This document shows positions 1 to 64,000 of a DNA stretch of 64,000 bases, piece by piece. The DNA comes from Chelatococcus reniformis (GTDB lineage Bacteria; Pseudomonadota; Alphaproteobacteria; Rhizobiales; Beijerinckiaceae): positions 930,001 through 994,000 of the forward strand of contig NZ_BMGG01000001.1 of assembly GCF_014640075.1 (NCBI RefSeq), in the 5' to 3' direction. A program made the position numbers and the translations under genes. Each line of letters starts with the position of its first letter. Within the stretch, counting starts at the first letter, position 1. The notes below the pieces were generated by a model. It worked only from the letters and a program-made list of their open reading frames with translations. It ran no database searches and had not been told where the DNA came from.

Positions 1-377
1 GAGAACGGCACGCCCCAGTGCTCGAGCTCGTAGACGGCCGCCGGCGCGTTGCGGACGAGATATTCGATGGCGTCCTGGTCGCCGAGCCAGTCCGACCCCT
101 TGACGGTGTCGTACATGTGCCAGCGCCAGTTGTCCTCGCCCATGTTGCCGAGGGAGGCGGCGACGCCCCCCTGGGCCGCGACCGTATGCGAGCGCGTCGG
201 GAACACCTTGGTGATGCAGGCGGTGCGCAGACCCGCCTGGGAGCAGCCGACCGTGGCACGCAAGCCGGCGCCGCCGCCGCCGACGATGACCACGTCGAAG
301 GTGTGATCGGTGATCGGATAGGCGCGGCCGTTGACGGCCGGAGCTGCAGCGCCGTTGGTGGATCCGTTGGATGCCAT
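1..377 (-). CDS. sdhA: Succinate dehydrogenase flavoprotein subunit, N-terminal part (cut by window edge)
   Basis: This is the catalytic FAD subunit of complex II, oxidising succinate to fumarate on the cytoplasmic face of the inner membrane. About 125 residues are present; the rest lies left of the window. The dinucleotide-binding segment [13 protein letters not shown] is followed by the family signature [15 protein letters not shown], which contains the histidine that carries covalent FAD, and then by the [12 protein letters not shown] stretch. The ATG at 377 is preceded by a near-perfect Shine-Dalgarno TAAGGAGG. It follows sdhC and sdhD on the same strand in the usual C-D-A order, with a 108-base gap after sdhD. 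The identification is secure. Confidence 0.96.
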
Positions 378-485
378 GCGAGCCTCCTTAGAGCACGATG
401 CCAAAGAGCGGCTGCGGGTCTTTGGGACAGATCATGCTCAAATCAATGACTTTGAGGGGATGATGCGCGGAAGGATCATCCCGCC

Positions 486-887
486 CTAAACGACGCGGCC
501 GAGACCGAGCTTGAGAATGGCGAACAGCGCCGCCGCCGCCACGGCCGCGGCGAAGAAGGTGTTGAGGATCACTGCGGCGAGCTTCATGCCCTTGTCGTGC
601 ACGTAGTCCTCGATGACCACCGTCATGCCGATGCGCATGTGGATGGCGACGGAGATGACCAGCAGCAGCAGCACGATGCTCGCCGCCGGATGCGAGACGA
701 TGGCCACAGCCGTCGCATAGTCGCGGCCGCCGGCCGCCAATAGGATGCCGACGAAGGCGATGATCAGGATCAGGTTGGCGATCGCGGTCAGGCGCTGGCG
801 CCAGAAATGCTCGGTGCCGGCATGGGCGGCGCCCAGACCCTGGATCTTGGACAGTGTCGTGCGCAACGTTCTCGTGGGCTCGGCCAT
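486..887 (-). CDS. sdhD: Succinate dehydrogenase membrane anchor subunit SdhD
   Basis: A 133-residue hydrophobic anchor subunit of complex II that helps bind heme b and ubiquinone. Three membrane-spanning segments are visible, at roughly residues 32-52, 60-82 and 105-128. Between the second and third lies the conserved IHMRIGMTVVIEDYVHDKG segment, typical of alphaproteobacterial SdhD and containing the heme and quinone residues. The reading frame extends further upstream, but ATG 887 is preferred because GAGGAG stands just upstream and it gives the family length. That Shine-Dalgarno overlaps the sdhC stop, so translation of the two anchors is probably coupled. The gene sits between sdhC and sdhA. 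Confidence 0.93.
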   Translation of the reverse strand: MAEPTRTLRTTLSKIQGLGAAHAGTEHFWRQRLTAIANLILIIAFVGILLAAGGRDYATAVAIVSHPAASIVLLLLVISVAIHMRIGMTVVIEDYVHDKGMKLAAVILNTFFAAAVAAAALFAILKLGLGRVV

Positions 888-898
888 GGCGGATCTCC

Positions 899-1318
899 TC
901 AGGCGAGCGCCAGCGCGATCACCCAGACGACGACGGTCAGGGCGAGCGAGCCGAACAGCGTGAAGCGGGCCAGGTTCATGCGGGCTTCGCGCTCGAAGCC
1001 GTAACCCAGGTCCCAGATGAAATGGCGGATGCCGCCGAGCATGTGGTGGAACAGCGCCCAGGTGAAGCCGATGAGCACCAGCCGGCCAAGGATCGAATTC
1101 ATCACCCATTGCACGGTGGCGTAAGGGCCAGGGCCTGCGGCGAGCGCGACGAGCCACCACACCACGAGCAGCGTGCCCCCGTAGAGGGCGCACCCGGTGA
1201 TGCGGTGGACGACGGACATGGCCATGGTCCACGTCCACCGGTAGATCTGCAGGTGCGGCGACAGCGGCCGGGCCTGCTCTACCCCTGCGCCAGGCGCCCT
1301 GGCCCGAACTTCCGACAT
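899..1318 (-). CDS. sdhC: Succinate dehydrogenase cytochrome b556 subunit SdhC
   Basis: A 139-residue membrane anchor of complex II and the first gene of the sdh operon in this window. It carries the family signature RPLSPHLQIYRW near residues 17-28 and SVVHRITG near 35-42, which corresponds to the quinone-site serine and arginine. FHHMLGGIRHFIWD near residues 90-103 contains the axial heme histidine. Three hydrophobic segments fit the known topology. GGAGAG lies upstream of ATG 1318. The stop is followed after 11 bases by sdhD. The 425-base region upstream separates it from the divergent LysR gene and must hold the sdh promoter. Confidence 0.95.
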   Translation of the reverse strand: MSEVRARAPGAGVEQARPLSPHLQIYRWTWTMAMSVVHRITGCALYGGTLLVVWWLVALAAGPGPYATVQWVMNSILGRLVLIGFTWALFHHMLGGIRHFIWDLGYGFEREARMNLARFTLFGSLALTVVVWVIALALA

Positions 1319-1743
1319 CCTTGGCTCTCCACTTTGCCGCCGGCTGGGCAGGCAACGGTGATCTGGGCCGCCCGGCGCGCCGCGTCCGACGCCGCCCGTG
1401 GTGCCCCCGGGTCCGGCAAGGCATGCCGAGCCCGCGCTAGTTTGGAACGGTTCCTATCCAAAGTCGGCGCGGCCCGCAATGGTGCCCGCAGGCCCCTCTG
1501 GCCTTGCCGAAGCGGTGCTTACTTCGCCACCTGCGAAACGACAATGCCTTGCGCGGCCGCCCTCCGCAGGTCTGCTTCCGGCTCTGCACGCGGCCCGGAT
1601 CGGACGCGGTAAGGCAGCAGGCAGGCAAGTCCGCATCTCTGAAACAGCTTTCGTCCGGTTTAGAATGAAGGTAATGTTTGCGGGCTCGTGAGCAATTGGC
1701 TTTTCACGTAGGCTGCCTTCGCGGTCCGCGAAGGGACTAAGAC
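1319..1743. other. Divergent intergenic region between sdhC and a lysR gene
   Basis: A 425-base gap with no convincing gene in any frame. It must contain the promoters of the sdh operon (leftward) and of the LysR-family gene (rightward). The interrupted inverted repeat TTGGAACGGTTCCTATCCAA near 1441-1460 is the only short symmetric element seen. The rightmost 100 bases are less GC-rich than the rest, as expected upstream of a start. No riboswitch or terminator was recognised. Confidence 0.5.
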
Positions 1744-2691
1744 ATGCGCTTCGATTTCACCGATCTCTCCCTGTTCCGCAACGTCGTCGAGGCCGGCTCG
1801 ATCACCCACGGCGCGGAGCGCAGCCATCTGGCCCTGGCGGCGGCCTCGACCCGCATCAGGCACATGGAGGAGGCGCTCGGTGCCGCCCTGCTGGTGCGCG
1901 GCCGCCAGGGCGTGACGGCGACCCAGGCCGGCCGCACCCTGTTGCAGCATGCCCGCACCATCCTCGCCCAGGCCGATCTGCTGCGCGACGAAATGAGCTC
2001 CTTCGCCGGCGGCCAGGCCGGCCAGATCCGCATCCTGTCCAACACCAACGCGCTCACCGAGTTCCTGCCGGAGGCGCTGTCGTCGTTTCTCGCCAGCCAC
2101 CCGCACGTGTCGATTGATCTGGAGGAGCGCCTGTCGGACGAGATCGTCGGCCTGATCGCCGAGGGCGCCGCCGAGATCGGCATCGTCGCCGGCACCGTCG
2201 ATCCGGGTGCGCTGGAGACGTTCCCGTTCCGCCGCGACCGCTTCGTGCTGGTGGTCGGGGCGGGCCATCCGCTGGCGACGCGCCCGCTCGACGCCGGGGG
2301 GCAGCCGCTGGCGATCTCCTTCGCCGAGGTGCTGGACCACGATTTCATCGGGCTCGACCGGGCGAGCGCGCTGCAGCGCTTCCTCGCCGGCAAGGCGACC
2401 CGCATCGGCCGCCCGATCCGCCTGCGCGTGCAGCTGCGCAGCTTCGACGGCGTGTGCCGGCTGGTGGAATGCGGCGTCGGCGTCGGCATCGTGCCGGAGA
2501 CCAGCGCCGAGCGCGCCGCCAAGACGATGGCGATCGCCATCGTGCCGCTCAGCGACCCCTGGGCCGAGCGCGACCTGACCATCACCATCCGCAGCCTCGG
2601 TGGGCTGCTGCCCTACGCGCGCCAGCTGGTGGAGCACCTGCGCGTGCATGGACCCGGCGGCGCGGCGCACGACGGGATCGTTCAAGCTTAA
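1744..2691 (+). CDS. LysR-family transcriptional regulator
   Basis: A 315-residue LysR-type regulator. An N-terminal winged helix-turn-helix occupies about residues 4-63 (LSLFRNVVEAGSITHGAE, then LALAAASTRIRHMEEALG). A linker helix and a periplasmic-binding-protein-like effector domain from about residue 90 to 295 follow. It stands divergent from the sdh operon and convergent with the mesaconyl-CoA hydratase gene. LysR proteins often control a divergent neighbour, so the sdh promoter region is a possible target, but this is inference. No motif identifies the effector, and the specific regulon is unknown. Confidence 0.88.
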   Translation: MRFDFTDLSLFRNVVEAGSITHGAERSHLALAAASTRIRHMEEALGAALLVRGRQGVTATQAGRTLLQHARTILAQADLLRDEMSSFAGGQAGQIRILSNTNALTEFLPEALSSFLASHPHVSIDLEERLSDEIVGLIAEGAAEIGIVAGTVDPGALETFPFRRDRFVLVVGAGHPLATRPLDAGGQPLAISFAEVLDHDFIGLDRASALQRFLAGKATRIGRPIRLRVQLRSFDGVCRLVECGVGVGIVPETSAERAAKTMAIAIVPLSDPWAERDLTITIRSLGGLLPYARQLVEHLRVHGPGGAAHDGIVQA

Positions 2692-2727
2692 GCGTGTGGT
2701 CCTTCGGATGGAATGCTCGGGGCTGGT

Positions 2728-3804
2728 CTACCGCACCATCAGGGCCCAGTAGTCGAAATCGAGGATCACCGCAGGGTCGGCCTCGGCGCCCACCTTGTCC
2801 GGATGATCGGCGCAGGGCTTGTTCTTGGTGGCGATGGTGCGCAGACGCAACGCCCCCACGTCGGCGCGGCCCGGGATCTCGGCCACATCCAGCACCTCGC
2901 TCCAGGCGTACACCGTGTCGCCGGCGAACAGCGGCGCCACGTGGCGGCCGCCGTTGATCGCCGCCACGTGGAAGGCGTTGGCGAGCCCGTTGAACGACAG
3001 CGCCCGCGCCAGCGAGATGACGACGCCGCCGTAGATCAGCCGCTTGCCGAAGCGCGTCTCCTGGGCGGCGTGCCCGTCGAAGTGCACCTTGGCGGTGTTC
3101 TGGTAGAGGCGCGTGGCGATCTGATGCTCGGCCTCCTCGACCGTCATGCCGTCGACGTGGTCGATCTTCTCGCCCGCAGCGTAGTCGCCGAAGCGATAGG
3201 GGCCGCCGGCGAGGTCGTCGGCCCACCTGGCGCGATCGAGCACCGGCACCGCGGCGCCGAGGCTTGCGGGATCGACCACCTTGGCGAGCGTCGGCACGCC
3301 CTCCCCGGTCGGCGCGGCGGCTTCGTCCGCCTTGCGCACCATGACCCAGCGCACGTACTGGAGCACCGGCTCGCCGTGCTGGTTGGAGCCGGTGGAGCGC
3401 ACATAGACCACGCCGGTCTTGCGGTTGGAGTTCTCCTTGAGGCCGATGACCTCGGATACCGTCGACAGCGTGTCGCCGGGATACACCGGCTTCAGGAAGC
3501 GCGCCTCGGCATAGCCGAGGTTGGCGACCGCATTGAGCGAGATGTCGGGCACCGTCTTGCCGAACACCACGTGGAAGACCAGCAGGTCGTCGACCGGGCT
3601 CCGGGGATAGCCGACGGCCTGGGCAAAGGCATCGGACGACTGCACCGCCACGCGCGGGCCATAGAGGGCCGTGTAGAGCGCCACGTCGCCGGTGGTCACC
3701 GTGCGCGGCGTGGCATGGCGGATGGTCTCGCCGATGCGGAAGTGCTCGAAGAAGCGGCCGGCGTCCGTCTTGCTGCCGGACTTGCTGGAAGCGGTCATCG
3801 CCAT
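2728..3804 (-). CDS. mch: Mesaconyl-CoA hydratase (MaoC-type double hot-dog enzyme)
   Basis: A 358-residue protein with two MaoC-like hot-dog halves. It matches the pattern I recall for alphaproteobacterial mesaconyl-CoA hydratase: GRFFEHFRIGETIRHATPRT near the N terminus, then ALYGPRVAVQSSDAFA, VDDLLVFHVVFGKTVPDISL, and GLKENSNRKTGVVYVRSTG. This enzyme interconverts mesaconyl-C1-CoA and beta-methylmalyl-CoA in the ethylmalonyl-CoA pathway, which lets isocitrate-lyase-negative bacteria grow on C2 units. No other pathway gene lies in the window. The start is one of two ATGs six bases apart, with a weak AACAGGA upstream. The general alternative is a MaoC-family enoyl-CoA hydratase of other specificity. 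Confidence 0.87.
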   Translation of the reverse strand: MAMTASSKSGSKTDAGRFFEHFRIGETIRHATPRTVTTGDVALYTALYGPRVAVQSSDAFAQAVGYPRSPVDDLLVFHVVFGKTVPDISLNAVANLGYAEARFLKPVYPGDTLSTVSEVIGLKENSNRKTGVVYVRSTGSNQHGEPVLQYVRWVMVRKADEAAAPTGEGVPTLAKVVDPASLGAAVPVLDRARWADDLAGGPYRFGDYAAGEKIDHVDGMTVEEAEHQIATRLYQNTAKVHFDGHAAQETRFGKRLIYGGVVISLARALSFNGLANAFHVAAINGGRHVAPLFAGDTVYAWSEVLDVAEIPGRADVGALRLRTIATKNKPCADHPDKVGAEADPAVILDFDYWALMVR

Positions 3805-3842
3805 TCCTGTTACCGTTAGGTGAATGGCTCTTTCTTGAGGCG

Positions 3843-3873
3843 ATGGCCCGCCGGGTCAAGCCCGGCCGGCCAT
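3843..3873. repeat. REP-like palindrome (gtcaagcccgg family)
   Basis: A short intergenic palindrome with outer arms ATGGCC/GGCCAT and an inner CCGGG-TCAAG-CCCGG stem, between mch and the MDR dehydrogenase gene. Related sequences lie at 17107-17130 and 21613-21635, with degenerate traces near 12373, 15645, 17166 and 30511. All share a GGTCAAGCCCGG core on one strand. Confidence 0.6.
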
Positions 3874-3876
3874 CCG

Positions 3877-4899
3877 CTAGAACCGCACGACGATCTTGCC
3901 GAAGGCCTGCCGTCCCTCCAGCCGCTCAAGGCCCTTCTGGAAGTCGGCGAGCTCGTAGGCGGTGTCGATCACCGGGCTCATCCCCGCAGCCATCTTCTCG
4001 AGGGACTCGCGGATGTTGCGCATCGCGCAGCCGAACGAGCCGAAGATGCGGTATTGCTGTTGGAACAGCTGCATCAGGTTCATCGTCGTCGAGATGCCCG
4101 AGGTCGAGCCGCAGGTGACGAGGCGGCCACCGCGCTTGAGGCAGAGCAGGCTGCCGTTCCAGGTGTCGACGCCCACGTGCTCGAAGACGACGTCGACGCC
4201 CTTGCGCTTGGTCAGCTTGCGCACCTCGCCCTCGAACCGCTCGGTGCGGTAGTTGATGACCACGTCGGCGCCGAGCGCCTTGGCCTTGGCGCCTTTCTCG
4301 TCGTCGCCCACCGTGGTGTAGACCGTACAACCGATGGCCTTGGCCATCTTGATGGCCGCCGTGCCGATGCCGGAGCCGCCGGCATGCACCAGGATGCTCT
4401 CGCCCGGCTCCAGCCGGGCGTTGTCGAACAGCATGTGCTGCACCGTTCCGAAGCCGATCGGCGCGCAGGCGGCGTCATCGAAGCTCACCCCCTCCGGCAC
4501 CTTGATCACCAGCCGCTCCGGTCGGTTGATCAGCTCGCGGGCGAAGCCGTCCACGTGGAAGCCGAGGATGCCGGCCACGTTCTCGCAGAGGTTGTCACGC
4601 CCTTCGCGGCAGGCCTTGCACGTGCCGCAGGTCTCGGCGCCGTACATGACCACCTTGTCACCGACCTTGAAGCGGCTAACCCCGGAGCCGAGCGCGACGA
4701 CCTCTCCCGCCGCCTCGACCCCGGCGATCTGCGGCATCTTGCGGCGGGCGAAGGCCATGCCGCGAAACCCCCAGACGTCGAGGTAGTTGAGTGCGATGGC
4801 CCGGGTGCGGATCTGAACCTCGCCCGCCGCCGGCGGTAACGGGGGGTCGATGTCGGTCAACCGCAGGTCGCGATCGCCGAAGAGCTGGAGCGCACGCAT
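3877..4899 (-). CDS. Zinc-type MDR alcohol dehydrogenase, probably adh2XL of the very-long-chain fatty acid cluster
   Basis: A 340-residue medium-chain dehydrogenase/reductase. The N-terminal GroES-like domain includes a structural-zinc cysteine cluster, CGTCKACREGRDNLC, near residues 90-104. The nucleotide-binding motif is HAGGSGIGTAAIKMAKA near residues 172-188. In Rhizobium and relatives an alcohol dehydrogenase of this type (adh2XL) follows fabF1XL in the cluster that makes the 27-hydroxyoctacosanoyl chain of lipid A. Here it is on the same strand but separated by a fabG-like gene and a DUF2865 gene. Its exact role in chain elongation or hydroxylation is not established. A generic quinone oxidoreductase is the alternative. 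Confidence 0.8.
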   Translation of the reverse strand: MRALQLFGDRDLRLTDIDPPLPPAAGEVQIRTRAIALNYLDVWGFRGMAFARRKMPQIAGVEAAGEVVALGSGVSRFKVGDKVVMYGAETCGTCKACREGRDNLCENVAGILGFHVDGFARELINRPERLVIKVPEGVSFDDAACAPIGFGTVQHMLFDNARLEPGESILVHAGGSGIGTAAIKMAKAIGCTVYTTVGDDEKGAKAKALGADVVINYRTERFEGEVRKLTKRKGVDVVFEHVGVDTWNGSLLCLKRGGRLVTCGSTSGISTTMNLMQLFQQQYRIFGSFGCAMRNIRESLEKMAAGMSPVIDTAYELADFQKGLERLEGRQAFGKIVVRF

Positions 4900-5004
4900 G
4901 ACTTGTGTCCCGGATCGCGCTGCGGATCGGTTGGATCCGCGTCATCGACGCGATCTAGAGGGAGCCGCGGGGCAGCACAAGAGCGCCGGCGCCGATGCCG
5001 GCGG

Positions 5005-6216
5005 TCAGCGGGCCACGGTGGCGGTGCTGGCGGAGACCGTGCCGGTACCGACGGCGGTGGCGCCGACCGCGCCGAGCTGCTCGCCGTCGGCGGCCGTGGG
5101 CTCCACCACCGGGGGCGGCGCTTCCTTGGGGCTGCTGAAGGCATCCGCGTCGGCGAAGGGCGAGGCCAGGATGACGCGGGGGTCGCCGCGGGAGCCGACG
5201 TCCTGGGCCGTGGACGGCTGGGCGACGACCGCGCCGGGCATCGCCGGGCCGTACTCCTCGCTCGCCAGGATGCGCGCGTCGCGCCTCCTGGTCTTCGACA
5301 CGAACGACTTGAGCGGCGCGATGCCGAAGGCGGCCTTCTGCGACGGCGACAGGTAGCCGACCTTGGTCGCGTCGGCGAATTCGCGCTCGTGGTGGGCCCG
5401 GCCGGGCGAGCCCCTGAACACCTTGGCGCCCTCCTCGGTGATCACCGTGTCGCCCCGCCGCAGCGTCGGATCCTCCAGCGGCGAAAGCGTCTTGCCGAGC
5501 TTGGAGGGATTGCGGCAGCTGCAGGCGGCCGGACGCTCCCGCTGATACGAGAATGCCGTCGCCAGGTCACGGTAGGCGCGCTTGTCACGGTCCGTGGCGG
5601 AATTGAGGCTGTCCGCGTCGCGCACCGTGAACATGCGCACCTCCGAATCCGGGCAGCGCGCCTGGCACAGCATCTCGGTGACGTCGTCGCTGCTGCCGAG
5701 GTTCTCGGCCGGATATTGGAATCCGTCGCACAGACGCACGCACACCTTGCCGCGGCTGACGGGCGCGAACTGGCCGCCATCGGCCATGTTGGCGGGGTTG
5801 GCGAACACCTTTCCCGACGGCGCGGAGCCGCCCCCCGCCGCCGCGGAGCCGCGCGGGGTCTTGCGGATCGACCGGCGACCCTGCACGCGGATGGTGTTCT
5901 GGGCCGGGGCATAGGTTGGGGTGCCGACTGCGTAGGCGGCGTAGGGGGCGTAGCGTGCCGGCGCTGCGGCCCGCGGCACCTGCGGGCGGGCCGCCGCGCG
6001 GCCGTTGTTGCCGGACAGGAACTCGTAGATGCCGGCGTTGTCGGCGGCGCGCGCCGGCATCGCCAATGCGGCAAGGCCGAGGAGGCAGGCCACGGCAGCC
6101 ACGGTCAGACGGCGAAGAGCGGGCCATGCGTCACGCGCAGCGGATCGCGCACCGCCGGTCCCCCTGGTCGCGAAGCCTGGCACACCGTGCGGTTGTAGGA
6201 GCGTCGTCGCCAGCAT
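5005..6216 (-). CDS. DUF2865 domain protein, exported
   Basis: A protein of about 403 residues from the ATG at 6216. A long, arginine-rich n-region precedes a hydrophobic stretch, LTVAAVACLLGLAALA, ending in a likely signal peptidase site after MPARA. A low-complexity Ala/Pro segment follows, then the DUF2865 core with paired cysteines: KVCVRLCDGFQYP, MLCQARCPDSEVRMF and RPAACSCRN. The cysteine spacing suggests disulphides in the periplasm, but no biochemical role is known to me. The frame continues upstream to 6375 with no better start, and no clear Shine-Dalgarno marks any candidate. It lies inside the otherwise coherent fatty-acid gene run, which may mean only co-transcription. Confidence 0.75.
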   Translation of the reverse strand: MLATTLLQPHGVPGFATRGTGGARSAARDAWPALRRLTVAAVACLLGLAALAMPARAADNAGIYEFLSGNNGRAAARPQVPRAAAPARYAPYAAYAVGTPTYAPAQNTIRVQGRRSIRKTPRGSAAAGGGSAPSGKVFANPANMADGGQFAPVSRGKVCVRLCDGFQYPAENLGSSDDVTEMLCQARCPDSEVRMFTVRDADSLNSATDRDKRAYRDLATAFSYQRERPAACSCRNPSKLGKTLSPLEDPTLRRGDTVITEEGAKVFRGSPGRAHHEREFADATKVGYLSPSQKAAFGIAPLKSFVSKTRRRDARILASEEYGPAMPGAVVAQPSTAQDVGSRGDPRVILASPFADADAFSSPKEAPPPVVEPTAADGEQLGAVGATAVGTGTVSASTATVAR

Positions 6217-6375
6217 GTCATCCGATCCGGGCGCCACAAGGTCCTGCCGCAGATTAGGTCCATCGTTCAAAGGATAGTCTTGGTTCCATGTCAAGCATGT
6301 TTCAGCGAGCGTTCTAATCGCCTCGGCGGCGGCTGCGCAGCAATTGTCCCACCAAAAGCGGGCGCGGCAACGCAA

Positions 6376-7125
6376 TCAGCGGTGGGCGCTGATCTGCGCC
6401 ATCAACCCGCCGTCGACGGGAATCGCGGCGCCGGTGACATAGGTGGCGGCGTCGCTCATCAGGAAGTTCACCACCGCCGCGATCTCGTCAGGCCGCGCGA
6501 AGCGGCCCACCGGGATCTGCTTCTCGAGGCCGGCCCGATGGTCGGCGTAGCGCGCCATCATGTCCGTATCGATGAAGCCGGGGGCCACGGTGTTCACCGT
6601 CACGCCCCGCTTGCCCGTCTCCAGGGCGAGGGTCCTGAGGTACGAGGTCAGCGCCCCCTTGGAGGCGGCATAGGCGGCGTTGCCGGGGTTGGCCTGGAAC
6701 GACGTCACCGAGCCAATCGCCACGATACGGCCGGCGCGCTGGCGGATCATGCCGCGGACCAGCGCCTTGACCAGCGCCGTCAACGACCAGAAGTTCACCT
6801 GCATGGCCGCCTCCGCCTTGTCGCGCGCCATGGTGGCGACCAAGCTGTCGTAGGATTGGCCGGCATTGTGGACGAGGCCGTAGTAACCGCTGTCCTCGTG
6901 CGCCGCGCAGAAGGCCTCGACCGCGGTCGCATCGGCGAGGTCGAGCGCCAGGGCGGTCACCCTGCGGCCGGGCACGGCATCGGCGAGCTCGGCGACGAGG
7001 TCCTCGGCCTCCCGTCCGGAGGCGCGATAGGTGAAATCGACGTCGAAGCCGGCGGCGGCGAGGGCGCGCACGATGGCGGCGCCGAGGCCCTTGCCGCCCC
7101 CGGTCACCAGAACCCGTCGCGTCAT
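6376..7125 (-). CDS. fabG: 3-oxoacyl-ACP reductase-like short-chain dehydrogenase
   Basis: A 249-residue classical SDR. The NAD(P)-binding TGGGKGLG motif is at residues 8-15, the catalytic serine is in AIGSVTSFQ, the YAASKGALTS motif supplies tyrosine and lysine, and the C terminus has the VPVDGG-type end AAIPVDGGLMA. It follows fabF1XL by 35 bases on the same strand, so it most likely reduces the 3-ketoacyl-AcpXL made by the two condensing enzymes. The rhizobial cluster as I know it lacks a dedicated reductase here, so this looks like a lineage-specific addition that completes a near-full elongation set. GGGAG precedes ATG 7125. Confidence 0.88.
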   Translation of the reverse strand: MTRRVLVTGGGKGLGAAIVRALAAAGFDVDFTYRASGREAEDLVAELADAVPGRRVTALALDLADATAVEAFCAAHEDSGYYGLVHNAGQSYDSLVATMARDKAEAAMQVNFWSLTALVKALVRGMIRQRAGRIVAIGSVTSFQANPGNAAYAASKGALTSYLRTLALETGKRGVTVNTVAPGFIDTDMMARYADHRAGLEKQIPVGRFARPDEIAAVVNFLMSDAATYVTGAAIPVDGGLMAQISAHR

Positions 7126-7160
7126 AGCTACTCCCGCTGTTGCTGCGTGGGGCGTCTGTT

Positions 7161-8444
7161 TCAGGCCGGCTCGGCGCCGAACACCAGGCAGGTATTCTGT
7201 CCGCCGAAGCCGAAGGAGTTGGAGAGCACCCGCGTGACGGACGCGTCGCGGGCGACGTTCGGCACCACATCGAGCGCGATGGCCGGATCCGGCACCTGGA
7301 AGTTGATGGTGGGCGGGAGGCGCCCGGTCTGGAGGGTCATCAGCGAGGCCACCGCCTCGATCGCCCCCGCCGCCGTCAGCGTGTGGCCAATCATCGACTT
7401 GTTCGACGAGATCGGGACGCCACTCATGCGCTCGCCCAGCACCGCCATCAGCCCGAGCGATTCCATCTTGTCGTTCTCGGGCGTCGCCGTGCCGTGGGCG
7501 TTCACGTAGTCGATGGCGTCGGGCGTGAGGCCGGCGTCGTCGATCGCCTCGCGGATCGCCGCGATGATCGGCGCGCCGTCGGGGCTCGAGCGGGTGCGGT
7601 GGAAGCTGTCGCCCCTCTCGCCGCAGCCGAGCACGAAGCCGAGCACCGTGGCCCCGCGCGCCAGGGCATGGTCGTAGTCCTCGAGCACCAGGGCAGCGGC
7701 GCCCTCGCCCATGACGAAGCCGTCGCGGTTCTTCGAGAATGGCTTGGACGCCGCGCCCGGCGGATCGTTCTGGGTGGACAGGGCCGACAAGAGCGAGAAG
7801 CGGATCAGCGACTCCGGATTGACCGAGCCGTCCGTGCCGACGCAGAGCGCGGCCTCGACCTCGCCGCGGCGGATCGCCTCGACGCCGAGCTGGATCGCGG
7901 TCGCGCCGGACGAGCAGGCGGTCGACAGCGACACCGGCGAGCCCTTGGTGCCGAAGCGCTCGGCCACGTGGTCGGCGACGCTGCCAAACAGGAACAGGTC
8001 GTGCCAGGTCTTGAAGCGGCCGCTCCTGGCCGCCGCGATGAGGTCGGCGTAGGTCACGTCGCCCGCCGCGCCCGAGGCTTGCGCCAGGGCCAGGCGTTGC
8101 GGCCACTCCATCTCCACCGGCGGCACGGCGATGAACAGCGCCCCGGGAAAGTCGCCCGCCTGGCCGATCGCCGCCTGCCCGATGGCCTCGGCAACGGCGC
8201 GCACCGCCAGCTCCTGCGACAGAGCCGGAGCGCAGAACGGCTCGGCGGCGACGAAATCGACCGTCGCGGCGATGGTCGTGCGGAGGTTGTCGGTGGCGAA
8301 GCGGTCGATGCGGTGAATGCCGGAGCGGCCGCCGGTGAGCGCCGCCCAATTGTCGTCTCGGCCCTCGCCGAGCGAGGTGACGATGCCGAGGCCGGTCACG
8401 GCCACCAGCGGCCGGCCGGAGCGATCCCGATGGGGTGTCGTCAT
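7161..8444 (-). CDS. fabF1XL: Beta-ketoacyl-ACP synthase FabF1XL (catalytic condensing enzyme)
   Basis: A 427-residue thiolase-fold condensing enzyme of the KAS II type. The full catalytic set is visible: Cys177 in LSTACSSGA, His317 in VNAHGTATPENDK, Lys349 and His354 in SSNKSMIGHTLTAAG. The glycine-rich C-terminal SFGFGGQNTCLVF is also present. It should carry out decarboxylative condensation during elongation of the C28 acyl chain on AcpXL. A strong GGAGGGG precedes ATG 8444. It lies 97 bases downstream of fabF2XL, a partner that lacks the nucleophile, so this protein probably supplies the chemistry for the pair. Confidence 0.93.
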   Translation of the reverse strand: MTTPHRDRSGRPLVAVTGLGIVTSLGEGRDDNWAALTGGRSGIHRIDRFATDNLRTTIAATVDFVAAEPFCAPALSQELAVRAVAEAIGQAAIGQAGDFPGALFIAVPPVEMEWPQRLALAQASGAAGDVTYADLIAAARSGRFKTWHDLFLFGSVADHVAERFGTKGSPVSLSTACSSGATAIQLGVEAIRRGEVEAALCVGTDGSVNPESLIRFSLLSALSTQNDPPGAASKPFSKNRDGFVMGEGAAALVLEDYDHALARGATVLGFVLGCGERGDSFHRTRSSPDGAPIIAAIREAIDDAGLTPDAIDYVNAHGTATPENDKMESLGLMAVLGERMSGVPISSNKSMIGHTLTAAGAIEAVASLMTLQTGRLPPTINFQVPDPAIALDVVPNVARDASVTRVLSNSFGFGGQNTCLVFGAEPA

Positions 8445-8541
8445 GGTCCCCTCCAGTGCGTCGTGACGGCCGGCCGCAGCGGCCGCCGGGGGCGGATCAG
8501 GTCATGCCCGGCAGCCGCAGATGGGCCGCGCGCGCCGTCGA

Positions 8542-9684
8542 TCAAGTGATGCGCGTGATGCGCGCCAGGCCTTCGCCGCGCGTGTGCCCGACGCTCGTCA
8601 CCGTGGCCTCCTCGAAGCTGCCGGCGGCGAGCGCCGCGGCGGCGAGCGCGAGGCCGGCCGGAAACTGCGCCTCCAGCATGTGGCCGATGAGGTCGCCGGT
8701 GGCATAGACGCGCACGCCCTGGGCGAGCCGGGCGAGCGCGCCGCGCTCCTCCTCGGTGATGCCGACCACGCCGGTCGCGCCCGACAGGATGGCGCCCTTG
8801 CTGCGCGGGGCGCCGGGGCTCACCTGGGCCCACAGCCGGGCGAGCGAACGGTCGACAGACCCGGGGGCCCGCCGCGTCAGGTCGGCGGCGACCGCGTCGA
8901 GCCGCGCCAGCGGCCGGGCGCCGCGGGCCCCGGCCGTGTCGGCCGCCTCCAGCACCAGAAAGGCGGCGCCGCTGCCCGGGATGAAGCCGCCGCCGTGGCC
9001 CGGCCGGTCCCACACCGAGGCAAAGTCGTGCGCCCACAGGAAGCCGCCCATCTCGTAGATCAGCAGGATGTCCGGCCGCTCGGCGTTATAGGCCCCGCCG
9101 ACGAGGAAGGTGTCGCCCTGGCCGGCAGCGATGCGCGCGGCGGCGATGCGCACCGCGTCGACCCCGGCTTGCTCCTCGCCCATGAAGGTGCGCGTGCCGC
9201 CGGTGACGCCGTGCACGATGGAGATGTTGCCGGCGAGCAGATTGGACAATTGCGCCAGGAACAGCGTCGGGCGCAGGTCGTTCATCAGTCGCTCGTTGAG
9301 GAACGCGCCGGCGTCGTTGGCCGTGGGCAGCCCGGTCAGGATCTGGCCGTCGACGACGTAGTCGCGCTCGCCGCCGCCGGCAGCCACCACCAGCTCCATG
9401 CGGCCGAGGCGCTCCTTGTCGTCCTTGAGGCCGGCATCGGCAAGCGCCAGCCCGGCGGCATAGACGCCGAGCTTCTGCCACGCCTCCATCTGGCGCTGAT
9501 CGGCCTTCTTGGGAATCTGCTGCTCCCACGCCAGCGGCACCGCCGGGTGGAGCCGGTGGGGCGCGAACCGCTCGCCGTCGACGGAGGGAGTGACACCGCC
9601 GAGAGCCGCGACGTGAGTCTCGGTGCCTTCGCCCAGGGAGGAGACGAGCCCGATGCCGGTGATCCACACCTCGCGCTTGCTCAT
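8542..9684 (-). CDS. fabF2XL: FabF2XL, KAS-like protein without the catalytic cysteine
   Basis: A 380-residue ketosynthase-fold protein. The N terminus (EVWITGIGLVSSLGEG) is clearly KAS-like. Where active enzymes have TACSSG, this protein reads HGVTGGTRTFMGEEQAG (residues 158-174), with no cysteine. The first catalytic histidine motif NAHGT is also missing, while a GH corresponding to the second histidine remains in DLIGHMLEAQF. It starts immediately after the fabZXL stop (TGA-ATG). The pattern resembles the KS-beta or chain-length-factor subunit of type II polyketide systems, so it may form a heterodimer with FabF1XL and set chain length. That role is inference. Confidence 0.88.
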   Translation of the reverse strand: MSKREVWITGIGLVSSLGEGTETHVAALGGVTPSVDGERFAPHRLHPAVPLAWEQQIPKKADQRQMEAWQKLGVYAAGLALADAGLKDDKERLGRMELVVAAGGGERDYVVDGQILTGLPTANDAGAFLNERLMNDLRPTLFLAQLSNLLAGNISIVHGVTGGTRTFMGEEQAGVDAVRIAAARIAAGQGDTFLVGGAYNAERPDILLIYEMGGFLWAHDFASVWDRPGHGGGFIPGSGAAFLVLEAADTAGARGARPLARLDAVAADLTRRAPGSVDRSLARLWAQVSPGAPRSKGAILSGATGVVGITEEERGALARLAQGVRVYATGDLIGHMLEAQFPAGLALAAAALAAGSFEEATVTSVGHTRGEGLARITRIT

Positions 9685-10146
9685 TCAGGCCGCCTCCGGC
9701 ACCAGGCCGATCGCCTGCGCCTGCGCGCGCATCACCGTGGCCATGTCATTGGGGAAGGGCATCAGGCGGAACATCAGCTCCGCATCGCACACGGCCTTGC
9801 CGTCGCTGCGGATCTTGGCCTTGGTCACCGCGTAGCCCGAGCCGTGGTGGACGAGCTGGGCTTCGATGGCGAGCCCGGCGCCCGGGCCGACGAAGGTGCG
9901 AAACTTCGCCTTCTCGACTCCGGCCAGGAACGGCATGTGCGAGAACTTCAGCAGCCCGAGCACGAGATAGCCGGACGCCTGCGCCATGGTCTCGGTCAGC
10001 AGCACGCCGGGCATCAGCGGATGGCCCGGGAAGTGTCCTTCGAAGACGGGGCTGTCGTCGGGAACCGTGGAGGTGGCCGAGAGCACCTGCGCCGCCGCAT
10101 CGAACGAGGCGACGCGGTCGATCATTTGAAAATATTCGAGACGCAT
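9685..10146 (-). CDS. fabZXL: 3-hydroxyacyl-ACP dehydratase FabZXL
   Basis: A 153-residue single hot-dog dehydratase. The FabZ signature FEGHFPGHPLMPGVLLTETM spans residues 35-54, with the catalytic His38 and Glu52. It would dehydrate the 3-hydroxyacyl-AcpXL intermediate during synthesis of the very long acyl chain of lipid A. It lies 61 bases downstream of acpXL and directly abuts fabF2XL, whose start codon follows its stop, which implies translational coupling. The length and motif agree with the rhizobial fabZXL genes; a housekeeping fabZ is unlikely in this context. Confidence 0.93.
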   Translation of the reverse strand: MRLEYFQMIDRVASFDAAAQVLSATSTVPDDSPVFEGHFPGHPLMPGVLLTETMAQASGYLVLGLLKFSHMPFLAGVEKAKFRTFVGPGAGLAIEAQLVHHGSGYAVTKAKIRSDGKAVCDAELMFRLMPFPNDMATVMRAQAQAIGLVPEAA

Positions 10147-10207
10147 CGGGATCTATGGCGCCTTCAAGGACGGTCGCCCGGGGCCCCAGACCGCGGGCCG
10201 AACCGGT

Positions 10208-10489
10208 TCACGCCGCCTTCGCGGCCACGAGCTGGTCGATCCGCGCGCACAGGTTCTTGAGCACGAAGTATTCTTCGGCGGGAACCTTGCCCTCGTTCAC
10301 CTCCTGCGTCCACTGCTCCAGCGGCAGCTTGATGCCGAAAGCCTTGTCGATCGCGAAGGCGATGTCGAGGAAGGCCAGGGAGTCGACGCCGAGATCCTCG
10401 ATCGCGTGGCTTTCCGGGGTGATCTGCTCACGCGGAATATCGCACGTTTCCGAAATGATGTTGGCGACGGTCTCGAACGTAGACGCCAT
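10208..10489 (-). CDS. acpXL: Acyl carrier protein AcpXL
   Basis: A 93-residue acyl carrier protein. The phosphopantetheine attachment site is Ser37 in [18 protein letters not shown]. The C-terminal half ([20 protein letters not shown]) is characteristic of AcpXL, the carrier for 27-hydroxyoctacosanoic acid of rhizobial and Brucella lipid A, and differs from housekeeping AcpP. The reading frame runs upstream beyond ATG 10489, but AGGAG stands at proper spacing there and the family length fits. It is the first gene of the fatty-acid run. The 146-base gap before it, after the GT2 gene, probably holds the operon promoter. Confidence 0.95.
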
Positions 10490-10635
10490 CGCGTGCTCCT
10501 GTTTTGATATCGGTCCCCGGCCGCGACCGAGGAAGCGGGCTGAGGCGGTTGGCGCGCGCCTTGGCGCCACGATGAAAGGCGCTCCTATACAGCACCGTCC
10601 CCCCTTGTCCAATGGCGGCCGGTGTTGCCGTTGCG

Positions 10636-12315
10636 TCAGCGGCGGTGCCACGGCCGGGCGATCCGCGGCGGCACCGCAAGGCGCGGCGTGGTCGCATCGA
10701 GCGACAGATTGGGGCTCCAGAACGGGTCGTTGTCGAGCGATCCGCCCCAGCGTCGGTACATGTAGTGCATCTCATCTTGAAAGCGGATCAGCTTGGCGCC
10801 GCGGCGATCGCTGCCCCGGCTCTTCGATTCGTGGTGCACCAGCCGCGCGGTGGGCGTCCAGATGATGCGGTAGCCTGCGGCCCGCACGCGCAGGCAGAGG
10901 TCGACGTCGTTGAAGGCGACGCCCAGATGCGTCTCGTCGAAGCCGCCGAGGGCGGCGAACACGGCGCGCGGCATGGCCAGGCAGGCGGCGGTGACGCAGG
11001 AGACGTCCTGGGGCACGAGCAGGCGGCCGCCATGGCCCGGTGCGTCGCCCGCCGCCCCGAGGTGGACATGCCCGGCGACGCCCAGCAGCCCGAGCACGAC
11101 GCCGCCGTGCTGAAGCGTGCCGTCGGGATAGAGCAGCTTCGCCCCCACGGCACCGATGCCGGGCCGGCAGGCGTAGGCGACCATTGCCTTCAGCCAGCCC
11201 GGCTCGACCACCTCGATGTCGTTGTTGAGGAACAGCAGGATCTCGCCCGTCGCCTTGGCCGCCGCGGAATTGTTGATGCGGGCGTAGTTGAACGGCCCCG
11301 GCGCATCGACCACGACGACGCCGCGCCCGCCGAGCTCGGCCAGCAGGGCCGCGGTCTGCGGCTCGACGCTGCCGTTGTCGGCGACGACGATCTCCAGGTC
11401 CGGATAGTCGGTGGCCTCGAGCAGGCCGGCGACACAGGTGGCGAGGAGCTCGGCATGGTCCCGGGTGGGGATGACGGCGGTGACCCGGGGCCAGCGGGTC
11501 GGCCCCGGCAGCGCTGTCGTCGGCAGCGATACGCTCGGACCGATCGCGCCGGCGGCGGCGCGCCGGTGGTAGAGCACGTGCGGCACGTGGACCACAGGGG
11601 CGACGCTCGCCGCCGCGGCTTGGCCGAGCAGCGCCGCGACCTCGGCGGCCGAGCCGGGCACGCGGGACAGCCGGCCGGCGCGGTGGCCGACGACGACCCC
11701 CAGGCGGCTCAGATAGTCCTGGTGACGCGCCAGCTCCCGGTTCCAGTCCGGCTTGAAGTACGGCGTGCTGCGGCGGCCGGCGGTGTCGATCAGATCCTCG
11801 TCCGAGTAGAGCACCTCCGCGCCCGGGTGGCGGACCATGGCCACGGCCATGACCGCCAGGGCGTGCGGCGCCAGCCGGTCCCCGGCCGCGACGAAGGCGA
11901 CGGCGTCGCCCACCGCCGGCGGCAGGGCGCCCGGCGCCAAGTGGCCGATGCGCGCGTCCACACCTGTCGTTGCGCCCGCGGCGGTGGGCTCAACGACTAG
12001 CGCCGACCAGGCGCCGTAGAGCTGAGCCGACAGGCTGTCCAGGCTCGCCGCGGTCGTCGCCGCGTCCGCCTCGCCGTAGACGATGACCGTGATATGCGGC
12101 TGGGGCCGGAGCGCGGCGACCAGGCGGCCGACGGCGGCGGCCTCACGCGGGCCCACGGCGTCGAAGCGCGTGATCCAGGCGTCGTAACCGAGGACCGGCG
12201 GCGGGCGCACGGCGCGCAAAAGCCGCCGCGCCGCGCGGCGAAAGCCACGCGCCTGCAACTCGTGGGCGATACCCCGCAGCCGACGCAGCTGATGGGCGAG
12301 ACGCGACAGCGGCAT
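10636..12315 (-). CDS. Glycosyltransferase family 2 protein with a degenerate N-terminal half
   Basis: A 559-residue protein. The C-terminal half (from about residue 270) is a typical GT2 domain: [15 protein letters not shown], then [14 protein letters not shown], the metal-binding [14 protein letters not shown], and [20 protein letters not shown]. The N-terminal half shows a weaker GT2-like pattern with [15 protein letters not shown], resembling two-domain rhamnosyl- or O-antigen-type transferases. It probably adds a sugar to a cell-surface polysaccharide at the cytoplasmic membrane. Donor and acceptor cannot be read from the sequence. It diverges from the GT4 gene and polysaccharide exporter to its right. 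GGAG lies upstream of ATG 12315. Confidence 0.85.
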
Positions 12316-12582
12316 GAAATCTCCTGGGGTGATCGCTCCCCTCTGCTCTCATACCAGGGGCCGGCGCGACCGGGCTTGACCAAGGCGCCGCCGATTCGAA
12401 AGAATCCGGGCGCCTCGTCCGCAGCTCGGGTTGCCCGGGGCGAAGCCCGCCCGGGTCTAGCCCGCCGCGGCGGCGACATCCACCGACGAACGCCGCCACC
12501 GCGCGATCGTGGACGTGCCGGCCTTGGAAAGCCGGCGCGGTGCCTGTAGAGCGGACGGCGGGGGCGGCGCCGGAGAGGTGGA

Positions 12583-13788
12583 TTGCTAGGGACAGGTCTC
12601 GGGAGTCATTTGCCGCCATGGATGCGCGATCTGCTCAGCCATGGCCTGCGCCCCCTGGCCGAGCGGCGGCTCAGGCACCGCCTCGCCGCGCTGGCCCGGC
12701 CGCCCGGCGGCCCTGAGGATCTGCTGGGCCTGCGCGTCGCGCTGTTCGGCATCTTCTCCAATCGCATGGGGCTCGGCCAAGGCGCCGAGCTGTTGGCCCG
12801 CCAGCTCACGGCGCAGGGAGCGCTGGTCGACCGCATCGACGTGGCGGGCGAGCTGGGGCTGCCAGGCAACCTGGTGCGGACCGAGGTACGGCCGGTGTCG
12901 GAGCTGCGGGCGGGCGGCCACGACCTCGTCATCGTCCACCTCAACCCGCCGGAGTTCGGCCAGCTCAGGACGCAGCTTGCGCCCGAGCTCTTCCAGGTGC
13001 CCATCATCGGCGTCTTCCTGTGGGAGCTCGACCGGGTGCCGCGGGACTGGCGCGAGGCCATCCAGAGCTGCGATCAGGTCTGGACGCCCTCCGTCTTCAT
13101 TGCCGAGGCGATCACGGCCACGTTCCCCGATCTCGCCGACCGGCTGCGGGTGCGGCCCTATGCCGTCGACCTCGATCCGATGGCCCAGCGCACCATGCCG
13201 GCGCGGCTCGCCGCCCGCACGCGCCTCGGCGTCGACCCGGACACCTTCCTCGTCCTGACGTCGTTCTCGATGAAGTCGACGCTGGCGCGCAAGAATCCGA
13301 TCGCCGCGATCGAGGCGTTCCGCCGGGCCTTTCCAGCCGAGGTCAACGCCACCCATCTGATCCGCTGCCTCGACCATGCGGCGTTCCCCGAGGGGCTCGC
13401 CCGCATGCAGGCGGCCGCGAGCGGCGACGCACGCATCCGCGTCGCTGCCATCGGGCGCGAGGAAAGCTCGATCGAGGACGCCTACCTGGCGTGCGATGTC
13501 TATCTCAGCCTGCACCGCAGCGAGGGCTTCGGCCTCAATCTGGCGGAAGCGCTCAGCATGGGGCTGCCGGTCATCGGCACACGCTGGAGCCTGGGCGATG
13601 CCATCGCAGATCACCGGCTGTTCATCCCCGTGCCGTCCACGCTGGTCGCCGTCGTCGACGACCAGCACCTCTACGACGGGGTAGCGGGGGCGCGTTGGGC
13701 CGAGCCCGATATCGCCTTCGCGGCCGATGCCCTGAGCCGCGTTGCCGCAAGTGCCCACGCCCCTGACACGGGGCCGTCGAAATCATAG
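12583..13788 (+). CDS. Glycosyltransferase family 4 (GT-B) protein
   Basis: A 401-residue GT-B transferase. The N-terminal Rossmann half has RVALFGIFSNRMGLGQGAEL. The C-terminal half carries the E-x7-E type motif HRSEGFGLNLAEALSMGLPV, which binds the nucleotide-sugar donor. I chose the TTG at 12583 because GGAGAGG lies five bases upstream. The first in-frame ATG (12622) has no Shine-Dalgarno and would remove 13 residues. Downstream come a Wzm/Wzt-type exporter and, convergent, ManC. This suggests work on a mannose- or GDP-sugar-based surface polymer, though donor specificity is unknown. Confidence 0.86.
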   Translation: MLGTGLGSHLPPWMRDLLSHGLRPLAERRLRHRLAALARPPGGPEDLLGLRVALFGIFSNRMGLGQGAELLARQLTAQGALVDRIDVAGELGLPGNLVRTEVRPVSELRAGGHDLVIVHLNPPEFGQLRTQLAPELFQVPIIGVFLWELDRVPRDWREAIQSCDQVWTPSVFIAEAITATFPDLADRLRVRPYAVDLDPMAQRTMPARLAARTRLGVDPDTFLVLTSFSMKSTLARKNPIAAIEAFRRAFPAEVNATHLIRCLDHAAFPEGLARMQAAASGDARIRVAAIGREESSIEDAYLACDVYLSLHRSEGFGLNLAEALSMGLPVIGTRWSLGDAIADHRLFIPVPSTLVAVVDDQHLYDGVAGARWAEPDIAFAADALSRVAASAHAPDTGPSKS

Positions 13789-13817
13789 AAATGATATCAT
13801 AATCAATTAGTTATGAT
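13782..13817. repeat. AT-rich double inverted repeat after the GT4 gene
   Basis: Two adjoining AT-rich palindromes: ATCAT-agaa-ATGAT (13782-13795) and ATCATAA-N8-TTATGAT (13796-13817). The island is almost free of G and C in a region that is otherwise very GC-rich. It overlaps the last codons of the GT4 gene and lies about 250 bases before the ABC permease gene. It has no T-tract, so a regulator-binding or nucleoid-protein site is as likely as a transcription stop. Confidence 0.5.
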
Positions 13818-14069
13818 GAATTTCGAGGCGTCCGCAGGGCACCACGTCGAAACGAGGCGACGCCGCGATTCCCCCTGCCGGACCGCTGCGGCGGCGAGCG
13901 GCGCGCGCCCGTTCGGTTGCTTTCGCCCACGCCGCTGTGTAGAGCAACGGCCGCGATCTGGCCGCCCGCGCACCGGAGGCGTGATGGCGGCGCCGCGCCG
14001 CCCCGGCCGAAGCGCACGCCTGCGGCTCGCCGCAATCGCCGGATGGCGATGACGACAACCAGGGCCTTC

Positions 14070-14879
14070 ATGACGCTTCTTCCCTCATCACGTGACTGGA
14101 GCCTGGCGGCCCGGGACGTCCGCAAAGGCCTTCTCGACTGGCAGGTGTGGGGGTTGCTGGCGCTGACCGACATACGCCAGCGCTATACGCGCTCACGCAT
14201 CGGCCAGTTCTGGATCACGCTCAGCATGGCGCTCTTCGTCGGCGGCATCGGCGTGGTCTACTCCGCCCTCTTCAAGCAGGAGATGAGCAGCTACCTGCCG
14301 TTCCTGGCCGCGAACTACGTCGTCTGGAGCACGCTCCAGTCCATCGTGGCGGACGCGACGACCGTGTTCACCAGTTCGTCGATCTATCTGCGCCAGGAGG
14401 CGATGCCGCGCACGACGTTCGTCATGCGGCTGATCCTGCGCAACCTGATCACCTTCGCGCACAACCTCGTCATCGTGCCGTTCGTCTTCCTCATTTTCGC
14501 CGTCACGCCGTCCTGGACGATCCTGATGGCGATCCCGGGCGTCGCGCTGTTGGTGATCGCCGCCTTTCCGACCGTCATGCTGATCGGCGCCATCTCGACC
14601 CGCTTCCGCGACATGCCGCTGATCATTCAGAACCTGCTCCAGGTCGCGTTCTTCCTGACGCCGGTGATGTGGCGGCCCGAGCAGCTCGGGCCAGCCGGCA
14701 ATTATGTCGTCGGGCTCAATCCCTTCGCCGTCTACCTGCGGATCGTCTCCGAGCCGCTGTACGGCCGCATTCCCGGCGTCTGGACCTACGTCGCGGCGAT
14801 CATCTGCACGCTCGTGCTCTACGCCATCGCCTCGCCGTTCATGGCGCGGTTCCGCGCGCGCATCGTCTATTGGCTCTGA
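14070..14879 (+). CDS. ABC-2 type polysaccharide export permease (Wzm-like)
   Basis: A 269-residue integral membrane protein with about six membrane segments. It has the ABC-2 family N-terminal pattern GLLALTDIRQRYTRSRIGQF, where a cytoplasmic helix precedes the first membrane span, and the conserved FFLTPVMWRPEQL near residue 190-200. It should form the channel that moves an undecaprenyl-linked polysaccharide across the inner membrane. The ATP-binding partner starts nine bases downstream. Three in-frame ATGs (14043, 14049, 14070) are possible; 14070 has AGGGC upstream and gives the usual family length. Whether the cargo is O-antigen or capsule cannot be decided here. Confidence 0.9.
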   Translation: MTLLPSSRDWSLAARDVRKGLLDWQVWGLLALTDIRQRYTRSRIGQFWITLSMALFVGGIGVVYSALFKQEMSSYLPFLAANYVVWSTLQSIVADATTVFTSSSIYLRQEAMPRTTFVMRLILRNLITFAHNLVIVPFVFLIFAVTPSWTILMAIPGVALLVIAAFPTVMLIGAISTRFRDMPLIIQNLLQVAFFLTPVMWRPEQLGPAGNYVVGLNPFAVYLRIVSEPLYGRIPGVWTYVAAIICTLVLYAIASPFMARFRARIVYWL

Positions 14880-14887
14880 GGGGCGCC

Positions 14888-15631
14888 ATGGCTTCCGTCA
14901 CTCTCGCCAACGCGAGCGTCGAGTTCCCGATCTACAACGCCCGCGGCCGCTCGATCCGCAAGAGCCTGTTCGCCCGCGTCGGCGGTTCGGTCGATTCGAC
15001 GGGCGACGTGGTCTCGGTGGCGGCGCTCAAGAACATCAACCTCAGCCTGCGCGACGGCGACCGGCTGGGCATCATCGGCCACAACGGAGCCGGCAAGTCG
15101 ACGCTGCTGCGGGTGCTGTCGGGCGCCTACGAGCCCTCGTCGGGGACGGCCGAGATCGTCGGCCGCGTCTCTTCGCTGCTCGACATCACCATGGGCATGG
15201 ACCCGGAGCTGACCGGCGCCGAGAACATCATCCTGCGCGGCACCCTGATCGGCATGTCCATCCGCGAGGCGCGCCAGCGGGTGATGGAGATCGACGAGTT
15301 CGCCGAGATCGGCTCGTTCATCGACCTGCCGATGCGCACCTATTCATCCGGCATGAACATGCGGCTGGCCTTCGCCATCTCGACGGCGGTGCAGCCCGAT
15401 ATCCTGCTCCTCGACGAACTGATCGGCGTGGGCGATCCGAGCTTCTCGGCCAAGGCCCGCCGCCGCATCGAGACGATGATGGAGAAGGCCGGCATCCTGG
15501 TGCTCGCCTCGCACGATGCCAAGACGCTGCGCGAATACTGCACGCGCGGCATCATCATGAGCCACGGCCGGATCGACTTCGAGGGGTCGCTGGACGAGGC
15601 GCTTGAGCGGACCGAGACGATCGACGCCTGA
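14888..15631 (+). CDS. ABC polysaccharide export ATP-binding protein (Wzt-like, short form)
   Basis: A 247-residue ABC ATPase. Walker A GHNGAGKST is near residue 61, the signature is MRTYSSGMNMRLAFA, and Walker B with the following aspartate is ILLLDELIGVGDPSF. A switch histidine follows in VLASHD. It powers the adjacent permease. It has no C-terminal carbohydrate-binding domain of the kind that Wzt of E. coli O8/O9 uses to recognise a capped chain end. It therefore resembles the short KpsT or RfbE/RfbB class. The pair sits with two glycosyltransferases and ManC. Confidence 0.92.
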   Translation: MASVTLANASVEFPIYNARGRSIRKSLFARVGGSVDSTGDVVSVAALKNINLSLRDGDRLGIIGHNGAGKSTLLRVLSGAYEPSSGTAEIVGRVSSLLDITMGMDPELTGAENIILRGTLIGMSIREARQRVMEIDEFAEIGSFIDLPMRTYSSGMNMRLAFAISTAVQPDILLLDELIGVGDPSFSAKARRRIETMMEKAGILVLASHDAKTLREYCTRGIIMSHGRIDFEGSLDEALERTETIDA

Positions 15632-15648
15632 GAACTGCGGACCGCGGG

Positions 15649-17070
15649 TCAAGCCCGGTTGTAGCTGTCCTCGAGCCTGACGATGTCGTCCTCGGCGAGA
15701 TAGGCGCCCGACTGCACCTCGATCAGGGTCAGCGGGATCTTGCCCGGATTGGCGAGGCGGTGGACGCAGCCGAGCGGCAGGAAGGTCGACTCGTTCTCGC
15801 GCAGCAGGATCTGCTCGCCGTCGCGTGTCACCAGCGCCGTGCCGTTCACCACCACCCAGTGCTCGGCGCGGTGGAAGTGCTTTTGCAGCGACAGCTGCGC
15901 GCCGGGCTTCACGAAGATGCGCTTCACCTGGTAGCGCTGGCCGGCGTGGATGCCCTCGTAGTGCCCCCACGGCCGGTACACCAGCCGCGGATGCTCGGCC
16001 TCGGGCCGGGCGAGCGCCTCCAGCCGTTCGACCACCTTGCGCACGTCCTGGCTCAGGCGGCGCGGCGTCACCAGCACCGCGTCGTCGGTGACGACGACGA
16101 CCAGGTCCGACACGCCGAGCAGGGCCACCAGCGGCCCGGACGACTTGACGTAGCTGTCGCGGGTCTCGACCAGCACGGCCTCACCGGCCACCGCATTCCC
16201 CGCCCCGTCACGCTCCGACACCTCCCAGAGCGCGTTCCATGAGCCCACGTCGGTCCAGCTCATCTCGCCGGGGACGACCGCCGCGCGGCTGGTCTTCTCC
16301 ATGACGGCATAGTCGATGGACACCGCCCGGGCATCGCGGAAGCGCGCGCCGAGACGGATGAAGTCCCCGTCCACGGTCCGCTCCGCCAGCGCCTCGGCGA
16401 CCGTCGCGGCGAGATCCGGCTCCAGGCTCGACAGCTCCTCCACCAGGAGCGCGGCGGGAAACATGAACATGCCGCTGTTCCAGAGATAGCGGCCGCTGGC
16501 CACGTAGCCCTCCGCGGTCGCGAGATCCGGCTTCTCCACGAAGCGGTCGACGGCGTGGGCGCCCGGCGCCTGCGCCAGCGACGCGCCTGCCTCGATATAG
16601 CCGTAGCCGGTCTCCGGTGCCGTCGGCTTCATGCCGAAGGTCACCAGCCGGTCCCCGGCGGCGGCCGCCGTGGCCGTCGCCACCGAATGGCTGAACGCGT
16701 CCGACCGGGCGATGAGGTGATCGGAGGGCAGCACCAGCAACAGCGCGTCCGGCGCGGTTTCGCCGATCAGCATCGCCGCCGCCGCCAGCGCCGGCGCGGT
16801 GTTGCGCGCGGCCGGCTCGAGCAGGATGGCGTGCGGCGGCACCCCGATCTCGGCCAGCTGCTCGGACACGATGAAGCGGTAGTCCTCGTTGGCGATCACC
16901 AGCGGCGGCTCGAAGCGCGCCGGATCGCTGATCCGCAGCGCCGTTTCCTGCAGCAGGCTCCACGCGCCGGTCAGCTTCAGGAATTGCTTGGGATACTGCC
17001 CGCGCGACAGCGGCCACAGGCGCTTGCCGCCGCCGCCGCACAGGATCACGGGCGTCACTTTGCGGTGCAT
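15649..17070 (-). CDS. manC: Mannose-1-phosphate guanylyltransferase / mannose-6-phosphate isomerase
   Basis: A 473-residue bifunctional enzyme that supplies GDP-mannose. The N-terminal nucleotidyltransferase has CGGGGKRLWPLSRGQYPKQF at residues 11-30 and RFVEKPD for sugar-nucleotide binding. The C-terminal cupin (type II phosphomannose isomerase) has YRPWGHYEGI and QLSLQKHFHRAEHWVVVNG, with metal-binding histidines. GDP-mannose may be a donor for the neighbouring glycosyltransferases, or be converted to GDP-fucose or GDP-rhamnose elsewhere. The gene is convergent with the ABC ATPase gene, 17 bases apart. The start at ATG 17070 has only a weak Shine-Dalgarno, and the frame is open further upstream. 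Confidence 0.93.
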   Translation of the reverse strand: MHRKVTPVILCGGGGKRLWPLSRGQYPKQFLKLTGAWSLLQETALRISDPARFEPPLVIANEDYRFIVSEQLAEIGVPPHAILLEPAARNTAPALAAAAMLIGETAPDALLLVLPSDHLIARSDAFSHSVATATAAAAGDRLVTFGMKPTAPETGYGYIEAGASLAQAPGAHAVDRFVEKPDLATAEGYVASGRYLWNSGMFMFPAALLVEELSSLEPDLAATVAEALAERTVDGDFIRLGARFRDARAVSIDYAVMEKTSRAAVVPGEMSWTDVGSWNALWEVSERDGAGNAVAGEAVLVETRDSYVKSSGPLVALLGVSDLVVVVTDDAVLVTPRRLSQDVRKVVERLEALARPEAEHPRLVYRPWGHYEGIHAGQRYQVKRIFVKPGAQLSLQKHFHRAEHWVVVNGTALVTRDGEQILLRENESTFLPLGCVHRLANPGKIPLTLIEVQSGAYLAEDDIVRLEDSYNRA

Positions 17071-17106
17071 CGATCCGGGTTCCACACCGCACTCTTGAGT
17101 CGATGG

Positions 17107-17130
17107 ATGGCCGGGGTCAAGCCCGGCCAT
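17107..17130. repeat. REP-like palindrome
   Basis: A near-perfect palindrome, ATGGCCGGG-gtcaag-CCCGGCCAT, between manC and acnA. A second, degenerate unit follows at about 17166-17192 (GTGGTCGGGCGTGGCCCGGCCAT). It belongs to the same family as 3843-3873 and 21613-21635. Confidence 0.65.
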
Positions 17131-17229
17131 GACGCTGGAGCGAAGGCGCCTCCACTCTCGCTCCGTCGTGGTCGGGCGTGGCCCGGCCATTCCCATCTCA
17201 CTGGCGCAGAGTGCGACTCGCGGGCGGCC

Positions 17230-19914
<2,685 letters not shown>

Positions 19915-20152
19915 GGCAGATCCTGGCGTGAATGCGGGGAACCAAGCAAGAATTTGGCCCAAGCGCTCAAGTAAGCGCACGCCGCCCCGGGAGTGCCCAG
20001 GCCCCGCGCGTCACGCGCGCGGCGCAGCCGCGATGTCTATAGAGCGTTTCCCGCCCGATCGCCATAGGCCTGAGCGATTCTAATGTAGCGCTGCGGCTGC
20101 CCGGCGCGCGCCGCCGTTGCGCTGGCGCCGGGCGCCGTGGCAGAGGACGGGG

Positions 20153-20881
20153 ATGATCCTCGATGCCCACGATCTCGCCTGCCGGCGCGGCGGCCGGACG
20201 GTTTTTCGCCACGTCGGCTTCCGCCTCGCGGCAGGCGAGGCCCTGGTGGTGACCGGCGACAACGGCGCCGGCAAGTCGAGCCTGATCGCCGTCGTCGCCG
20301 GCCTGCTCGCCCCGGACGCCGGACGCGTCTCGCTCGAGGGCGGCGGCGGACGGCCGCTCGACGAACTGATCGGTCTCGTCGGGCACCGCGACGGCCTCAA
20401 GGCGCAGCTGACGGCGGCCGAGAATCTGGTGTTCGCCCGCGAGCTCCTCGGCGCCTCGGCGCGCCCGGTGGCCGAGGCCCTGGCGAGTGTCGGCATGAGC
20501 CACGCGGCGGACATGGCCGTCGCCATCCTGTCCGCCGGCCAGCGCCGCCGCGTGGCTCTCGCCCGGCTTCTCGCCTGCGACCGGCCGATCTGGCTGATGG
20601 ACGAGCCGGGGGCGGCGCTCGATGCCGCATCTCTGCGCATGCTGGCTGCCATGATGAGCAATCACCTGGCCGCCGGCGGCATCATCCTCGCCGCCACCCA
20701 CCAGCCGCTCGGCCTGGAGGGGGCCCGCACCCTGCGGCTCGAACGCCCGGCCGGGGCTGCGGAGCCGGACGACCCCTTCCTGGAGGAGGATTGGGACGGA
20801 GAGCTGGGCTGGCCGCTCGACGCCGGCCCGGCCGAGCGGCATGCCGACGGCTCGCGTCCCCGCACCGACGACCCGGCCTGA
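20153..20881 (+). CDS. ccmA: Heme exporter ATP-binding protein CcmA
   Basis: A 242-residue ABC ATPase of the cytochrome c maturation system. CcmAB (with CcmC and CcmD) releases holo-CcmE so that heme can be delivered to apocytochrome c in the periplasm. Walker A is VTGDNGAGKSSL, the signature is AILSAGQRRRVALARLL (SAGQ in place of LSGGQ, typical of CcmA), and Walker B is PIWLMDEPGAALD. The start is ATG 20153 with GAGG upstream. Its stop overlaps the ccmB start (TGATG). The divergent position next to acnA supports the assignment. Confidence 0.93.
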   Translation: MILDAHDLACRRGGRTVFRHVGFRLAAGEALVVTGDNGAGKSSLIAVVAGLLAPDAGRVSLEGGGGRPLDELIGLVGHRDGLKAQLTAAENLVFARELLGASARPVAEALASVGMSHAADMAVAILSAGQRRRVALARLLACDRPIWLMDEPGAALDAASLRMLAAMMSNHLAAGGIILAATHQPLGLEGARTLRLERPAGAAEPDDPFLEEDWDGELGWPLDAGPAERHADGSRPRTDDPA

Positions 20882-21546
20882 TGCTCCGGGCGGCGGCGGC
20901 GATCGTCGGGCGCGACCTCAAGCTGGCGGCCCGCGGCGGCGGCGGCGGCGGCCTTGGCCTGCTGTTCTTCCTGATGATCGTCACCCTGGTGCCCTTCGCC
21001 ATCGGGCCCGACCTGGCGCTGCTCGCGCGCATCGGCCCGGCCATCCTGTGGCTCGCCGCCGTGCTGGCGACGCTGATCGGGCTCGACCGGCTGTTCCAGG
21101 CGGACGAGGAGGACGGCTCGCTCGACCAGATGCGGCTCGCCGGCACGCCGCTGGAGCTGATCGTCGTCGCCAAGGTCGTCGCCCATTGGCTCACCACGGG
21201 CCTGCCGCTGGCGCTTGCCGCGCCGCTCTTCGGCCTGCTACTGGCGCTCACCCCGGAGGCCATGGCGGCGGTGACCGTGACGCTCCTGGTCGGCACTCCG
21301 GCGCTGACCTGCGTCGGGGCCGTCGGGGCCGGGCTGACGGCCGGCATCCGCCGCGGCGGGCTGCTGCTCGCCATCATCGTCGTGCCGCTGATGGTGCCGA
21401 CGCTGATCTTCGGGGTGTCGGCCACCAACGCCGCGCTCGGCGGACCGGTGCCGTTCCTGACCCCTTTCCTCGTCCTCGTCGCCCTGTCGCTGCTCGCGCT
21501 GGTGGCCGGCTCGGTCGGCGCCGCCGCCGCCCTGCGCGGTCTGTAA
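20881..21546 (+). CDS. ccmB: Heme exporter membrane protein CcmB
   Basis: A 221-residue six-span membrane protein and partner of CcmA. The family pattern DRLFQADEEDGSLDQ near residues 62-76, followed by PLELIVVAKVVAHWL, is clearly CcmB. It overlaps ccmA by one base, which makes coupled translation likely. In most relatives ccmC, ccmD and ccmG follow directly. Here the next gene is an unrelated UbiH-type hydroxylase on the opposite strand, so the rest of the system must be elsewhere. Confidence 0.93.
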   Translation: MLRAAAAIVGRDLKLAARGGGGGGLGLLFFLMIVTLVPFAIGPDLALLARIGPAILWLAAVLATLIGLDRLFQADEEDGSLDQMRLAGTPLELIVVAKVVAHWLTTGLPLALAAPLFGLLLALTPEAMAAVTVTLLVGTPALTCVGAVGAGLTAGIRRGGLLLAIIVVPLMVPTLIFGVSATNAALGGPVPFLTPFLVLVALSLLALVAGSVGAAAALRGL

Positions 21547-21612
21547 CTAGAATGGTCCGGTCAGGCCAGGCCATATCGTTGATAACAAAGGCTCTTCGTC
21601 TCCCAGCGCGTC

Positions 21613-21635
21613 ATGGTCGGGCTTGACCCGACCAT
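21613..21635. repeat. REP-like palindrome
   Basis: A perfect palindrome, ATGGTCGGG-cttga-CCCGACCAT, in the gap between the convergent ccmB and ubiH-like genes, in inverted orientation to the copy at 17107. It marks the point where the usual ccmABCDG order breaks and could also act as a bidirectional transcription stop. Confidence 0.65.
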
Positions 21636-21683
21636 CCATCCGCTCAAGGTCGATGTCACCGCGCTGAGCGGCCCGAGCGGCGC

Positions 21684-22931
21684 CTACAGCGCCTTGCCGC
21701 GCATCAGGCGGGGTTGTGCTCCGATCAGGCCCGCGGCCTCGCGGACGAAGAAGCGCTTCAGCGGCGGTAGGCGGTCGACCAGGCGCAAGCCGAGCTCGCG
21801 ACCGAGGCGCAAGGGCAGGTCGTCGTTGGAGAACAGACGGTTGAGGACGTCGGTCGCCGCGCCCATGGACAGCGCGTCCACACGCCGGCCCCGTTCATAG
21901 GCGGCGAGCGCGCCGGCGTCACCGGGCTCGAGACCGAGCCGCACGGCATCGGCGACCGCCTCGGCAAGAACCGCCACGTCGCGCAGCCCGACGTTGAGGC
22001 CCTGGCCGGCGAGCGGGTGCATGACGTGGGCGGCTTCGCCGACCAGGGCCAGGCGCTCGCCGACGAAGCGGCGGGCCATGCCGAAGCTGAGCGGATAGGC
22101 ATGCAGCGGCTCCTCGAGGGTCAGTGCGCCGAGCTCCAGCCCGAAGCGCTGCGCGATCTCGATCAGCTGGTCGTCGGCGTCGAGCGTCAACAGGGCGTCG
22201 GCATTGTCGCGCCGCTCGCTCCAGACGATCGACGAGCGGTTGCCGGTCAGCGGCAGGATGGCGAATGGGCCCGACGGCAGGAAATGCTGCACGGCCCGGC
22301 CGCGATGGGGGCGCGCATGGCCGATGGTGGCGACCAGCCCGCACTGGCGGTAACGCCAGCCGACCCAGCCGATGCCGGCCTGGTCACGCAAGGCCGAGCG
22401 CGCGCCGTCGGCGGCGACGAGGAGGCTCGCGGGCCGCGACCCGGAGCTGGTGCGGGCGAGACCCGGGCCTTGCACGGCGCCGTCGGCCGCGGCGGCGCTC
22501 CAGCGCTCGACGCGCACAGGCTCCAGGGCGACGCCCGCCGCCTCGGCCCGCTCGCGCAGCATGGCGGTGAGCCCGGCATTCTCGACCATGTGGGCGAAGG
22601 GTTCGCCGGGCGCGGCCTCGCCGCCGAACGACAGCAGCGCCGGCCGCAACGGTTCGTCGAGCCGGCTGTCGGTGACCACCATGTCGCGGATCGGCTCCGC
22701 CGCGAGCCGCTGCTCGTCCCAGACGCCGAGGACCTCGAGCATGCGGCGGGCGCCGGCCGACAAAGCGTAGGCGCGGCGATCGCGTCCGCCGGAGGCGAGC
22801 GCCGGATCGGCGACCGTCACCTCGACCCGGCGGCCGAGCGCCTGCTTCAGGGCGAGGCCGAGGGTGAGGCCGACCGCTCCGCCGCCGGCGATCAGGATCG
22901 AGCGGCTGCTGTGCGGCACGTCGTGCTCCAT
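21684..22931 (-). CDS. UbiH/UbiF/VisC-family FAD-dependent ubiquinone biosynthesis hydroxylase
   Basis: A class A flavoprotein monooxygenase of about 415 residues. The N-terminal FAD fold is ILIAGGGAVGLTLGLAL, the DG motif is LLVAADGARSALRDQ, and the second FAD motif is LALVGEAAHVMHPLAGQGLN, the UbiH-family signature. It probably hydroxylates the aromatic ring of a ubiquinone precursor, but which carbon is modified (UbiH, UbiF, UbiI or UbiL role) cannot be read from the sequence. ATG 22931 is used. A TTG at 22985 would add 18 residues, and neither start has a good Shine-Dalgarno. It diverges from tesB with a 205-base gap. Confidence 0.87.
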   Translation of the reverse strand: MEHDVPHSSRSILIAGGGAVGLTLGLALKQALGRRVEVTVADPALASGGRDRRAYALSAGARRMLEVLGVWDEQRLAAEPIRDMVVTDSRLDEPLRPALLSFGGEAAPGEPFAHMVENAGLTAMLRERAEAAGVALEPVRVERWSAAAADGAVQGPGLARTSSGSRPASLLVAADGARSALRDQAGIGWVGWRYRQCGLVATIGHARPHRGRAVQHFLPSGPFAILPLTGNRSSIVWSERRDNADALLTLDADDQLIEIAQRFGLELGALTLEEPLHAYPLSFGMARRFVGERLALVGEAAHVMHPLAGQGLNVGLRDVAVLAEAVADAVRLGLEPGDAGALAAYERGRRVDALSMGAATDVLNRLFSNDDLPLRLGRELGLRLVDRLPPLKRFFVREAAGLIGAQPRLMRGKAL

Positions 22932-23136
22932 TGCGAAGTTGCGGGCGGCGAGAGAGGATTTGCCCGGACGGGCCGGGCGGGGCAACGACAGCCTAGAATG
23001 CTTCGCGATCGGGGGGAATCAGCCCATCGCAAGACAAGGGCAACAATCGGCGGAGTTGGAGCCTGCCTCGCCGATCGGATCGACATCCGACGGGGCCCTG
23101 CTCCGAGGCACCACCGGACCGCAACGGAGATCGCGC

Positions 23137-24021
23137 ATGAGCCAAGCCGTCGACAACCTGCTCTCGATTCTGGACCTCGAGCCGATCGAGGTGAACCTGT
23201 TCCGTGGCCGCAGCCCGCAGGATCGGTGGCAGCGGGTCTTCGGCGGGCAGGTGATCGGCCAGGCGCTGGTCGCCGCCTGCCGCACCGTGGACGATCGTGC
23301 GCCCCACTCGCTGCATTGCTATTTCCTCCTCGGCGGCGACCCGCGGGTGCCGATCATCTACGAGGTTGACCGCATCCGCGACGGCCGCAGCTTCACCACA
23401 CGCCGCGTCGTCGCCATCCAGCACGGTCGTCCGATCTTCGCCCTCACCGCCTCCTTCCACGTCGCCGAGGAGGGGCTGGAGCACGCCACGCCGATGCCCG
23501 ACGTGCCCGGGCCGGACCAGCTGCCGAGCCATTTCGACATCGAGCCGAAGCTGCTCGCAGCGATGCCGGAGCACGTGCGCCGCTTCTTTTCCAGCGAGCG
23601 GCCCATCGAGATCAAGCCCGTCGACTACCAGCACTACTACGCCCGTTACTTCTCGCGGCAGCCGGCGGCGCTGCCGTCGTGCGTGTGGATCCGCGCCGTG
23701 GACCGGCTGCCCGACGACCCGGCGATCCACCAGTGCGTCCTGGCCTTCGCTTCTGACATGACGCTGCTCGATGTCAGCCTGCTGCCGCACGGCCGCAGCG
23801 TCATCGAGCCCACCATCCAAAGCGCCAGTCTCGATCACGCCATGTGGTTCCATGCCCCGTTTCGGGCCGACGAGTGGCTCCTTTACGTGCAGGACAGCCC
23901 GGTGGCGACCGGCGCGCGCGGCCTGACGCGCGGGCTGATCTACACCCACGCAGGACGCCTGATCGCCTCGGTGGCGCAGGAGGGCCTTATCCGGCCGCGG
24001 CCAGATCTTGCCCAAGCCTAA
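23137..24021 (+). CDS. tesB: Acyl-CoA thioesterase II
   Basis: A 294-residue double hot-dog thioesterase that hydrolyses acyl-CoA to free acid and CoA in the cytoplasm. N-terminal signature: NLFRGRSPQDRWQRVFGGQV. Candidate catalytic residues match E. coli TesB: an aspartate in LAFASDMTLLDVSL, the SLDHAMWFHAPFRADEW segment that supplies the threonine/serine position, and a glutamine in ASVAQEGLIR. GGAG precedes ATG 23137. The physiological substrate is not known for most TesB proteins. It stands alone, followed by the nitrogen-regulated glnK promoter region. Confidence 0.93.
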   Translation: MSQAVDNLLSILDLEPIEVNLFRGRSPQDRWQRVFGGQVIGQALVAACRTVDDRAPHSLHCYFLLGGDPRVPIIYEVDRIRDGRSFTTRRVVAIQHGRPIFALTASFHVAEEGLEHATPMPDVPGPDQLPSHFDIEPKLLAAMPEHVRRFFSSERPIEIKPVDYQHYYARYFSRQPAALPSCVWIRAVDRLPDDPAIHQCVLAFASDMTLLDVSLLPHGRSVIEPTIQSASLDHAMWFHAPFRADEWLLYVQDSPVATGARGLTRGLIYTHAGRLIASVAQEGLIRPRPDLAQA

Positions 24022-24151
24022 GACACAATGCATAATTATTAATCTTTTGCATCAATTGTAAGCTCCGATTCGCCTGGCGCGGAGCCTCATTTCTTATCGT
24101 CAAGGTCGGATCGCTGTGCATGGCCACGAAGCCGCCGCATCCGCCTCGACT

Positions 24152-24167
24152 TGGCACGCAGCTTGTT
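24152..24167 (+). promoter_or_regulatory. Sigma-54 (-24/-12) promoter of glnK-amtB
   Basis: TGGCACG-N4-TTGTT, close to the RpoN consensus TGGCACG-N4-TTGCW (one mismatch, at the -12 C). It lies 105 bases before the glnK start, and transcription would begin near 24178. glnK-amtB operons are classic NtrC/RpoN targets. No clear NtrC palindrome was found upstream, although an AT-rich stretch at 24028-24060 could be an activator or bending region. Confidence 0.65.
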
Positions 24168-24272
24168 TTGCTCCTCGCGGAAATGAGCGGGTCGGAGCCA
24201 GCCTAAGCCCGTTCACCAACACCAGGCCGATCGCCCGCCACGGCGGAGACGGCGTAACGGGGGATGCCAGTG

Positions 24273-24611
24273 ATGAAAATTGTGATGGCGGTGATCAAGC
24301 CGTTCAAGCTGGAGGAGGTCCGCGATGCGCTGACCTCCATCGGCGTCCACGGGCTCACGGTGACGGAGGTCAAGGGCTACGGCCGGCAGAAGGGTCACAC
24401 CGAGATCTACCGGGGCGCCGAGTACGCCGTGAGCTTCCTGCCCAAGATCAAGATCGAGGTCGCCGTGCCCAGCGACATGGTCGACAAGGTCATCGACGCG
24501 ATCTCCGCGGCGGCTCGCACCGGCCAGATCGGCGACGGCAAGATCTTCGTCTCCAGCATCGAGAAAGCCGTCCGCATCCGCACCGGCGAAACCGATATCG
24601 ACGCCCTCTGA
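24273..24611 (+). CDS. glnK: Nitrogen regulatory protein PII (GlnK)
   Basis: A 112-residue PII protein, exactly the family length when started at ATG 24273. An upstream in-frame ATG at 24264 sits too close to its GGGGG to be used easily. The T-loop KGHTEIYRGAEYAVSFLPK carries the uridylylation site Tyr51. The C-terminal GDGKIFVSSIEKAVRIRTGE segment binds ATP. GlnK senses 2-oxoglutarate, ATP and ADP, and blocks AmtB when nitrogen is plentiful. It is paired with amtB 33 bases downstream, so both should rise under nitrogen limitation. Confidence 0.97.
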   Translation: MKIVMAVIKPFKLEEVRDALTSIGVHGLTVTEVKGYGRQKGHTEIYRGAEYAVSFLPKIKIEVAVPSDMVDKVIDAISAAARTGQIGDGKIFVSSIEKAVRIRTGETDIDAL

Positions 24612-24644
24612 GCCACCGTAATACTGGAACTGGAGAAGAAACTG

Positions 24645-26150
24645 ATGACGCTCATGCGCAAAATGGGGGTGGGCTTGACGGGTCTCGGACTCGCCTTGCT
24701 CGTTGCGGCGCCGGCGCTCGCGCAGACGACGGCGCCTGCGGCAGCCGAGGCGGTCGCCGCGGCCGCACCGGTGCCGAACAAGGGTGACACGACCTGGATG
24801 CTGATCAGCGCGGCGCTGGTGCTGATGATGTCGATCCCGGGCCTGGCGCTGTTCTACGGCGGCCTGGTGCGCACCAAGAACATGCTGTCGGTTCTCACCC
24901 AGGTGTTCGCGATCGTCTCGCTCGTGGCCATCATCTGGGTGGTTTACGGCTATTCGCTCGCCTTCACCAACGGTGGCGGCCTCAACGACTACATCGGCGG
25001 CTTCTCCAAGGCCTTCCTGGCCGGCGTCACCCCGTCGAGCACGGCTGCCACCTTCTCCAATGGTGTCGTCATCCCGGAGATGGCGTACCTCACCTTCCAG
25101 ATGACCTTCGCCTGCATCACGCCGGCGCTGATCGTCGGAGCCATCGCGGAGCGCGTCCGCTTTCCGGCGCTGCTGCTGTTCGTGCTGCTGTGGGTGACGT
25201 TCATCTACTTCCCGATGGCCCACATGGTCTGGTATTGGGGCGGTCCCGACGTGCTGGGTGATGCTGCCAAGGCCGTGGCGGCGGCCTCCGGCGACGCGGC
25301 CAAGGCCGCGGCACAAGCCAAGCTCGATGAGGTGACCGCGGATGCGGGGCTCCTCTTCAAGTGGGGCGCTCTGGACTTCGCCGGCGGCACAGTCGTGCAC
25401 ATCAACGCCGGTATCGCCGGCCTGGTGGGCTGCCTGATGCTCGGCAAGCGCATCGGCTACGGCAAGGATCTGCTCGCCCCGCACTCGCTGACGATGACCA
25501 TGATCGGCGCCTCCCTCCTGTGGGTCGGCTGGTTCGGCTTCAACGCCGGCTCCAACCTGGAATCCAACGGGACGACGGCGCTCGCCTTCCTCAACACCTT
25601 CGTTGCCACGGCCGCTGCCGCGGTGTCGTGGATGTTCGTGGAATGGGCTGCCAAGGGTAAGCCCTCGCTCCTGGGCCTGGTGTCGGGCGCGGTCGCCGGT
25701 CTGGTGGCCATCACCCCGGCTGCCGGCTTCGCCGGTCCCATGGGGTCGATCGTCCTCGGCCTCGTCGCCGGGTTCCTCTGCTTCATCTTCTGCTCGTCGG
25801 TGAAGAACGCGTTCGGCTACGACGACTCGCTCGACGTCTTCGGCGTGCACTGCATTGGCGGCATCACCGGTGCCATCGCCACCGGCATCCTGGTGGCGCC
25901 GGCGCTCGGCGGCGTCGGGCTCACCGACTACATCTCCAAGCCTGGAGAGGCCGTGGCCGGCAGCTACGAGATGGCGACGCAGGTCGTCGCCCAGCTCAAG
26001 GCCGTCGTCTTCACCCTGCTGTTCTCCGGCATCGGCTCGGCCATCCTCTTCAAGGTCGTCGACCTCATCGTCGGCCTGCGGGTGACCCCCGAAGAGGAGC
26101 GCGAAGGCCTGGACGTCACCGACCACGGCGAGCGCGCCTACAACTACTAA
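24645..26150 (+). CDS. amtB: Ammonium transporter AmtB
   Basis: A 501-residue ammonium channel. A signal peptide is visible (LTGLGLALLVAAPALAQ), then eleven membrane segments. Key family signatures: DTTWMLISAALVLMMSIPGL and ALFYGGLVRTKNMLS at the first spans, DFAGGTVVHINAGIAGLVG with the first pore histidine, and DDSLDVFGVHCIGGITGA with the second. It contains an alanine/lysine-rich insertion (about residues 202-230) between spans, as seen in many alphaproteobacterial AmtB proteins. It takes up ammonium under nitrogen limitation and is gated by GlnK. A strong terminator follows. Confidence 0.96.
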   Translation: MTLMRKMGVGLTGLGLALLVAAPALAQTTAPAAAEAVAAAAPVPNKGDTTWMLISAALVLMMSIPGLALFYGGLVRTKNMLSVLTQVFAIVSLVAIIWVVYGYSLAFTNGGGLNDYIGGFSKAFLAGVTPSSTAATFSNGVVIPEMAYLTFQMTFACITPALIVGAIAERVRFPALLLFVLLWVTFIYFPMAHMVWYWGGPDVLGDAAKAVAAASGDAAKAAAQAKLDEVTADAGLLFKWGALDFAGGTVVHINAGIAGLVGCLMLGKRIGYGKDLLAPHSLTMTMIGASLLWVGWFGFNAGSNLESNGTTALAFLNTFVATAAAAVSWMFVEWAAKGKPSLLGLVSGAVAGLVAITPAAGFAGPMGSIVLGLVAGFLCFIFCSSVKNAFGYDDSLDVFGVHCIGGITGAIATGILVAPALGGVGLTDYISKPGEAVAGSYEMATQVVAQLKAVVFTLLFSGIGSAILFKVVDLIVGLRVTPEEEREGLDVTDHGERAYNY

Positions 26151-26196
26151 GCCTCCGCACCGGCGGCCGTCCCTCCCGGCCGCCCCGGAGGATACA

Positions 26197-26225
26197 AGCC
26201 CCGGCCCGTTCGGCCGGGGCTTTTT
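26197..26225 (+). terminator. Intrinsic terminator of glnK-amtB
   Basis: A ten-base-pair stem AGCCCCGGCC / GGCCGGGGCT with a five-base loop, followed by TTTT. It lies 47 bases after the amtB stop and is one of the clearest rho-independent terminators in the window. Confidence 0.92.
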
Positions 26226-26357
26226 CGTGGGCGGCCGGGGCCCCAAAGAGCGGTCCGGGAGCCGCCGCGGCCCGCGGTTGCCGGAGCGGCGGCGAGGTAA
26301 GCGCGCCTTAACCGTATCCGTTTAGGCTTTTTGGCGACCCTCGAAACGCTGGACGGC

Positions 26358-29153
26358 ATGCGCACCATCCGACGGACCTCCTCAACCGCCGATGACGTCT
26401 CCGACGCCTTGCGGCGCTTCGCAGCCCGGCGAGCGATCGAGCTCCTGGGGCTCACGCTCATGGCGCTGGCTGGCGCGACCGCCGTGGCCCTCACCACCTG
26501 GTCGGTGAACGACCCGAGCCTGACCCACGCCACCGACGGGCGGGTCACCAACTGGCTCGGCAGCCCCGGCGCCATCCTGTCCGACCTGACCATGCAGCTG
26601 TTCGGCATCGGTACGGTCGCCTGGCTCGTCCCCCTGTCCGTCTGGGGCTTCGCCCTGTTGACCGGGCACCGGCTTGGCCGCCTCAAGCTGCGGCTGCCGC
26701 TGCTCGTCGTAGGCGCCATCGCCGCTTCGGCCGTGTTCAGCGCGCTGCCGGCGACCGAGCGCTGGCCGCTGCCCACGGGCCTCGGAGGCGTGCTCGGCGA
26801 CGCCGTGCTGTCGATCGCCCGCACCGTGCTCGGCCTGTTCGGCCATCTCGCGGCGGCGCTCGCCGGCTTCATCTTCGCCGGCATCGCCATCCTGGCGCTC
26901 AGCGCCGCCTGCGGCTTCGGCCTCGACAACGGCGCGGACGAGCCGGAGGCCGCCGCGCGGCGAGACGAGCGACAAGACGACCGGCAGACCGAGGACGACG
27001 CCGACGAGCCCGGCTGGGGCATCATCTCCCTCGGCGCGCTGGTGCATGGGCTGATGATGGTCAAGGCGGCGATCGCCCGCCGCCTGGCGGCGCGGCCGGC
27101 GGCGCGAGGCCGCGGGGCCGAGCCGGCCATGGCCGCAGCCGGCGGGCACGACCTCGGCCGGATCAAGGTGGAGCCGTCGCTCGAGCCGCGCCGGCGCGGC
27201 GAGCCGCAGCCGGTGACCCCGGCGCGCCCGGCGCGCGTCACCCTGCCGGCACAGCCGGCCGCGGCGGACGAGCCTGACTTCTCCTTCGAGGCGGCCGCCA
27301 TCGTGGCCGCCGAGGAAGCGGCCGCACGGGCGGGCCGCACGGCGGTGCCGGGCCTGTCGAAGGTGATCCCGACCGCCGCGGCAATCGCGGCGGCGGCCGA
27401 CCTGTCGTCCCGGTTCGCCTCGCGCGTGCGCCAAGCCGCCCGCGGCCGCGGCAGCGAGCCGGCCGTCGATGCCGAGCCTTCGGCGCGACGTCCGCCCGAC
27501 GCTGCCGTGGTCCCGGCGGACGACGAGGATCCGGCGCCACGGGTGGCACCGGTGCCGAGCGCACCCAAGCTCGGCCGGCGGCTCGCCCGCGAGGCGCAGC
27601 CGTCGTTCCTTGACACCGACCAGTACACACCACCGGCGCTCACGCTGCTGGCCGAGCCGAAGAAGCAGCCGGCCGGCAGCCTCGTCTCGGCCGAGGCGCT
27701 GGAGCAGAACGCCACCATGCTCGAAGGCGTGCTCGACGACTTCGGCGTGCGTGGCGAGATCATCAATGTCCGGCCCGGGCCGGTGGTGACGCTCTACGAG
27801 CTGGAGCCGGCGCCCGGCACCAAGTCCTCCCGGGTCATCTCGCTCGCCGACGACATCGCCCGCTCCATGAGCGCGGTGTCGGCGCGGGTCGCGGTCGTTC
27901 CCGGCCGCAACGCCATCGGTATCGAGCTGCCCAACCATAGCCGCGAGATGGTGGTGCTGCGCGAGCTGCTGGCCAGCCAGGACTTCGAGGCATCCAAGTC
28001 GCGCCTGGCCCTCTGCCTGGGCAAGACCATCGGCGGCGAGCCGGTCATCGCCGACCTCGCCCGCATGCCGCACCTGCTCGTCGCCGGCACCACCGGCTCG
28101 GGCAAGTCGGTCGCCATCAACACCATGATCCTGTCACTGCTCTACCGGCTGAAGCCGGACGAGTGCCGGCTGATCATGGTCGATCCCAAGATGCTCGAGC
28201 TCTCCGTCTACGACGGCATCCCCCATCTGCTGACGCCGGTCGTCACCGATCCCAAGAAGGCGGTCGTGGCGCTCAAGTGGGCGGTGCGCGAGATGGAGGA
28301 GCGCTACAAGAAGATGTCCAAGGTCGGTGTGCGCAACATCGACGGCTTCAACGTGCGCGTCGGCGAGGCCAAGGCGAAGGGCGAGGTCATCACGCGAACC
28401 GTGCAGACCGGCTTCGACAAGGAGACGGGCGAGGCGGTCTACGAAGACGAGATCATGGATCTCGAGACCTTGCCCTACATCGTCGTCATCGTCGACGAGA
28501 TGGCCGACCTGATGATGGTCGCCGGCAAGGAGATCGAAGGCACCATCCAGCGTCTCGCGCAGATGGCGCGCGCCGCCGGCATCCACGTCGTGCTGGCCAC
28601 GCAGCGGCCCTCGGTCGACGTCATCACCGGCACCATCAAGGCCAATTTCCCGACCCGCATCTCCTTCCAGGTCACGTCCAAGATCGACAGCCGCACCATC
28701 CTGGGCGAGCAGGGCGCCGAGCAACTCCTCGGCCAGGGCGACATGCTCTACATGGCCGGCGGCGGCCGTATCACCCGCGTGCACGGGCCGTTCGTGTCCG
28801 ACAACGAGGTGGAGAAGGTCGTCGCCCACCTGAAGGCGCAAGGGCGGCCGCAATACCTCGATGCGGTCACCGCGGCCGACGGCGAGCTGGACGAGGGCGG
28901 CGACACGCCGGTGTTCGACCAGGGCGCCTTCGGCGCGCCCTCCGGCGATCTCTACGATCAGGCCATCGCCGTGGTGCTGCGCGACAGGAAGGCGTCCACC
29001 TCCTACATCCAGCGCCGGCTGCAGATCGGCTACAACCGGGCTGCCTCCCTGATGGAGCGCATGGAGAAGGAGGGCATCGTCGGGCCCGCCAACCACGCCG
29101 GCAAGCGCGAGATCCTGCTGGAATCCGGGGGCGGCAGTGACGGAGACGAGTGA
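26358..29153 (+). CDS. ftsK: DNA translocase FtsK
   Basis: A septum-localised motor of about 931 residues that pumps chromosomal DNA and activates XerCD at dif. Four hydrophobic spans occupy about residues 30-190. A long Ala/Arg/Pro-rich linker runs to about residue 440. The motor has Walker [19 protein letters not shown] and Walker [15 protein letters not shown]. The C-terminal gamma winged-helix domain ([20 protein letters not shown]) reads KOPS sequences. A TTG at 26331 would add nine residues; ATG 26358 is preferred. Next comes a LolA-like gene, a pairing known from many proteobacteria. Confidence 0.96.
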
Positions 29154-29510
29154 GGCGAACGGGGCGTCCCGCCAGTTCGTCATCACTGCGCCCCAAAGTT
29201 GGCCTTTTCGGCGTTATCTTGTCCCGGTGCCGAAAGGTTTTGGCGCCGAAAGGTGCGCCGGCTGGGGCGGAGCCCGCGACGGGCGGCGATTCGAGCCGGC
29301 GGCGCGGCCGGGGCTCCCAATCGGGTCGCCGCGCGCCTAAATACATCCCATGCGGGCGCTGGCCCGCCCAACCGGATTGATGGTGTGGCCAAGACGACCG
29401 AGCGGCACGAGCGGATCTGGCCGGCTAGAGTATTTTCCGATCGGATGGAAATGCTCCAGGCCGTCGAACCCGGCGCGCTTGCTGCGATCGGGCGGCGCCC
29501 CCCGTTCGGA
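29154..29510. other. Gap between ftsK and the LolA-like gene
   Basis: About 300-350 bases, depending on the LolA start, with no supported gene. It contains a tandem-like duplication of GCCGAAAGG near 29229-29251. The LolA-like frame is open back to 29199, but that stretch lacks protein-like character. The promoter of the LolA-like gene should lie here. Confidence 0.4.
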
Positions 29511-30416
29511 ATGCGCCCGTGGGCGATTGCCTGCCTGACTGCCGTTCCGCTGCTCCTCGCGCCGCCGGCCTTCGCTCAGTGGAACCCGTTCAAGCCGAAC
29601 TTCGGCCGCACCCCGGAACAACCGGCGCCGGCCCCAACGCCGGAAGCCGCCCCCCCACCGGCGGCCGCGAGACCCGCGGCACCCAAAGCGGCTGCGGATA
29701 AGCCGGTCGCGCCCAAGCCGGACGTCAACAGGCCCGTCGTCACCAAGGCGCCGCTGCCACCACGGCGGCCCAGCGACCTCGGAGCGCCGGCGACACGCAC
29801 CGCCGAGGACGCGCCCGGCGCTCCGGCGGCTGCCGCCGCACCGGCTGCGGCCGGAGCGCCGGTTGCCGCCGCGGCGGCGACCAAGGTCGCCGCGGCGGCA
29901 GAGGCCGCCAGTGCAATTCCGACGACGCCGGCGGCGGCGCTGGCGCGCGTCAACGCCTACCTCAACAGCTACGACGCCATCCAGGCCGACTTCATCCAGC
30001 ACAATCCCAACGGCCAGAAGGCCGAGGGGTCGCTCTACGTGAAGCGGCCCGGCCAGCTGATGTTCAAGTACGATCCGCCCAGCACGCTCGAGGTCGTGGC
30101 CGACGGGCGCTCGGTGGCCGTGCGCGACAAACGGCTCGGCACCAACGACGTCTATTCGATCGGCCAGACGCCGCTCAAGTTCCTGCTGCGCGAGCGTGTC
30201 GATCTCGCCAGCGACACCAAGCTGCTCAACGTCGCCACCGATGCCGCCGGCATCGTGCGCGTAACTGTGGAGGACAGTTCGACACTGGGCGGCACGTCAC
30301 GGCTGACGCTCATCTTCGATTCGAAGGCCAACCAGCTCAAGCAGTGGAACATCGTCGACGCGCAGGGCTACCGCACCACCGTCGCGCTCTACAATGTCAG
30401 GATGAACCGCCGCTAG
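29511..30416 (+). CDS. LolA-like outer-membrane lipoprotein carrier with an Ala/Pro-rich linker
   Basis: A periplasmic protein of about 301 residues. Signal peptide: MRPWAIACLTAVPLLLAPPA, ending FAQ. A proline/alanine-rich spacer of roughly 120 residues precedes the LolA-like fold (LNSYDAIQADFIQHNPNGQ, then GSLYVKRPGQLMFKYDPPS). LolA shuttles lipoproteins from the LolCDE complex to the outer membrane, but this divergent group (DUF/LolA-related) may have a different cargo. The linker is much longer than in E. coli LolA. Earlier starts at 29445 and 29451 are possible. It follows ftsK and precedes xthA. Confidence 0.82.
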   Translation: MRPWAIACLTAVPLLLAPPAFAQWNPFKPNFGRTPEQPAPAPTPEAAPPPAAARPAAPKAAADKPVAPKPDVNRPVVTKAPLPPRRPSDLGAPATRTAEDAPGAPAAAAAPAAAGAPVAAAAATKVAAAAEAASAIPTTPAAALARVNAYLNSYDAIQADFIQHNPNGQKAEGSLYVKRPGQLMFKYDPPSTLEVVADGRSVAVRDKRLGTNDVYSIGQTPLKFLLRERVDLASDTKLLNVATDAAGIVRVTVEDSSTLGGTSRLTLIFDSKANQLKQWNIVDAQGYRTTVALYNVRMNRR

Positions 30417-30560
30417 GGCCCTTCGCCATTGGATGCGCATCCAAAAAGCGCTGAAATGCTCATCATCGCGAATCTGGAGCGGAATTACCGGATCCCGACC
30501 TGTGCGCAGCGTCACGGCCGGGCTTGACGCGAGCACCCATTTCCCCAAGAACGCGGCCCC

Positions 30561-31370
30561 GTGCGTCTCGTCGTCACCAGCTGGAACATCAACTCCGTCA
30601 GGGCCCGTATCGGGCACGTCCTGCGCCACCTCGACGAGGTCGCGCCGGATGTCTTGTGCCTGCAGGAGACCAAGTGCCCGGATGACCGCTTTCCGCTCGC
30701 GCCGCTCCGGGCCGCGGGCTACCACCACATCGCCGTCAACGGGCAGAAGGGCTATCACGGCGTTGCGGTGCTCTCGCGGTTGCCGTTCGCGAGCACGGAC
30801 GTCATCGGCTTCTGCGACAGGAACGACTGTCGCCACATCGCCGTCCGCCTGGGCTACGGCGCGGCCGCCGGCGTCGTCATCCACAATTTCTACGTGCCGG
30901 CCGGCGGCGACATCCCCGATCCCGAGCTCAACCCCAAGTTCGCCCACAAGCTGGCCTTCCTGGACGAGATGCAGGCCTGGGGCAGCAGGACGCAGCCGGC
31001 GGCAAACCGCAGCATTCTGGTCGGGGACCTGAACGTCGCCCCCTACGAGAGCGACGTGTGGAGCCACAAGGCGCTGCTCGGCGTCGTCAGCCACACCCCG
31101 GCCGAGACCGAGCGGCTCGAGCGCGTGCGCCGAGCCGCGGGGTTCGTCGATGCGGTGCGCCACTTGCGGCCCGAGCCGGAGCGCGTCTTCACGTGGTGGA
31201 GCTACCGCTCGCCGGATTTCACCGTCAACGACCGCGGCCGCCGCCTCGACCATGTGTGGCTGTCGGCGGACCTGGTGCCGGCACTGCGAGCGGCCGAGGT
31301 CGACCGCGCCGCGCGCAGCTGGGAGCGGCCGTCCGACCACGTCCCGGTGACCGTCACGCTGCAGGTCTAA
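30561..31370 (+). CDS. xthA: Exodeoxyribonuclease III
   Basis: A 269-residue AP endonuclease/3'-exonuclease of base excision repair. Conserved blocks: VTSWNINSVRAR at the N terminus, DVLCLQETKCPDDRFP with the metal-binding glutamate, GVVIHNFYVPAGGD, SILVGDLNVAPYESDVW with the catalytic Asp-Asn pair, and the C-terminal WERPSDHVPV with the catalytic Asp-His. The start is a GTG at 30561, which brings the conserved N terminus into line; no ATG is available nearby. It is convergent with the cNMP-binding protein gene. Confidence 0.95.
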   Translation: MRLVVTSWNINSVRARIGHVLRHLDEVAPDVLCLQETKCPDDRFPLAPLRAAGYHHIAVNGQKGYHGVAVLSRLPFASTDVIGFCDRNDCRHIAVRLGYGAAAGVVIHNFYVPAGGDIPDPELNPKFAHKLAFLDEMQAWGSRTQPAANRSILVGDLNVAPYESDVWSHKALLGVVSHTPAETERLERVRRAAGFVDAVRHLRPEPERVFTWWSYRSPDFTVNDRGRRLDHVWLSADLVPALRAAEVDRAARSWERPSDHVPVTVTLQV

Positions 31371-31478
31371 AATAGCCACCGGCCTTCCAATAGGATCAAG
31401 AAGGCCAAGGGCGCTTGCCGGTTCACGGGCGACGAGCCTGCCCGACCGGAGGAACGGGAGGTGCGCGCAGAACCGCCG

Positions 31479-31931
31479 TCACCCCAGGCGCTGCAGCCGG
31501 TCGCCCACGTCGGCCAGTTCCCGCGTCAGCTCGCTCAGCCGGCGGGCGACGCCGTCGCGAACGGCGACGGCCGAGGACGGAAACTCCCGCAGCACGCGTC
31601 GCACCAGTTCGCGCGACAGATAGATGACCTCGGAGGGCTCGCGCGCCACCGCGTCGGCGTCCCGGTCGACCTCCACGAACATGGCGAGCTCGTCGATCAG
31701 TGTGCCGGTTCCGGCCAGAAAGGCTGCGCCGTCGGCCTGGGCCGTCAGGGCGATCGACCCGGTGCGGACGACATAGGCGCCGTCGGACGGTGCGCCGCGG
31801 CGAAACAGCACTTCGCCGCTGTCCACGTGCACACCTTGCGCGGCAAAGGCGAGCAGCCGTAGAGCGTCCGGCTCGAACAGCGCGAGTGTGGGGACGTTCG
31901 TCAGAAGGTCGATATCGTCATCCAGCGACAT
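31479..31931 (-). CDS. Single-domain cyclic nucleotide-binding protein
   Basis: A 150-residue protein made of one cNMP-binding beta-roll: ALFEPDALRLLAFAAQGVHV, then SGEVLFRRGAPSDGAYVVRTGSI, and a C-terminal helix. There is no helix-turn-helix, so it is not a CRP-type transcription factor by itself. The phosphate-binding cassette is poorly conserved (TGTLIDELAMFVEVDRDADA), which leaves cyclic nucleotide binding uncertain. Its start lies ten bases after the stop of an OmpR-type response regulator on the same strand, so the two are almost certainly co-transcribed. It may modulate the regulator or an unlinked kinase; that is inference. Confidence 0.82.
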   Translation of the reverse strand: MSLDDDIDLLTNVPTLALFEPDALRLLAFAAQGVHVDSGEVLFRRGAPSDGAYVVRTGSIALTAQADGAAFLAGTGTLIDELAMFVEVDRDADAVAREPSEVIYLSRELVRRVLREFPSSAVAVRDGVARRLSELTRELADVGDRLQRLG

Positions 31932-31941
31932 CCGCGCCCCA

Positions 31942-32628
31942 TCAGGGCACGAGCCGGTAACCGCCGGCTTCGGTCACCAGGATACGGGCATGGGTCGGGT
32001 CGTCCTCGATCTTCTGGCGCAACCGATAAATGTGCGTCTCGAGGGTGTGGGTGGTGACCGTGGCGTTGTAGCCCCAGACCTCCTGCAGCAGCACGTCGCG
32101 CCCCACCACCTTCTGGTCGGCCCGGTAGAGGAAGCGCAGGATGGCGGTTTCCTTCTCCGTCAGCTTGAGCTTCGAGCCGCGCTCGTTGACGAGCAGCTTG
32201 GCGCTCGGCCGGAACGTGTACGGCCCGATGCTGAACACCGCATCTTCGCTCGCCTCGTGTTGGCGCAGCTGCGCGCGGATGCGCGCCAGCAGCACGGCGA
32301 ACTTGAACGGCTTGACGACGTAGTCGTTGGCGCCAGCCTCCAGCCCGAGAATGGTATCGGCGTCGCCCGCGTGCCCGGTGAGCATGATGATCGGGCTGCG
32401 GAAACCGCCGCGACGCAACAGCTTCACCGCCTCGCGGCCGTCCATGTCCGGCAGGCCGATGTCCATCACCACGAGATCGATGCGGTCCGAATTGAGCGCC
32501 GCCAACGCCTCGCCGGCGGTCTCTGCGCCGGATACGGCGAATTCCTCGGTCAGCACCAATTGCTCGGTCAGTGTATCGCGCAGATCCATCTCGTCGTCGA
32601 CGATCAGGATATGGCTGCGATGTGGCAT
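31942..32628 (-). CDS. OmpR/PhoB-family response regulator
   Basis: A 228-residue two-domain response regulator. Receiver: ILIVDDEMDLRDTL, with phospho-acceptor Asp56 in LVVMDIGLPDMDG, the switch threonine in IIMLTGHAGD, and the lysine in DYVVKPFKF. The output is a winged helix with KLTEKETAILRFLY and VTTHTLETHIYRLRQKI, which contacts DNA. No histidine kinase gene is adjacent, so it is an orphan here. It diverges from a YkuD-domain gene. A palindrome at 32651-32673 just upstream may be its own operator. The regulon is unknown. Confidence 0.92.
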   Translation of the reverse strand: MPHRSHILIVDDEMDLRDTLTEQLVLTEEFAVSGAETAGEALAALNSDRIDLVVMDIGLPDMDGREAVKLLRRGGFRSPIIMLTGHAGDADTILGLEAGANDYVVKPFKFAVLLARIRAQLRQHEASEDAVFSIGPYTFRPSAKLLVNERGSKLKLTEKETAILRFLYRADQKVVGRDVLLQEVWGYNATVTTHTLETHIYRLRQKIEDDPTHARILVTEAGGYRLVP

Positions 32629-32650
32629 CCGCGCGAATCTCCCCCCAGAA

Positions 32651-32673
32651 CTCGTCTACGACGAGAGGTAGAC
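32651..32673. promoter_or_regulatory. Overlapping palindromes upstream of the response regulator gene
   Basis: Two overlapping inverted repeats, CTCGTC-TAC-GACGAG (32651-32665) and GTCTAC-N7-GTAGAC (32655-32673), centred about 33 bases upstream of the response regulator start and in the divergent gap to the YkuD gene. They fit an operator, but no family consensus is matched. Confidence 0.4.
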
Positions 32674-32788
32674 CATTCAAAGCCTGTGGTGCAACAAGCA
32701 CTTGTGGTGATTTGCACGCTGACGCTGCTGATCTTGTGACTTTTCGCGAGATCGGACGGCGCCGCGAGCGGCTGCGCTCGTGCGGGAA

Positions 32789-33355
32789 ATGGATCGATCG
32801 GTGACCCAACGTAAGCTTCTCGAGGCCCTGCACGTCTACAGGTCGCCCTTGCATCGCAGCCGCGGCCTGGTGGTCGCCGGCCCCGTGCGCGTCCCGTGCG
32901 CCCTCGGTCGCGCTGGCGTGAGACGGGCGGACGCGAAGCGCGAAGGCGATGGCGCCACGCCGGCGGGCCGCTACCGGCCACTGCGTGCCTTCTATCGACC
33001 CGATCGCGGGCGCCGGCCGGCAGCGGCGCTACCGATGCGGCCACTGGCGCCGGACGACGGCTGGTGCGACGACGTGGCTCACCGCAGCTACAACCGGGCT
33101 GTCAAACGCCCTTTCGCCGGCGGCCACGAGCGCATGTGGCGTGACGACGGGCTCTACGACGTCGTCGTGGAGATCGACCACAACGCGCGGCCGCGGGTGC
33201 GCGGGCGCGGCAGCGCCATCTTCATACACATGGCCAAGCCGGGGGCCGGCGGCCGCGGCCTGGCGCCGACGGAGGGCTGCGTCGCCCTGCCGCCGGGCCG
33301 ATTGCGGACGCTGCTGGAGCGCATCGGGCCGCGCACACGCATCGTGATTCATTGA
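32789..33355 (+). CDS. YkuD-domain (L,D-transpeptidase-like) protein without signal peptide
   Basis: A protein of about 188 residues made of a YkuD fold. The active-site segment is IFIHMAKPGAGGRGLAPTEG followed by CVAL, giving the His...(S/T)xGC pattern with the catalytic cysteine. YkuD enzymes form 3-3 cross-links or attach proteins to peptidoglycan in the periplasm. This one has a basic N terminus (RKLLEALHVYRSPLHRSRG) and no hydrophobic signal, unlike typical ErfK/YbiS enzymes. ATG 32789 is used; a GTG nine bases upstream is equally possible. It diverges from the response regulator gene. Confidence 0.82.
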   Translation: MDRSVTQRKLLEALHVYRSPLHRSRGLVVAGPVRVPCALGRAGVRRADAKREGDGATPAGRYRPLRAFYRPDRGRRPAAALPMRPLAPDDGWCDDVAHRSYNRAVKRPFAGGHERMWRDDGLYDVVVEIDHNARPRVRGRGSAIFIHMAKPGAGGRGLAPTEGCVALPPGRLRTLLERIGPRTRIVIH

Positions 33356-33485
33356 ACCGGCGACGGGTCCGCCAACACGGCTGCCGTCACCCGCGGCCAC
33401 CATGCTCTCGACGAATTGCCACCGCCGAGGCGCCACGCCGAGCCGCGAGCTTACGGAATCAGGGCCCTGAACCGACGGATATGCG

Positions 33486-34670
33486 ATGACCGACCTGGAC
33501 CGCAGCAAGCGCGAGGCGGGCGACGACCTCCCCGGCCGCCGCGACCCTCGTTCGCTGCGCGCCAGGTTGGGCATGCCGCTCTACGCGCTGCTCTGTCCGC
33601 TCGCCGCGTATCTGACGGCGGCGCTCTCGCACCATTTCGTCAGCTCGCTTCGCATCGCGCCGGAGTGGCTGCAGATCGCCTTCCCTGTCTTCGGCCTCAT
33701 CGTCATGATGGGCGCGGTGTTTGCCGCGCTCTATCACGCCGAGATCGTCAGCGCGCGGCTGGGCCAGCCGTTCGGCACATTGATCCTGACCATTTCGGTC
33801 ACCGCCATCGAGGTCACCATCGTGGCTTCGATGATGCTCTACGCCGATCCCAACCCGACGCTGGCGCGGGAGGCGGTGACCTCGGTGATCATGGTCGTCT
33901 GCGCCGGCCTCGTCGGCATCTGCCTGTTCATCGGCGCCGTCCGTCACCACACCCAGGAACACCGCACCCAGGCGACCAGCGCCTATCTCTCGGTGCTGGT
34001 GGCGCTCTCGGTGCTCACCCTGGTGCTGCCGCGTTTCACCGTCACGACGGGGGATCCGACCTATTCGCGCGAGCAACTGCTGTTCGCCGCGGTCGTCTCG
34101 CTGCTGCTCTACAGCGCCTTCGTGTTCGCGCAGACCATCCGCCATCCCGGTGATTTCGCCGAGGTGGAGACGCGCGGCGACACCCACGGCCATGCCGCGG
34201 AACTGGCCCGCGAGCGCTTCCTCGCCAGCCTCGCCGGGCTGCCGCTGAGCCTGCTCAGCGTCATCCTGCTCGCCGAGTTCGTGGCCCAGCGCCTGGAGGA
34301 CCTGACCTGGGGCCTCGGGCTGCCCCGGCCCGACGCGATCAACGGGCTCATCATCGCCGTGCTGGTGCTGCTGCCGGAGGGCTTGGCGGCGATCAGGGCG
34401 GCGCGCCGCAATGCCTTGCAGACCAGCCTCAACATCGCGCTCGGCTCGGCCCTGGCCACCATCGGGCTCACCATTCCGGCGGTCGTCGTCGTCGCGCTGG
34501 TGAGCGGCCGCGCCATGACCCTGGGGCTCGAGGTGCGGGACATGATGATGCTCCTGCTGGTGCTCGCCATCAGCATCATCAGCTTCGGCACCGGGCGCAC
34601 GAACATCCTTTACGGCGCCGTCCACCTGGTGGTGTTTGCCGCCTACATCCTGTTCCTCTTCGCACCGTGA
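33486..34670 (+). CDS. chaA: Calcium/proton antiporter, ChaA type
   Basis: A 394-residue CaCA-family cation/proton exchanger with about eleven membrane spans. The two alpha-repeat signatures are visible: GTLILTISVTAIEVTIVASM around residues 97-116 and NALQTSLNIALGSALATIGL around 310-329, each with the acidic or polar residues expected for ion binding. ChaA exports calcium or sodium in exchange for protons and helps at alkaline pH. A histidine-containing loop (RHHTQEHRTQ) lies on the cytoplasmic side. The gene stands alone between the YkuD gene and the convergent yggS-like gene. Confidence 0.9.
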   Translation: MTDLDRSKREAGDDLPGRRDPRSLRARLGMPLYALLCPLAAYLTAALSHHFVSSLRIAPEWLQIAFPVFGLIVMMGAVFAALYHAEIVSARLGQPFGTLILTISVTAIEVTIVASMMLYADPNPTLAREAVTSVIMVVCAGLVGICLFIGAVRHHTQEHRTQATSAYLSVLVALSVLTLVLPRFTVTTGDPTYSREQLLFAAVVSLLLYSAFVFAQTIRHPGDFAEVETRGDTHGHAAELARERFLASLAGLPLSLLSVILLAEFVAQRLEDLTWGLGLPRPDAINGLIIAVLVLLPEGLAAIRAARRNALQTSLNIALGSALATIGLTIPAVVVVALVSGRAMTLGLEVRDMMMLLLVLAISIISFGTGRTNILYGAVHLVVFAAYILFLFAP

Positions 34671-34725
34671 GCCGAACAGCGGCCCGCCGGTGGGAGGCGC
34701 GGCGGGGCGGCGACCCCAGCAGCCC

Positions 34726-35430
34726 CTACGGCCGCGGCCGGGCGCCAAAGATGGCGCTGCCGATGCGCACGTGGGTGGCGCCGAGCATGATGGCCTGTTC
34801 GTAGTCGGCGCTCATGCCCATCGACAGGTTGGCCAGCCCGTTGCGTGCGGCGATCTTGGCGAGCAGCGCGAAATGAGGGCTCGGCGGCTGGTCGGCCGGC
34901 GGGATGCACATCAGCCCCTCGATGGCCAGGCCATGGCGCTCGCGGCAGGCGGCGATGAAGGCGTCGGCCTCGCCCGGCGTGACGCCTGCCTTCTGTTCTT
35001 CCTCGCCCGTGTTGACCTGCACGAACAGGCGCGGCGCATGCCCCAGGCGAGCGATCTCCTTGGCCAGCGCCTCGGCGAGCGACGGCCGGTCGACGGTCTC
35101 GATGACATCGAACAACGCGAGCGCCTCGCGTACCTTGTTGGTCTGCAGCGGCCCGATCAAGTGCAGTTCGACGCCGGGATAGCGCTCGCGCAGGGCCGGC
35201 CATTTGTCGCGCGCCTCCTGCACGCGGTTCTCGCCGAAGACGCGCTGTCCGGCGGCGAGGACCGGCTCGATGGCGTCGGCGCCGAATGTCTTGGAGACGC
35301 AGACGAGGTGCACGGTCGCTGGGTCGCGGCCGCTCTCGACCGCGTCGCGGGCGCAAGCCTGGCGCACTGCGGCCCAAGCCGCGACGCGATCGGCGATGGC
35401 GGCCGGCTCCGGCCGCCCTGACACGGTCAT
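34726..35430 (-). CDS. YggS/PLPBP-family pyridoxal phosphate homeostasis protein
   Basis: A 234-residue TIM-barrel PLP-binding protein. The PLP lysine is in VHLVCVSKTFGADAI near residue 47. The phosphate-binding region is LSMGMSADYEQAIMLGATHV followed by RIGSAIFGAR. YggS proteins bind PLP without known catalysis and influence vitamin B6 and amino-acid homeostasis. AGGAGGG sits at ideal spacing before ATG 35430. It is divergent from leuS, with a 205-base gap. Confidence 0.94.
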   Translation of the reverse strand: MTVSGRPEPAAIADRVAAWAAVRQACARDAVESGRDPATVHLVCVSKTFGADAIEPVLAAGQRVFGENRVQEARDKWPALRERYPGVELHLIGPLQTNKVREALALFDVIETVDRPSLAEALAKEIARLGHAPRLFVQVNTGEEEQKAGVTPGEADAFIAACRERHGLAIEGLMCIPPADQPPSPHFALLAKIAARNGLANLSMGMSADYEQAIMLGATHVRIGSAIFGARPRP

Positions 35431-35635
35431 TTCGTCCCTCCTGGGATAGCTGATCCTGGAACGGCCCGGGCCGTCGCGGCACCGGCCCGGCATCAACGGA
35501 ATCGCAACGAAACTGAGCCCCTATCGGGGCGGCGCCCCGCATTGACCGCACCGAGCAATCGTGTCCTAGTCCGCGCCGACTTGAAGATGCAAGCCGCGAT
35601 CCCGCTCCGGCTTGGTGAAGAAGACAACAGGCACG

Positions 35636-38269
35636 ATGACGCGCGAGCGCTACAATCCCAAGGACGCCGAACCCCGCTGGCAGGCCGCCTGGAACGACCA
35701 CAAGCTCTTCGCGACGAAGAACGATGACCCCCGCCCGAGCTACTACGTGCTGGAGATGTTTCCCTACCCGTCGGGACGCATCCACATGGGTCACGTGCGC
35801 AACTATACCATGGGCGACGTGGTGGCCCGCTACAAGCGGGCGAAGGGCTTCAGCGTGCTCCATCCCATGGGATGGGACGCCTTCGGCATGCCGGCGGAGA
35901 ACGCCGCCATGCAGAACAAGGTGCACCCGAAGGAGTGGACCTACGCCAACATCGCGACCATGCGCAAGCAGCTCAAGTCGATGGGGCTGTCGCTCGACTG
36001 GGCGCGCGAGTTCGCCACCTGCGATCCCACTTACTACAAGCACCAGCAGCGGCTGTTCCTGGATTTCCTGGCCAGCGGCCTGGTCGATCGCAAGACCGCG
36101 AAGGTGAACTGGGATCCGGTCGACATGACCGTGCTCGCCAACGAGCAGGTCATCGATGGGCGCGGCTGGCGCTCGGGCGCGCTGGTGGAGCAGCGCGAGC
36201 TCACCCAGTGGTTCCTCAAGATCACCGACTATGCCGAGAGCCTGAACAGCGCGCTGGACCACCTCGACCGCTGGCCCGAGAAGGTGCGCCTGATGCAGCG
36301 CAACTGGATCGGCCGGTCGGAGGGCCTGCTGGTCCGCTTCGCCGTCCGCGGCCAGCCCGGCGTGGCAGCGCCCGCCGACATCCAGGTCTACACGACGCGG
36401 CCCGACACGCTGTTCGGGGCGCAGTTCATCGCCGTCGCCCCGGACCACCCGCTGGCGCAGGCTTTGGCCGCTGACAACGCCGAGCTGGCGGCCTTCGCGG
36501 CCGAATGCCGCCGCGCGGGCACCGCCCAGGAGGTCATCGACAAGGCCGAGAAGAAGGGCTTCGACACCGGTCTCAAGGCGGTCCATCCCTTCGACCCCGC
36601 CTGGGAGCTGCCGATCTACGTCGCCAACTTCGTGCTCATGGATTACGGCACCGGGGCCATTTTCGGCTGCCCGGCGCACGATCAGCGCGACCTCGACTTC
36701 GTGCGCGCCCACGGCCTCGGTGTGACGCCGGTGGTGTGCCCGCCGGATGTGGACCCGGCCACCTTCAAGATCGACGACACCGCCTACGACGGCGACGGGC
36801 GGCTGATCAACTCGCGCTTCCTCGACGGCATGAGCATCGGCGCGGCCAAGGAGGAGGTGGCGCGGCGGCTGGAGGCGGCAAGCCTCGGCAACCGACCGGT
36901 CGGCGAGCGCAAGGTGAACTTCCGCCTGCGCGACTGGGGCATCTCGCGCCAGCGCTACTGGGGCTGCCCGATCCCGGTGATCCACTGCGAGGCCTGCGGC
37001 GTCGTGCCGGTGCCGGCCGAGCAGCTGCCAGTGACGCTGCCGGAGGACGTCGCCTTCGACGTGCCCGGCAACCCGCTCGACCGGCACCCCACGTGGACGC
37101 ACGTGGCCTGCCCGACCTGCGGCGGTCCGGGCCGGCGCGAAACCGACACCATGGACACCTTCGTCGATTCGTCCTGGTACTTTGTCCGCTTCACCGATCC
37201 GTGGGATGCAGCGGCACCGAGCAACCCGGCGATCGCCGGACGGCGGATGCCCGTCGACCAGTATATTGGCGGCATCGAGCACGCGATCCTGCACCTGCTC
37301 TATTCGCGTTTCTTCATGCGGGCCATGCGGGCCACCGGCCATGTGGGGCTGGACGAGCCGTTCGCCGGCCTGTTCACCCAGGGCATGGTGGTGCACGAGA
37401 CCTACCGGGACGCGGACGGCGGCTGGGTGCAGCCGGCGGACGTGCGCATCGAGGGCAGCGGCGAGGGCCGCCGCGCCGTGCACGCCGAGACCGGCGCACC
37501 GATCGAGATCGGCTCGATCGAGAAGATGTCGAAGTCCAAGCGCAACACCGTGGATCCGGACGACATCATCGCGGCCTACGGAGCCGATACCGCCCGCTGG
37601 TTCATGCTGTCCGACTCGCCGCCCGAGCGCGACGTGATCTGGAGCGAGGAGGGTGTGCAGGGAGCTTATCGCTTCGTGCAGCGCCTGTGGCGCCTGGTGA
37701 ACGACCTGGTCGAGGTGGTGGCCGCGCCGCAGGCCGGCGCCGAAAGCACGCTCGGGCCGGAATCGCTGCTGCTGCGCAAAGCGACGCACCGGGCGCTGGC
37801 GGGCGTCGAGGACGACATCGAGCGGCTGCGCTTCAACCGCTGCGTCGCCCAGATCTATGAGCTCGCCAATGCGCTGCAGGCCGCCCTCACCGGCGCGCGC
37901 GAGGCGGACGCGGTGCCAGCCGACATGGGCTTCGCCCTGCGCGAGGCGGCCGATGTGCTGGTGCAACTGGTGGCGCCGATGATGCCGCATCTGGCCGAGA
38001 CCTGCTGGGAGCAGTTGGGGCACGAGGACCTCGTCGCCGAGACACCGTGGCCCGAGGCCGACCGCTCGCTGCTGGTCGAGGACGAGATCACCCTGCCCGT
38101 GCAGGTCAACGGCAAGCGCCGCGCCGACATCACCATCGCGCGTGATGCCGACCGGGCCGCCATCGAGGCCGCGGTGCTGAGCCTCGACGCCGTCCGGCGC
38201 GCCGTCGGCGATGCGCCCGTCAAGAAGATCATCGTTGTCCCGCAGAGGATCGTGAATGTCGTCGCTTGA
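35636..38269 (+). CDS. leuS: Leucyl-tRNA synthetase
   Basis: An 877-residue class I synthetase that charges tRNA-Leu. The HIGH motif is in [20 protein letters not shown] and the KMSKS motif in [15 protein letters not shown]. The CP1 editing domain has [30 protein letters not shown] and a zinc-like cysteine cluster (VACPTCGG) are also present. ATG 35636 gives the usual N terminus [19 protein letters not shown] eight codons upstream is in frame but less likely. The last 14 bases overlap lptE, so leuS, lptE and holA read as one operon, a common alphaproteobacterial arrangement. Confidence 0.97.
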
Positions 38270-38822
38270 TCTCGGCGGATCCAGCCGCCCGCGCCGCCAC
38301 CGCGGCTCCCGGTTCGTCGCCACCGCTGCCGTGCTTGCCGCGGCGCTGCTGCTGGGCGGCTGCTTCCGTCCGCTCTACGGCCCCACTGCGTCGGGCGTCA
38401 CCGTTCAGGATCAGCTGGCGGCGGTCGATGTGGTCATCACCCCGCGGGCGAGCCAGGAACGCCTGATCCACTACGTCGAAAACGAACTTAACTTCGATCT
38501 GAACGGCAGCGGCACCGCGGCGACGAAACAATACCGGCTGGAGATGACGCTGACCGAGCAGCTCGTCACGTCGAGTGTTAACCAAACCACGGGCCAGGCC
38601 GTCGCGGCGATCCTCACCATCATCGCCGACTATAAGCTGGTGTCATCCACCACGGGCGCGACGCTGATCTCGGGCCAGGCGAGGGCGTCGGCGGGCTACG
38701 ACCGCACGCCGCAACGCTTCCAGGACGTGCGCGCGGCGCGCGATGCCCAGATCCGCGCCTCCAAGGTGCTGGCCGAGCAACTGAAGACCAAGCTCGCGGC
38801 CCACTTCGCCAGCCGCCCCTAA
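38256..38822 (+). CDS. lptE: LPS assembly lipoprotein LptE
   Basis: A 188-residue lipoprotein that plugs the LptD barrel and inserts lipopolysaccharide into the outer membrane. The N terminus is arginine-rich, followed by [15 protein letters not shown], a lipobox with the acylated cysteine at about residue 36, and then FRPLYGP, the LptE signature. It begins inside the leuS 3' end (14-base overlap) and is followed after 23 bases by holA. The sequence beyond the lipobox is poorly conserved in general, so the call rests on lipobox, length and the leuS-lptE-holA order. Confidence 0.92.
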
Positions 38823-38845
38823 GGGCCCGGCTGCGAGGCGCCCCG

Positions 38846-39880
38846 ATGGTTGCGGTCAAGCCGGGCGATATCGCCGGCATCCTCGATCAGAAGCGGCTGA
38901 AGGCAGCGGTCGTGCTAGTCTACGGGCCCGACAGCGGACTCGTCGCCGAGCGCGCCCGCCGCATCGCCGAGAACGCCGTGGACAACCCCGGCGACCCGTT
39001 CCAGCTCGTGCGCCTCGATGGCGACGGTGTCGCGGCCGATCCCTTGAAGCTCGCGGACGAGGCCAACACCATCGGCCTGTTCGGCGGCCGCCGCGCCATC
39101 TGGATCAAGCCCTCCTCCCGCAGCCTGGTGGCGGCGCTGACGCCCGTGCTGGCGACGCGACCCGAGGATGCCGTCGTCGTCGTCGAGGCGGGCGACCTGG
39201 CCCGCAGCTCACCCGTACGGACCCTGTGCGAGCGCTCCCCCGCTGCCCTGGCCATACCCTGCTACGCCGATGGACCGCGCGAACTGGCAGGCCTCGTCGA
39301 CGCCACGATGCGTGACGCCGGGCTCCAGATCGACCGGGAGGCGAAGGAGCAACTGGTGGCGCTGCTGGGCGGAGACCGCCTGGCCAGCCGCAACGAGCTC
39401 GAGAAGCTGGTGCTCTATGCCCATGGCAGCACCCGGGTGACGGAGGACGATATCGCCGCTGCGGTGGGCGACGTGTCGACCATCGCTGCCGACGAACTGG
39501 TCGACGCGGTCTTTGCCGGCGACCTCCCGGCAGCCGACCAGGCCTATGCCAAGCTGCGCAGCGAGGGCATGGACCCGGGCGTCGTCGTCGGCTTCCTGCT
39601 GCGCCATGCCCTGGCGCTCGCTGCCAGCCGCATCGCCATCGACCGTGGCGGCACACCGGAAGGGGCGGTGGAGCGCATGCGCGTCCATTTCAAGCGGAAG
39701 GCCCGGGTCGAGCGGCACCTCAGGCTGTGGACCTCTCCGGCCTTGGCCAAGGTCGTCCAGGATTGCGGGAAAGCGGTGGGCCGCGCTCGCCGCATGCCGG
39801 CTCTAGGCGCGCCGACGGCCGAGACGACGATCTGGAGCATCGGGGCCGCGGCGCGGCGCGCTGCGGCTCGTCTACGCTGA
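38846..39880 (+). CDS. holA: DNA polymerase III delta subunit
   Basis: A 344-residue clamp-loader subunit that opens the beta sliding clamp. The family N-terminal region AAVVLVYGPDSGLVAERARR, a clamp-interacting helix region (NTIGLFGGRRAIWIK), and the C-terminal collar domain (ELEKLVLYAHGSTRVTEDDI) are visible. As in most delta subunits, the P-loop is degenerate. It follows lptE closely on the same strand and is convergent with parB (137-base gap). The identification is secure from content and operon order. Confidence 0.93.
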   Translation: MVAVKPGDIAGILDQKRLKAAVVLVYGPDSGLVAERARRIAENAVDNPGDPFQLVRLDGDGVAADPLKLADEANTIGLFGGRRAIWIKPSSRSLVAALTPVLATRPEDAVVVVEAGDLARSSPVRTLCERSPAALAIPCYADGPRELAGLVDATMRDAGLQIDREAKEQLVALLGGDRLASRNELEKLVLYAHGSTRVTEDDIAAAVGDVSTIAADELVDAVFAGDLPAADQAYAKLRSEGMDPGVVVGFLLRHALALAASRIAIDRGGTPEGAVERMRVHFKRKARVERHLRLWTSPALAKVVQDCGKAVGRARRMPALGAPTAETTIWSIGAAARRAAARLR

Positions 39881-40017
39881 GACTAAAGTAGCCGGCTTCG
39901 TATCGTCCAAGTGCCTGCGTATGCTGGCATACGCGCGAGACCTAGCGCCATCGGCGCCGGCGCCAACAGACAGTTTTTTTGCCGGCTCTCGATCGCCGTC
40001 GATCTGGCTCGCGGCCG

Positions 40018-40893
40018 CTATCCCCGCAGCCGCTGGCACAGCACATCGAGCTGCTCCAGGGAGGTATAGCGCAGCCGCAGCTCGCCGCGCTCGCCACGGT
40101 GATCGATGCGCACGGGAATGCCGAGCACGTCTTCCAGCGCCTTCTCCAGGGCTCGCGTATCGGCGTCCTTCTCGGGTCGCAGGCGTGCGACCGAGCTCTT
40201 CACCTCGTGCTCGGTCTCCTCCTGGGCAATGCGCTCCACGTCGCGTACGTTCAGGCCCTTGTCGATGATGCGCCGCGCCACGGCGTCCGGCTCGGCGACC
40301 GACAGCAAGGCCCGGGCATGGCCCGCGGACAGCGCTCCGTCGTTGACCAGCGACTTGATGCTGTCGGGCAGCTTGAGCAGCCGCAGCGTATTGGCCACGT
40401 GGCTGCGGCTCTTGCCGATGATCTGCGCCAGGTCACTCTGCGAATAGTTGAAATCACCGATGAGCTGATGGTAGCCGGCCGCCTCCTCAAGCGGGTTCAA
40501 ATCGGTGCGCTGCACGTTCTCGACGATGGCGAGCTCGAGCGCGGTGCGGTCGTCGGCCTCGATCACCACCACCGGCATGTCGTGCAGACCGGCACGCTGG
40601 GCCGCCCGCCACCGCCGTTCTCCGGCGACGATCTCGAACACGTCGGGCAGGTTCGGCATGTGCCGCACGACGATGGGCTGGATGATTCCACGCTCGCGGA
40701 TCGAGGCGGCCAGCTCGTCCAGGTCCTCTTCGATGAAGTGCCGGCGCGGGTTGCGCGGATTGGGTCTGATCAGCTCGATCGGGACGCGGCGCTGCGGCGC
40801 CCGCGACCGGTCAGTCGCCTGCATCTCGTCGCTCACGTCGCCGATGAGGGCAGCGAGCCCCCGGCCCAATCGGGGCCGCGTTTCGTCGGCCAT
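40018..40893 (-). CDS. parB: Chromosome partitioning protein ParB
   Basis: A 291-residue CTP-dependent clamp that loads at parS sites and spreads on DNA near the origin. The N terminus begins ETRPRLGRGLAALIG, a ParA-stimulating region. VPIELIRPNPRNPRRHF and EIVAGERRWRAAQRAG are ParB boxes I and II, the latter part of the CTP-binding pocket. A helix-turn-helix (YSQSDLAQIIGKSRSHVANT) contacts parS. GGGGAGAGG precedes ATG 40893. It is downstream of parA on the same strand but separated from it by 306 bases containing a mosaic repeat, whereas parAB usually abut. Confidence 0.96.
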   Translation of the reverse strand: MADETRPRLGRGLAALIGDVSDEMQATDRSRAPQRRVPIELIRPNPRNPRRHFIEEDLDELAASIRERGIIQPIVVRHMPNLPDVFEIVAGERRWRAAQRAGLHDMPVVVIEADDRTALELAIVENVQRTDLNPLEEAAGYHQLIGDFNYSQSDLAQIIGKSRSHVANTLRLLKLPDSIKSLVNDGALSAGHARALLSVAEPDAVARRIIDKGLNVRDVERIAQEETEHEVKSSVARLRPEKDADTRALEKALEDVLGIPVRIDHRGERGELRLRYTSLEQLDVLCQRLRG

Positions 40894-41060
40894 GATCCTC
40901 TCCCCGTGTTCTCTCTGCGGACCGACGGCCCGCGCTGGTCCGCGCCTTCTGCCCCCGCATGACGCGGAGCTGCGCACAGCCTGTGAAACTAGAGCGCATC
41001 CCGGCGATTGGGCGATTCCACCGGACCGCTAGGCGCTCAGGCGTCCGAAGACAAAGACTT

Positions 41061-41170
41061 AGAGCCTTTCCGCGTTTCTTCGAATCGCCAAAACGCTCTA
41101 TCTGCTTGATTTATCGCGTTTTCTTCACGCGAACCGGCGTCCACTTCGCTCGAAAACGCTCTAGAGCGGG
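41061..41170. repeat. RIME-like mosaic intergenic repeat, copy A (between parA and parB)
   Basis: An element of about 110 bases with three parts: AGAGC...CGTTTCTTCGAATCGCC...GCTCT, a linker, and CGCGTTTTCTTCACGCGAAC-CGGCGTCCACTTCGCTCGAAAA ending in GCTCTAGAGC. A second copy at 45955-46057 matches over nearly its full length. Elements with this GTTTTCTTCACGCGAACCGG core are widespread in intergenic DNA of Hyphomicrobiales. The flanking part of the gap (40984-41040) holds a further degenerate AGAGCGCATCCCGGCGATTGG piece. Confidence 0.8.
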
Positions 41171-41199
41171 ATGATGATTGAACCAAATATCGTCCCACG

Positions 41200-42018
41200 C
41201 TAGGCCGCCGGGCGGAGCTGCCGCTCCCGGGCGATGACCTCGGAGGCCAGCTTGAGATAGGCCTGCGACCCCGAGCATTTGAAGTCGTAGAGCAACGCCG
41301 GCTTGCCGTGCGACGGCGCTTCCGACACCCGCACATTGCGCGGAATCACGGTATCATAGACCTTGCTGCCCATATATTTGCGGACGTCGTCGACCACCTG
41401 GTTCGACAGATTGTTGCGCGGGTCGAACATGGTCAGGACGACACCGTGGATGGTCAGGCGCGGGTTGAGCGCCGCCTTGACCTGCTCCACCGTCTTCAGC
41501 AGCTGGCTGAGGCCTTCCAATGCAAAGAACTCGCACTGAAGCGGCACAAGCACCGAATCGGCGGCGGTCAGCGCATTGATGGTGAGCAGGTTGAAGGATG
41601 GCGGGCAATCCACGAGGATGTAGTCGAACGCCCGCTCCTCGCCGTCGCGGCAGAGACCCTCCACCGCCCGCCGCAGCCGGTGGGCCCGGTCCTTTTCGCT
41701 CGCGATCTCCAGTTCGACGCCCAGCAGATCGAGGGTGGAGGGGGCGACGGACAGGTTGGGCACGGCCGTTTCGAGCGCGCAGTCCACCAGTCGGCACTCG
41801 CCGATCAGCACGTCGTAGGTCGACAGCCGCCGGCTCTTGCGATCGATGCCGAGGCCCGTCGAGGCGTTGCCTTGCGGGTCGAGATCGACGATCAACGCGC
41901 GCTCGCCGATGGCAGCGAGCGCGGTGCCGAGATTGATGGCGGTGGTCGTCTTGCCGACGCCGCCCTTCTGGTTAGCCAGCGCCAGCACGCGCGGCAACGA
42001 GGTGGCAGAGATGGACAT
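41200..42018 (-). CDS. parA: Chromosome partitioning ATPase ParA
   Basis: A 272-residue deviant-Walker ATPase that moves ParB-parS complexes. The deviant Walker A is LANQKGGVGKTTTAINLGTA, the A' motif is ALIVDLDPQGNASTGLG, and Walker B is FDYILVDCPPSFNLLTI. It is a chromosomal type: no N-terminal HTH, and linked to rsmG, mnmG and mnmE. GGAGGG stands upstream of ATG 42018. It follows rsmG after two bases and precedes parB, from which it is split by copy A of the mosaic repeat. Separate regulation of the two proteins is therefore possible. Confidence 0.96.
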   Translation of the reverse strand: MSISATSLPRVLALANQKGGVGKTTTAINLGTALAAIGERALIVDLDPQGNASTGLGIDRKSRRLSTYDVLIGECRLVDCALETAVPNLSVAPSTLDLLGVELEIASEKDRAHRLRRAVEGLCRDGEERAFDYILVDCPPSFNLLTINALTAADSVLVPLQCEFFALEGLSQLLKTVEQVKAALNPRLTIHGVVLTMFDPRNNLSNQVVDDVRKYMGSKVYDTVIPRNVRVSEAPSHGKPALLYDFKCSGSQAYLKLASEVIARERQLRPAA

Positions 42019-42020
42019 CT

Positions 42021-42674
42021 TTAAGAGCCCTCCAGGCCCCGGACGAACACGATGCGGCCTGCTGAATCCGTCAAGCTTTGGACCAAGGTTGCGTCGATTT
42101 TCCAAGATCTAGTGGCCTGCGTCAACTCAGACTCTACATCTTGACCCTTAGGAAACAGCGCAACCGTGCCGGTTCTCAACAAGTCTTTGGTCCAGCCGAG
42201 CAAGACGTCAAGCGGGGCGACAGCGCGCGCCGTGACGACATCGGTTTGGCCCGCGAAGCGTATGACGCAGTCCTCGATGCGGGCCTCGTGGATTGTAGCA
42301 GACGCGCCCGTGATTCGCGCGGCATGTCGAAGGAAAGCACATTTGCGACCATTCGACTCGACGAGATGGATATGGCCGCCGCTGTCGGCGAGCAGGATTC
42401 CCAGCACGAGGCCGGGGAAGCCGCCGCCGGAGCCCAGGTCGAGCCAATGCCGGGCGCCCGGGACGATGTCGAGCAACTGAGCCGAGTCGATGATGTGGCG
42501 CGTCCAGACGCGGTTGAGGGTATCCGGTCCGACCAGATTTTTGACCGCTTGCCAGCGCCGCAACTCGCTCTCCAGGAGGGCGAAGCGCTCTTCTGTTTCA
42601 CGTGAAACCGGGCGGAGGGCCAACGCCCGCTCGCGGTCGCCGAACGGATCCGCCCCCGAGCGATCCCGCTTCAC
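42021..42674 (-). CDS. rsmG: 16S rRNA (guanine527-N7)-methyltransferase RsmG
   Basis: A 217-residue SAM-dependent methyltransferase that makes m7G527 in 16S rRNA. The SAM-binding motif is [20 protein letters not shown], followed by [15 protein letters not shown]. The N-terminal helix carries [16 protein letters not shown], and its Val-Ser-Arg-Glu-Thr codons are formed by a parS site (42594-42609). Its start overlaps the mnmG stop by four bases. The order mnmE-mnmG-rsmG-parA-parB is the conserved origin-proximal block. Confidence 0.95.
42594..42609. promoter_or_regulatory. parS: parS site 1, inside rsmG
   Basis: TGTTTCACGTGAAACC matches the near-universal parS 16-mer TGTTTCACGTGAAACA at 15 of 16 positions. 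It lies within the rsmG coding sequence and encodes part of VSRETE. ParB is expected to load here. Confidence 0.92.
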
Positions 42675-44548
42675 GCAGCTGGCTCGACTGAGCGGTCGCG
42701 CCGCGCCAGCGCGGCGAGCAAGGTGAGGGCGGCCGGCGTCATCCCCTCTATGCGCGACGCCTGGCCGAGCGTGGCGGGTCGCGTCGCCTCGAGCTTCACC
42801 CGCAGTTCTGCGGACAGGCCGGGCAAGTTGAAATCCAATCCAGCAGGCAACGCCACGCTTTCACTGCGCCGGAACGCCTCGACGTCCGACGCCTGCCGAT
42901 CGAGATAGACGGCGTAGATGGCATCGGTCTCTAGCCGTTCACGCAGATGCCCGGGGATGCTTGCCAGCGCGGGCCAGATGCTGCCCAGCCGCTCGATCGT
43001 GATGCTTGGGTAGGATAGCAGCTGAAGCGCCGACCGCCGCACCCCGTCCTGGTTGACCGTCAGCTGATGACGCCCGGCCTCCGATGGCGTGAGACTGAGC
43101 GCGCGCAGTTGAGCGCGCGCGTGTTCCAGCGCGTTCGCCTTGGCAACGAATGCGTCCCGTCGTGCCCTGCCGACGCAACCGAGCTGGATGCCCTTCGGTG
43201 TGAGCCGCTCGTCCGCATTGTCGGCGCGGAGTGACAGCCGATACTCCGCGCGTGAGGTGAACATGCGGTAGGGCTCCGTCACGCCCTGGGTCACAAGATC
43301 GTCGATGAGCACACCCAGATACGACTCGGTCCGATCGAAGACCACCGGCTGCGCGTCGCCCGCGACGCGAGCTGCGTTGAGCCCGGCGACGATCCCCTGC
43401 GCCGCCGCCTCCTCATAACCGGTCGTGCCGTTGATCTGCCCAGCCAGGAACAGGCCCCGGACCGTGCGCACCTGCAACGTCGGATCGAGCGCACGGGGGT
43501 CGACGAAGTCGTATTCGACGGCGTAGCCGGGACGCAGCATCTGCGCCCTTTCCAGCCCGGGAATGGTGGCCAGAAAGGCGCGCTGGACGTCCTCGGGAAG
43601 CGACGTCGAGATGCCGTTGGGGTAGACGGTTGGGTCATCCAGGCCTTCGGGCTCCAGGAAGATCTGATGACTGGCCCGATCGGCGAAGCGCACGACCTTG
43701 TCTTCGATCGAGGGACAGTAGCGCGGGCCACGTCCCGAAATCTCACCGGAGTACATGGGGGCCCGATGCAAATTGGCGCGGATGAGGTCGTGGCCAGCCG
43801 CCGTCGTCCGCGTCACACCACAAGCGACCTGCGGATTGGTGATCCGCTCGGTCATTGCCGAGAACGGTTCGGGCGGGTCATCCCCTTCTTGCCGATCGAG
43901 GCTCGCCCAGTCGATGCTCCCACCGTCGAGGCGCGGCGGGGTCCCGGTCTTAAGACGTCCCATCGGCAGGCTCAGCCCGCCAATCGAACGGGCTAGCCGC
44001 AGGGCTGGCGGTTCTCCCGTGCGCCCGGCGGGCACCTTGACCTCGCCGACATGGGTGAGGCCGTTAAGGAACGTGCCGGTCGTGATGACAAGCGTTGCGC
44101 AGCCGAATCGGTCGCCGTTGCCCAACAGCAGGCCGGTCACCCGGCCATCGACGACGTCGATCTCTGCCGCCTCCGCCTCGACAATCCACAAGTTCGGCTG
44201 CTGAGCCAACAGATCCTGCACGGCGGCGGCGTAGAGCTTGCGATCGGCCTGGGCCCGCGGACCACGCACGGCGGGACCCTTGCGACGGTTCAGCAGGCGG
44301 AACTGGATGCCGCCCCGATCCGCTGCAAGAGCCATCAGACCATCGAGAGCATCGATTTCGCGCACAAGGTGACCCTTGCCGAGGCCGCCGATTGCCGGAT
44401 TGCATGACATGGCTCCGATGGTCGCGGCGCGCTGCGTCACCAGCGCGACGCGCGCCCCAAGCCGAGCCGCGGCCGCAGCAGCCTCCGTCCCCGCGTGGCC
44501 ACCACCGATCACGATCACATCGAAGTTGGCAGGTTTCACGTGAAACAT
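42671..44548 (-). CDS. mnmG: tRNA uridine-5-carboxymethylaminomethyl modification enzyme MnmG
   Basis: A 625-residue FAD protein that, with MnmE, places cmnm5 on U34 of certain tRNAs. The FAD-binding motif is [20 protein letters not shown]. The second signature, [20 protein letters not shown], and the C-terminal helical domain ([15 protein letters not shown]), which binds MnmE, are present. The start ATG 44548 begins [10 protein letters not shown], and its first codons are a parS site (44532-44547). The frame is open well upstream, but that part overlaps mnmE and has no protein logic. The stop overlaps rsmG. Confidence 0.96.
44532..44547. promoter_or_regulatory. parS: parS site 2, at the mnmG start
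   Basis: GGTTTCACGTGAAACA, 15 of 16 to the parS consensus. It covers codons 1-6 of mnmG, with the start codon ending one base beyond it, so ParB bound here could also affect mnmG translation or transcription. Confidence 0.92.
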
Positions 44549-44556
44549 GTTGTCCG

Positions 44557-45912
44557 CTATTTTCCGATACAGAAGGAGGAAAAGATCCGATCGAGAACCT
44601 CCTCCGCTCCCACATGACCTGTGATACGTCCCAGGGCCTGCACCGCATCGCGCAGGTCCTGGGCCAACAGCTCCGGATACTCGCGAGCGGCCTTCACGCG
44701 CCCCTCGCACACCCGAAGCAATGCGGCCCGGCAATCCTCAAGCGCCCGTCGGTGCCGGTCCCGCGTGATCAAAGCCGGCTCGGCCCCGACCAGCGCCCGT
44801 AGCTGTTGTTCGATCTCTCCGAGCAAGTCGGTCACCCCGGCGCCGGTCAAGGCCGATACCGAGATCTCCCCGAGTGAGGGCGAGGCTGAGACCAGATCGC
44901 TCTTGGTTCGCACCTTAAGCGCACCCGAGGGCGAGTCCGCGCTTGCCTCCCCGGCAGCTGCCAGCCATAGCACGAGATCCGCCTCGCTCATACGAGCGGC
45001 CGCTCGGCGGATCCCCTCGCGTTCGATTGGCTCGTGGGAATCCCGCACGCCAGCCGTATCGATCAGCGTGATCGGTAGACCGCCCAGATCGCACCGCACC
45101 TCGAGCACATCACGCGTTGTCCCGGGAAAGGGAGAGACAATGGCGACGTCGCGGCCCGCCAAGTGATTGAGCAGCGTGGATTTGCCCGCATTGGGTGGGC
45201 CAGCGATGACGACCGTAAAGCCGTCGCGGAGCCGCTCGCCGATGCGATTGTCGTTCAAGGTCGACTCGATCTGGATCCGAATCGAAATCGCCTCGGCCAG
45301 CGCCGGCCCGAGGAGATCATCGCCCACGTCGCCCTCGTCGGAGAAATCCAGATCCGCTTCGACCAGGGCCAGCGCTCCGAGCAGCCGCTCGCGCCAATCG
45401 CCAATCCGCCGGCCGAGCTCACCGCCGAGCTGCCGAACTGCCTGCCGCCGCTGGCTTTCCGTCTCGGCTTCCACGAGATCGGCAATCGCCTCGGCCTCGG
45501 TCAGGTCGAGCTTGCCGGCGAGGACGGCGCGGCGCGTAAATTCCCCCGGCTCTGCCAACCGGATGCCCGATAGCGACGTCAGCGCCGCCATCACGGCCGC
45601 GCTGACGCCCGTGCCGCCGTGCAGATGCAGTTCGGCCAAGTCCTCGCCGGTAGCGCTGGCCGGGCACGGGAAGAGTACCACCAGCGCCGTGTCGAGCACG
45701 TTACCCTGGCCATCCCGCAAGCGGCGCAGGCTCATCTGACGGGGATGCGGAAGCGCGCCCGCTAACGTTTCGAGAGCGAATCGAGTCCGCGTACCCGAAA
45801 TCCGGACCACCGCCAGGGCCGCCCGTCCCGGGGCCGTGGCCAGCGCGCAGATCGTATCCCCGCCGTGGGCTACAGTGTGTTTCACGTGAATCACCGCCGC
45901 GGAGAAGTACAT
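44557..45912 (-). CDS. mnmE: tRNA modification GTPase MnmE
   Basis: A 451-residue GTPase, partner of MnmG. The N-terminal tetrahydrofolate-binding domain starts [20 protein letters not shown]. The G domain has G1 [17 protein letters not shown]2 PGTTRD and G3 DTAGVRDS. The C-terminal cysteine motif is FCIGK at the very end, as the family requires. ATG 45912 with CAGGCAC upstream is used. A start at the internal GTG giving [10 protein letters not shown] is also possible and would place the parS-like site 45878-45893 over the start. mnmG follows eight bases after the stop. Confidence 0.94.
45878..45893. promoter_or_regulatory. parS: parS-like site 3, in the mnmE 5' end
   Basis: TGTTTCACGTGAATCA, 15 of 16 to the parS consensus, with the mismatch in one outer arm and the TTCACGTGAA core intact. 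It lies in the first codons of mnmE. Confidence 0.8.
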
Positions 45913-45954
45913 GTGCCTGACGCCAACGTGGCCGGCCGAAGCGACAGCAGGGAG

Positions 45955-46057
45955 TCTAGAGCATTTCCGCGTTTCTTCGAATCGCCGAAATGCTCTTCTG
46001 TTTGTTTTGTCGCGTTTTCTTCACGCGAACCGGCGTCCACTTCGCTCGAAAACACCT
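45955..46057. repeat. RIME-like mosaic intergenic repeat, copy B (between mnmE and rho)
   Basis: A copy of the element at 41061-41170 in the same orientation: GAGCATTTCCGCGTTTCTTCGAATCGCCGAAATGCTC forms a hairpin, then a T-rich linker, then the CGCGTTTTCTTCACGCGAAC...CACTTCGCTCGAAAAC part. The rest of the 365-base gap between mnmE and rho holds no supported gene. Confidence 0.8.
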
Positions 46058-46277
46058 AGCCCCCAAGGGAAGGAATCGACCAGCCGCCCAATGCGACCAC
46101 GCCCGCTCAATGCGGCATCCTGCGGACAGGCAAGTTTGCGCATCGGCGCTGGCAACCGGCGGCCCCGGTAGGCTCGCCCGAACGCTCAAGGCCGGGCCGC
46201 CTGCGCATCTTACGCGAACGGCTACGCCACAGGGTGCGCGCGTCCGGTTTCCCGCTTTGTCGAGCGCCGTCTCTCGC

Positions 46278-47543
<1,266 letters not shown>

Positions 47544-47743
47544 GGGGGATGACTCTCGCGGATGGGCCGCGTCGGGGCCCGAGCGCGGCGAATATGTGAT
47601 GGGTAAATCGTGGAATCAGCGCGCGAGCGCGACCACAGTCGGCGTTACGAAAATGAAGCGGATGGGCCGCTTACGCCGACTCGTCTGGGGAAAGACCCGT
47701 TCTCGATACCTCGTTTTGCCCGGCCGCTCAAGCCAAAACCGCG

Positions 47744-48166
47744 TCAAAACGGCTTGAGGACCACCAGGAGCACGATGAGGATCATTAGGACGGTCGGTAC
47801 CTCGTTGACGAATTTATAGAATCGAGCGCTTCGCCGATTCTCGTCGGCGGCGAAGGCGCGCACGGTGCGCGCCAGGAATCCGTGCACGGCGAACATTGCC
47901 AGCACCAGCGTCAGTTTGGCGTGCATCCAGCCGAACCGCCACCATTCCCCGTGAAACAGCACGACGAGGCCGAACACCAGCGCCGCGATCGACGCCGGGG
48001 TGATGATCGCGCGCAGCAGGCGGCGCTCCATCACCTTGAAGGTCTCCGACGCCTCCGAGCCCGGCGCCGCGCCGGCGTGATAAACGAACAGACGCGGCAG
48101 ATAGAGCATGCCCGCCATCCAGGCGATCACCGCGATCACGTGCAGCGCCTTGAACCAGTCGTACAT
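47744..48166 (-). CDS. hemJ: Protoporphyrinogen IX oxidase HemJ
   Basis: A 140-residue membrane protein with four spans. Conserved features of HemJ: YDWFKALHVIAVIAWMAGML near the N terminus with the essential histidine, YLPRLFVYHAGA, and the C-terminal KFVNEVPTVLMILIV. It oxidises protoporphyrinogen IX to protoporphyrin IX, replacing HemG or HemY in many alphaproteobacteria. ATG 48166 with AAGGACGG upstream is used, which gives the family length; the frame is open for 15 more residues. It follows hemE, another heme gene, 90 bases away on the same strand. Confidence 0.94.
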   Translation of the reverse strand: MYDWFKALHVIAVIAWMAGMLYLPRLFVYHAGAAPGSEASETFKVMERRLLRAIITPASIAALVFGLVVLFHGEWWRFGWMHAKLTLVLAMFAVHGFLARTVRAFAADENRRSARFYKFVNEVPTVLMILIVLLVVLKPF

Positions 48167-48256
48167 GGCTGATCCGTCCTTTCCCGAGGCGTTTGAGCGT
48201 GGGGGATGCAAACGGCCGGGCCTTAGCCTGGCTCCATCGCCCGGCGGCGCAGCCGG

Positions 48257-49300
48257 TCAGCCGTTCCCGGGCGCCCGTACCCGCGCGACCAGGCGCTCCA
48301 CATGGGCGAGCGGGGTTTCCGGCAGGATGCCGTGACCGAGGTTGAAGATATGCGGGCCCTCGCCGAAGGCGCCGCGGATACGCGCGACGGCGGCATCGAG
48401 GGCATCCCCGCCGGCGATCAAGGCCAGCGGATCGAGATTGCCTTGCACCGTCCGCCGCGGCTGCAACGTCTCGGCCGCCCAGGCCGGATCGATCGACCAG
48501 TCGAGGCCGATGGCGTCGATGCCATCAGCGGCCGCGAACTGCGTCAGCCGGTCGCCGACGCCGCGGGCGAAGACGATGACGCGGGCCCTTGGCCGCTCGT
48601 GCTTCACGTGCCGCACCAATCGCATGATCGGCTCGAACGACCAGCGCTCGAACAGGGCCGGCGGCAGGGCGCCGCCGAAGCTCTCGAAGATCTGCACGGC
48701 GTCGACCCCCGCGTCGATCTGTCCGACGAGATAGCGGGCCGACGCCTCGATCACCCGGTCGATCATCGCCTGCAGGAAATCCGCGTCGCGATACGCGGTC
48801 AGCCGGATCGGCGCCTGGTCGGGCGTGCCCTTGCCGGCGATCATATAGCTCGCCACCGTCCAGGGCGCCCCGCAGAAGCCGATGACGGCCGTCTCCGGTC
48901 CCAGGCTACCACGCACCCGCGCGGCGGTCTCCAGCACCGCGTCCAGCCGGCTGGGATCGCCCGTGAGCGAGGCGAGGGCGGCCGGGTCGGTGACCGCATC
49001 GAGTCGCGGTCCCTCGCCCTCGACGAAACGGACACGCTGGCCGAGCGCGTCGGGGATGACGAGGATGTCCGAAAACAGAATGGCCGCATCGAAGCCGAAG
49101 CGCCGGATCGGCTGCAAGGTCGCCTCGGCGGCGAGCGCGGGCGTGTAGCAGAACTCGAGAAAGCCGCCGGCCTTGGCCCGAAGCTCGCGGTACTCCGGCA
49201 GGTAGCGCCCGGCTTGCCGCATCAGCCACAGCGGCGGTATCGCGCTCCGTTCGCCGCGGAGCGCCCGCATGAACGGTGACGTCTCGTCGACGTTAGCCAC
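48257..49300 (-). CDS. hemE: Uroporphyrinogen decarboxylase
   Basis: A 347-residue TIM-barrel enzyme converting uroporphyrinogen III to coproporphyrinogen III. The signature IPPLWLMRQAGRYLPEYREL is near the N terminus, with AILFSDILVIPDALGQRVRF and the C-terminal NLGHGILPETPLAHVERLV. The start is a GTG at 49300 with AGGAGAAGGG upstream. In Caulobacter and other alphaproteobacteria hemE borders the chromosome origin, and here the 393-base gap at its 5' side has matching features. Its promoter is expected there. Confidence 0.96.
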   Translation of the reverse strand: MANVDETSPFMRALRGERSAIPPLWLMRQAGRYLPEYRELRAKAGGFLEFCYTPALAAEATLQPIRRFGFDAAILFSDILVIPDALGQRVRFVEGEGPRLDAVTDPAALASLTGDPSRLDAVLETAARVRGSLGPETAVIGFCGAPWTVASYMIAGKGTPDQAPIRLTAYRDADFLQAMIDRVIEASARYLVGQIDAGVDAVQIFESFGGALPPALFERWSFEPIMRLVRHVKHERPRARVIVFARGVGDRLTQFAAADGIDAIGLDWSIDPAWAAETLQPRRTVQGNLDPLALIAGGDALDAAVARIRGAFGEGPHIFNLGHGILPETPLAHVERLVARVRAPGNG

Positions 49301-49693
49301 AGGCGACCCTTCTCCTAAACAATTCTTTGAATCGGTAGTCTGTAGTTTCTGTTGAGCTGCGGATTAGCGCGGCGCAAGGCTGTCCACAATCGCTCCCCAG
49401 CCGCCTGCGTCAACCCGGCGGCCCGGGGGTGTTAGCAATCCGTAAACGAAAGGCAGGCCGGTTAACGATTTGTTAACCTGCGCGCCGGTGTCCGCGGCGC
49501 GCCATCCCGCTTCGTCCCGCGATCCCCAGGCCAGGGCGCCACAGCCCCGCCCCTGTTGATCGCCGTCCCGGGCCGCGCCAGAGTGGAGCGCCTCGATCGC
49601 TTCGGTTCGCGGTGCCGTCCACAGACGCGCAGAGTTGTCCCCCGCTCCGGGGCGGATGCATCGCAGCCGCAGGTGGCCATCCGGACCGCCGCG
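49301..49693. other. oriC: Putative chromosome replication origin (oriC) between hemE and ppsR
   Basis: A 393-base divergent gap with no gene. The hemE side is AT-rich for this genome (49311-49355). Two DnaA-box-like 9-mers, CTGTCCACA (49380-49388) and CCGTCCACA (49615-49623), each differ from TTATCCACA at two to three positions. A CtrA box and a half-matching one lie at 49432-49476, and a GC-rich hairpin GCGCGCC...GGCGCGC at 49480-49502. Genes diverge from this point on both sides, and parS-like sites lie 3.6-6.9 kb to the left and 3.2 kb to the right. The location matches the hemE-side origin of Caulobacter. Confidence 0.7.
49432..49476. promoter_or_regulatory. CtrA binding sites in the putative origin
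   Basis: A perfect CtrA box TTAA-CGATTTG-TTAA at 49462-49476 and a degenerate one TTAG-CAATCCG-TAAA at 49432-49446, 30 bases apart, about three helical turns. The perfect site is also a GTTAAC-N5-GTTAAC repeat. CtrA bound here could repress initiation and control hemE, as at the Caulobacter origin. Confidence 0.7.
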
Positions 49694-50563
49694 ATGCCGA
49701 AGTCGGGAGCCCGAGCGCCTTCGGATGTCGCCGTGAACCGCAGCTTTTTCCATCTCCATCTGGTCTCCGACTCGACCGGCGAAACCCTGATCGCGGTGAG
49801 CCGCGCGGTGTCGGCCCAGTACGAGGGCGTCGCTGCCATCGAGCACGTCTATCCGCTCGTCCGGTCGCGCCAGCAGCTCGACCGCGCCATCGGCGGCATT
49901 CAGGCGGCGCCCGGCATGGTGCTGTACACGCTGGTCGATGTGGAACTGGCCATGGCGCTCGAGGAGGTGTGCCGGGAGACCAGCTCACCCTGCCTGTCGG
50001 TGCTGGCGCCGGTGGTCAACATGTTCCAGTCGTACCTCGGGGCGTCATCGCAGGCGCGCCCCGGCGCCCAGCACGTGCTCAACGCGGAGTATTTCAAGCG
50101 CATCGACGCCATGAACTACACGCTGCTGCACGACGACGGCCAGCTGCAGGAGGACCTCGACGAGGCCGATGTGGTCCTCTTCGGTGTCAGCCGCACCTCC
50201 AAGACGCCCACGGGCATCTACCTCGCCAACCGCGGCATCAAGACCGCCAACGTCCCCTACGTTCCCGGGGCGCCGCTGCCGGCCAAGCTCGAGAACGTGC
50301 GGCGGCCGCTCGTCGTCGGCCTTGTGGCCAGCGCAGAGCGCATCGTGCAGATTCGCCAGAACCGGCTGCTGAGCCTCAACGCCAACGATCGCTCGTCCTA
50401 TGTAGACCGGGAGGCGGTGTCGGAGGAGATCTCCGAGTCGCGGCGGATCTGCATGCGCAACCGCTGGCCGGTGATCGACGTGACGCGCCGTTCCATCGAG
50501 GAGACAGCGGCGGCGATCCTCGATCTCTACCGCGAGCACCAGTTCACCTTCATCGCGACCTGA
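49694..50563 (+). CDS. ppsR: Pyruvate, phosphate dikinase regulatory protein (PPSR family)
   Basis: A DUF299 bifunctional kinase/pyrophosphorylase of about 289 residues that controls pyruvate phosphate dikinase or PEP synthase by ADP-dependent phosphorylation. N-terminal [19 protein letters not shown], the P-loop-like [20 protein letters not shown], and [20 protein letters not shown] are family signatures. ATG 49694 is used. A GTG at 49733 would start [10 protein letters not shown] and fits the usual length of about 275 residues equally well. It is the first rightward gene from the putative origin, as in related genomes. Confidence 0.92.
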
Positions 50564-50567
50564 TCCC

Positions 50568-51188
50568 GTGACAGATCCCTTCTGGCTCGATGCCGAGCCT
50601 CTGCTCCTGGCCTCCACCAGCGCTACCCGGCGCGACATGCTGCGCGCCGCCGGGCTCCCCGTCGAAACCACGGCGCCGCTGGTCGACGAGCGCGCCATCG
50701 ACGGCCCCGCCCGGTCGGCCGGCACGCCGGCGGCCGGCATTGCCGCCCTGCTGGCGCGCGAGAAGGCCCTGGCGGTGTCGCGCCGTCATCCGGAGCGCCT
50801 GGTGCTTGGCGCCGACCAGACCCTGGCTTGCGCCGGCCGCGTCTATGACAAGCCGGCCGATGCGACCGCTGCGGCGGTGCAGCTCGCGACGCTTGCCGGC
50901 CGCTCTCACACGCTGCATTCGGCGGCGGCTCTGGCGCGAGACGGGCGGGTGCTGGCCGAGCTGAACGCGGAGGCCGAGCTGGTGGTGAGGCCCCTGTCCG
51001 ACGCCTTCATCGCGCGCTACATCGCCCGCGTCGGCGAGGCGGCGACCCGCAGCGTCGGAGGCTATCAGGTCGAGGGTCTGGGCGTGCAGCTGTTCGAGGC
51101 CATCCGCGGCGATCACTTCACCATCCTCGGCCTGCCGCTGCTGCCGCTGCTGGAGGCGCTCCGCCGCCTCGGTGCGCTGGCGCGGTGA
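50568..51188 (+). CDS. maf: Maf-family nucleoside triphosphate pyrophosphatase
   Basis: A 206-residue Maf/Ham1-fold hydrolase. The N-terminal signature LLLASTSATRRDMLRAAGLP has the SxSxxR pattern. LVLGADQTLACAGRVYDKP and the GGYQVEGLGVQLFEAIRGD segment complete the active site. Maf proteins hydrolyse non-canonical or canonical dNTP/NTP and influence septum formation. The start is a GTG at 50568, four bases after the ppsR stop. It is part of the conserved ppsR-maf-aroE-coaE-dnaQ series to the right of the origin. Confidence 0.93.
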   Translation: MTDPFWLDAEPLLLASTSATRRDMLRAAGLPVETTAPLVDERAIDGPARSAGTPAAGIAALLAREKALAVSRRHPERLVLGADQTLACAGRVYDKPADATAAAVQLATLAGRSHTLHSAAALARDGRVLAELNAEAELVVRPLSDAFIARYIARVGEAATRSVGGYQVEGLGVQLFEAIRGDHFTILGLPLLPLLEALRRLGALAR

Positions 51189-51361
51189 GGCGCCGCTCCG
51201 GCTGGACTTGACCAGGCTTCGCATCGCGACAAGAACAGGGCCGGCCATGCGGCGCCTGCGTCGCGGGGGCCCATCTCTATCGCTGCTCCGATGCAGCTCC
51301 CCGATGACCCGCGAGGCGCTGTGGTGGATAACATCGTCACTGTTCTGCGGCAGGAACCGCC

Positions 51362-52198
51362 ATGAGCCCGCGCGCCTGCGTCATCGGCGATCCGATCGCC
51401 CATTCCAGGTCTCCGCTGATCCATCGCTATTGGCTGGCGCAGCATGACATCGCCGGCAGCTATGAGCGCCAGCACATCACCGCGGCAGCTCTTCCGGCCT
51501 TCATTGCCGAGCTGCGGGCCGGCGGCTGGCGCGGCTGCAACGTCACGGTGCCGCATAAGGGGGCCGTGGCCGCCCAGGTCGACGAGCTGACGCCGGTGGC
51601 GGCAAGGCTCGGCGCAGCCAATACGCTGTGGCTGGAGGAGGGTCGGCTGCGGGCGGACAACACGGACGTGGCCGGTTTCATGGACAACCTGGATCAGGCC
51701 GCGCCGGGCTGGCGCGCGCGCGCCGGGGCGGCCACGGTGCTCGGCGCCGGCGGCGCGGCGCGCGCCGCGGTCCACGGTCTGCTGGAGCGGGGCGTCGGCA
51801 CCGTCCACGTGGTCAACCGGTCTGTGGAGCGGGCGACGCAACTGGCGCAGGCGTTCGGTCCACGCGTCAGGCCGGCGGCATGGGACAAGGTCGGGAACGC
51901 CTTGGCCGGCTCCGGGCTCCTGGTCAACACCACGTCGCTCGGCATGTCCGGACAGCCGTCGCTCGCCCTAGACCTGTCGCCGTTGCCGGCCGGCGCTACG
52001 GTCTACGACATCGTCTATGTTCCTCTGGAGACGCCGTTGCTGGCACAGGCGCGCGCGCGGGACCTCGAGGTGGTGGACGGGCTTGGAATGCTGCTGCATC
52101 AGGCGGTGCCGGGCTTCGAGCGCTGGTTCGGCGTAAGGCCCGAGGTGACCAAGGAGCTGCGGGACTTGCTCGTTGCCGACATCGAGGGAACGCGATGA
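51362..52198 (+). CDS. aroE: Shikimate dehydrogenase
   Basis: A 278-residue NADP-dependent enzyme that reduces 3-dehydroshikimate for aromatic amino-acid synthesis. Shikimate-binding: [16 protein letters not shown] and [12 protein letters not shown] with the catalytic lysine, then [14 protein letters not shown]. The NADP fold is [17 protein letters not shown] with [15 protein letters not shown] precedes ATG 51362. The final four bases overlap coaE (ATGA). The 173-base gap to maf shows no gene. Confidence 0.96.
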
Positions 52199-52809
52199 CC
52201 TTCTTGCTTGGCCTCACCGGCTCGATCGGGATGGGCAAATCGGCCACGGCGACCATGTTTCGGGCGCGCGGCGTCCCCGTCTATGACGCGGACGCCGCCG
52301 TCCATACGATCTATCGCGGTGTCGCGGCGCCGCTGGTGGAGGCGGCGTTTCCCGGCACCACGGCGGACGGCGTCGTCGATCGCCAGAAGCTGGGTGCCGC
52401 GGTGCTCGGCAACGACGCGGCACTGAAGCAGCTGGAGCAGATCGTTCACCCTCTTCTGCGCGGCGCTCAAGCCGAGTTCCTCGCCGATGCGGCCCGGCGG
52501 TCGCGGCCGGTCGCGGTTCTCGACATTCCGCTGCTGTTCGAGACCGGCGGTGAGCGGCGTTGCGACGCGGTGGTGGTGGTGAGCGCCCCGGCCTCGGTGC
52601 AGCGTGCCCGGGTGCTCGCCCGGCCGGGGATGACCGCCGAGAAGTTCGAGCTGATTCACGTGAAACAGGTGCCCGATGCGATCAAGCGCGCGCGGGCGCA
52701 TTTCGTTGTGGACACCGGTCGCGGCTTTGCTGCCGCTCGCCGCCAAGTGGACGATATTCTGCGGGCGCTCGCCGGCCGCACAGGACGCGTCGTGACGATC
52801 GTTTCCTGA
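52195..52809 (+). CDS. coaE: Dephospho-CoA kinase
   Basis: A 204-residue P-loop kinase for the last step of coenzyme A synthesis. Walker A is [17 protein letters not shown] at the N terminus, then [28 protein letters not shown] (substrate lid) and [13 protein letters not shown] 52195 with GAGGG upstream overlaps the aroE stop by four bases, so translation is probably coupled. A parS-like site (52652-52667) lies inside the gene and encodes ELIHVKQ. Confidence 0.95.
52652..52667. promoter_or_regulatory. parS: parS-like site 4, inside coaE
   Basis: TGATTCACGTGAAACA, 15 of 16 to the parS consensus, within the coaE coding sequence and on the opposite side of the putative origin from sites 1-3. 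Confidence 0.8.
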
Positions 52810-52834
52810 GGCAAGCCAGGCGGAGGGCGGGTCA

Positions 52835-53542
52835 GTGACGCGTGAGATCGTGCTCGATACCGAGACCACCGGCCTCGACGCGGCCAACGGCGACCGTATT
52901 GTCGAGATCGGCTGCGTCGAGCTGCTGAATCATATCCCGACGGGCCGCAACCTACATCTCTACATCAATCCGCAACGGCCCATGCCCCAGGAGGCGTTCG
53001 CCGTGCACGGGCTGGGCGACGACTTCCTCAAGGACAAACCGGTCTTCGCCGACCTCGCCGCCGAATTCGCTGAATTCATCGGCGAGGACATGCTGATCAT
53101 CCACAACGCGGCCTTCGACATCGGCTTCATCAACGCCGAGTTCGGCCGGGTCGGACGTCCGCCGGTCGCGGCGATGCGCGTGCTCGACACGCTCGCGCTC
53201 GCCCGCCGTCGTCATCCCGGCGCCGGCAACAGCCTGGATGCGCTGTGCGCGCGCTACGGGATCGACAACTCCCGTCGCACCAAGCACGGCGCGCTGCTCG
53301 ACTCCGAGATCCTGGCGGAGGTTTACATCGAGCTGATCGGTGGTCGCCAGGCGGGGCTCGACCTGATGCCGATTCTGGTGGGCGGCCATGGCCCGGGGTC
53401 TCGGGGAGGGCGGGCGCCAACGCTGCAGCGGCCGGTCCCGCTGGCGCCGCTCGTCAACGCCGACGAACTCGCCGTTCACGCGGCCTTCGTAGCTAGCCTG
53501 GGCGACGCCGCCATCTGGCGCGAGTACATCGAGCTGAGCTGA
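52835..53542 (+). CDS. dnaQ: DNA polymerase III epsilon subunit
   Basis: A 235-residue 3'-5' proofreading exonuclease of the replicative polymerase. ExoI is IVLDTETTGLD, ExoII is LIIHNAAFDIGFINAE, and ExoIII has the HxAxxD form RTKHGALLDSEIL. The C-terminal tail (about residues 180-235) should contact the alpha subunit. The start is a GTG at 52835 with GGAGGG upstream. It is the last gene of the rightward origin-proximal series and is followed by a terminator shared with secB. Confidence 0.95.
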   Translation: MTREIVLDTETTGLDAANGDRIVEIGCVELLNHIPTGRNLHLYINPQRPMPQEAFAVHGLGDDFLKDKPVFADLAAEFAEFIGEDMLIIHNAAFDIGFINAEFGRVGRPPVAAMRVLDTLALARRRHPGAGNSLDALCARYGIDNSRRTKHGALLDSEILAEVYIELIGGRQAGLDLMPILVGGHGPGSRGGRAPTLQRPVPLAPLVNADELAVHAAFVASLGDAAIWREYIELS

Positions 53543-53581
53543 CGCTACGGCAAGGCGGCCGACGCCTTGTCCCTGGCGGCC

Positions 53582-53606
53582 AAGGCCGGGGCTGAGCCCG
53601 GCCTTT
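53582..53606. terminator. Bidirectional terminator between dnaQ and secB
   Basis: A nine-base-pair stem AAGGCCGGG / CCCGGCCTT with a six-base loop and a short TTT run on the right; AA precedes it on the left. It lies between the convergent dnaQ and secB genes, 40 bases after the dnaQ stop and 19 before the secB stop. Confidence 0.75.
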
Positions 53607-53624
53607 CGTCTGGGCGGGACGGGG

Positions 53625-54116
53625 TTACTGTGCCTGTGCCGGGGCCTGGGCGAATTGGCCGGCGCGGTCGCGATAGAGTGCGGCGAAGTCGATCGGATCG
53701 ACGTAGAGCGGCGGGAAGCCGCCGCCGCGCACCGCATCCGCGACGATCTGCCGGGCGAACGGGAAGAGCAGCCGCGGGCACTCGATCATGATGACCGGGT
53801 GCAGGTTCTCCGGCGGGATGTTCTGGGCGCGGAAGATGCCGCAATAGGTCAGATCGAACGCGAACAGCGTCTCACCGTCGATGGCCGCACCGCCCTCCAG
53901 CTTGAGCTCGACCTCGAAGTCGGCATCGGCCAGCTGCTTGGCGCCGACGTTCACCTGGATGGAGATCTGGGGCTGCTTGTTCTGGGGCGTGAGCGAGCGC
54001 GGCGCGTTGGGGTTCTCGAACGAGAGGTCGCGCGTGTACTGCGCCAGCGCGTTGAGCGCGGGACCGTTCGGATCGCCCTGCCACAAGGGTGCGCCGTTGG
54101 TGGAGGGTTCAGACAT
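53625..54116 (-). CDS. secB: Protein-export chaperone SecB
   Basis: A 163-residue tetrameric chaperone that keeps preproteins unfolded and hands them to SecA. Conserved regions: [20 protein letters not shown] near residues 23-42, VELKLEGG, and [18 protein letters not shown] followed by [28 protein letters not shown] stands before ATG 54116. It is convergent with dnaQ, a conserved alphaproteobacterial pairing. The fxsA gene often found between secB and timA is absent. Confidence 0.96.
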
Positions 54117-54259
54117 GGGAGTCCTCGTTTCGGTGCGGGCTGCCCGCGGTCGTCGCAGACGCCGCGCGTTGCAGGCGTCGAAGGCGGTCGGCGGCTAACA
54201 CGGAACGGGATGGCCGACAAGCACGGCGTCGGCCGGTGGGCTCAGCCCCCCGCAGCGCC

Positions 54260-55336
54260 TCAGGTCGAGCGCAGCCAGTCCAGGATCGCCGTGTTCACCT
54301 CCCGCGGATAGGTGTGGCTGAGATCGTCGATTTCCCGGTAGGTCAGGGCTGCACCAGCGGCCATTAGCGCCTGCTGCGCCTCGCGCGCCATCTGAATCGG
54401 AAACATCCAGTCCAGCATGCCGTGGGCGAGGTGGATGGGCAGGCCGCGGATCCGCGCCGGGTCTGCCATCTGTGCCAACATCGGATGGAAGGCGGCGGCG
54501 ACCGGCGCCAGGTGGGTGAACGGCGAGCCCGGCTCCAGCCCGCTGACATAGGTGAAGGTGCCGCCGTCGCTCATGCCGGTGAGCAGCAGGCGATCGGCGT
54601 CGATGTTCCAAGTGGCGCGAACGCGCGCGATGATGCGCATGAGATTCGGCGTGTCGGTGTCCGGGCCGGCGAGCGCCCAGGTTGGTCCCGTCGCCGTCGG
54701 CGCCAGGAGGATCGCGCCGTGGCTGCGGGCATCGCGCAGCCAGCTCCAGAGAAAGCCGCGGCCATTACCGGCGCCGCCGTGGAGCGCCACGACGAGCGGC
54801 CAGGCGGTGTCGGCGGTATAATATTCCGGCACGTACAGGGAGAAGCCGCCGCGGGAGCCGGGCTCGTTGTCCACATGCGCGATGCCGGTGTCGTCGCGGG
54901 GCCCGCTGCCGGCGATGCGGGCCGCAAGACCAGCGTCGTCTCGCACGGCCGGATCCAGGAAGAAGCGACTGACCGGCGGCAGGCGCGCTGCGAGCGGGTA
55001 GAGCGCCTCCTGGGCGCGCGGCAGGTAGCGGAGCGCCCGGTAGACCGCGGTCAGGTCCCCTTGAGCCTCTGCCGCGCGCAGGCCGTCAAAGGCGGCGATG
55101 GCCGCATCGCTGGCCGCCTCCAGCATGGCGCGCACGCGGGCGAAGGCGTCCGGCCACGCAGCGAGCTGCGTGCGCGCGCCGCGCAACGGCTCGTCCGGGC
55201 TGCCGGCCGCCTCCATCACGGCGGACAGGTCTGGGGGGTGGAGGTGGCGGGCCACGAAGCCGAGCGCGTCCAGCGTCTCGAGCAGCGGCGGCAGCAGGGC
55301 CACCAGATCGTCGATTGCACGCTCGTCCATCTCCAT
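54260..55336 (-). CDS. Phospholipase/carboxylesterase-family alpha/beta hydrolase
   Basis: A 358-residue hydrolase. The first 150 residues are mostly helical and resemble no domain I know. The hydrolase core starts near VPEYYTADTAWPLVVALHGG, which ends in the oxyanion HGG. The nucleophile is the serine of LTGMSDGGTF, the aspartate is in AHGMLDWMFP, and the histidine in IDDLSHTYPRE. It has no signal peptide, so it is probably cytoplasmic. The substrate is unknown. It occupies the position between secB and timA where fxsA often sits. Confidence 0.82.
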   Translation of the reverse strand: MEMDERAIDDLVALLPPLLETLDALGFVARHLHPPDLSAVMEAAGSPDEPLRGARTQLAAWPDAFARVRAMLEAASDAAIAAFDGLRAAEAQGDLTAVYRALRYLPRAQEALYPLAARLPPVSRFFLDPAVRDDAGLAARIAGSGPRDDTGIAHVDNEPGSRGGFSLYVPEYYTADTAWPLVVALHGGAGNGRGFLWSWLRDARSHGAILLAPTATGPTWALAGPDTDTPNLMRIIARVRATWNIDADRLLLTGMSDGGTFTYVSGLEPGSPFTHLAPVAAAFHPMLAQMADPARIRGLPIHLAHGMLDWMFPIQMAREAQQALMAAGAALTYREIDDLSHTYPREVNTAILDWLRST

Positions 55337-55720
55337 CCTCCCGTCATCGGTGTGCGATCCGCCGCGGCTCCCATGCTGCGGGTCACAGGCGCTTGTCGCC
55401 GGCGCCGGTGGATGTTAGGCCCGGCAACGACTATATGCTCTTCGGCGAGGACTATCCGTGCCCGCGCCGGAGCGTCAGCCGACCGGGCGTCGATCCCCGC
55501 GGGGAGAGCCGCAACGGTATGGAACCAATGGCCGCGGTGGCGGCACGTTGCGATCTCCTGTACGATCACCCAGATCACGCCGCGAGTGGGGCCGACCGGT
55601 CCAGGCGGATGGACGTGATCGATTTCAGAGAGTTAGGGCATGAAGTCGTCCCCACCTCAGGTTCGTGTTCGCGGGGATCAACGGCCCCGCCTTGCCACCG
55701 TGCTCTAAACGTTCTCGACC
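55337..55720. other. Divergent gap between the esterase and timA genes
   Basis: A 384-base region with open frames but none with protein-like composition or a start signal. It should hold the timA promoter (rightward) and that of the esterase (leftward). No repeat or terminator was recognised. Confidence 0.45.
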
Positions 55721-56446
55721 ATGCAAGATTCCTTCGATCTGACGACGATCATATTCCTCGCCCTCGCGGTGTTCGTGATCTGGCGGCTGCGCTCGGTGCT
55801 CGGCCAGCGAACCGGCAGCGAGCGACCGCCGACGGATCCTTTCGCCCGGCGTGAGCCGCCCCTGCCCAAGCCCGAGCAGGCGGCGGGCGACAGGCGTGAC
55901 GACAATGTGGTGCAGCTGCCCGGCACCAGCACGGCGCCAGCGATGGAGATGGCGCCGGAGGAGCGCTGGAAGGGCGTCGCCGAACCTGGCTCGCCGGTGG
56001 CGGCCGGCCTCGACTCCATCGTGGCTCAGGAGCCGTCGTTCGACGGCAGCGGCTTCGTCCAGGGCGCCAAGGCCGCCTACGAGGCGATCGTGACCGCCTT
56101 TGCCGCGGGCGATCGACGCACCCTGAAGGGTCTGCTGTCCCGGGAGGTGTTCGACGGCTTCGAGGGGGCCATCGCCGAGCGTGAGAAGCGCGGCGAGCGC
56201 GCCGAAACCACGTTCGTCTCGGTGGACAATGCCGAGGTGACGGGGGTCGAGGTGAAAGCCCGCAACGCGCAGGTCACCGTGCGCTTCACGTCGAAGCTGA
56301 TCACGGTGACGCGCAACGCCTCGGGCGCCGTCGTCGACGGCAGCCCCGACACTGTCGTCGACGTGACCGACGTGTGGACGTTCGCCCGCACCCTCGGGGC
56401 CAAGGACCCGAACTGGCAGCTGGTGGCGACCGAATCCGGACAATGA
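55721..56446 (+). CDS. timA: Tim44/TimA-family inner-membrane protein
   Basis: A 241-residue protein. One N-terminal membrane span (DLTTIIFLALAVFVIWRL) is followed by a charged Pro-rich linker and the Tim44-like domain from about residue 110: FVQGAKAAYEAIVTAFAAGD, then RRTLKGLLSREVFDGFEGAI. It is the bacterial relative of the mitochondrial Tim44 import motor anchor. In alphaproteobacteria TimA is thought to work at the inner membrane, but its partners are not settled. It leads a probable timA-mltA-smr unit and is known to sit near secB and dnaQ in related genomes. Confidence 0.9.
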   Translation: MQDSFDLTTIIFLALAVFVIWRLRSVLGQRTGSERPPTDPFARREPPLPKPEQAAGDRRDDNVVQLPGTSTAPAMEMAPEERWKGVAEPGSPVAAGLDSIVAQEPSFDGSGFVQGAKAAYEAIVTAFAAGDRRTLKGLLSREVFDGFEGAIAEREKRGERAETTFVSVDNAEVTGVEVKARNAQVTVRFTSKLITVTRNASGAVVDGSPDTVVDVTDVWTFARTLGAKDPNWQLVATESGQ

Positions 56447-56543
56447 GCCGAGGCGACGCGCGGCCGATGCAGCCACCGGGAGCGCGTGCATCCGGCCGAA
56501 TGCTCGCTTCCGATCCGGCCAGGTCCTAGGCCCGGCCCCGGGC

Positions 56544-57647
56544 ATGGCCGCGCAGCGTCCGGACGTCGCGCTAGAGCCCGTCGCCTATGCCGATCTGGCG
56601 GGATGGGCGAGGGACGATCACGCGGCGGCTTTCGCCGCCTTCCTCAAGTCCTGTCCGGCCATTGCCGCGGACGCTGCCGGGGTCCGTGCGGCGCGCCCGG
56701 GTCCTCCCGGCCTCGCCGACATCTGCCGGGCAGCGCTCGTCGCGCCGGGCGGTGCCGAGGCCCGCCGCTTCTTCGAAGCCCACTTCCGGCCATTTGTGAT
56801 CGGCGCGGCGGGCTTCGTCACCGCCTATTTCGAACCGGAGATCGGGGGCTCGACCCGGCCGACGGCAATCCGCTCCGTGCCCCTGCTGGCCCGTCCCGCC
56901 GATCTCGTCGCGGTGACCGAAGCCAACAGGCCGGCGGTCTTCGATCCGGCGTTGAGCGCCGCCCGCTCTCGACCGGCGGTGGCTGGCGGGGGAGCGCTCG
57001 AACCCTATCCTGACCGGGCGGCGATCGAGGACGGGGCGCTCGGCGCCGCTGCGGCGCCGCTCGCCTTTCTCGACCCCGTCGATCTGTTCATGGCGCATGT
57101 GCAGGGCTCGGTCCGGGTGCGCTTCGACGACGGCCATGTGCGGCGCTTCGCCTACGCCGGCCGCAACGGCCATCCCTACACGTCGGCAGCCAGGCTGCTG
57201 GTGGAGAGGCTCGGCATTGCGCCCGCCGCCATGACCGCCGACAAGCTCTACGGCTGGCTCAGGGCGAACCGGGAGGAGGGGCGGCGCATCATGCGGCAGA
57301 ACCGGTCCTACATCTTCTTCAGGCCGGCGGACGAGCTCGGGCCCGACGACGGCCCGGTGGGCGGCGCGGGCGTGCCGTTGACGCCCTTGCGCAGCCTTGC
57401 CGTCGACAGATCGATCTGGAGCTACGGATTGCCGATGTTCGTGACCACGGTCCTGCCCCTGCCCAGCGGCGAGCGCCGGGCGTTCGCGCAGCTGCTCATC
57501 GCCCACGACACCGGTTCGGCCATTCAGGGACCGGCGCGGGGCGACATCTTCATGGGCAGCGGCGCCGTCGCCGGCCTGCTCGCCGGGCTGGTGCGGGAGC
57601 CGGCGCGGCTCGTCGTGCTGCTGCCGGCCGCCGCCGGCGCGAACTGA
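56544..57647 (+). CDS. mltA: Membrane-bound lytic murein transglycosylase A family protein
   Basis: A 367-residue MltA/3D-domain enzyme that cleaves peptidoglycan to 1,6-anhydro-muropeptides. Family features: FVTAYFEPEIGGS, FLDPVDLFMAHVQGSVRV, RRIMRQNRSYIFF, and the 3D domain with the catalytic aspartate in IAHDTGSAIQGPARGDIFMG. No signal peptide or lipobox is visible at this start, although the substrate is periplasmic. The frame upstream is open for some distance without a start codon, so either an unrecognised start, a sequence error or an atypical export route must be considered. Confidence 0.9.
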   Translation: MAAQRPDVALEPVAYADLAGWARDDHAAAFAAFLKSCPAIAADAAGVRAARPGPPGLADICRAALVAPGGAEARRFFEAHFRPFVIGAAGFVTAYFEPEIGGSTRPTAIRSVPLLARPADLVAVTEANRPAVFDPALSAARSRPAVAGGGALEPYPDRAAIEDGALGAAAAPLAFLDPVDLFMAHVQGSVRVRFDDGHVRRFAYAGRNGHPYTSAARLLVERLGIAPAAMTADKLYGWLRANREEGRRIMRQNRSYIFFRPADELGPDDGPVGGAGVPLTPLRSLAVDRSIWSYGLPMFVTTVLPLPSGERRAFAQLLIAHDTGSAIQGPARGDIFMGSGAVAGLLAGLVREPARLVVLLPAAAGAN

Positions 57648-57671
57648 CGGCAGCGAGCGGGAGCGGCGACG

Positions 57672-58223
57672 ATGGCGGGGCGACGCAGCCGCAACCTCCG
57701 GCGGGATGAGCTGGCCCTCTGGGCGCTCGTGATGCGCTCGGTGACGCCGCTTCCGGGCCGGCCGCCCCTCGCCGAGCCCCAACCGGAGCCGGCCCCGGCC
57801 CAGGCCGCGCCGCCCGCGCCGACGGCCGATGCGCCGCGCGCAGAGGTGGCGCGGCCCCGGGTGGCTGCGCCGCCCGGGCCCCTGGAGCGCCGGCTGCGCC
57901 TGGCGCTGAAACGCGGGGCCCTGCCGATCGATGCCGTGCTCGATCTGCACGGAATGCGCCAGGACGAGGCGCACCGCGCGTTGACGCGCTTCCTCGTCGA
58001 TGCCGGGCGCCGGGGCGAGCGCATCGTCCTGGTGATCACCGGCAAGGGCGGCGTCGAGCCGGACATCGCCCGCTCCGGCGAGCGCGGCGTCCTGCGCCGC
58101 CTGGTGCCGCATTGGCTGGCGCAGCCCAACCTGCGGGGCCTCGTCGCTGGCGTCGAGGAGGCAGGGCAGCGCCATGGCGGCAGCGGCGCCCTCTATGTGC
58201 GGCTGCGCCGGCCGCGCCTATGA
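57672..58223 (+). CDS. Smr-domain DNA/RNA endonuclease-like protein
   Basis: A 183-residue protein with a basic, Pro/Ala-rich N-terminal half and a C-terminal Smr domain. The LDLHGMRQDEA motif is near residue 95, VITGKGGV near 118, and the AGQRHGGSGALYVRLRR end matches the HGGxGAxYV signature. Smr domains bind and nick branched DNA or cleave RNA. It is 24 bases after mltA, the usual alphaproteobacterial neighbour. The function in this organism is not established. Confidence 0.9.
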   Translation: MAGRRSRNLRRDELALWALVMRSVTPLPGRPPLAEPQPEPAPAQAAPPAPTADAPRAEVARPRVAAPPGPLERRLRLALKRGALPIDAVLDLHGMRQDEAHRALTRFLVDAGRRGERIVLVITGKGGVEPDIARSGERGVLRRLVPHWLAQPNLRGLVAGVEEAGQRHGGSGALYVRLRRPRL

Positions 58224-58382
58224 TCGGGTCAGGTTGTCCCGTGGCCAGACCTCCATTCCTGCCCCTCCATCGGGTCGGTACCGTTAGCCCTCATGCATCG
58301 CAAAAGCGCGGCAGAACGCTTTGGCTGTGGCGCCGGGTTTGGTAAAGCGGGCCGACCCCCCTCCCAGTGCCGGAACCCTCGC

Positions 58383-59384
58383 ATGACCCTGAAGCGCCAC
58401 GACGTCCTCGGCATCGGCAACGCCCTCGTCGATATCCTGGCCCCTGCGGACGACGATTTCCTCCTTGCCCAGAATGTCCTCAAGGGCGCCATGCAGCTCA
58501 TCGACGAGGAACGGGCGGAGGCGCTCTACGCGGCCATGGGAGCGACGGTCACGGTGTCCGGCGGCTCGGCCTCCAACACCATCGCCGGCGTTGCCTCGTT
58601 CGGTGGGCGCGGCGCGCTGATCGCCAAGGTGCGGAACGACGAGCTCGGCAAGGTCTTCGCGCACGATCTGCATGCCATCGGCGTCACTTTCGAGACCGCG
58701 GCGGCGAGCGAAGGGCCCGCCACCGGCCGCTGCTTCATCCTGGTTTCGCCCGATGGCGAGCGCACCATGAACACCTACCTCGGCGCCGGCCAGGGCCTCG
58801 GTCCGGCCGATATCGACAAGGCCGTCGTCGACGCGTCGGCGATCGTCTACCTCGAGGGCTATCTGTGGGATCCGCCCGAGGCCAAGCTCGCCTTCCTCAA
58901 GGCGGCGGAGATCGCCCATGCGGGCGACGGGCGGGTGGCGCTGACGCTGTCCGACGCCTTCTGCGTCGATCGCTATCGCGACGAGTTCCTGCGGCTGGTG
59001 AGCGACGGTGTCGTCGACATCCTGTTCGCCAACGAGCATGAGCTGAAGAGCCTGTACCAGACCGCCGACATCGACACCGCGGTCGCGGCATTGCGACGCA
59101 ATCCGGTGCTCGGCGTGGTCACGCGGTCGGAGCAGGGTTCGCTGCTGGTGAGCCGCGACGAGACCAGGGCCGTCGCTGCATGTCCCATCGACCGGCTGGT
59201 GGATACGACGGGAGCGGGGGATCTGTTCGCGGCGGGCTTTCTCGTCGGCCTCGCCCAGGGCGCCGACGACGTGACCTGCGCCCGGCTGGGGGCGCTCGCG
59301 GCAGCGGAGGTCATCCAGCACCTCGGTGCCCGGCCCGAGCGCGGCCTCAAGGACCTCGCCACCGAGAACGGCCTGCTCGGCTGA
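58383..59384 (+). CDS. PfkB-family adenosine kinase
   Basis: A 333-residue ribokinase-fold sugar/nucleoside kinase. The N-terminal block is DVLGIGNALVDILAPADDDF, the substrate-binding SGGSASNTIAGVASFGGRGA follows, and the catalytic anion-hole motif is LVDTTGAGDLFAAGF with the catalytic aspartate. Among PfkB proteins the NxGN-like start and SGGSASNT are close to alphaproteobacterial adenosine kinases, but other nucleosides or sugars remain possible. ATG 58383 is preferred over an upstream in-frame ATG at 58293. It follows smr and ends the origin-proximal block. Confidence 0.87.
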   Translation: MTLKRHDVLGIGNALVDILAPADDDFLLAQNVLKGAMQLIDEERAEALYAAMGATVTVSGGSASNTIAGVASFGGRGALIAKVRNDELGKVFAHDLHAIGVTFETAAASEGPATGRCFILVSPDGERTMNTYLGAGQGLGPADIDKAVVDASAIVYLEGYLWDPPEAKLAFLKAAEIAHAGDGRVALTLSDAFCVDRYRDEFLRLVSDGVVDILFANEHELKSLYQTADIDTAVAALRRNPVLGVVTRSEQGSLLVSRDETRAVAACPIDRLVDTTGAGDLFAAGFLVGLAQGADDVTCARLGALAAAEVIQHLGARPERGLKDLATENGLLG

Positions 59385-59442
59385 ATGGTCGGCGAGGGGA
59401 CCCGTAAACCCTGATCCTGTCACGGGATGCGGCGAACAGTCG

Positions 59443-59466
59443 GGAGCATGTCCGTGGACATGCTCC
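59443..59466. repeat. 24-base palindrome between convergent genes
   Basis: A perfect 11-base stem GGAGCATGTCC-gt-GGACATGCTCC with only a two-base loop, extended outside by CGGGAG...CTCCCG. It lies between the adenosine kinase gene and the convergent heme monooxygenase gene. It may stop transcription from both sides, or be a member of a dispersed palindrome family; no second copy was seen in the window. Confidence 0.6.
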
Positions 59467-59596
59467 GTCTCCCGAATAGAGAACGCCAAGCGCTCTTGAG
59501 CGAAGCGGAGGGAGCTGGTGGGCGGCTCCCTCTTTGGCTGCCTCACCAGACCGGCGCCGGCCGAGACCCTTGCGCCGTCCGGGTTCGAGCTCTGGC

Positions 59597-59929
59597 TTAC
59601 TCCGCCGCCTTGGGCACGTTGTTCACCGTCTGGAACACCTCGAAGCCTTCGAACTCCGGGTGGCCGGTGGTCATCGGCTTGTTGTCGCCGGCGCGGTGGT
59701 GCGCCTTGCGGAACTGCTCGGACTTGGTCCACCCCTCGAAATCTGCCCGCGACGCCCACACGGTGTGCGAGGCGTAGAGGATATGGTCCTCCCTCTCGGG
59801 GCCGCGCAGCATGTGAAATTCGATGAAGCCGGGAAGCTCGGTGAGGAAGCTTTCGCGCGTCAGCCAGACGTTCTCGAAATCCTTCACGGCCTCTTTCAGA
59901 ACCTTGAACCGGTTCATGGCGATGAACAT
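59597..59929 (-). CDS. IsdG/HmuQ-like heme-degrading monooxygenase
   Basis: A 110-residue ABM-fold protein. The three residues essential in IsdG-type heme oxygenases stand at matching positions: Asn6 (MFIAMNRFKV), Trp67 (ADFEGWTKS) and His77 (FRKAHHRA). It should bind heme and open the ring to release iron in the cytoplasm. It lies downstream of the hmuR receptor on the same strand (74-base gap), which supports a role in heme-iron use like that of HmuQ/HmuD of Bradyrhizobium. AAGGAGAG stands before ATG 59929. The biliverdin-type product cannot be predicted. Confidence 0.85.
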   Translation of the reverse strand: MFIAMNRFKVLKEAVKDFENVWLTRESFLTELPGFIEFHMLRGPEREDHILYASHTVWASRADFEGWTKSEQFRKAHHRAGDNKPMTTGHPEFEGFEVFQTVNNVPKAAE

Positions 59930-60003
59930 GCGTCTCTCCTTACAGGGTTCGCGAGCGCGGGCGGCCGGCGCGGGCTTCGACCCGTACCGCGATCGCGGTC
60001 ACC

Positions 60004-62121
60004 TTACTTGGAAGCGAACTTGACCGTAAGGCCGAACTTCGCCTGGAATCCGGCGCTCGCCACGTAGTTCAGATACTGCACATACTGCTTGTCGAACAGA
60101 TTCTGAATGCTGATGTCGGCCCGCAGCCAGTCATTGTAGTTGTAGGAGGCGAAGAGGTCGACGAGGCCGTAAGCCTTGGTCGGCAGGATGGCCGAGCCGG
60201 GCGGCAGGTCGCCTCTGGTCTTCGCGGCGACGCCGGTGACGCGGCCGCCGAGCGTCAGGCGGTTGTCGAGGAGGCGGAAGCCGATGGTGCTGGAGACGCG
60301 GTTCGGCGGCACGGTGGTGAGGCCGTAGCCGGTCTCCTCGTTCTTGCCGTCGACATAGGTGCCCGCGGCCGAGATGAAGCCCCAGCCCCAGTCGTAGGCG
60401 GCTTCCAGCTCGGCGCCTGTCAGCTTCGCCTTGGCGATGTTCTGGTACTGCTGGTCGGGCATGAACATGCACAGGCCGCTGCGGAAGGCGCCGGGAATGC
60501 GATTGCAGAGCGAGGTGGGCGCGCCCGGGATGAAGATCACCAACGTTGAGGTGTCGGCATTCTCGAGCTCGATATAGTCGTCGATGACGTTGCGGAAGAT
60601 CGTCGCCTTGGCGCGGAAGCTGTCACCTGCGGTGAAAACGTTGTTGTACTTGATGTTGACACCCGCCTCCAGGTTGTGGGCAGTCTCCGGGCGAAGGTTG
60701 GGGTTGGGCAGCAACCGGAAGGCCGGGAACGGATGGACGCCCTGGATCAGGGTCTCGGTGATCGTCGGCGCGCGGTAGGCCTCCGCGTAGGTGCCATAGA
60801 ACTCGATGCCGGTGATCGGCGTGATGCCCAGCGTGATCTTCGGTGAAACCCGGCTGCCGTCGCTGGTGTTCACCGGGCTCGACAGCTTGTAATAGTCGTA
60901 GCGCGCGCCGCCCAGCACCCGGAGCCAGCCGCCGTAGCGGATCTCGTCCTGAATGTAGGCGCCGTTCAGTTGACGCTCGCCGGACGGGGTGAAGGTGGAG
61001 CCGTAGCCGCCGGCGGTGTCGAAGTTCTTGACGTTGTCCCACACACCGTCGGCGCCGTAGGTCACGGCGTGCGAGAAGGCGCCGGTATCGAAGCGCGAGG
61101 TGTTGAAGACGTCGAAGCCCTTGCTCTCCAGGTCGTAGACGATACGGCTGAGGCCCGGCTTGGCACCCAACGTGCTGTAGATGCCGCTCGGCGAGTCCGC
61201 CAGGTAGCGCTGCGACATGTGATATTTGTTGTCGTAGAGCTTGACGTTGAAGTCGAGGAGCGGCGTGTCCGGCCGGGTGAAGCGATAGCCGAGCGTGTAG
61301 GTCTCGGTGTTGAGCGCATCAGCGAAGCGGGCGCCCTGGTTGCTCGAGCCGTTGTTGTCGAACTCGAACTTCTGGCGGAACGCGGTGAGCGAGACCTCGT
61401 GGCCGTCGGCGGGGCGGACGTTGACCTTGAACAGGCCGCCGACGATTTCGCTGCCGGTGTCGCCGATAACGGTGCCGCGCCCATCTCTGTAGTTATAGGT
61501 CTCGCGCGTGAGGAACTGCCCGAACACGTCGACGTTGGGGCCGAGGCGGGCGCCGGCCATGGTGCTGCTGAGGAAGCCGGCGCCGTTGGTGCCCAGCATG
61601 CCCTTCTGGGAGATGCCCACCTTCTCGTCCGGCTTCAGCAGGTCGTCGATGCCGCGGGTCTTGAACAGCACCACGCCGCCGATGGCGCCAGAGCCGTAGA
61701 TGTTGGCGATCGGGCCGCGGGTGACGTCGATCTGGCTGACGAATTCGGGGTCCAGATAGAACTGGCCGTTGGCGTTGTGGCCGCTGACCTGGAAATTCTG
61801 CCGGGCGCCGTCGATCATCACGTTGACGCGGCCGAAGTCCTGCAGGCCGCGGATGTTGATCGACTGGGCCGGGTCGTTGGCGTTCTCCTGCACCCAGACG
61901 CCTGGCACGTCGCGGAAGGTGTCGGACAGTCGGCTCGGCTGGAAGCGTTCGATCTGAGCGCGGTTGACGATGCTGGCGCCGCCCATGACGTCGATCGCCG
62001 GCTCCTCGGTCTTGGTCGCCGTCACGCTGATGGTGTCGAGCACGACGTCCTCGGCTCGGGCGGCCGTGATGGCGAGGACGGAGACCGAAATAAAGAGTGC
62101 GGCGCCTGACCAGATGCGCAT
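60004..62121 (-). CDS. hmuR: TonB-dependent heme/hemoprotein receptor
   Basis: A 705-residue outer-membrane receptor. Signal peptide to about residue 23 (ISVSVLAITAARA). A TonB box-like EDVVLDTISVTATKTEE and the plug domain (SDTFRDVPGVWVQ, then VTRGPIANIYGSGAIGGVVL) follow, then a 22-strand barrel ending in KFASK with a near C-terminal hydrophobic pattern. The heme receptor motifs EAYRAPTITETL and LLPNPNLRPETAHNLEAG (FRAP/NPNL) are present, with a histidine between them in VHPFPAF. It diverges from hemP-hmuT-hmuU. The Irr-box-like palindrome in the gap probably links its expression to iron. Confidence 0.93.
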   Translation of the reverse strand: MRIWSGAALFISVSVLAITAARAEDVVLDTISVTATKTEEPAIDVMGGASIVNRAQIERFQPSRLSDTFRDVPGVWVQENANDPAQSINIRGLQDFGRVNVMIDGARQNFQVSGHNANGQFYLDPEFVSQIDVTRGPIANIYGSGAIGGVVLFKTRGIDDLLKPDEKVGISQKGMLGTNGAGFLSSTMAGARLGPNVDVFGQFLTRETYNYRDGRGTVIGDTGSEIVGGLFKVNVRPADGHEVSLTAFRQKFEFDNNGSSNQGARFADALNTETYTLGYRFTRPDTPLLDFNVKLYDNKYHMSQRYLADSPSGIYSTLGAKPGLSRIVYDLESKGFDVFNTSRFDTGAFSHAVTYGADGVWDNVKNFDTAGGYGSTFTPSGERQLNGAYIQDEIRYGGWLRVLGGARYDYYKLSSPVNTSDGSRVSPKITLGITPITGIEFYGTYAEAYRAPTITETLIQGVHPFPAFRLLPNPNLRPETAHNLEAGVNIKYNNVFTAGDSFRAKATIFRNVIDDYIELENADTSTLVIFIPGAPTSLCNRIPGAFRSGLCMFMPDQQYQNIAKAKLTGAELEAAYDWGWGFISAAGTYVDGKNEETGYGLTTVPPNRVSSTIGFRLLDNRLTLGGRVTGVAAKTRGDLPPGSAILPTKAYGLVDLFASYNYNDWLRADISIQNLFDKQYVQYLNYVASAGFQAKFGLTVKFASK

Positions 62122-62299
62122 GACGAGTAAGCCCCCAGCGGGTTCGATTTTTTGGTGTTTTGGCTGGCTGGCTTGAGGGCCCTGGGGAGCCCGCGTGGCT
62201 GGCTGGCTATATTGTTGTCGCGCCGGCGCTCTAGAGCGCGGCTGTTTGCGTTCCCTAGATACTTGTCCTACTCAAGTCAAATCATTGGGAGGCGTAGTT

Positions 62300-62314
62300 T
62301 TTAGGTCTTCTAAA
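62300..62314. promoter_or_regulatory. Irr box (iron control element)-like palindrome
   Basis: TTTAGGTCTTCTAAA, an interrupted palindrome close to the rhizobial Irr-box TTTAGAA-N-TTCTAAA (arms TTTAG and CTAAA intact). It is central in the 273-base gap between hmuR and hemP. Further half-like CTTTAGA pieces occur at 62343-62349 and 62376-62382. Irr acts on such sites to control heme and iron genes. Confidence 0.7.
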
Positions 62315-62394
62315 GTGACAAATACATGCGTTGGTCGCCGTTCTTTAGAGCGGATCCAAGTTGTACTTTAGATTGGCTACAAAGAGTGGAACCG

Positions 62395-62577
62395 ATGGAG
62401 CAGCGGCCACGACCCCCGGCGACGACGGCGGCGCCCGCCGGCAAGGAGCCGACAGAACCTCGAATTATCGAGGCGCGGGAATTATTTACCGATGGCCGCG
62501 AGGTCATCATCGTGCACAATGATGAACGCTACCGGCTGCGCGTGACCTCCAAAGGCAAGCTCATACTCACCAAATGA
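62395..62577 (+). CDS. hmuP: Hemin uptake protein HemP / HmuP
   Basis: A 60-residue protein. The conserved C-terminal half is ARELFTDGREVIIVHNDERY followed by [14 protein letters not shown], the HemP family signature. In Bradyrhizobium the HmuP homologue is a coactivator of Irr-dependent expression of heme uptake genes, so a regulatory role is more likely than transport itself. ATG 62395 with GAGTGGA upstream is used; an earlier start would add 23 unlikely residues. It overlaps hmuT by four bases. Confidence 0.92.
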   Translation: MEQRPRPPATTAAPAGKEPTEPRIIEARELFTDGREVIIVHNDERYRLRVTSKGKLILTK

Positions 62578-63593
62578 ACCCGCGGGGGCGCCCCATGCGG
62601 CCGCGCCGCCCTGCTTCCGGCACAGAGCGATCGATGACGAACAGCACCTCCAACTCCCGCACCGCGCCCCGCCGCTCCCGTCCGTGGAGGCGCTCCGACG
62701 TCCTGAATCTCGGCAATTGTGACATTTGGATCACGACGCTCCGTGTCCTCTGCGCAGTGGCCTGGCTGCTGCCCGCCGCCGCCGCGGCGGACGAGGCCAA
62801 GCGAATCGTGGTCGCCGGCGGCGCGCTGACCGAGATCCTGTACGACCTGGGTCTGGCCGATCGCATCGTCGGCGTCGACACCACCAGCCTTTATCCGGCC
62901 GAGGCGACGAAGAAGCCGAACGTCGGCTACGTCCGCCAGCTTTCGGCCGAGGGCGTGCTGTCGCTGCAGCCCGATCTGGTCATCGCGCAGGAGGGCGCCG
63001 GGCCGCCCGACGCGCTGAAGCTCATCGAGCAGGCGGGCGTCAGGGTGGAGCGGATCACCGACCAGCCGACGCCCGAGGGCGTCGTCGAGCGCATCATCCG
63101 CGTCGGCGCTCTGACCGGTGAGGCGACGAAGGCCGAAGCACTCGCCCGGTCGACCCGCGAGCGCTTCGCCAAACTGGCCGAGGACCGCGGCAGCGCCGGC
63201 AAGCCGGTGCGCGCCATGTTCGTCATGAGCCTTCAGAACGGCCGGCCGCTGGTCGCCGGCCGCGGCACCGGCGCCGACGGCATGATCAAGCTCGCCGGCG
63301 GCGAGAATGTCGCCGACGCCTTCGAGGGCTACAAGCCGATGACGGAGGAGGCGGTCGTGGCTGCTGCGCCCGACGTGATCGTCATGATGGAGCGCCAGGG
63401 CCAGCCGCTGGCGCCGGCCGACGTCTTCAAGCAGCCGGCGCTGGGGGCGACACCCGCCGGCGAGAGCAAGCGCCTCGTCACCATGGAGGGCCTCTACCTC
63501 CTCGGCTTCGGGCCGCGGGCGCCGGAGGCGGCGCACGACCTGATGGTCGCGTTCTATCCCAAGCTCGCCGCGCCGCCGTCCGGCGCGAAATAG
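62574..63593 (+). CDS. hmuT: Periplasmic heme-binding protein HmuT
   Basis: A substrate-binding protein of about 339 residues for a heme ABC importer. The first ATG overlaps the hmuP stop (ATGA). A long basic N-region then precedes a signal core ([19 protein letters not shown]), so starts at M8 or M21 are also possible. The mature part starts [20 protein letters not shown] and has [20 protein letters not shown], containing the tyrosine typical of heme ligation in HmuT, and GLLYLLGF-like [15 protein letters not shown]. hmuU follows 32 bases downstream. Confidence 0.92.
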
Positions 63594-63625
63594 GCGCGGG
63601 GGCAGACGATGACCGGGATTGTCCG

Positions 63626-64000
63626 TTGACTTCTGCCGATGCGCTTCGCGCCGGGCCCGACGCGGGCGTGCGCCGTCCGGGCGCCATCCCGCTCCTCGCC
63701 GCGTTGGTGATGCTCTGCGCCGCCATCGCCGTGGTGTCGATGGGCGCGGGCGCCGTCTCGATCCCGCCCGGTCGCGTGGTGTCCATCATCGCCGGTTGGC
63801 TTGGCCTCGCCGACGCGCCGGCCAGCGCACGCGAGGCCTTGATCCTCTACGACATCCGGCTGCCCCGCACGGTCCTGGGCCTGATGGTCGGCGCCACGCT
63901 CGCGGTCTCCGGCGCGCTGATGCAGGGCCTGTTTCGCAACCCCCTGGCCGATCCGAGCCTGGTCGGCGTGTCGGCGGGCGCGGCGCTGGCGGCGGCGACC
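63626..64000 (+). CDS. hmuU: Heme ABC transporter permease HmuU, N-terminal part (cut by window edge)
   Basis: The first 125 residues of a FecCD-family permease. Two membrane spans are visible ([20 protein letters not shown] and [20 protein letters not shown]). The conserved [15 protein letters not shown] and [20 protein letters not shown] are family signatures. No in-frame ATG lies near the expected start. A TTG at 63626, with CGGGA upstream, is the best candidate, and an internal GTG at 63668 is an alternative. The ATPase hmuV is expected just right of the window. Confidence 0.88.

Follow-up and report, generated by a model that had tools for sequence, protein, structure and literature searches.

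A CtrA-type site conserved in the hemE/ppsR gap, the probable chromosome origin of Chelatococcus reniformis

Introduction

Among alphaproteobacterial replication origins, Cori of Caulobacter crescentus is one of the closest described counterparts of the locus studied here. The Caulobacter origin was mapped between hemE and a COG1806 gene, and a hemE-side location has been inferred for several relatives (PMC1914354), as the first-pass annotation of our locus had also stated. Cori, where the presence of CtrA at the origin is established, contains five CtrA sites, together with weak DnaA boxes and an AT-rich tract (PMC1914354; PMC4468827). Reducing the CtrA affinity of its sites only mildly disturbed replication in the laboratory (PMC4468827). 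Rickettsia prowazekii and Wolbachia also have a hemE-side origin with predicted CtrA and IHF sites, and the partner gene in Wolbachia is a different one (PMC1914354). In Hyphomonas neptunium, which belongs to another order than the organism studied here (PMC8116508), a CtrA ChIP-seq signal lies beside the origin (PMC7200025); this likeness is one of ChIP signal.

Sinorhizobium meliloti, of the same order as our organism, possesses CtrA, and its knockout failed or was harmful (PMC8116508). The origin of S. meliloti is reported to have neither a CtrA motif nor CtrA binding, and any link between CtrA and replication is described there as indirect and unknown (PMC4433202). CtrA of Brucella abortus, a well-studied member of this order, is likewise reported not to bind the origin. 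According to a 2015 review, CtrA sites in origins had not been seen outside Caulobacter and possibly Rickettsia. The literature that we covered, mostly outside subscription journals, did not show CtrA sites at the origin being described for Beijerinckiaceae or Methylobacterium. How CtrA couples division to replication in Hyphomicrobiales is the question that a CtrA site at the origin addresses.

Results and discussion

Organization of the hemE/ppsR gap

The window is the whole stretch of 64,000 nucleotides analyzed here (C1:930001-994000 of a 6.81 Mb genome in 39 contigs). The proposed origin is identified by its flanks, their divergence, a skew switch, the proximity of parS and a conserved motif architecture.

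49301..49693, no strand: hemE/ppsR intergenic gap, proposed chromosome origin
48257..49300, minus strand: hemE (TIGR01464, 379.8 bits)
49694..50563, plus strand: ppsR, regulator of the COG1806/DUF299 family (NF003742, 336.5 bits)

By NCBIfam and Pfam, the genes leftward of the gap are hemE, hemJ, rho, mnmE, mnmG, rsmG and a parA-like gene, and those rightward are ppsR, maf, aroE, coaE and dnaQ, which confirms the families of the two diverging sides named in the first-pass annotation. The dnaA gene is located on a different contig. An Rfam scan of the whole window gave nothing that reaches gathering scores. Inside the gap, we distinguish the following elements.

49301..49356, no strand: AT-richer hemE-side tract with a GANTC site, candidate unwinding element
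49380..49399, plus strand: weak DnaA-like boxes CTGTCCACA (49380-49388) and CGCTCCCCA (49391-49399), 11 bp apart
49432..49446, plus strand: degenerate CtrA-like box TTAGCAATCCGTAAA, two of eight fixed letters mismatched
49462..49476, no strand: perfect CtrA-type site TTAACGATTTGTTAA, TTAA-N7-TTAA, reading GTTAAC-N5-GTTAAC with its flanks
49520..49528, plus strand: weak DnaA-like core CGATCCCCA
49554..49562, minus strand: conserved TGTTGATCG (reverse complement CGATCAACA), resembling the DnaA box TTATCAACA with two changes; putative protein-binding site
49615..49623, plus strand: weak DnaA-like box CCGTCCACA, three mismatches

Like Cori, the gap has hemE and a COG1806 gene as neighbours and contains CtrA consensus sites, an AT-rich tract and weak DnaA-like boxes. 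It differs in having one full CtrA site instead of five, no IHF consensus, and two DnaA-like cores that stand 11 bp apart on one strand. As to the CtrA consensus of a Caulobacter-type origin, we find one perfect site and, 30 bases away, one degenerate site, in agreement with the first annotation; the perfect copy is the only one in the window. The one-sided AT-richness noticed in that annotation also stands, with 55% AT at 49301-49340 against 21–30% from 49501 onward. The IHF consensus WATCA-N5-WTR, a feature looked for in a Caulobacter-type origin, occurs eight times in the window (1.8 expected), and none of these copies falls within the gap; IHF sites are predicted at the Rickettsia and Wolbachia origins.

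For comparison, gaps were taken from 80 loci (the best 80 of 376), 29 further relatives and the genome itself. Five loci (L010, L024, L099, L109, L113) were excluded, as no hemE was found beside ppsR, leaving 105 near gaps, of which 102 are distinct. The hemE/ppsR gaps of two genomes of the same genus match those of Camelimonas lactis and C. fluminis exactly, which places our organism in the genus that includes Camelimonas; the PpsR proteins of these relatives show 77–78% identity to the one in the window. An order sample was drawn from the 127 of 150 order genomes with ppsR, taking 40 places at one or two per family, and hemE is adjacent in 39 of them. A class sample took 20 of the 49 extra-family class genomes with ppsR, with hemE adjacent in 19. 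The IHF consensus appears in 4 of the 105 near gaps.

GANTC is present in all 105 near gaps (619 copies in total, 245 in shuffles), and exceeds shuffles in the 39 other-family gaps (125 versus 76) and the 19 class gaps (58 versus 42). The sole copy in our gap is GAATC at 49329-49333, on the AT-richer side.

The DnaA-like boxes are weak. The two that had been annotated, CTGTCCACA at 49380 with two mismatches and CCGTCCACA at 49615 with three, are present as described, but neither convinces alone, and no box with 0–1 mismatch to TTATCCACA exists in the gap. As a window-level signal, boxes with at most two mismatches are not clearly enriched (54 versus 41 expected, reached by 3 of 100 shuffles). 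On the ppsR side, at the position of CCGTCCACA, many relatives carry TTATCCACA or CTATCCACA. The shorter core TCCMCA, chosen after the alignment, occurs four times on the same strand of our gap, where 0.23 is expected and none of 3000 shuffles reaches this number. The pair TCCMCA-N5-TCCMCA, with cores 11 bp apart, is found in 47 of the 105 gaps (0.05 in shuffles), and any other spacing from 0 to 15 in at most three. In an alignment of 30 picked rows, columns 49383-49388 are 97–100% conserved, and the TGTTGA columns of the site at 49554-49562 are 80–100% conserved.

The core is enriched in all three sets of gaps, and its one-strand bias is confined to the near set. Forward and reverse copies number 267 and 31 in the near gaps (shuffles 33 and 21), 53 and 40 in the other-family gaps (9 and 8), and 19 and 35 in the class gaps (4 and 9). 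From their sequence, we suggest that these cores may serve as DnaA sites.

We propose that the gap is the origin, with DnaA on the weak cores and phosphorylated CtrA on the central site opposing initiation, and we give this joint explanation a probability of roughly 0.75. It starts from the location evidence, the site conservation and the CtrA orthologue established here, and extends them by motif resemblance and by analogy with Caulobacter. DnaA would bind the weak same-strand cores and unwind the AT-richer hemE side. Phosphorylated CtrA would occupy the full site, which has the DnaA pair on one side and the ppsR-side boxes on the other; as in Caulobacter, it would restrain initiation or limit it under stress. 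CcrM methylation of GANTC may contribute timing.

The CtrA-type site is conserved in near relatives

A full CtrA site is present in 90 of the 105 near gaps, own gap included, and absent from 15; shuffles give 0.27 on average and 3 at most. Counting distinct gaps only, the site occurs in 87 of 102, or in 86 of 101 when our own gap is left aside. Of the 21 same-family genomes with a gap among the further relatives, 15 have it. The two TTAA halves stand 7 bp apart in 90 gaps, and every other spacing from 0 to 15 is found in 21 gaps or fewer. Shuffling our gap produces a perfect TTAA-N7-TTAA in 2 of 5000 trials. The rest of the same loci, 877 kb of mostly coding DNA with about 75 kb (in the 80 loci) non-coding by a simple heuristic, contains no full CtrA-type site.

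A second box with at most one mismatch lies within 70 bp of the first in 28 of the 90 gaps with a full box (1.0 in shuffles), and our own second copy is weaker than these. In the 30-row alignment, the mean top-letter frequency is 0.98 in the TTAA columns and 0.45 in the rest of the gap. These rows were hand-picked and nearly all contain the box, which biases the conservation of its columns and leaves the count of 90 in 105 unaffected.

The distance from the box to hemE has a median of 178 (IQR 166–227, 90 gaps). We notice no strong tie of the box to hemE, to ppsR (coefficients of variation 0.26 and 0.36, 90 gaps each) or to the DnaA pair (0.36, 44 gaps). Its spacing is tighter to TGTTGA (0.17, 70 of 90 gaps) and to the last TCCACA (0.12, 36 of 90).

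We regard it as unlikely, though the likeliest of the alternatives, that the gap is the origin and its CtrA site acts on hemE or ppsR transcription instead of replication. CtrA is also a transcription factor, both promoters must fit in the gap, and the position of the box relative to hemE varies only moderately. On the other hand, no conserved block resembling a -10 element accompanies the box; the non-box columns at 49400-49539 stay below 75% in the 30 picked rows. In addition, three loci with ppsR and no adjacent hemE (L010, L024, L232) have no full box upstream of ppsR. Both arguments are weak. The two roles of the site, in transcription and in replication, are compatible and do not exclude each other.

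Apart from this, gaps of Microvirga hold more CtrA-type sites than our own gap. In the L007 gap, for example, two full sites 59 bp apart and a one-mismatch copy are seen (gap positions 108, 167 and 188).

Skew and parS at the gap

The gap at 49301-49693 is very probably where chromosome replication starts. Four agreeing lines support this placement, namely flanking genes as in the mapped Caulobacter origin, GC skew, parS, and origin-like motifs shared across the family. The first-pass annotation had offered the placement as inference, and skew, parS and the conserved CtrA box now support it.

Skew of the own genome was sampled on contig C1 (1.08 Mb) only. Skew is mostly negative, with a mean below zero, in the 20 stretches to the left of the gap, and zero or positive in the four on the right (one-sided Mann-Whitney p 0.003; stretches mostly 20 kb, some shorter). 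A skew minimum elsewhere had been named as one observation that would speak against this origin. The sign on C1 does change at the gap, but the cumulative minimum of the window falls at 51508, outside the gap and 1.8 kb to its right.

A closed chromosome of the same family (G011) shows a clean two-arc skew over 36 stretches, which none of 100 permutations fits equally well. The break lies between the stretch midpoints 700 and 720 kb. In 1-kb steps over 690-730 kb only, the cumulative curve reaches its minimum at 706 kb and hardly changes between 703 and 707 kb; the homologous gap, located at roughly 703.4-703.8 kb, is approximately 2 kb away. Near the gap, a skew switch in the expected direction reaches p<0.05 in five of seven genomes tested (our own, G011, G021, G017 and G010). 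The switch is not significant in G022 (p 0.27) and not seen in G015; the G015 gap (L096) has no CtrA box, and that of G022 (L092) has one. These tests used six stretches for G010 and three for G022, hand-picked from 20. Over the whole chromosome, G022 and G010 gave no clean two-arc pattern, and the G010 fit puts the origin at 0.90-1.10 Mb, near its gap at 1.15 Mb and not on it.

Perfect parS sequences occur only twice in the whole genome, both 5–7 kb from the gap and within the rsmG and mnmG reading frames.

42595..42608, no strand: parS GTTTCACGTGAAAC, perfect match
44533..44546, no strand: parS GTTTCACGTGAAAC, perfect match

Copies with one mismatch lie at 45879-45892 and 52653-52666 of the window. 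For relatives, we searched seven 20-kb stretches beside gaps. In G017, two perfect parS (L306:7362 and 9427) lie at a distance of about 7-10 kb from the hemE/ppsR gap, and none was found in the examined stretches of G021, G015 and G011.

The window minimum outside the gap, the lack of a switch in G015 and the location of dnaA on another contig would suit an ordinary divergent promoter region that is near the origin without being it. We consider this very improbable, given that the skew minimum of the closed G011 chromosome falls within about 2 kb of its gap, that the Caulobacter origin was mapped to the same location, and that CtrA-type sites occur in the gaps and nowhere in the other 877 kb of these loci.

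Breadth across families and orders

In the order sample, the CtrA site is present in 17 of the 39 other-family gaps (shuffles 0.41, maximum 2) and absent from 22. Three genomes (G036, G037, G039) are counted both here and among the 105, and excluding them gives 15 of 36. Counted by family, the site was seen in 12 of the 28 sampled outside our own. Where two members of a family were sampled, they mostly agree, with the site in both members of f14, f41, f44, f34 and f40, in neither member of f11, f13, f28 and f18, and a mixed result in f27 and f16. Among other orders, the raw count is 2 of 19 gaps.

Judged by motif, the CtrA site at this gap appears common in this order and rare among the other orders sampled, though it is published for Caulobacter. 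The kind of origin is thus a known one, and its marking by CtrA seems unexpectedly widespread in this order. We see about an even chance that CtrA directly gates chromosome initiation in much of Hyphomicrobiales through a central hemE/ppsR site, that is, in this family and up to 12 of 28 others, and that this wiring, which S. meliloti and B. abortus are reported to lack, arose or was retained independently of Caulobacter. An origin CtrA site kept in many related families would give a direct, testable answer to how division is coupled to replication, and allows lineages with and without the site to be compared.

CtrA and its other sites in the genome

A CtrA orthologue is encoded at C12:22506; it scores above the NF045991 cut-off and is 83% identical to a Caulobacter sequence. 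The genome also encodes DnaA and GcrA-family proteins. Three GcrA-family matches are found, the best of which (L285, G000:C14:33350-33856) has one in-frame TGA in the matched stretch.

Perfect TTAA-N7-TTAA occurs 12 times in the 6.81 Mb genome, the gap copy being one of these. We find no genome-wide over-representation, as a backwards control pattern occurs 10 times; most of the 12 sites may therefore be chance. This control, together with the absence of strand bias in the TCCMCA cores outside the near set, slightly weakens the combined explanation.

Binding of the site by a protein other than CtrA, which could draw on this lack of over-representation and on the more symmetric TTAAC-N5-GTTAA in 35 of 105 gaps, receives little credence from us, as the paired TTAA with a fixed spacing of 7 and a variable interior fits the footprinted CtrA consensus TTAA-N7-TTAA.

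One of the perfect sites (L214:1501-1515, G000:C4:263862-263876) is located upstream of a gene for MinC, which has a MinC_C domain. In S. meliloti, CtrA targets minCD directly (PMC4433202), and the site upstream of minC is in keeping with CtrA reading this motif in our genome as well. Three other perfect sites (L218, L219, L220) adjoin, by names assigned by eye, an apparent penicillin-binding protein, an L,D-transpeptidase and ftsE/ftsX.
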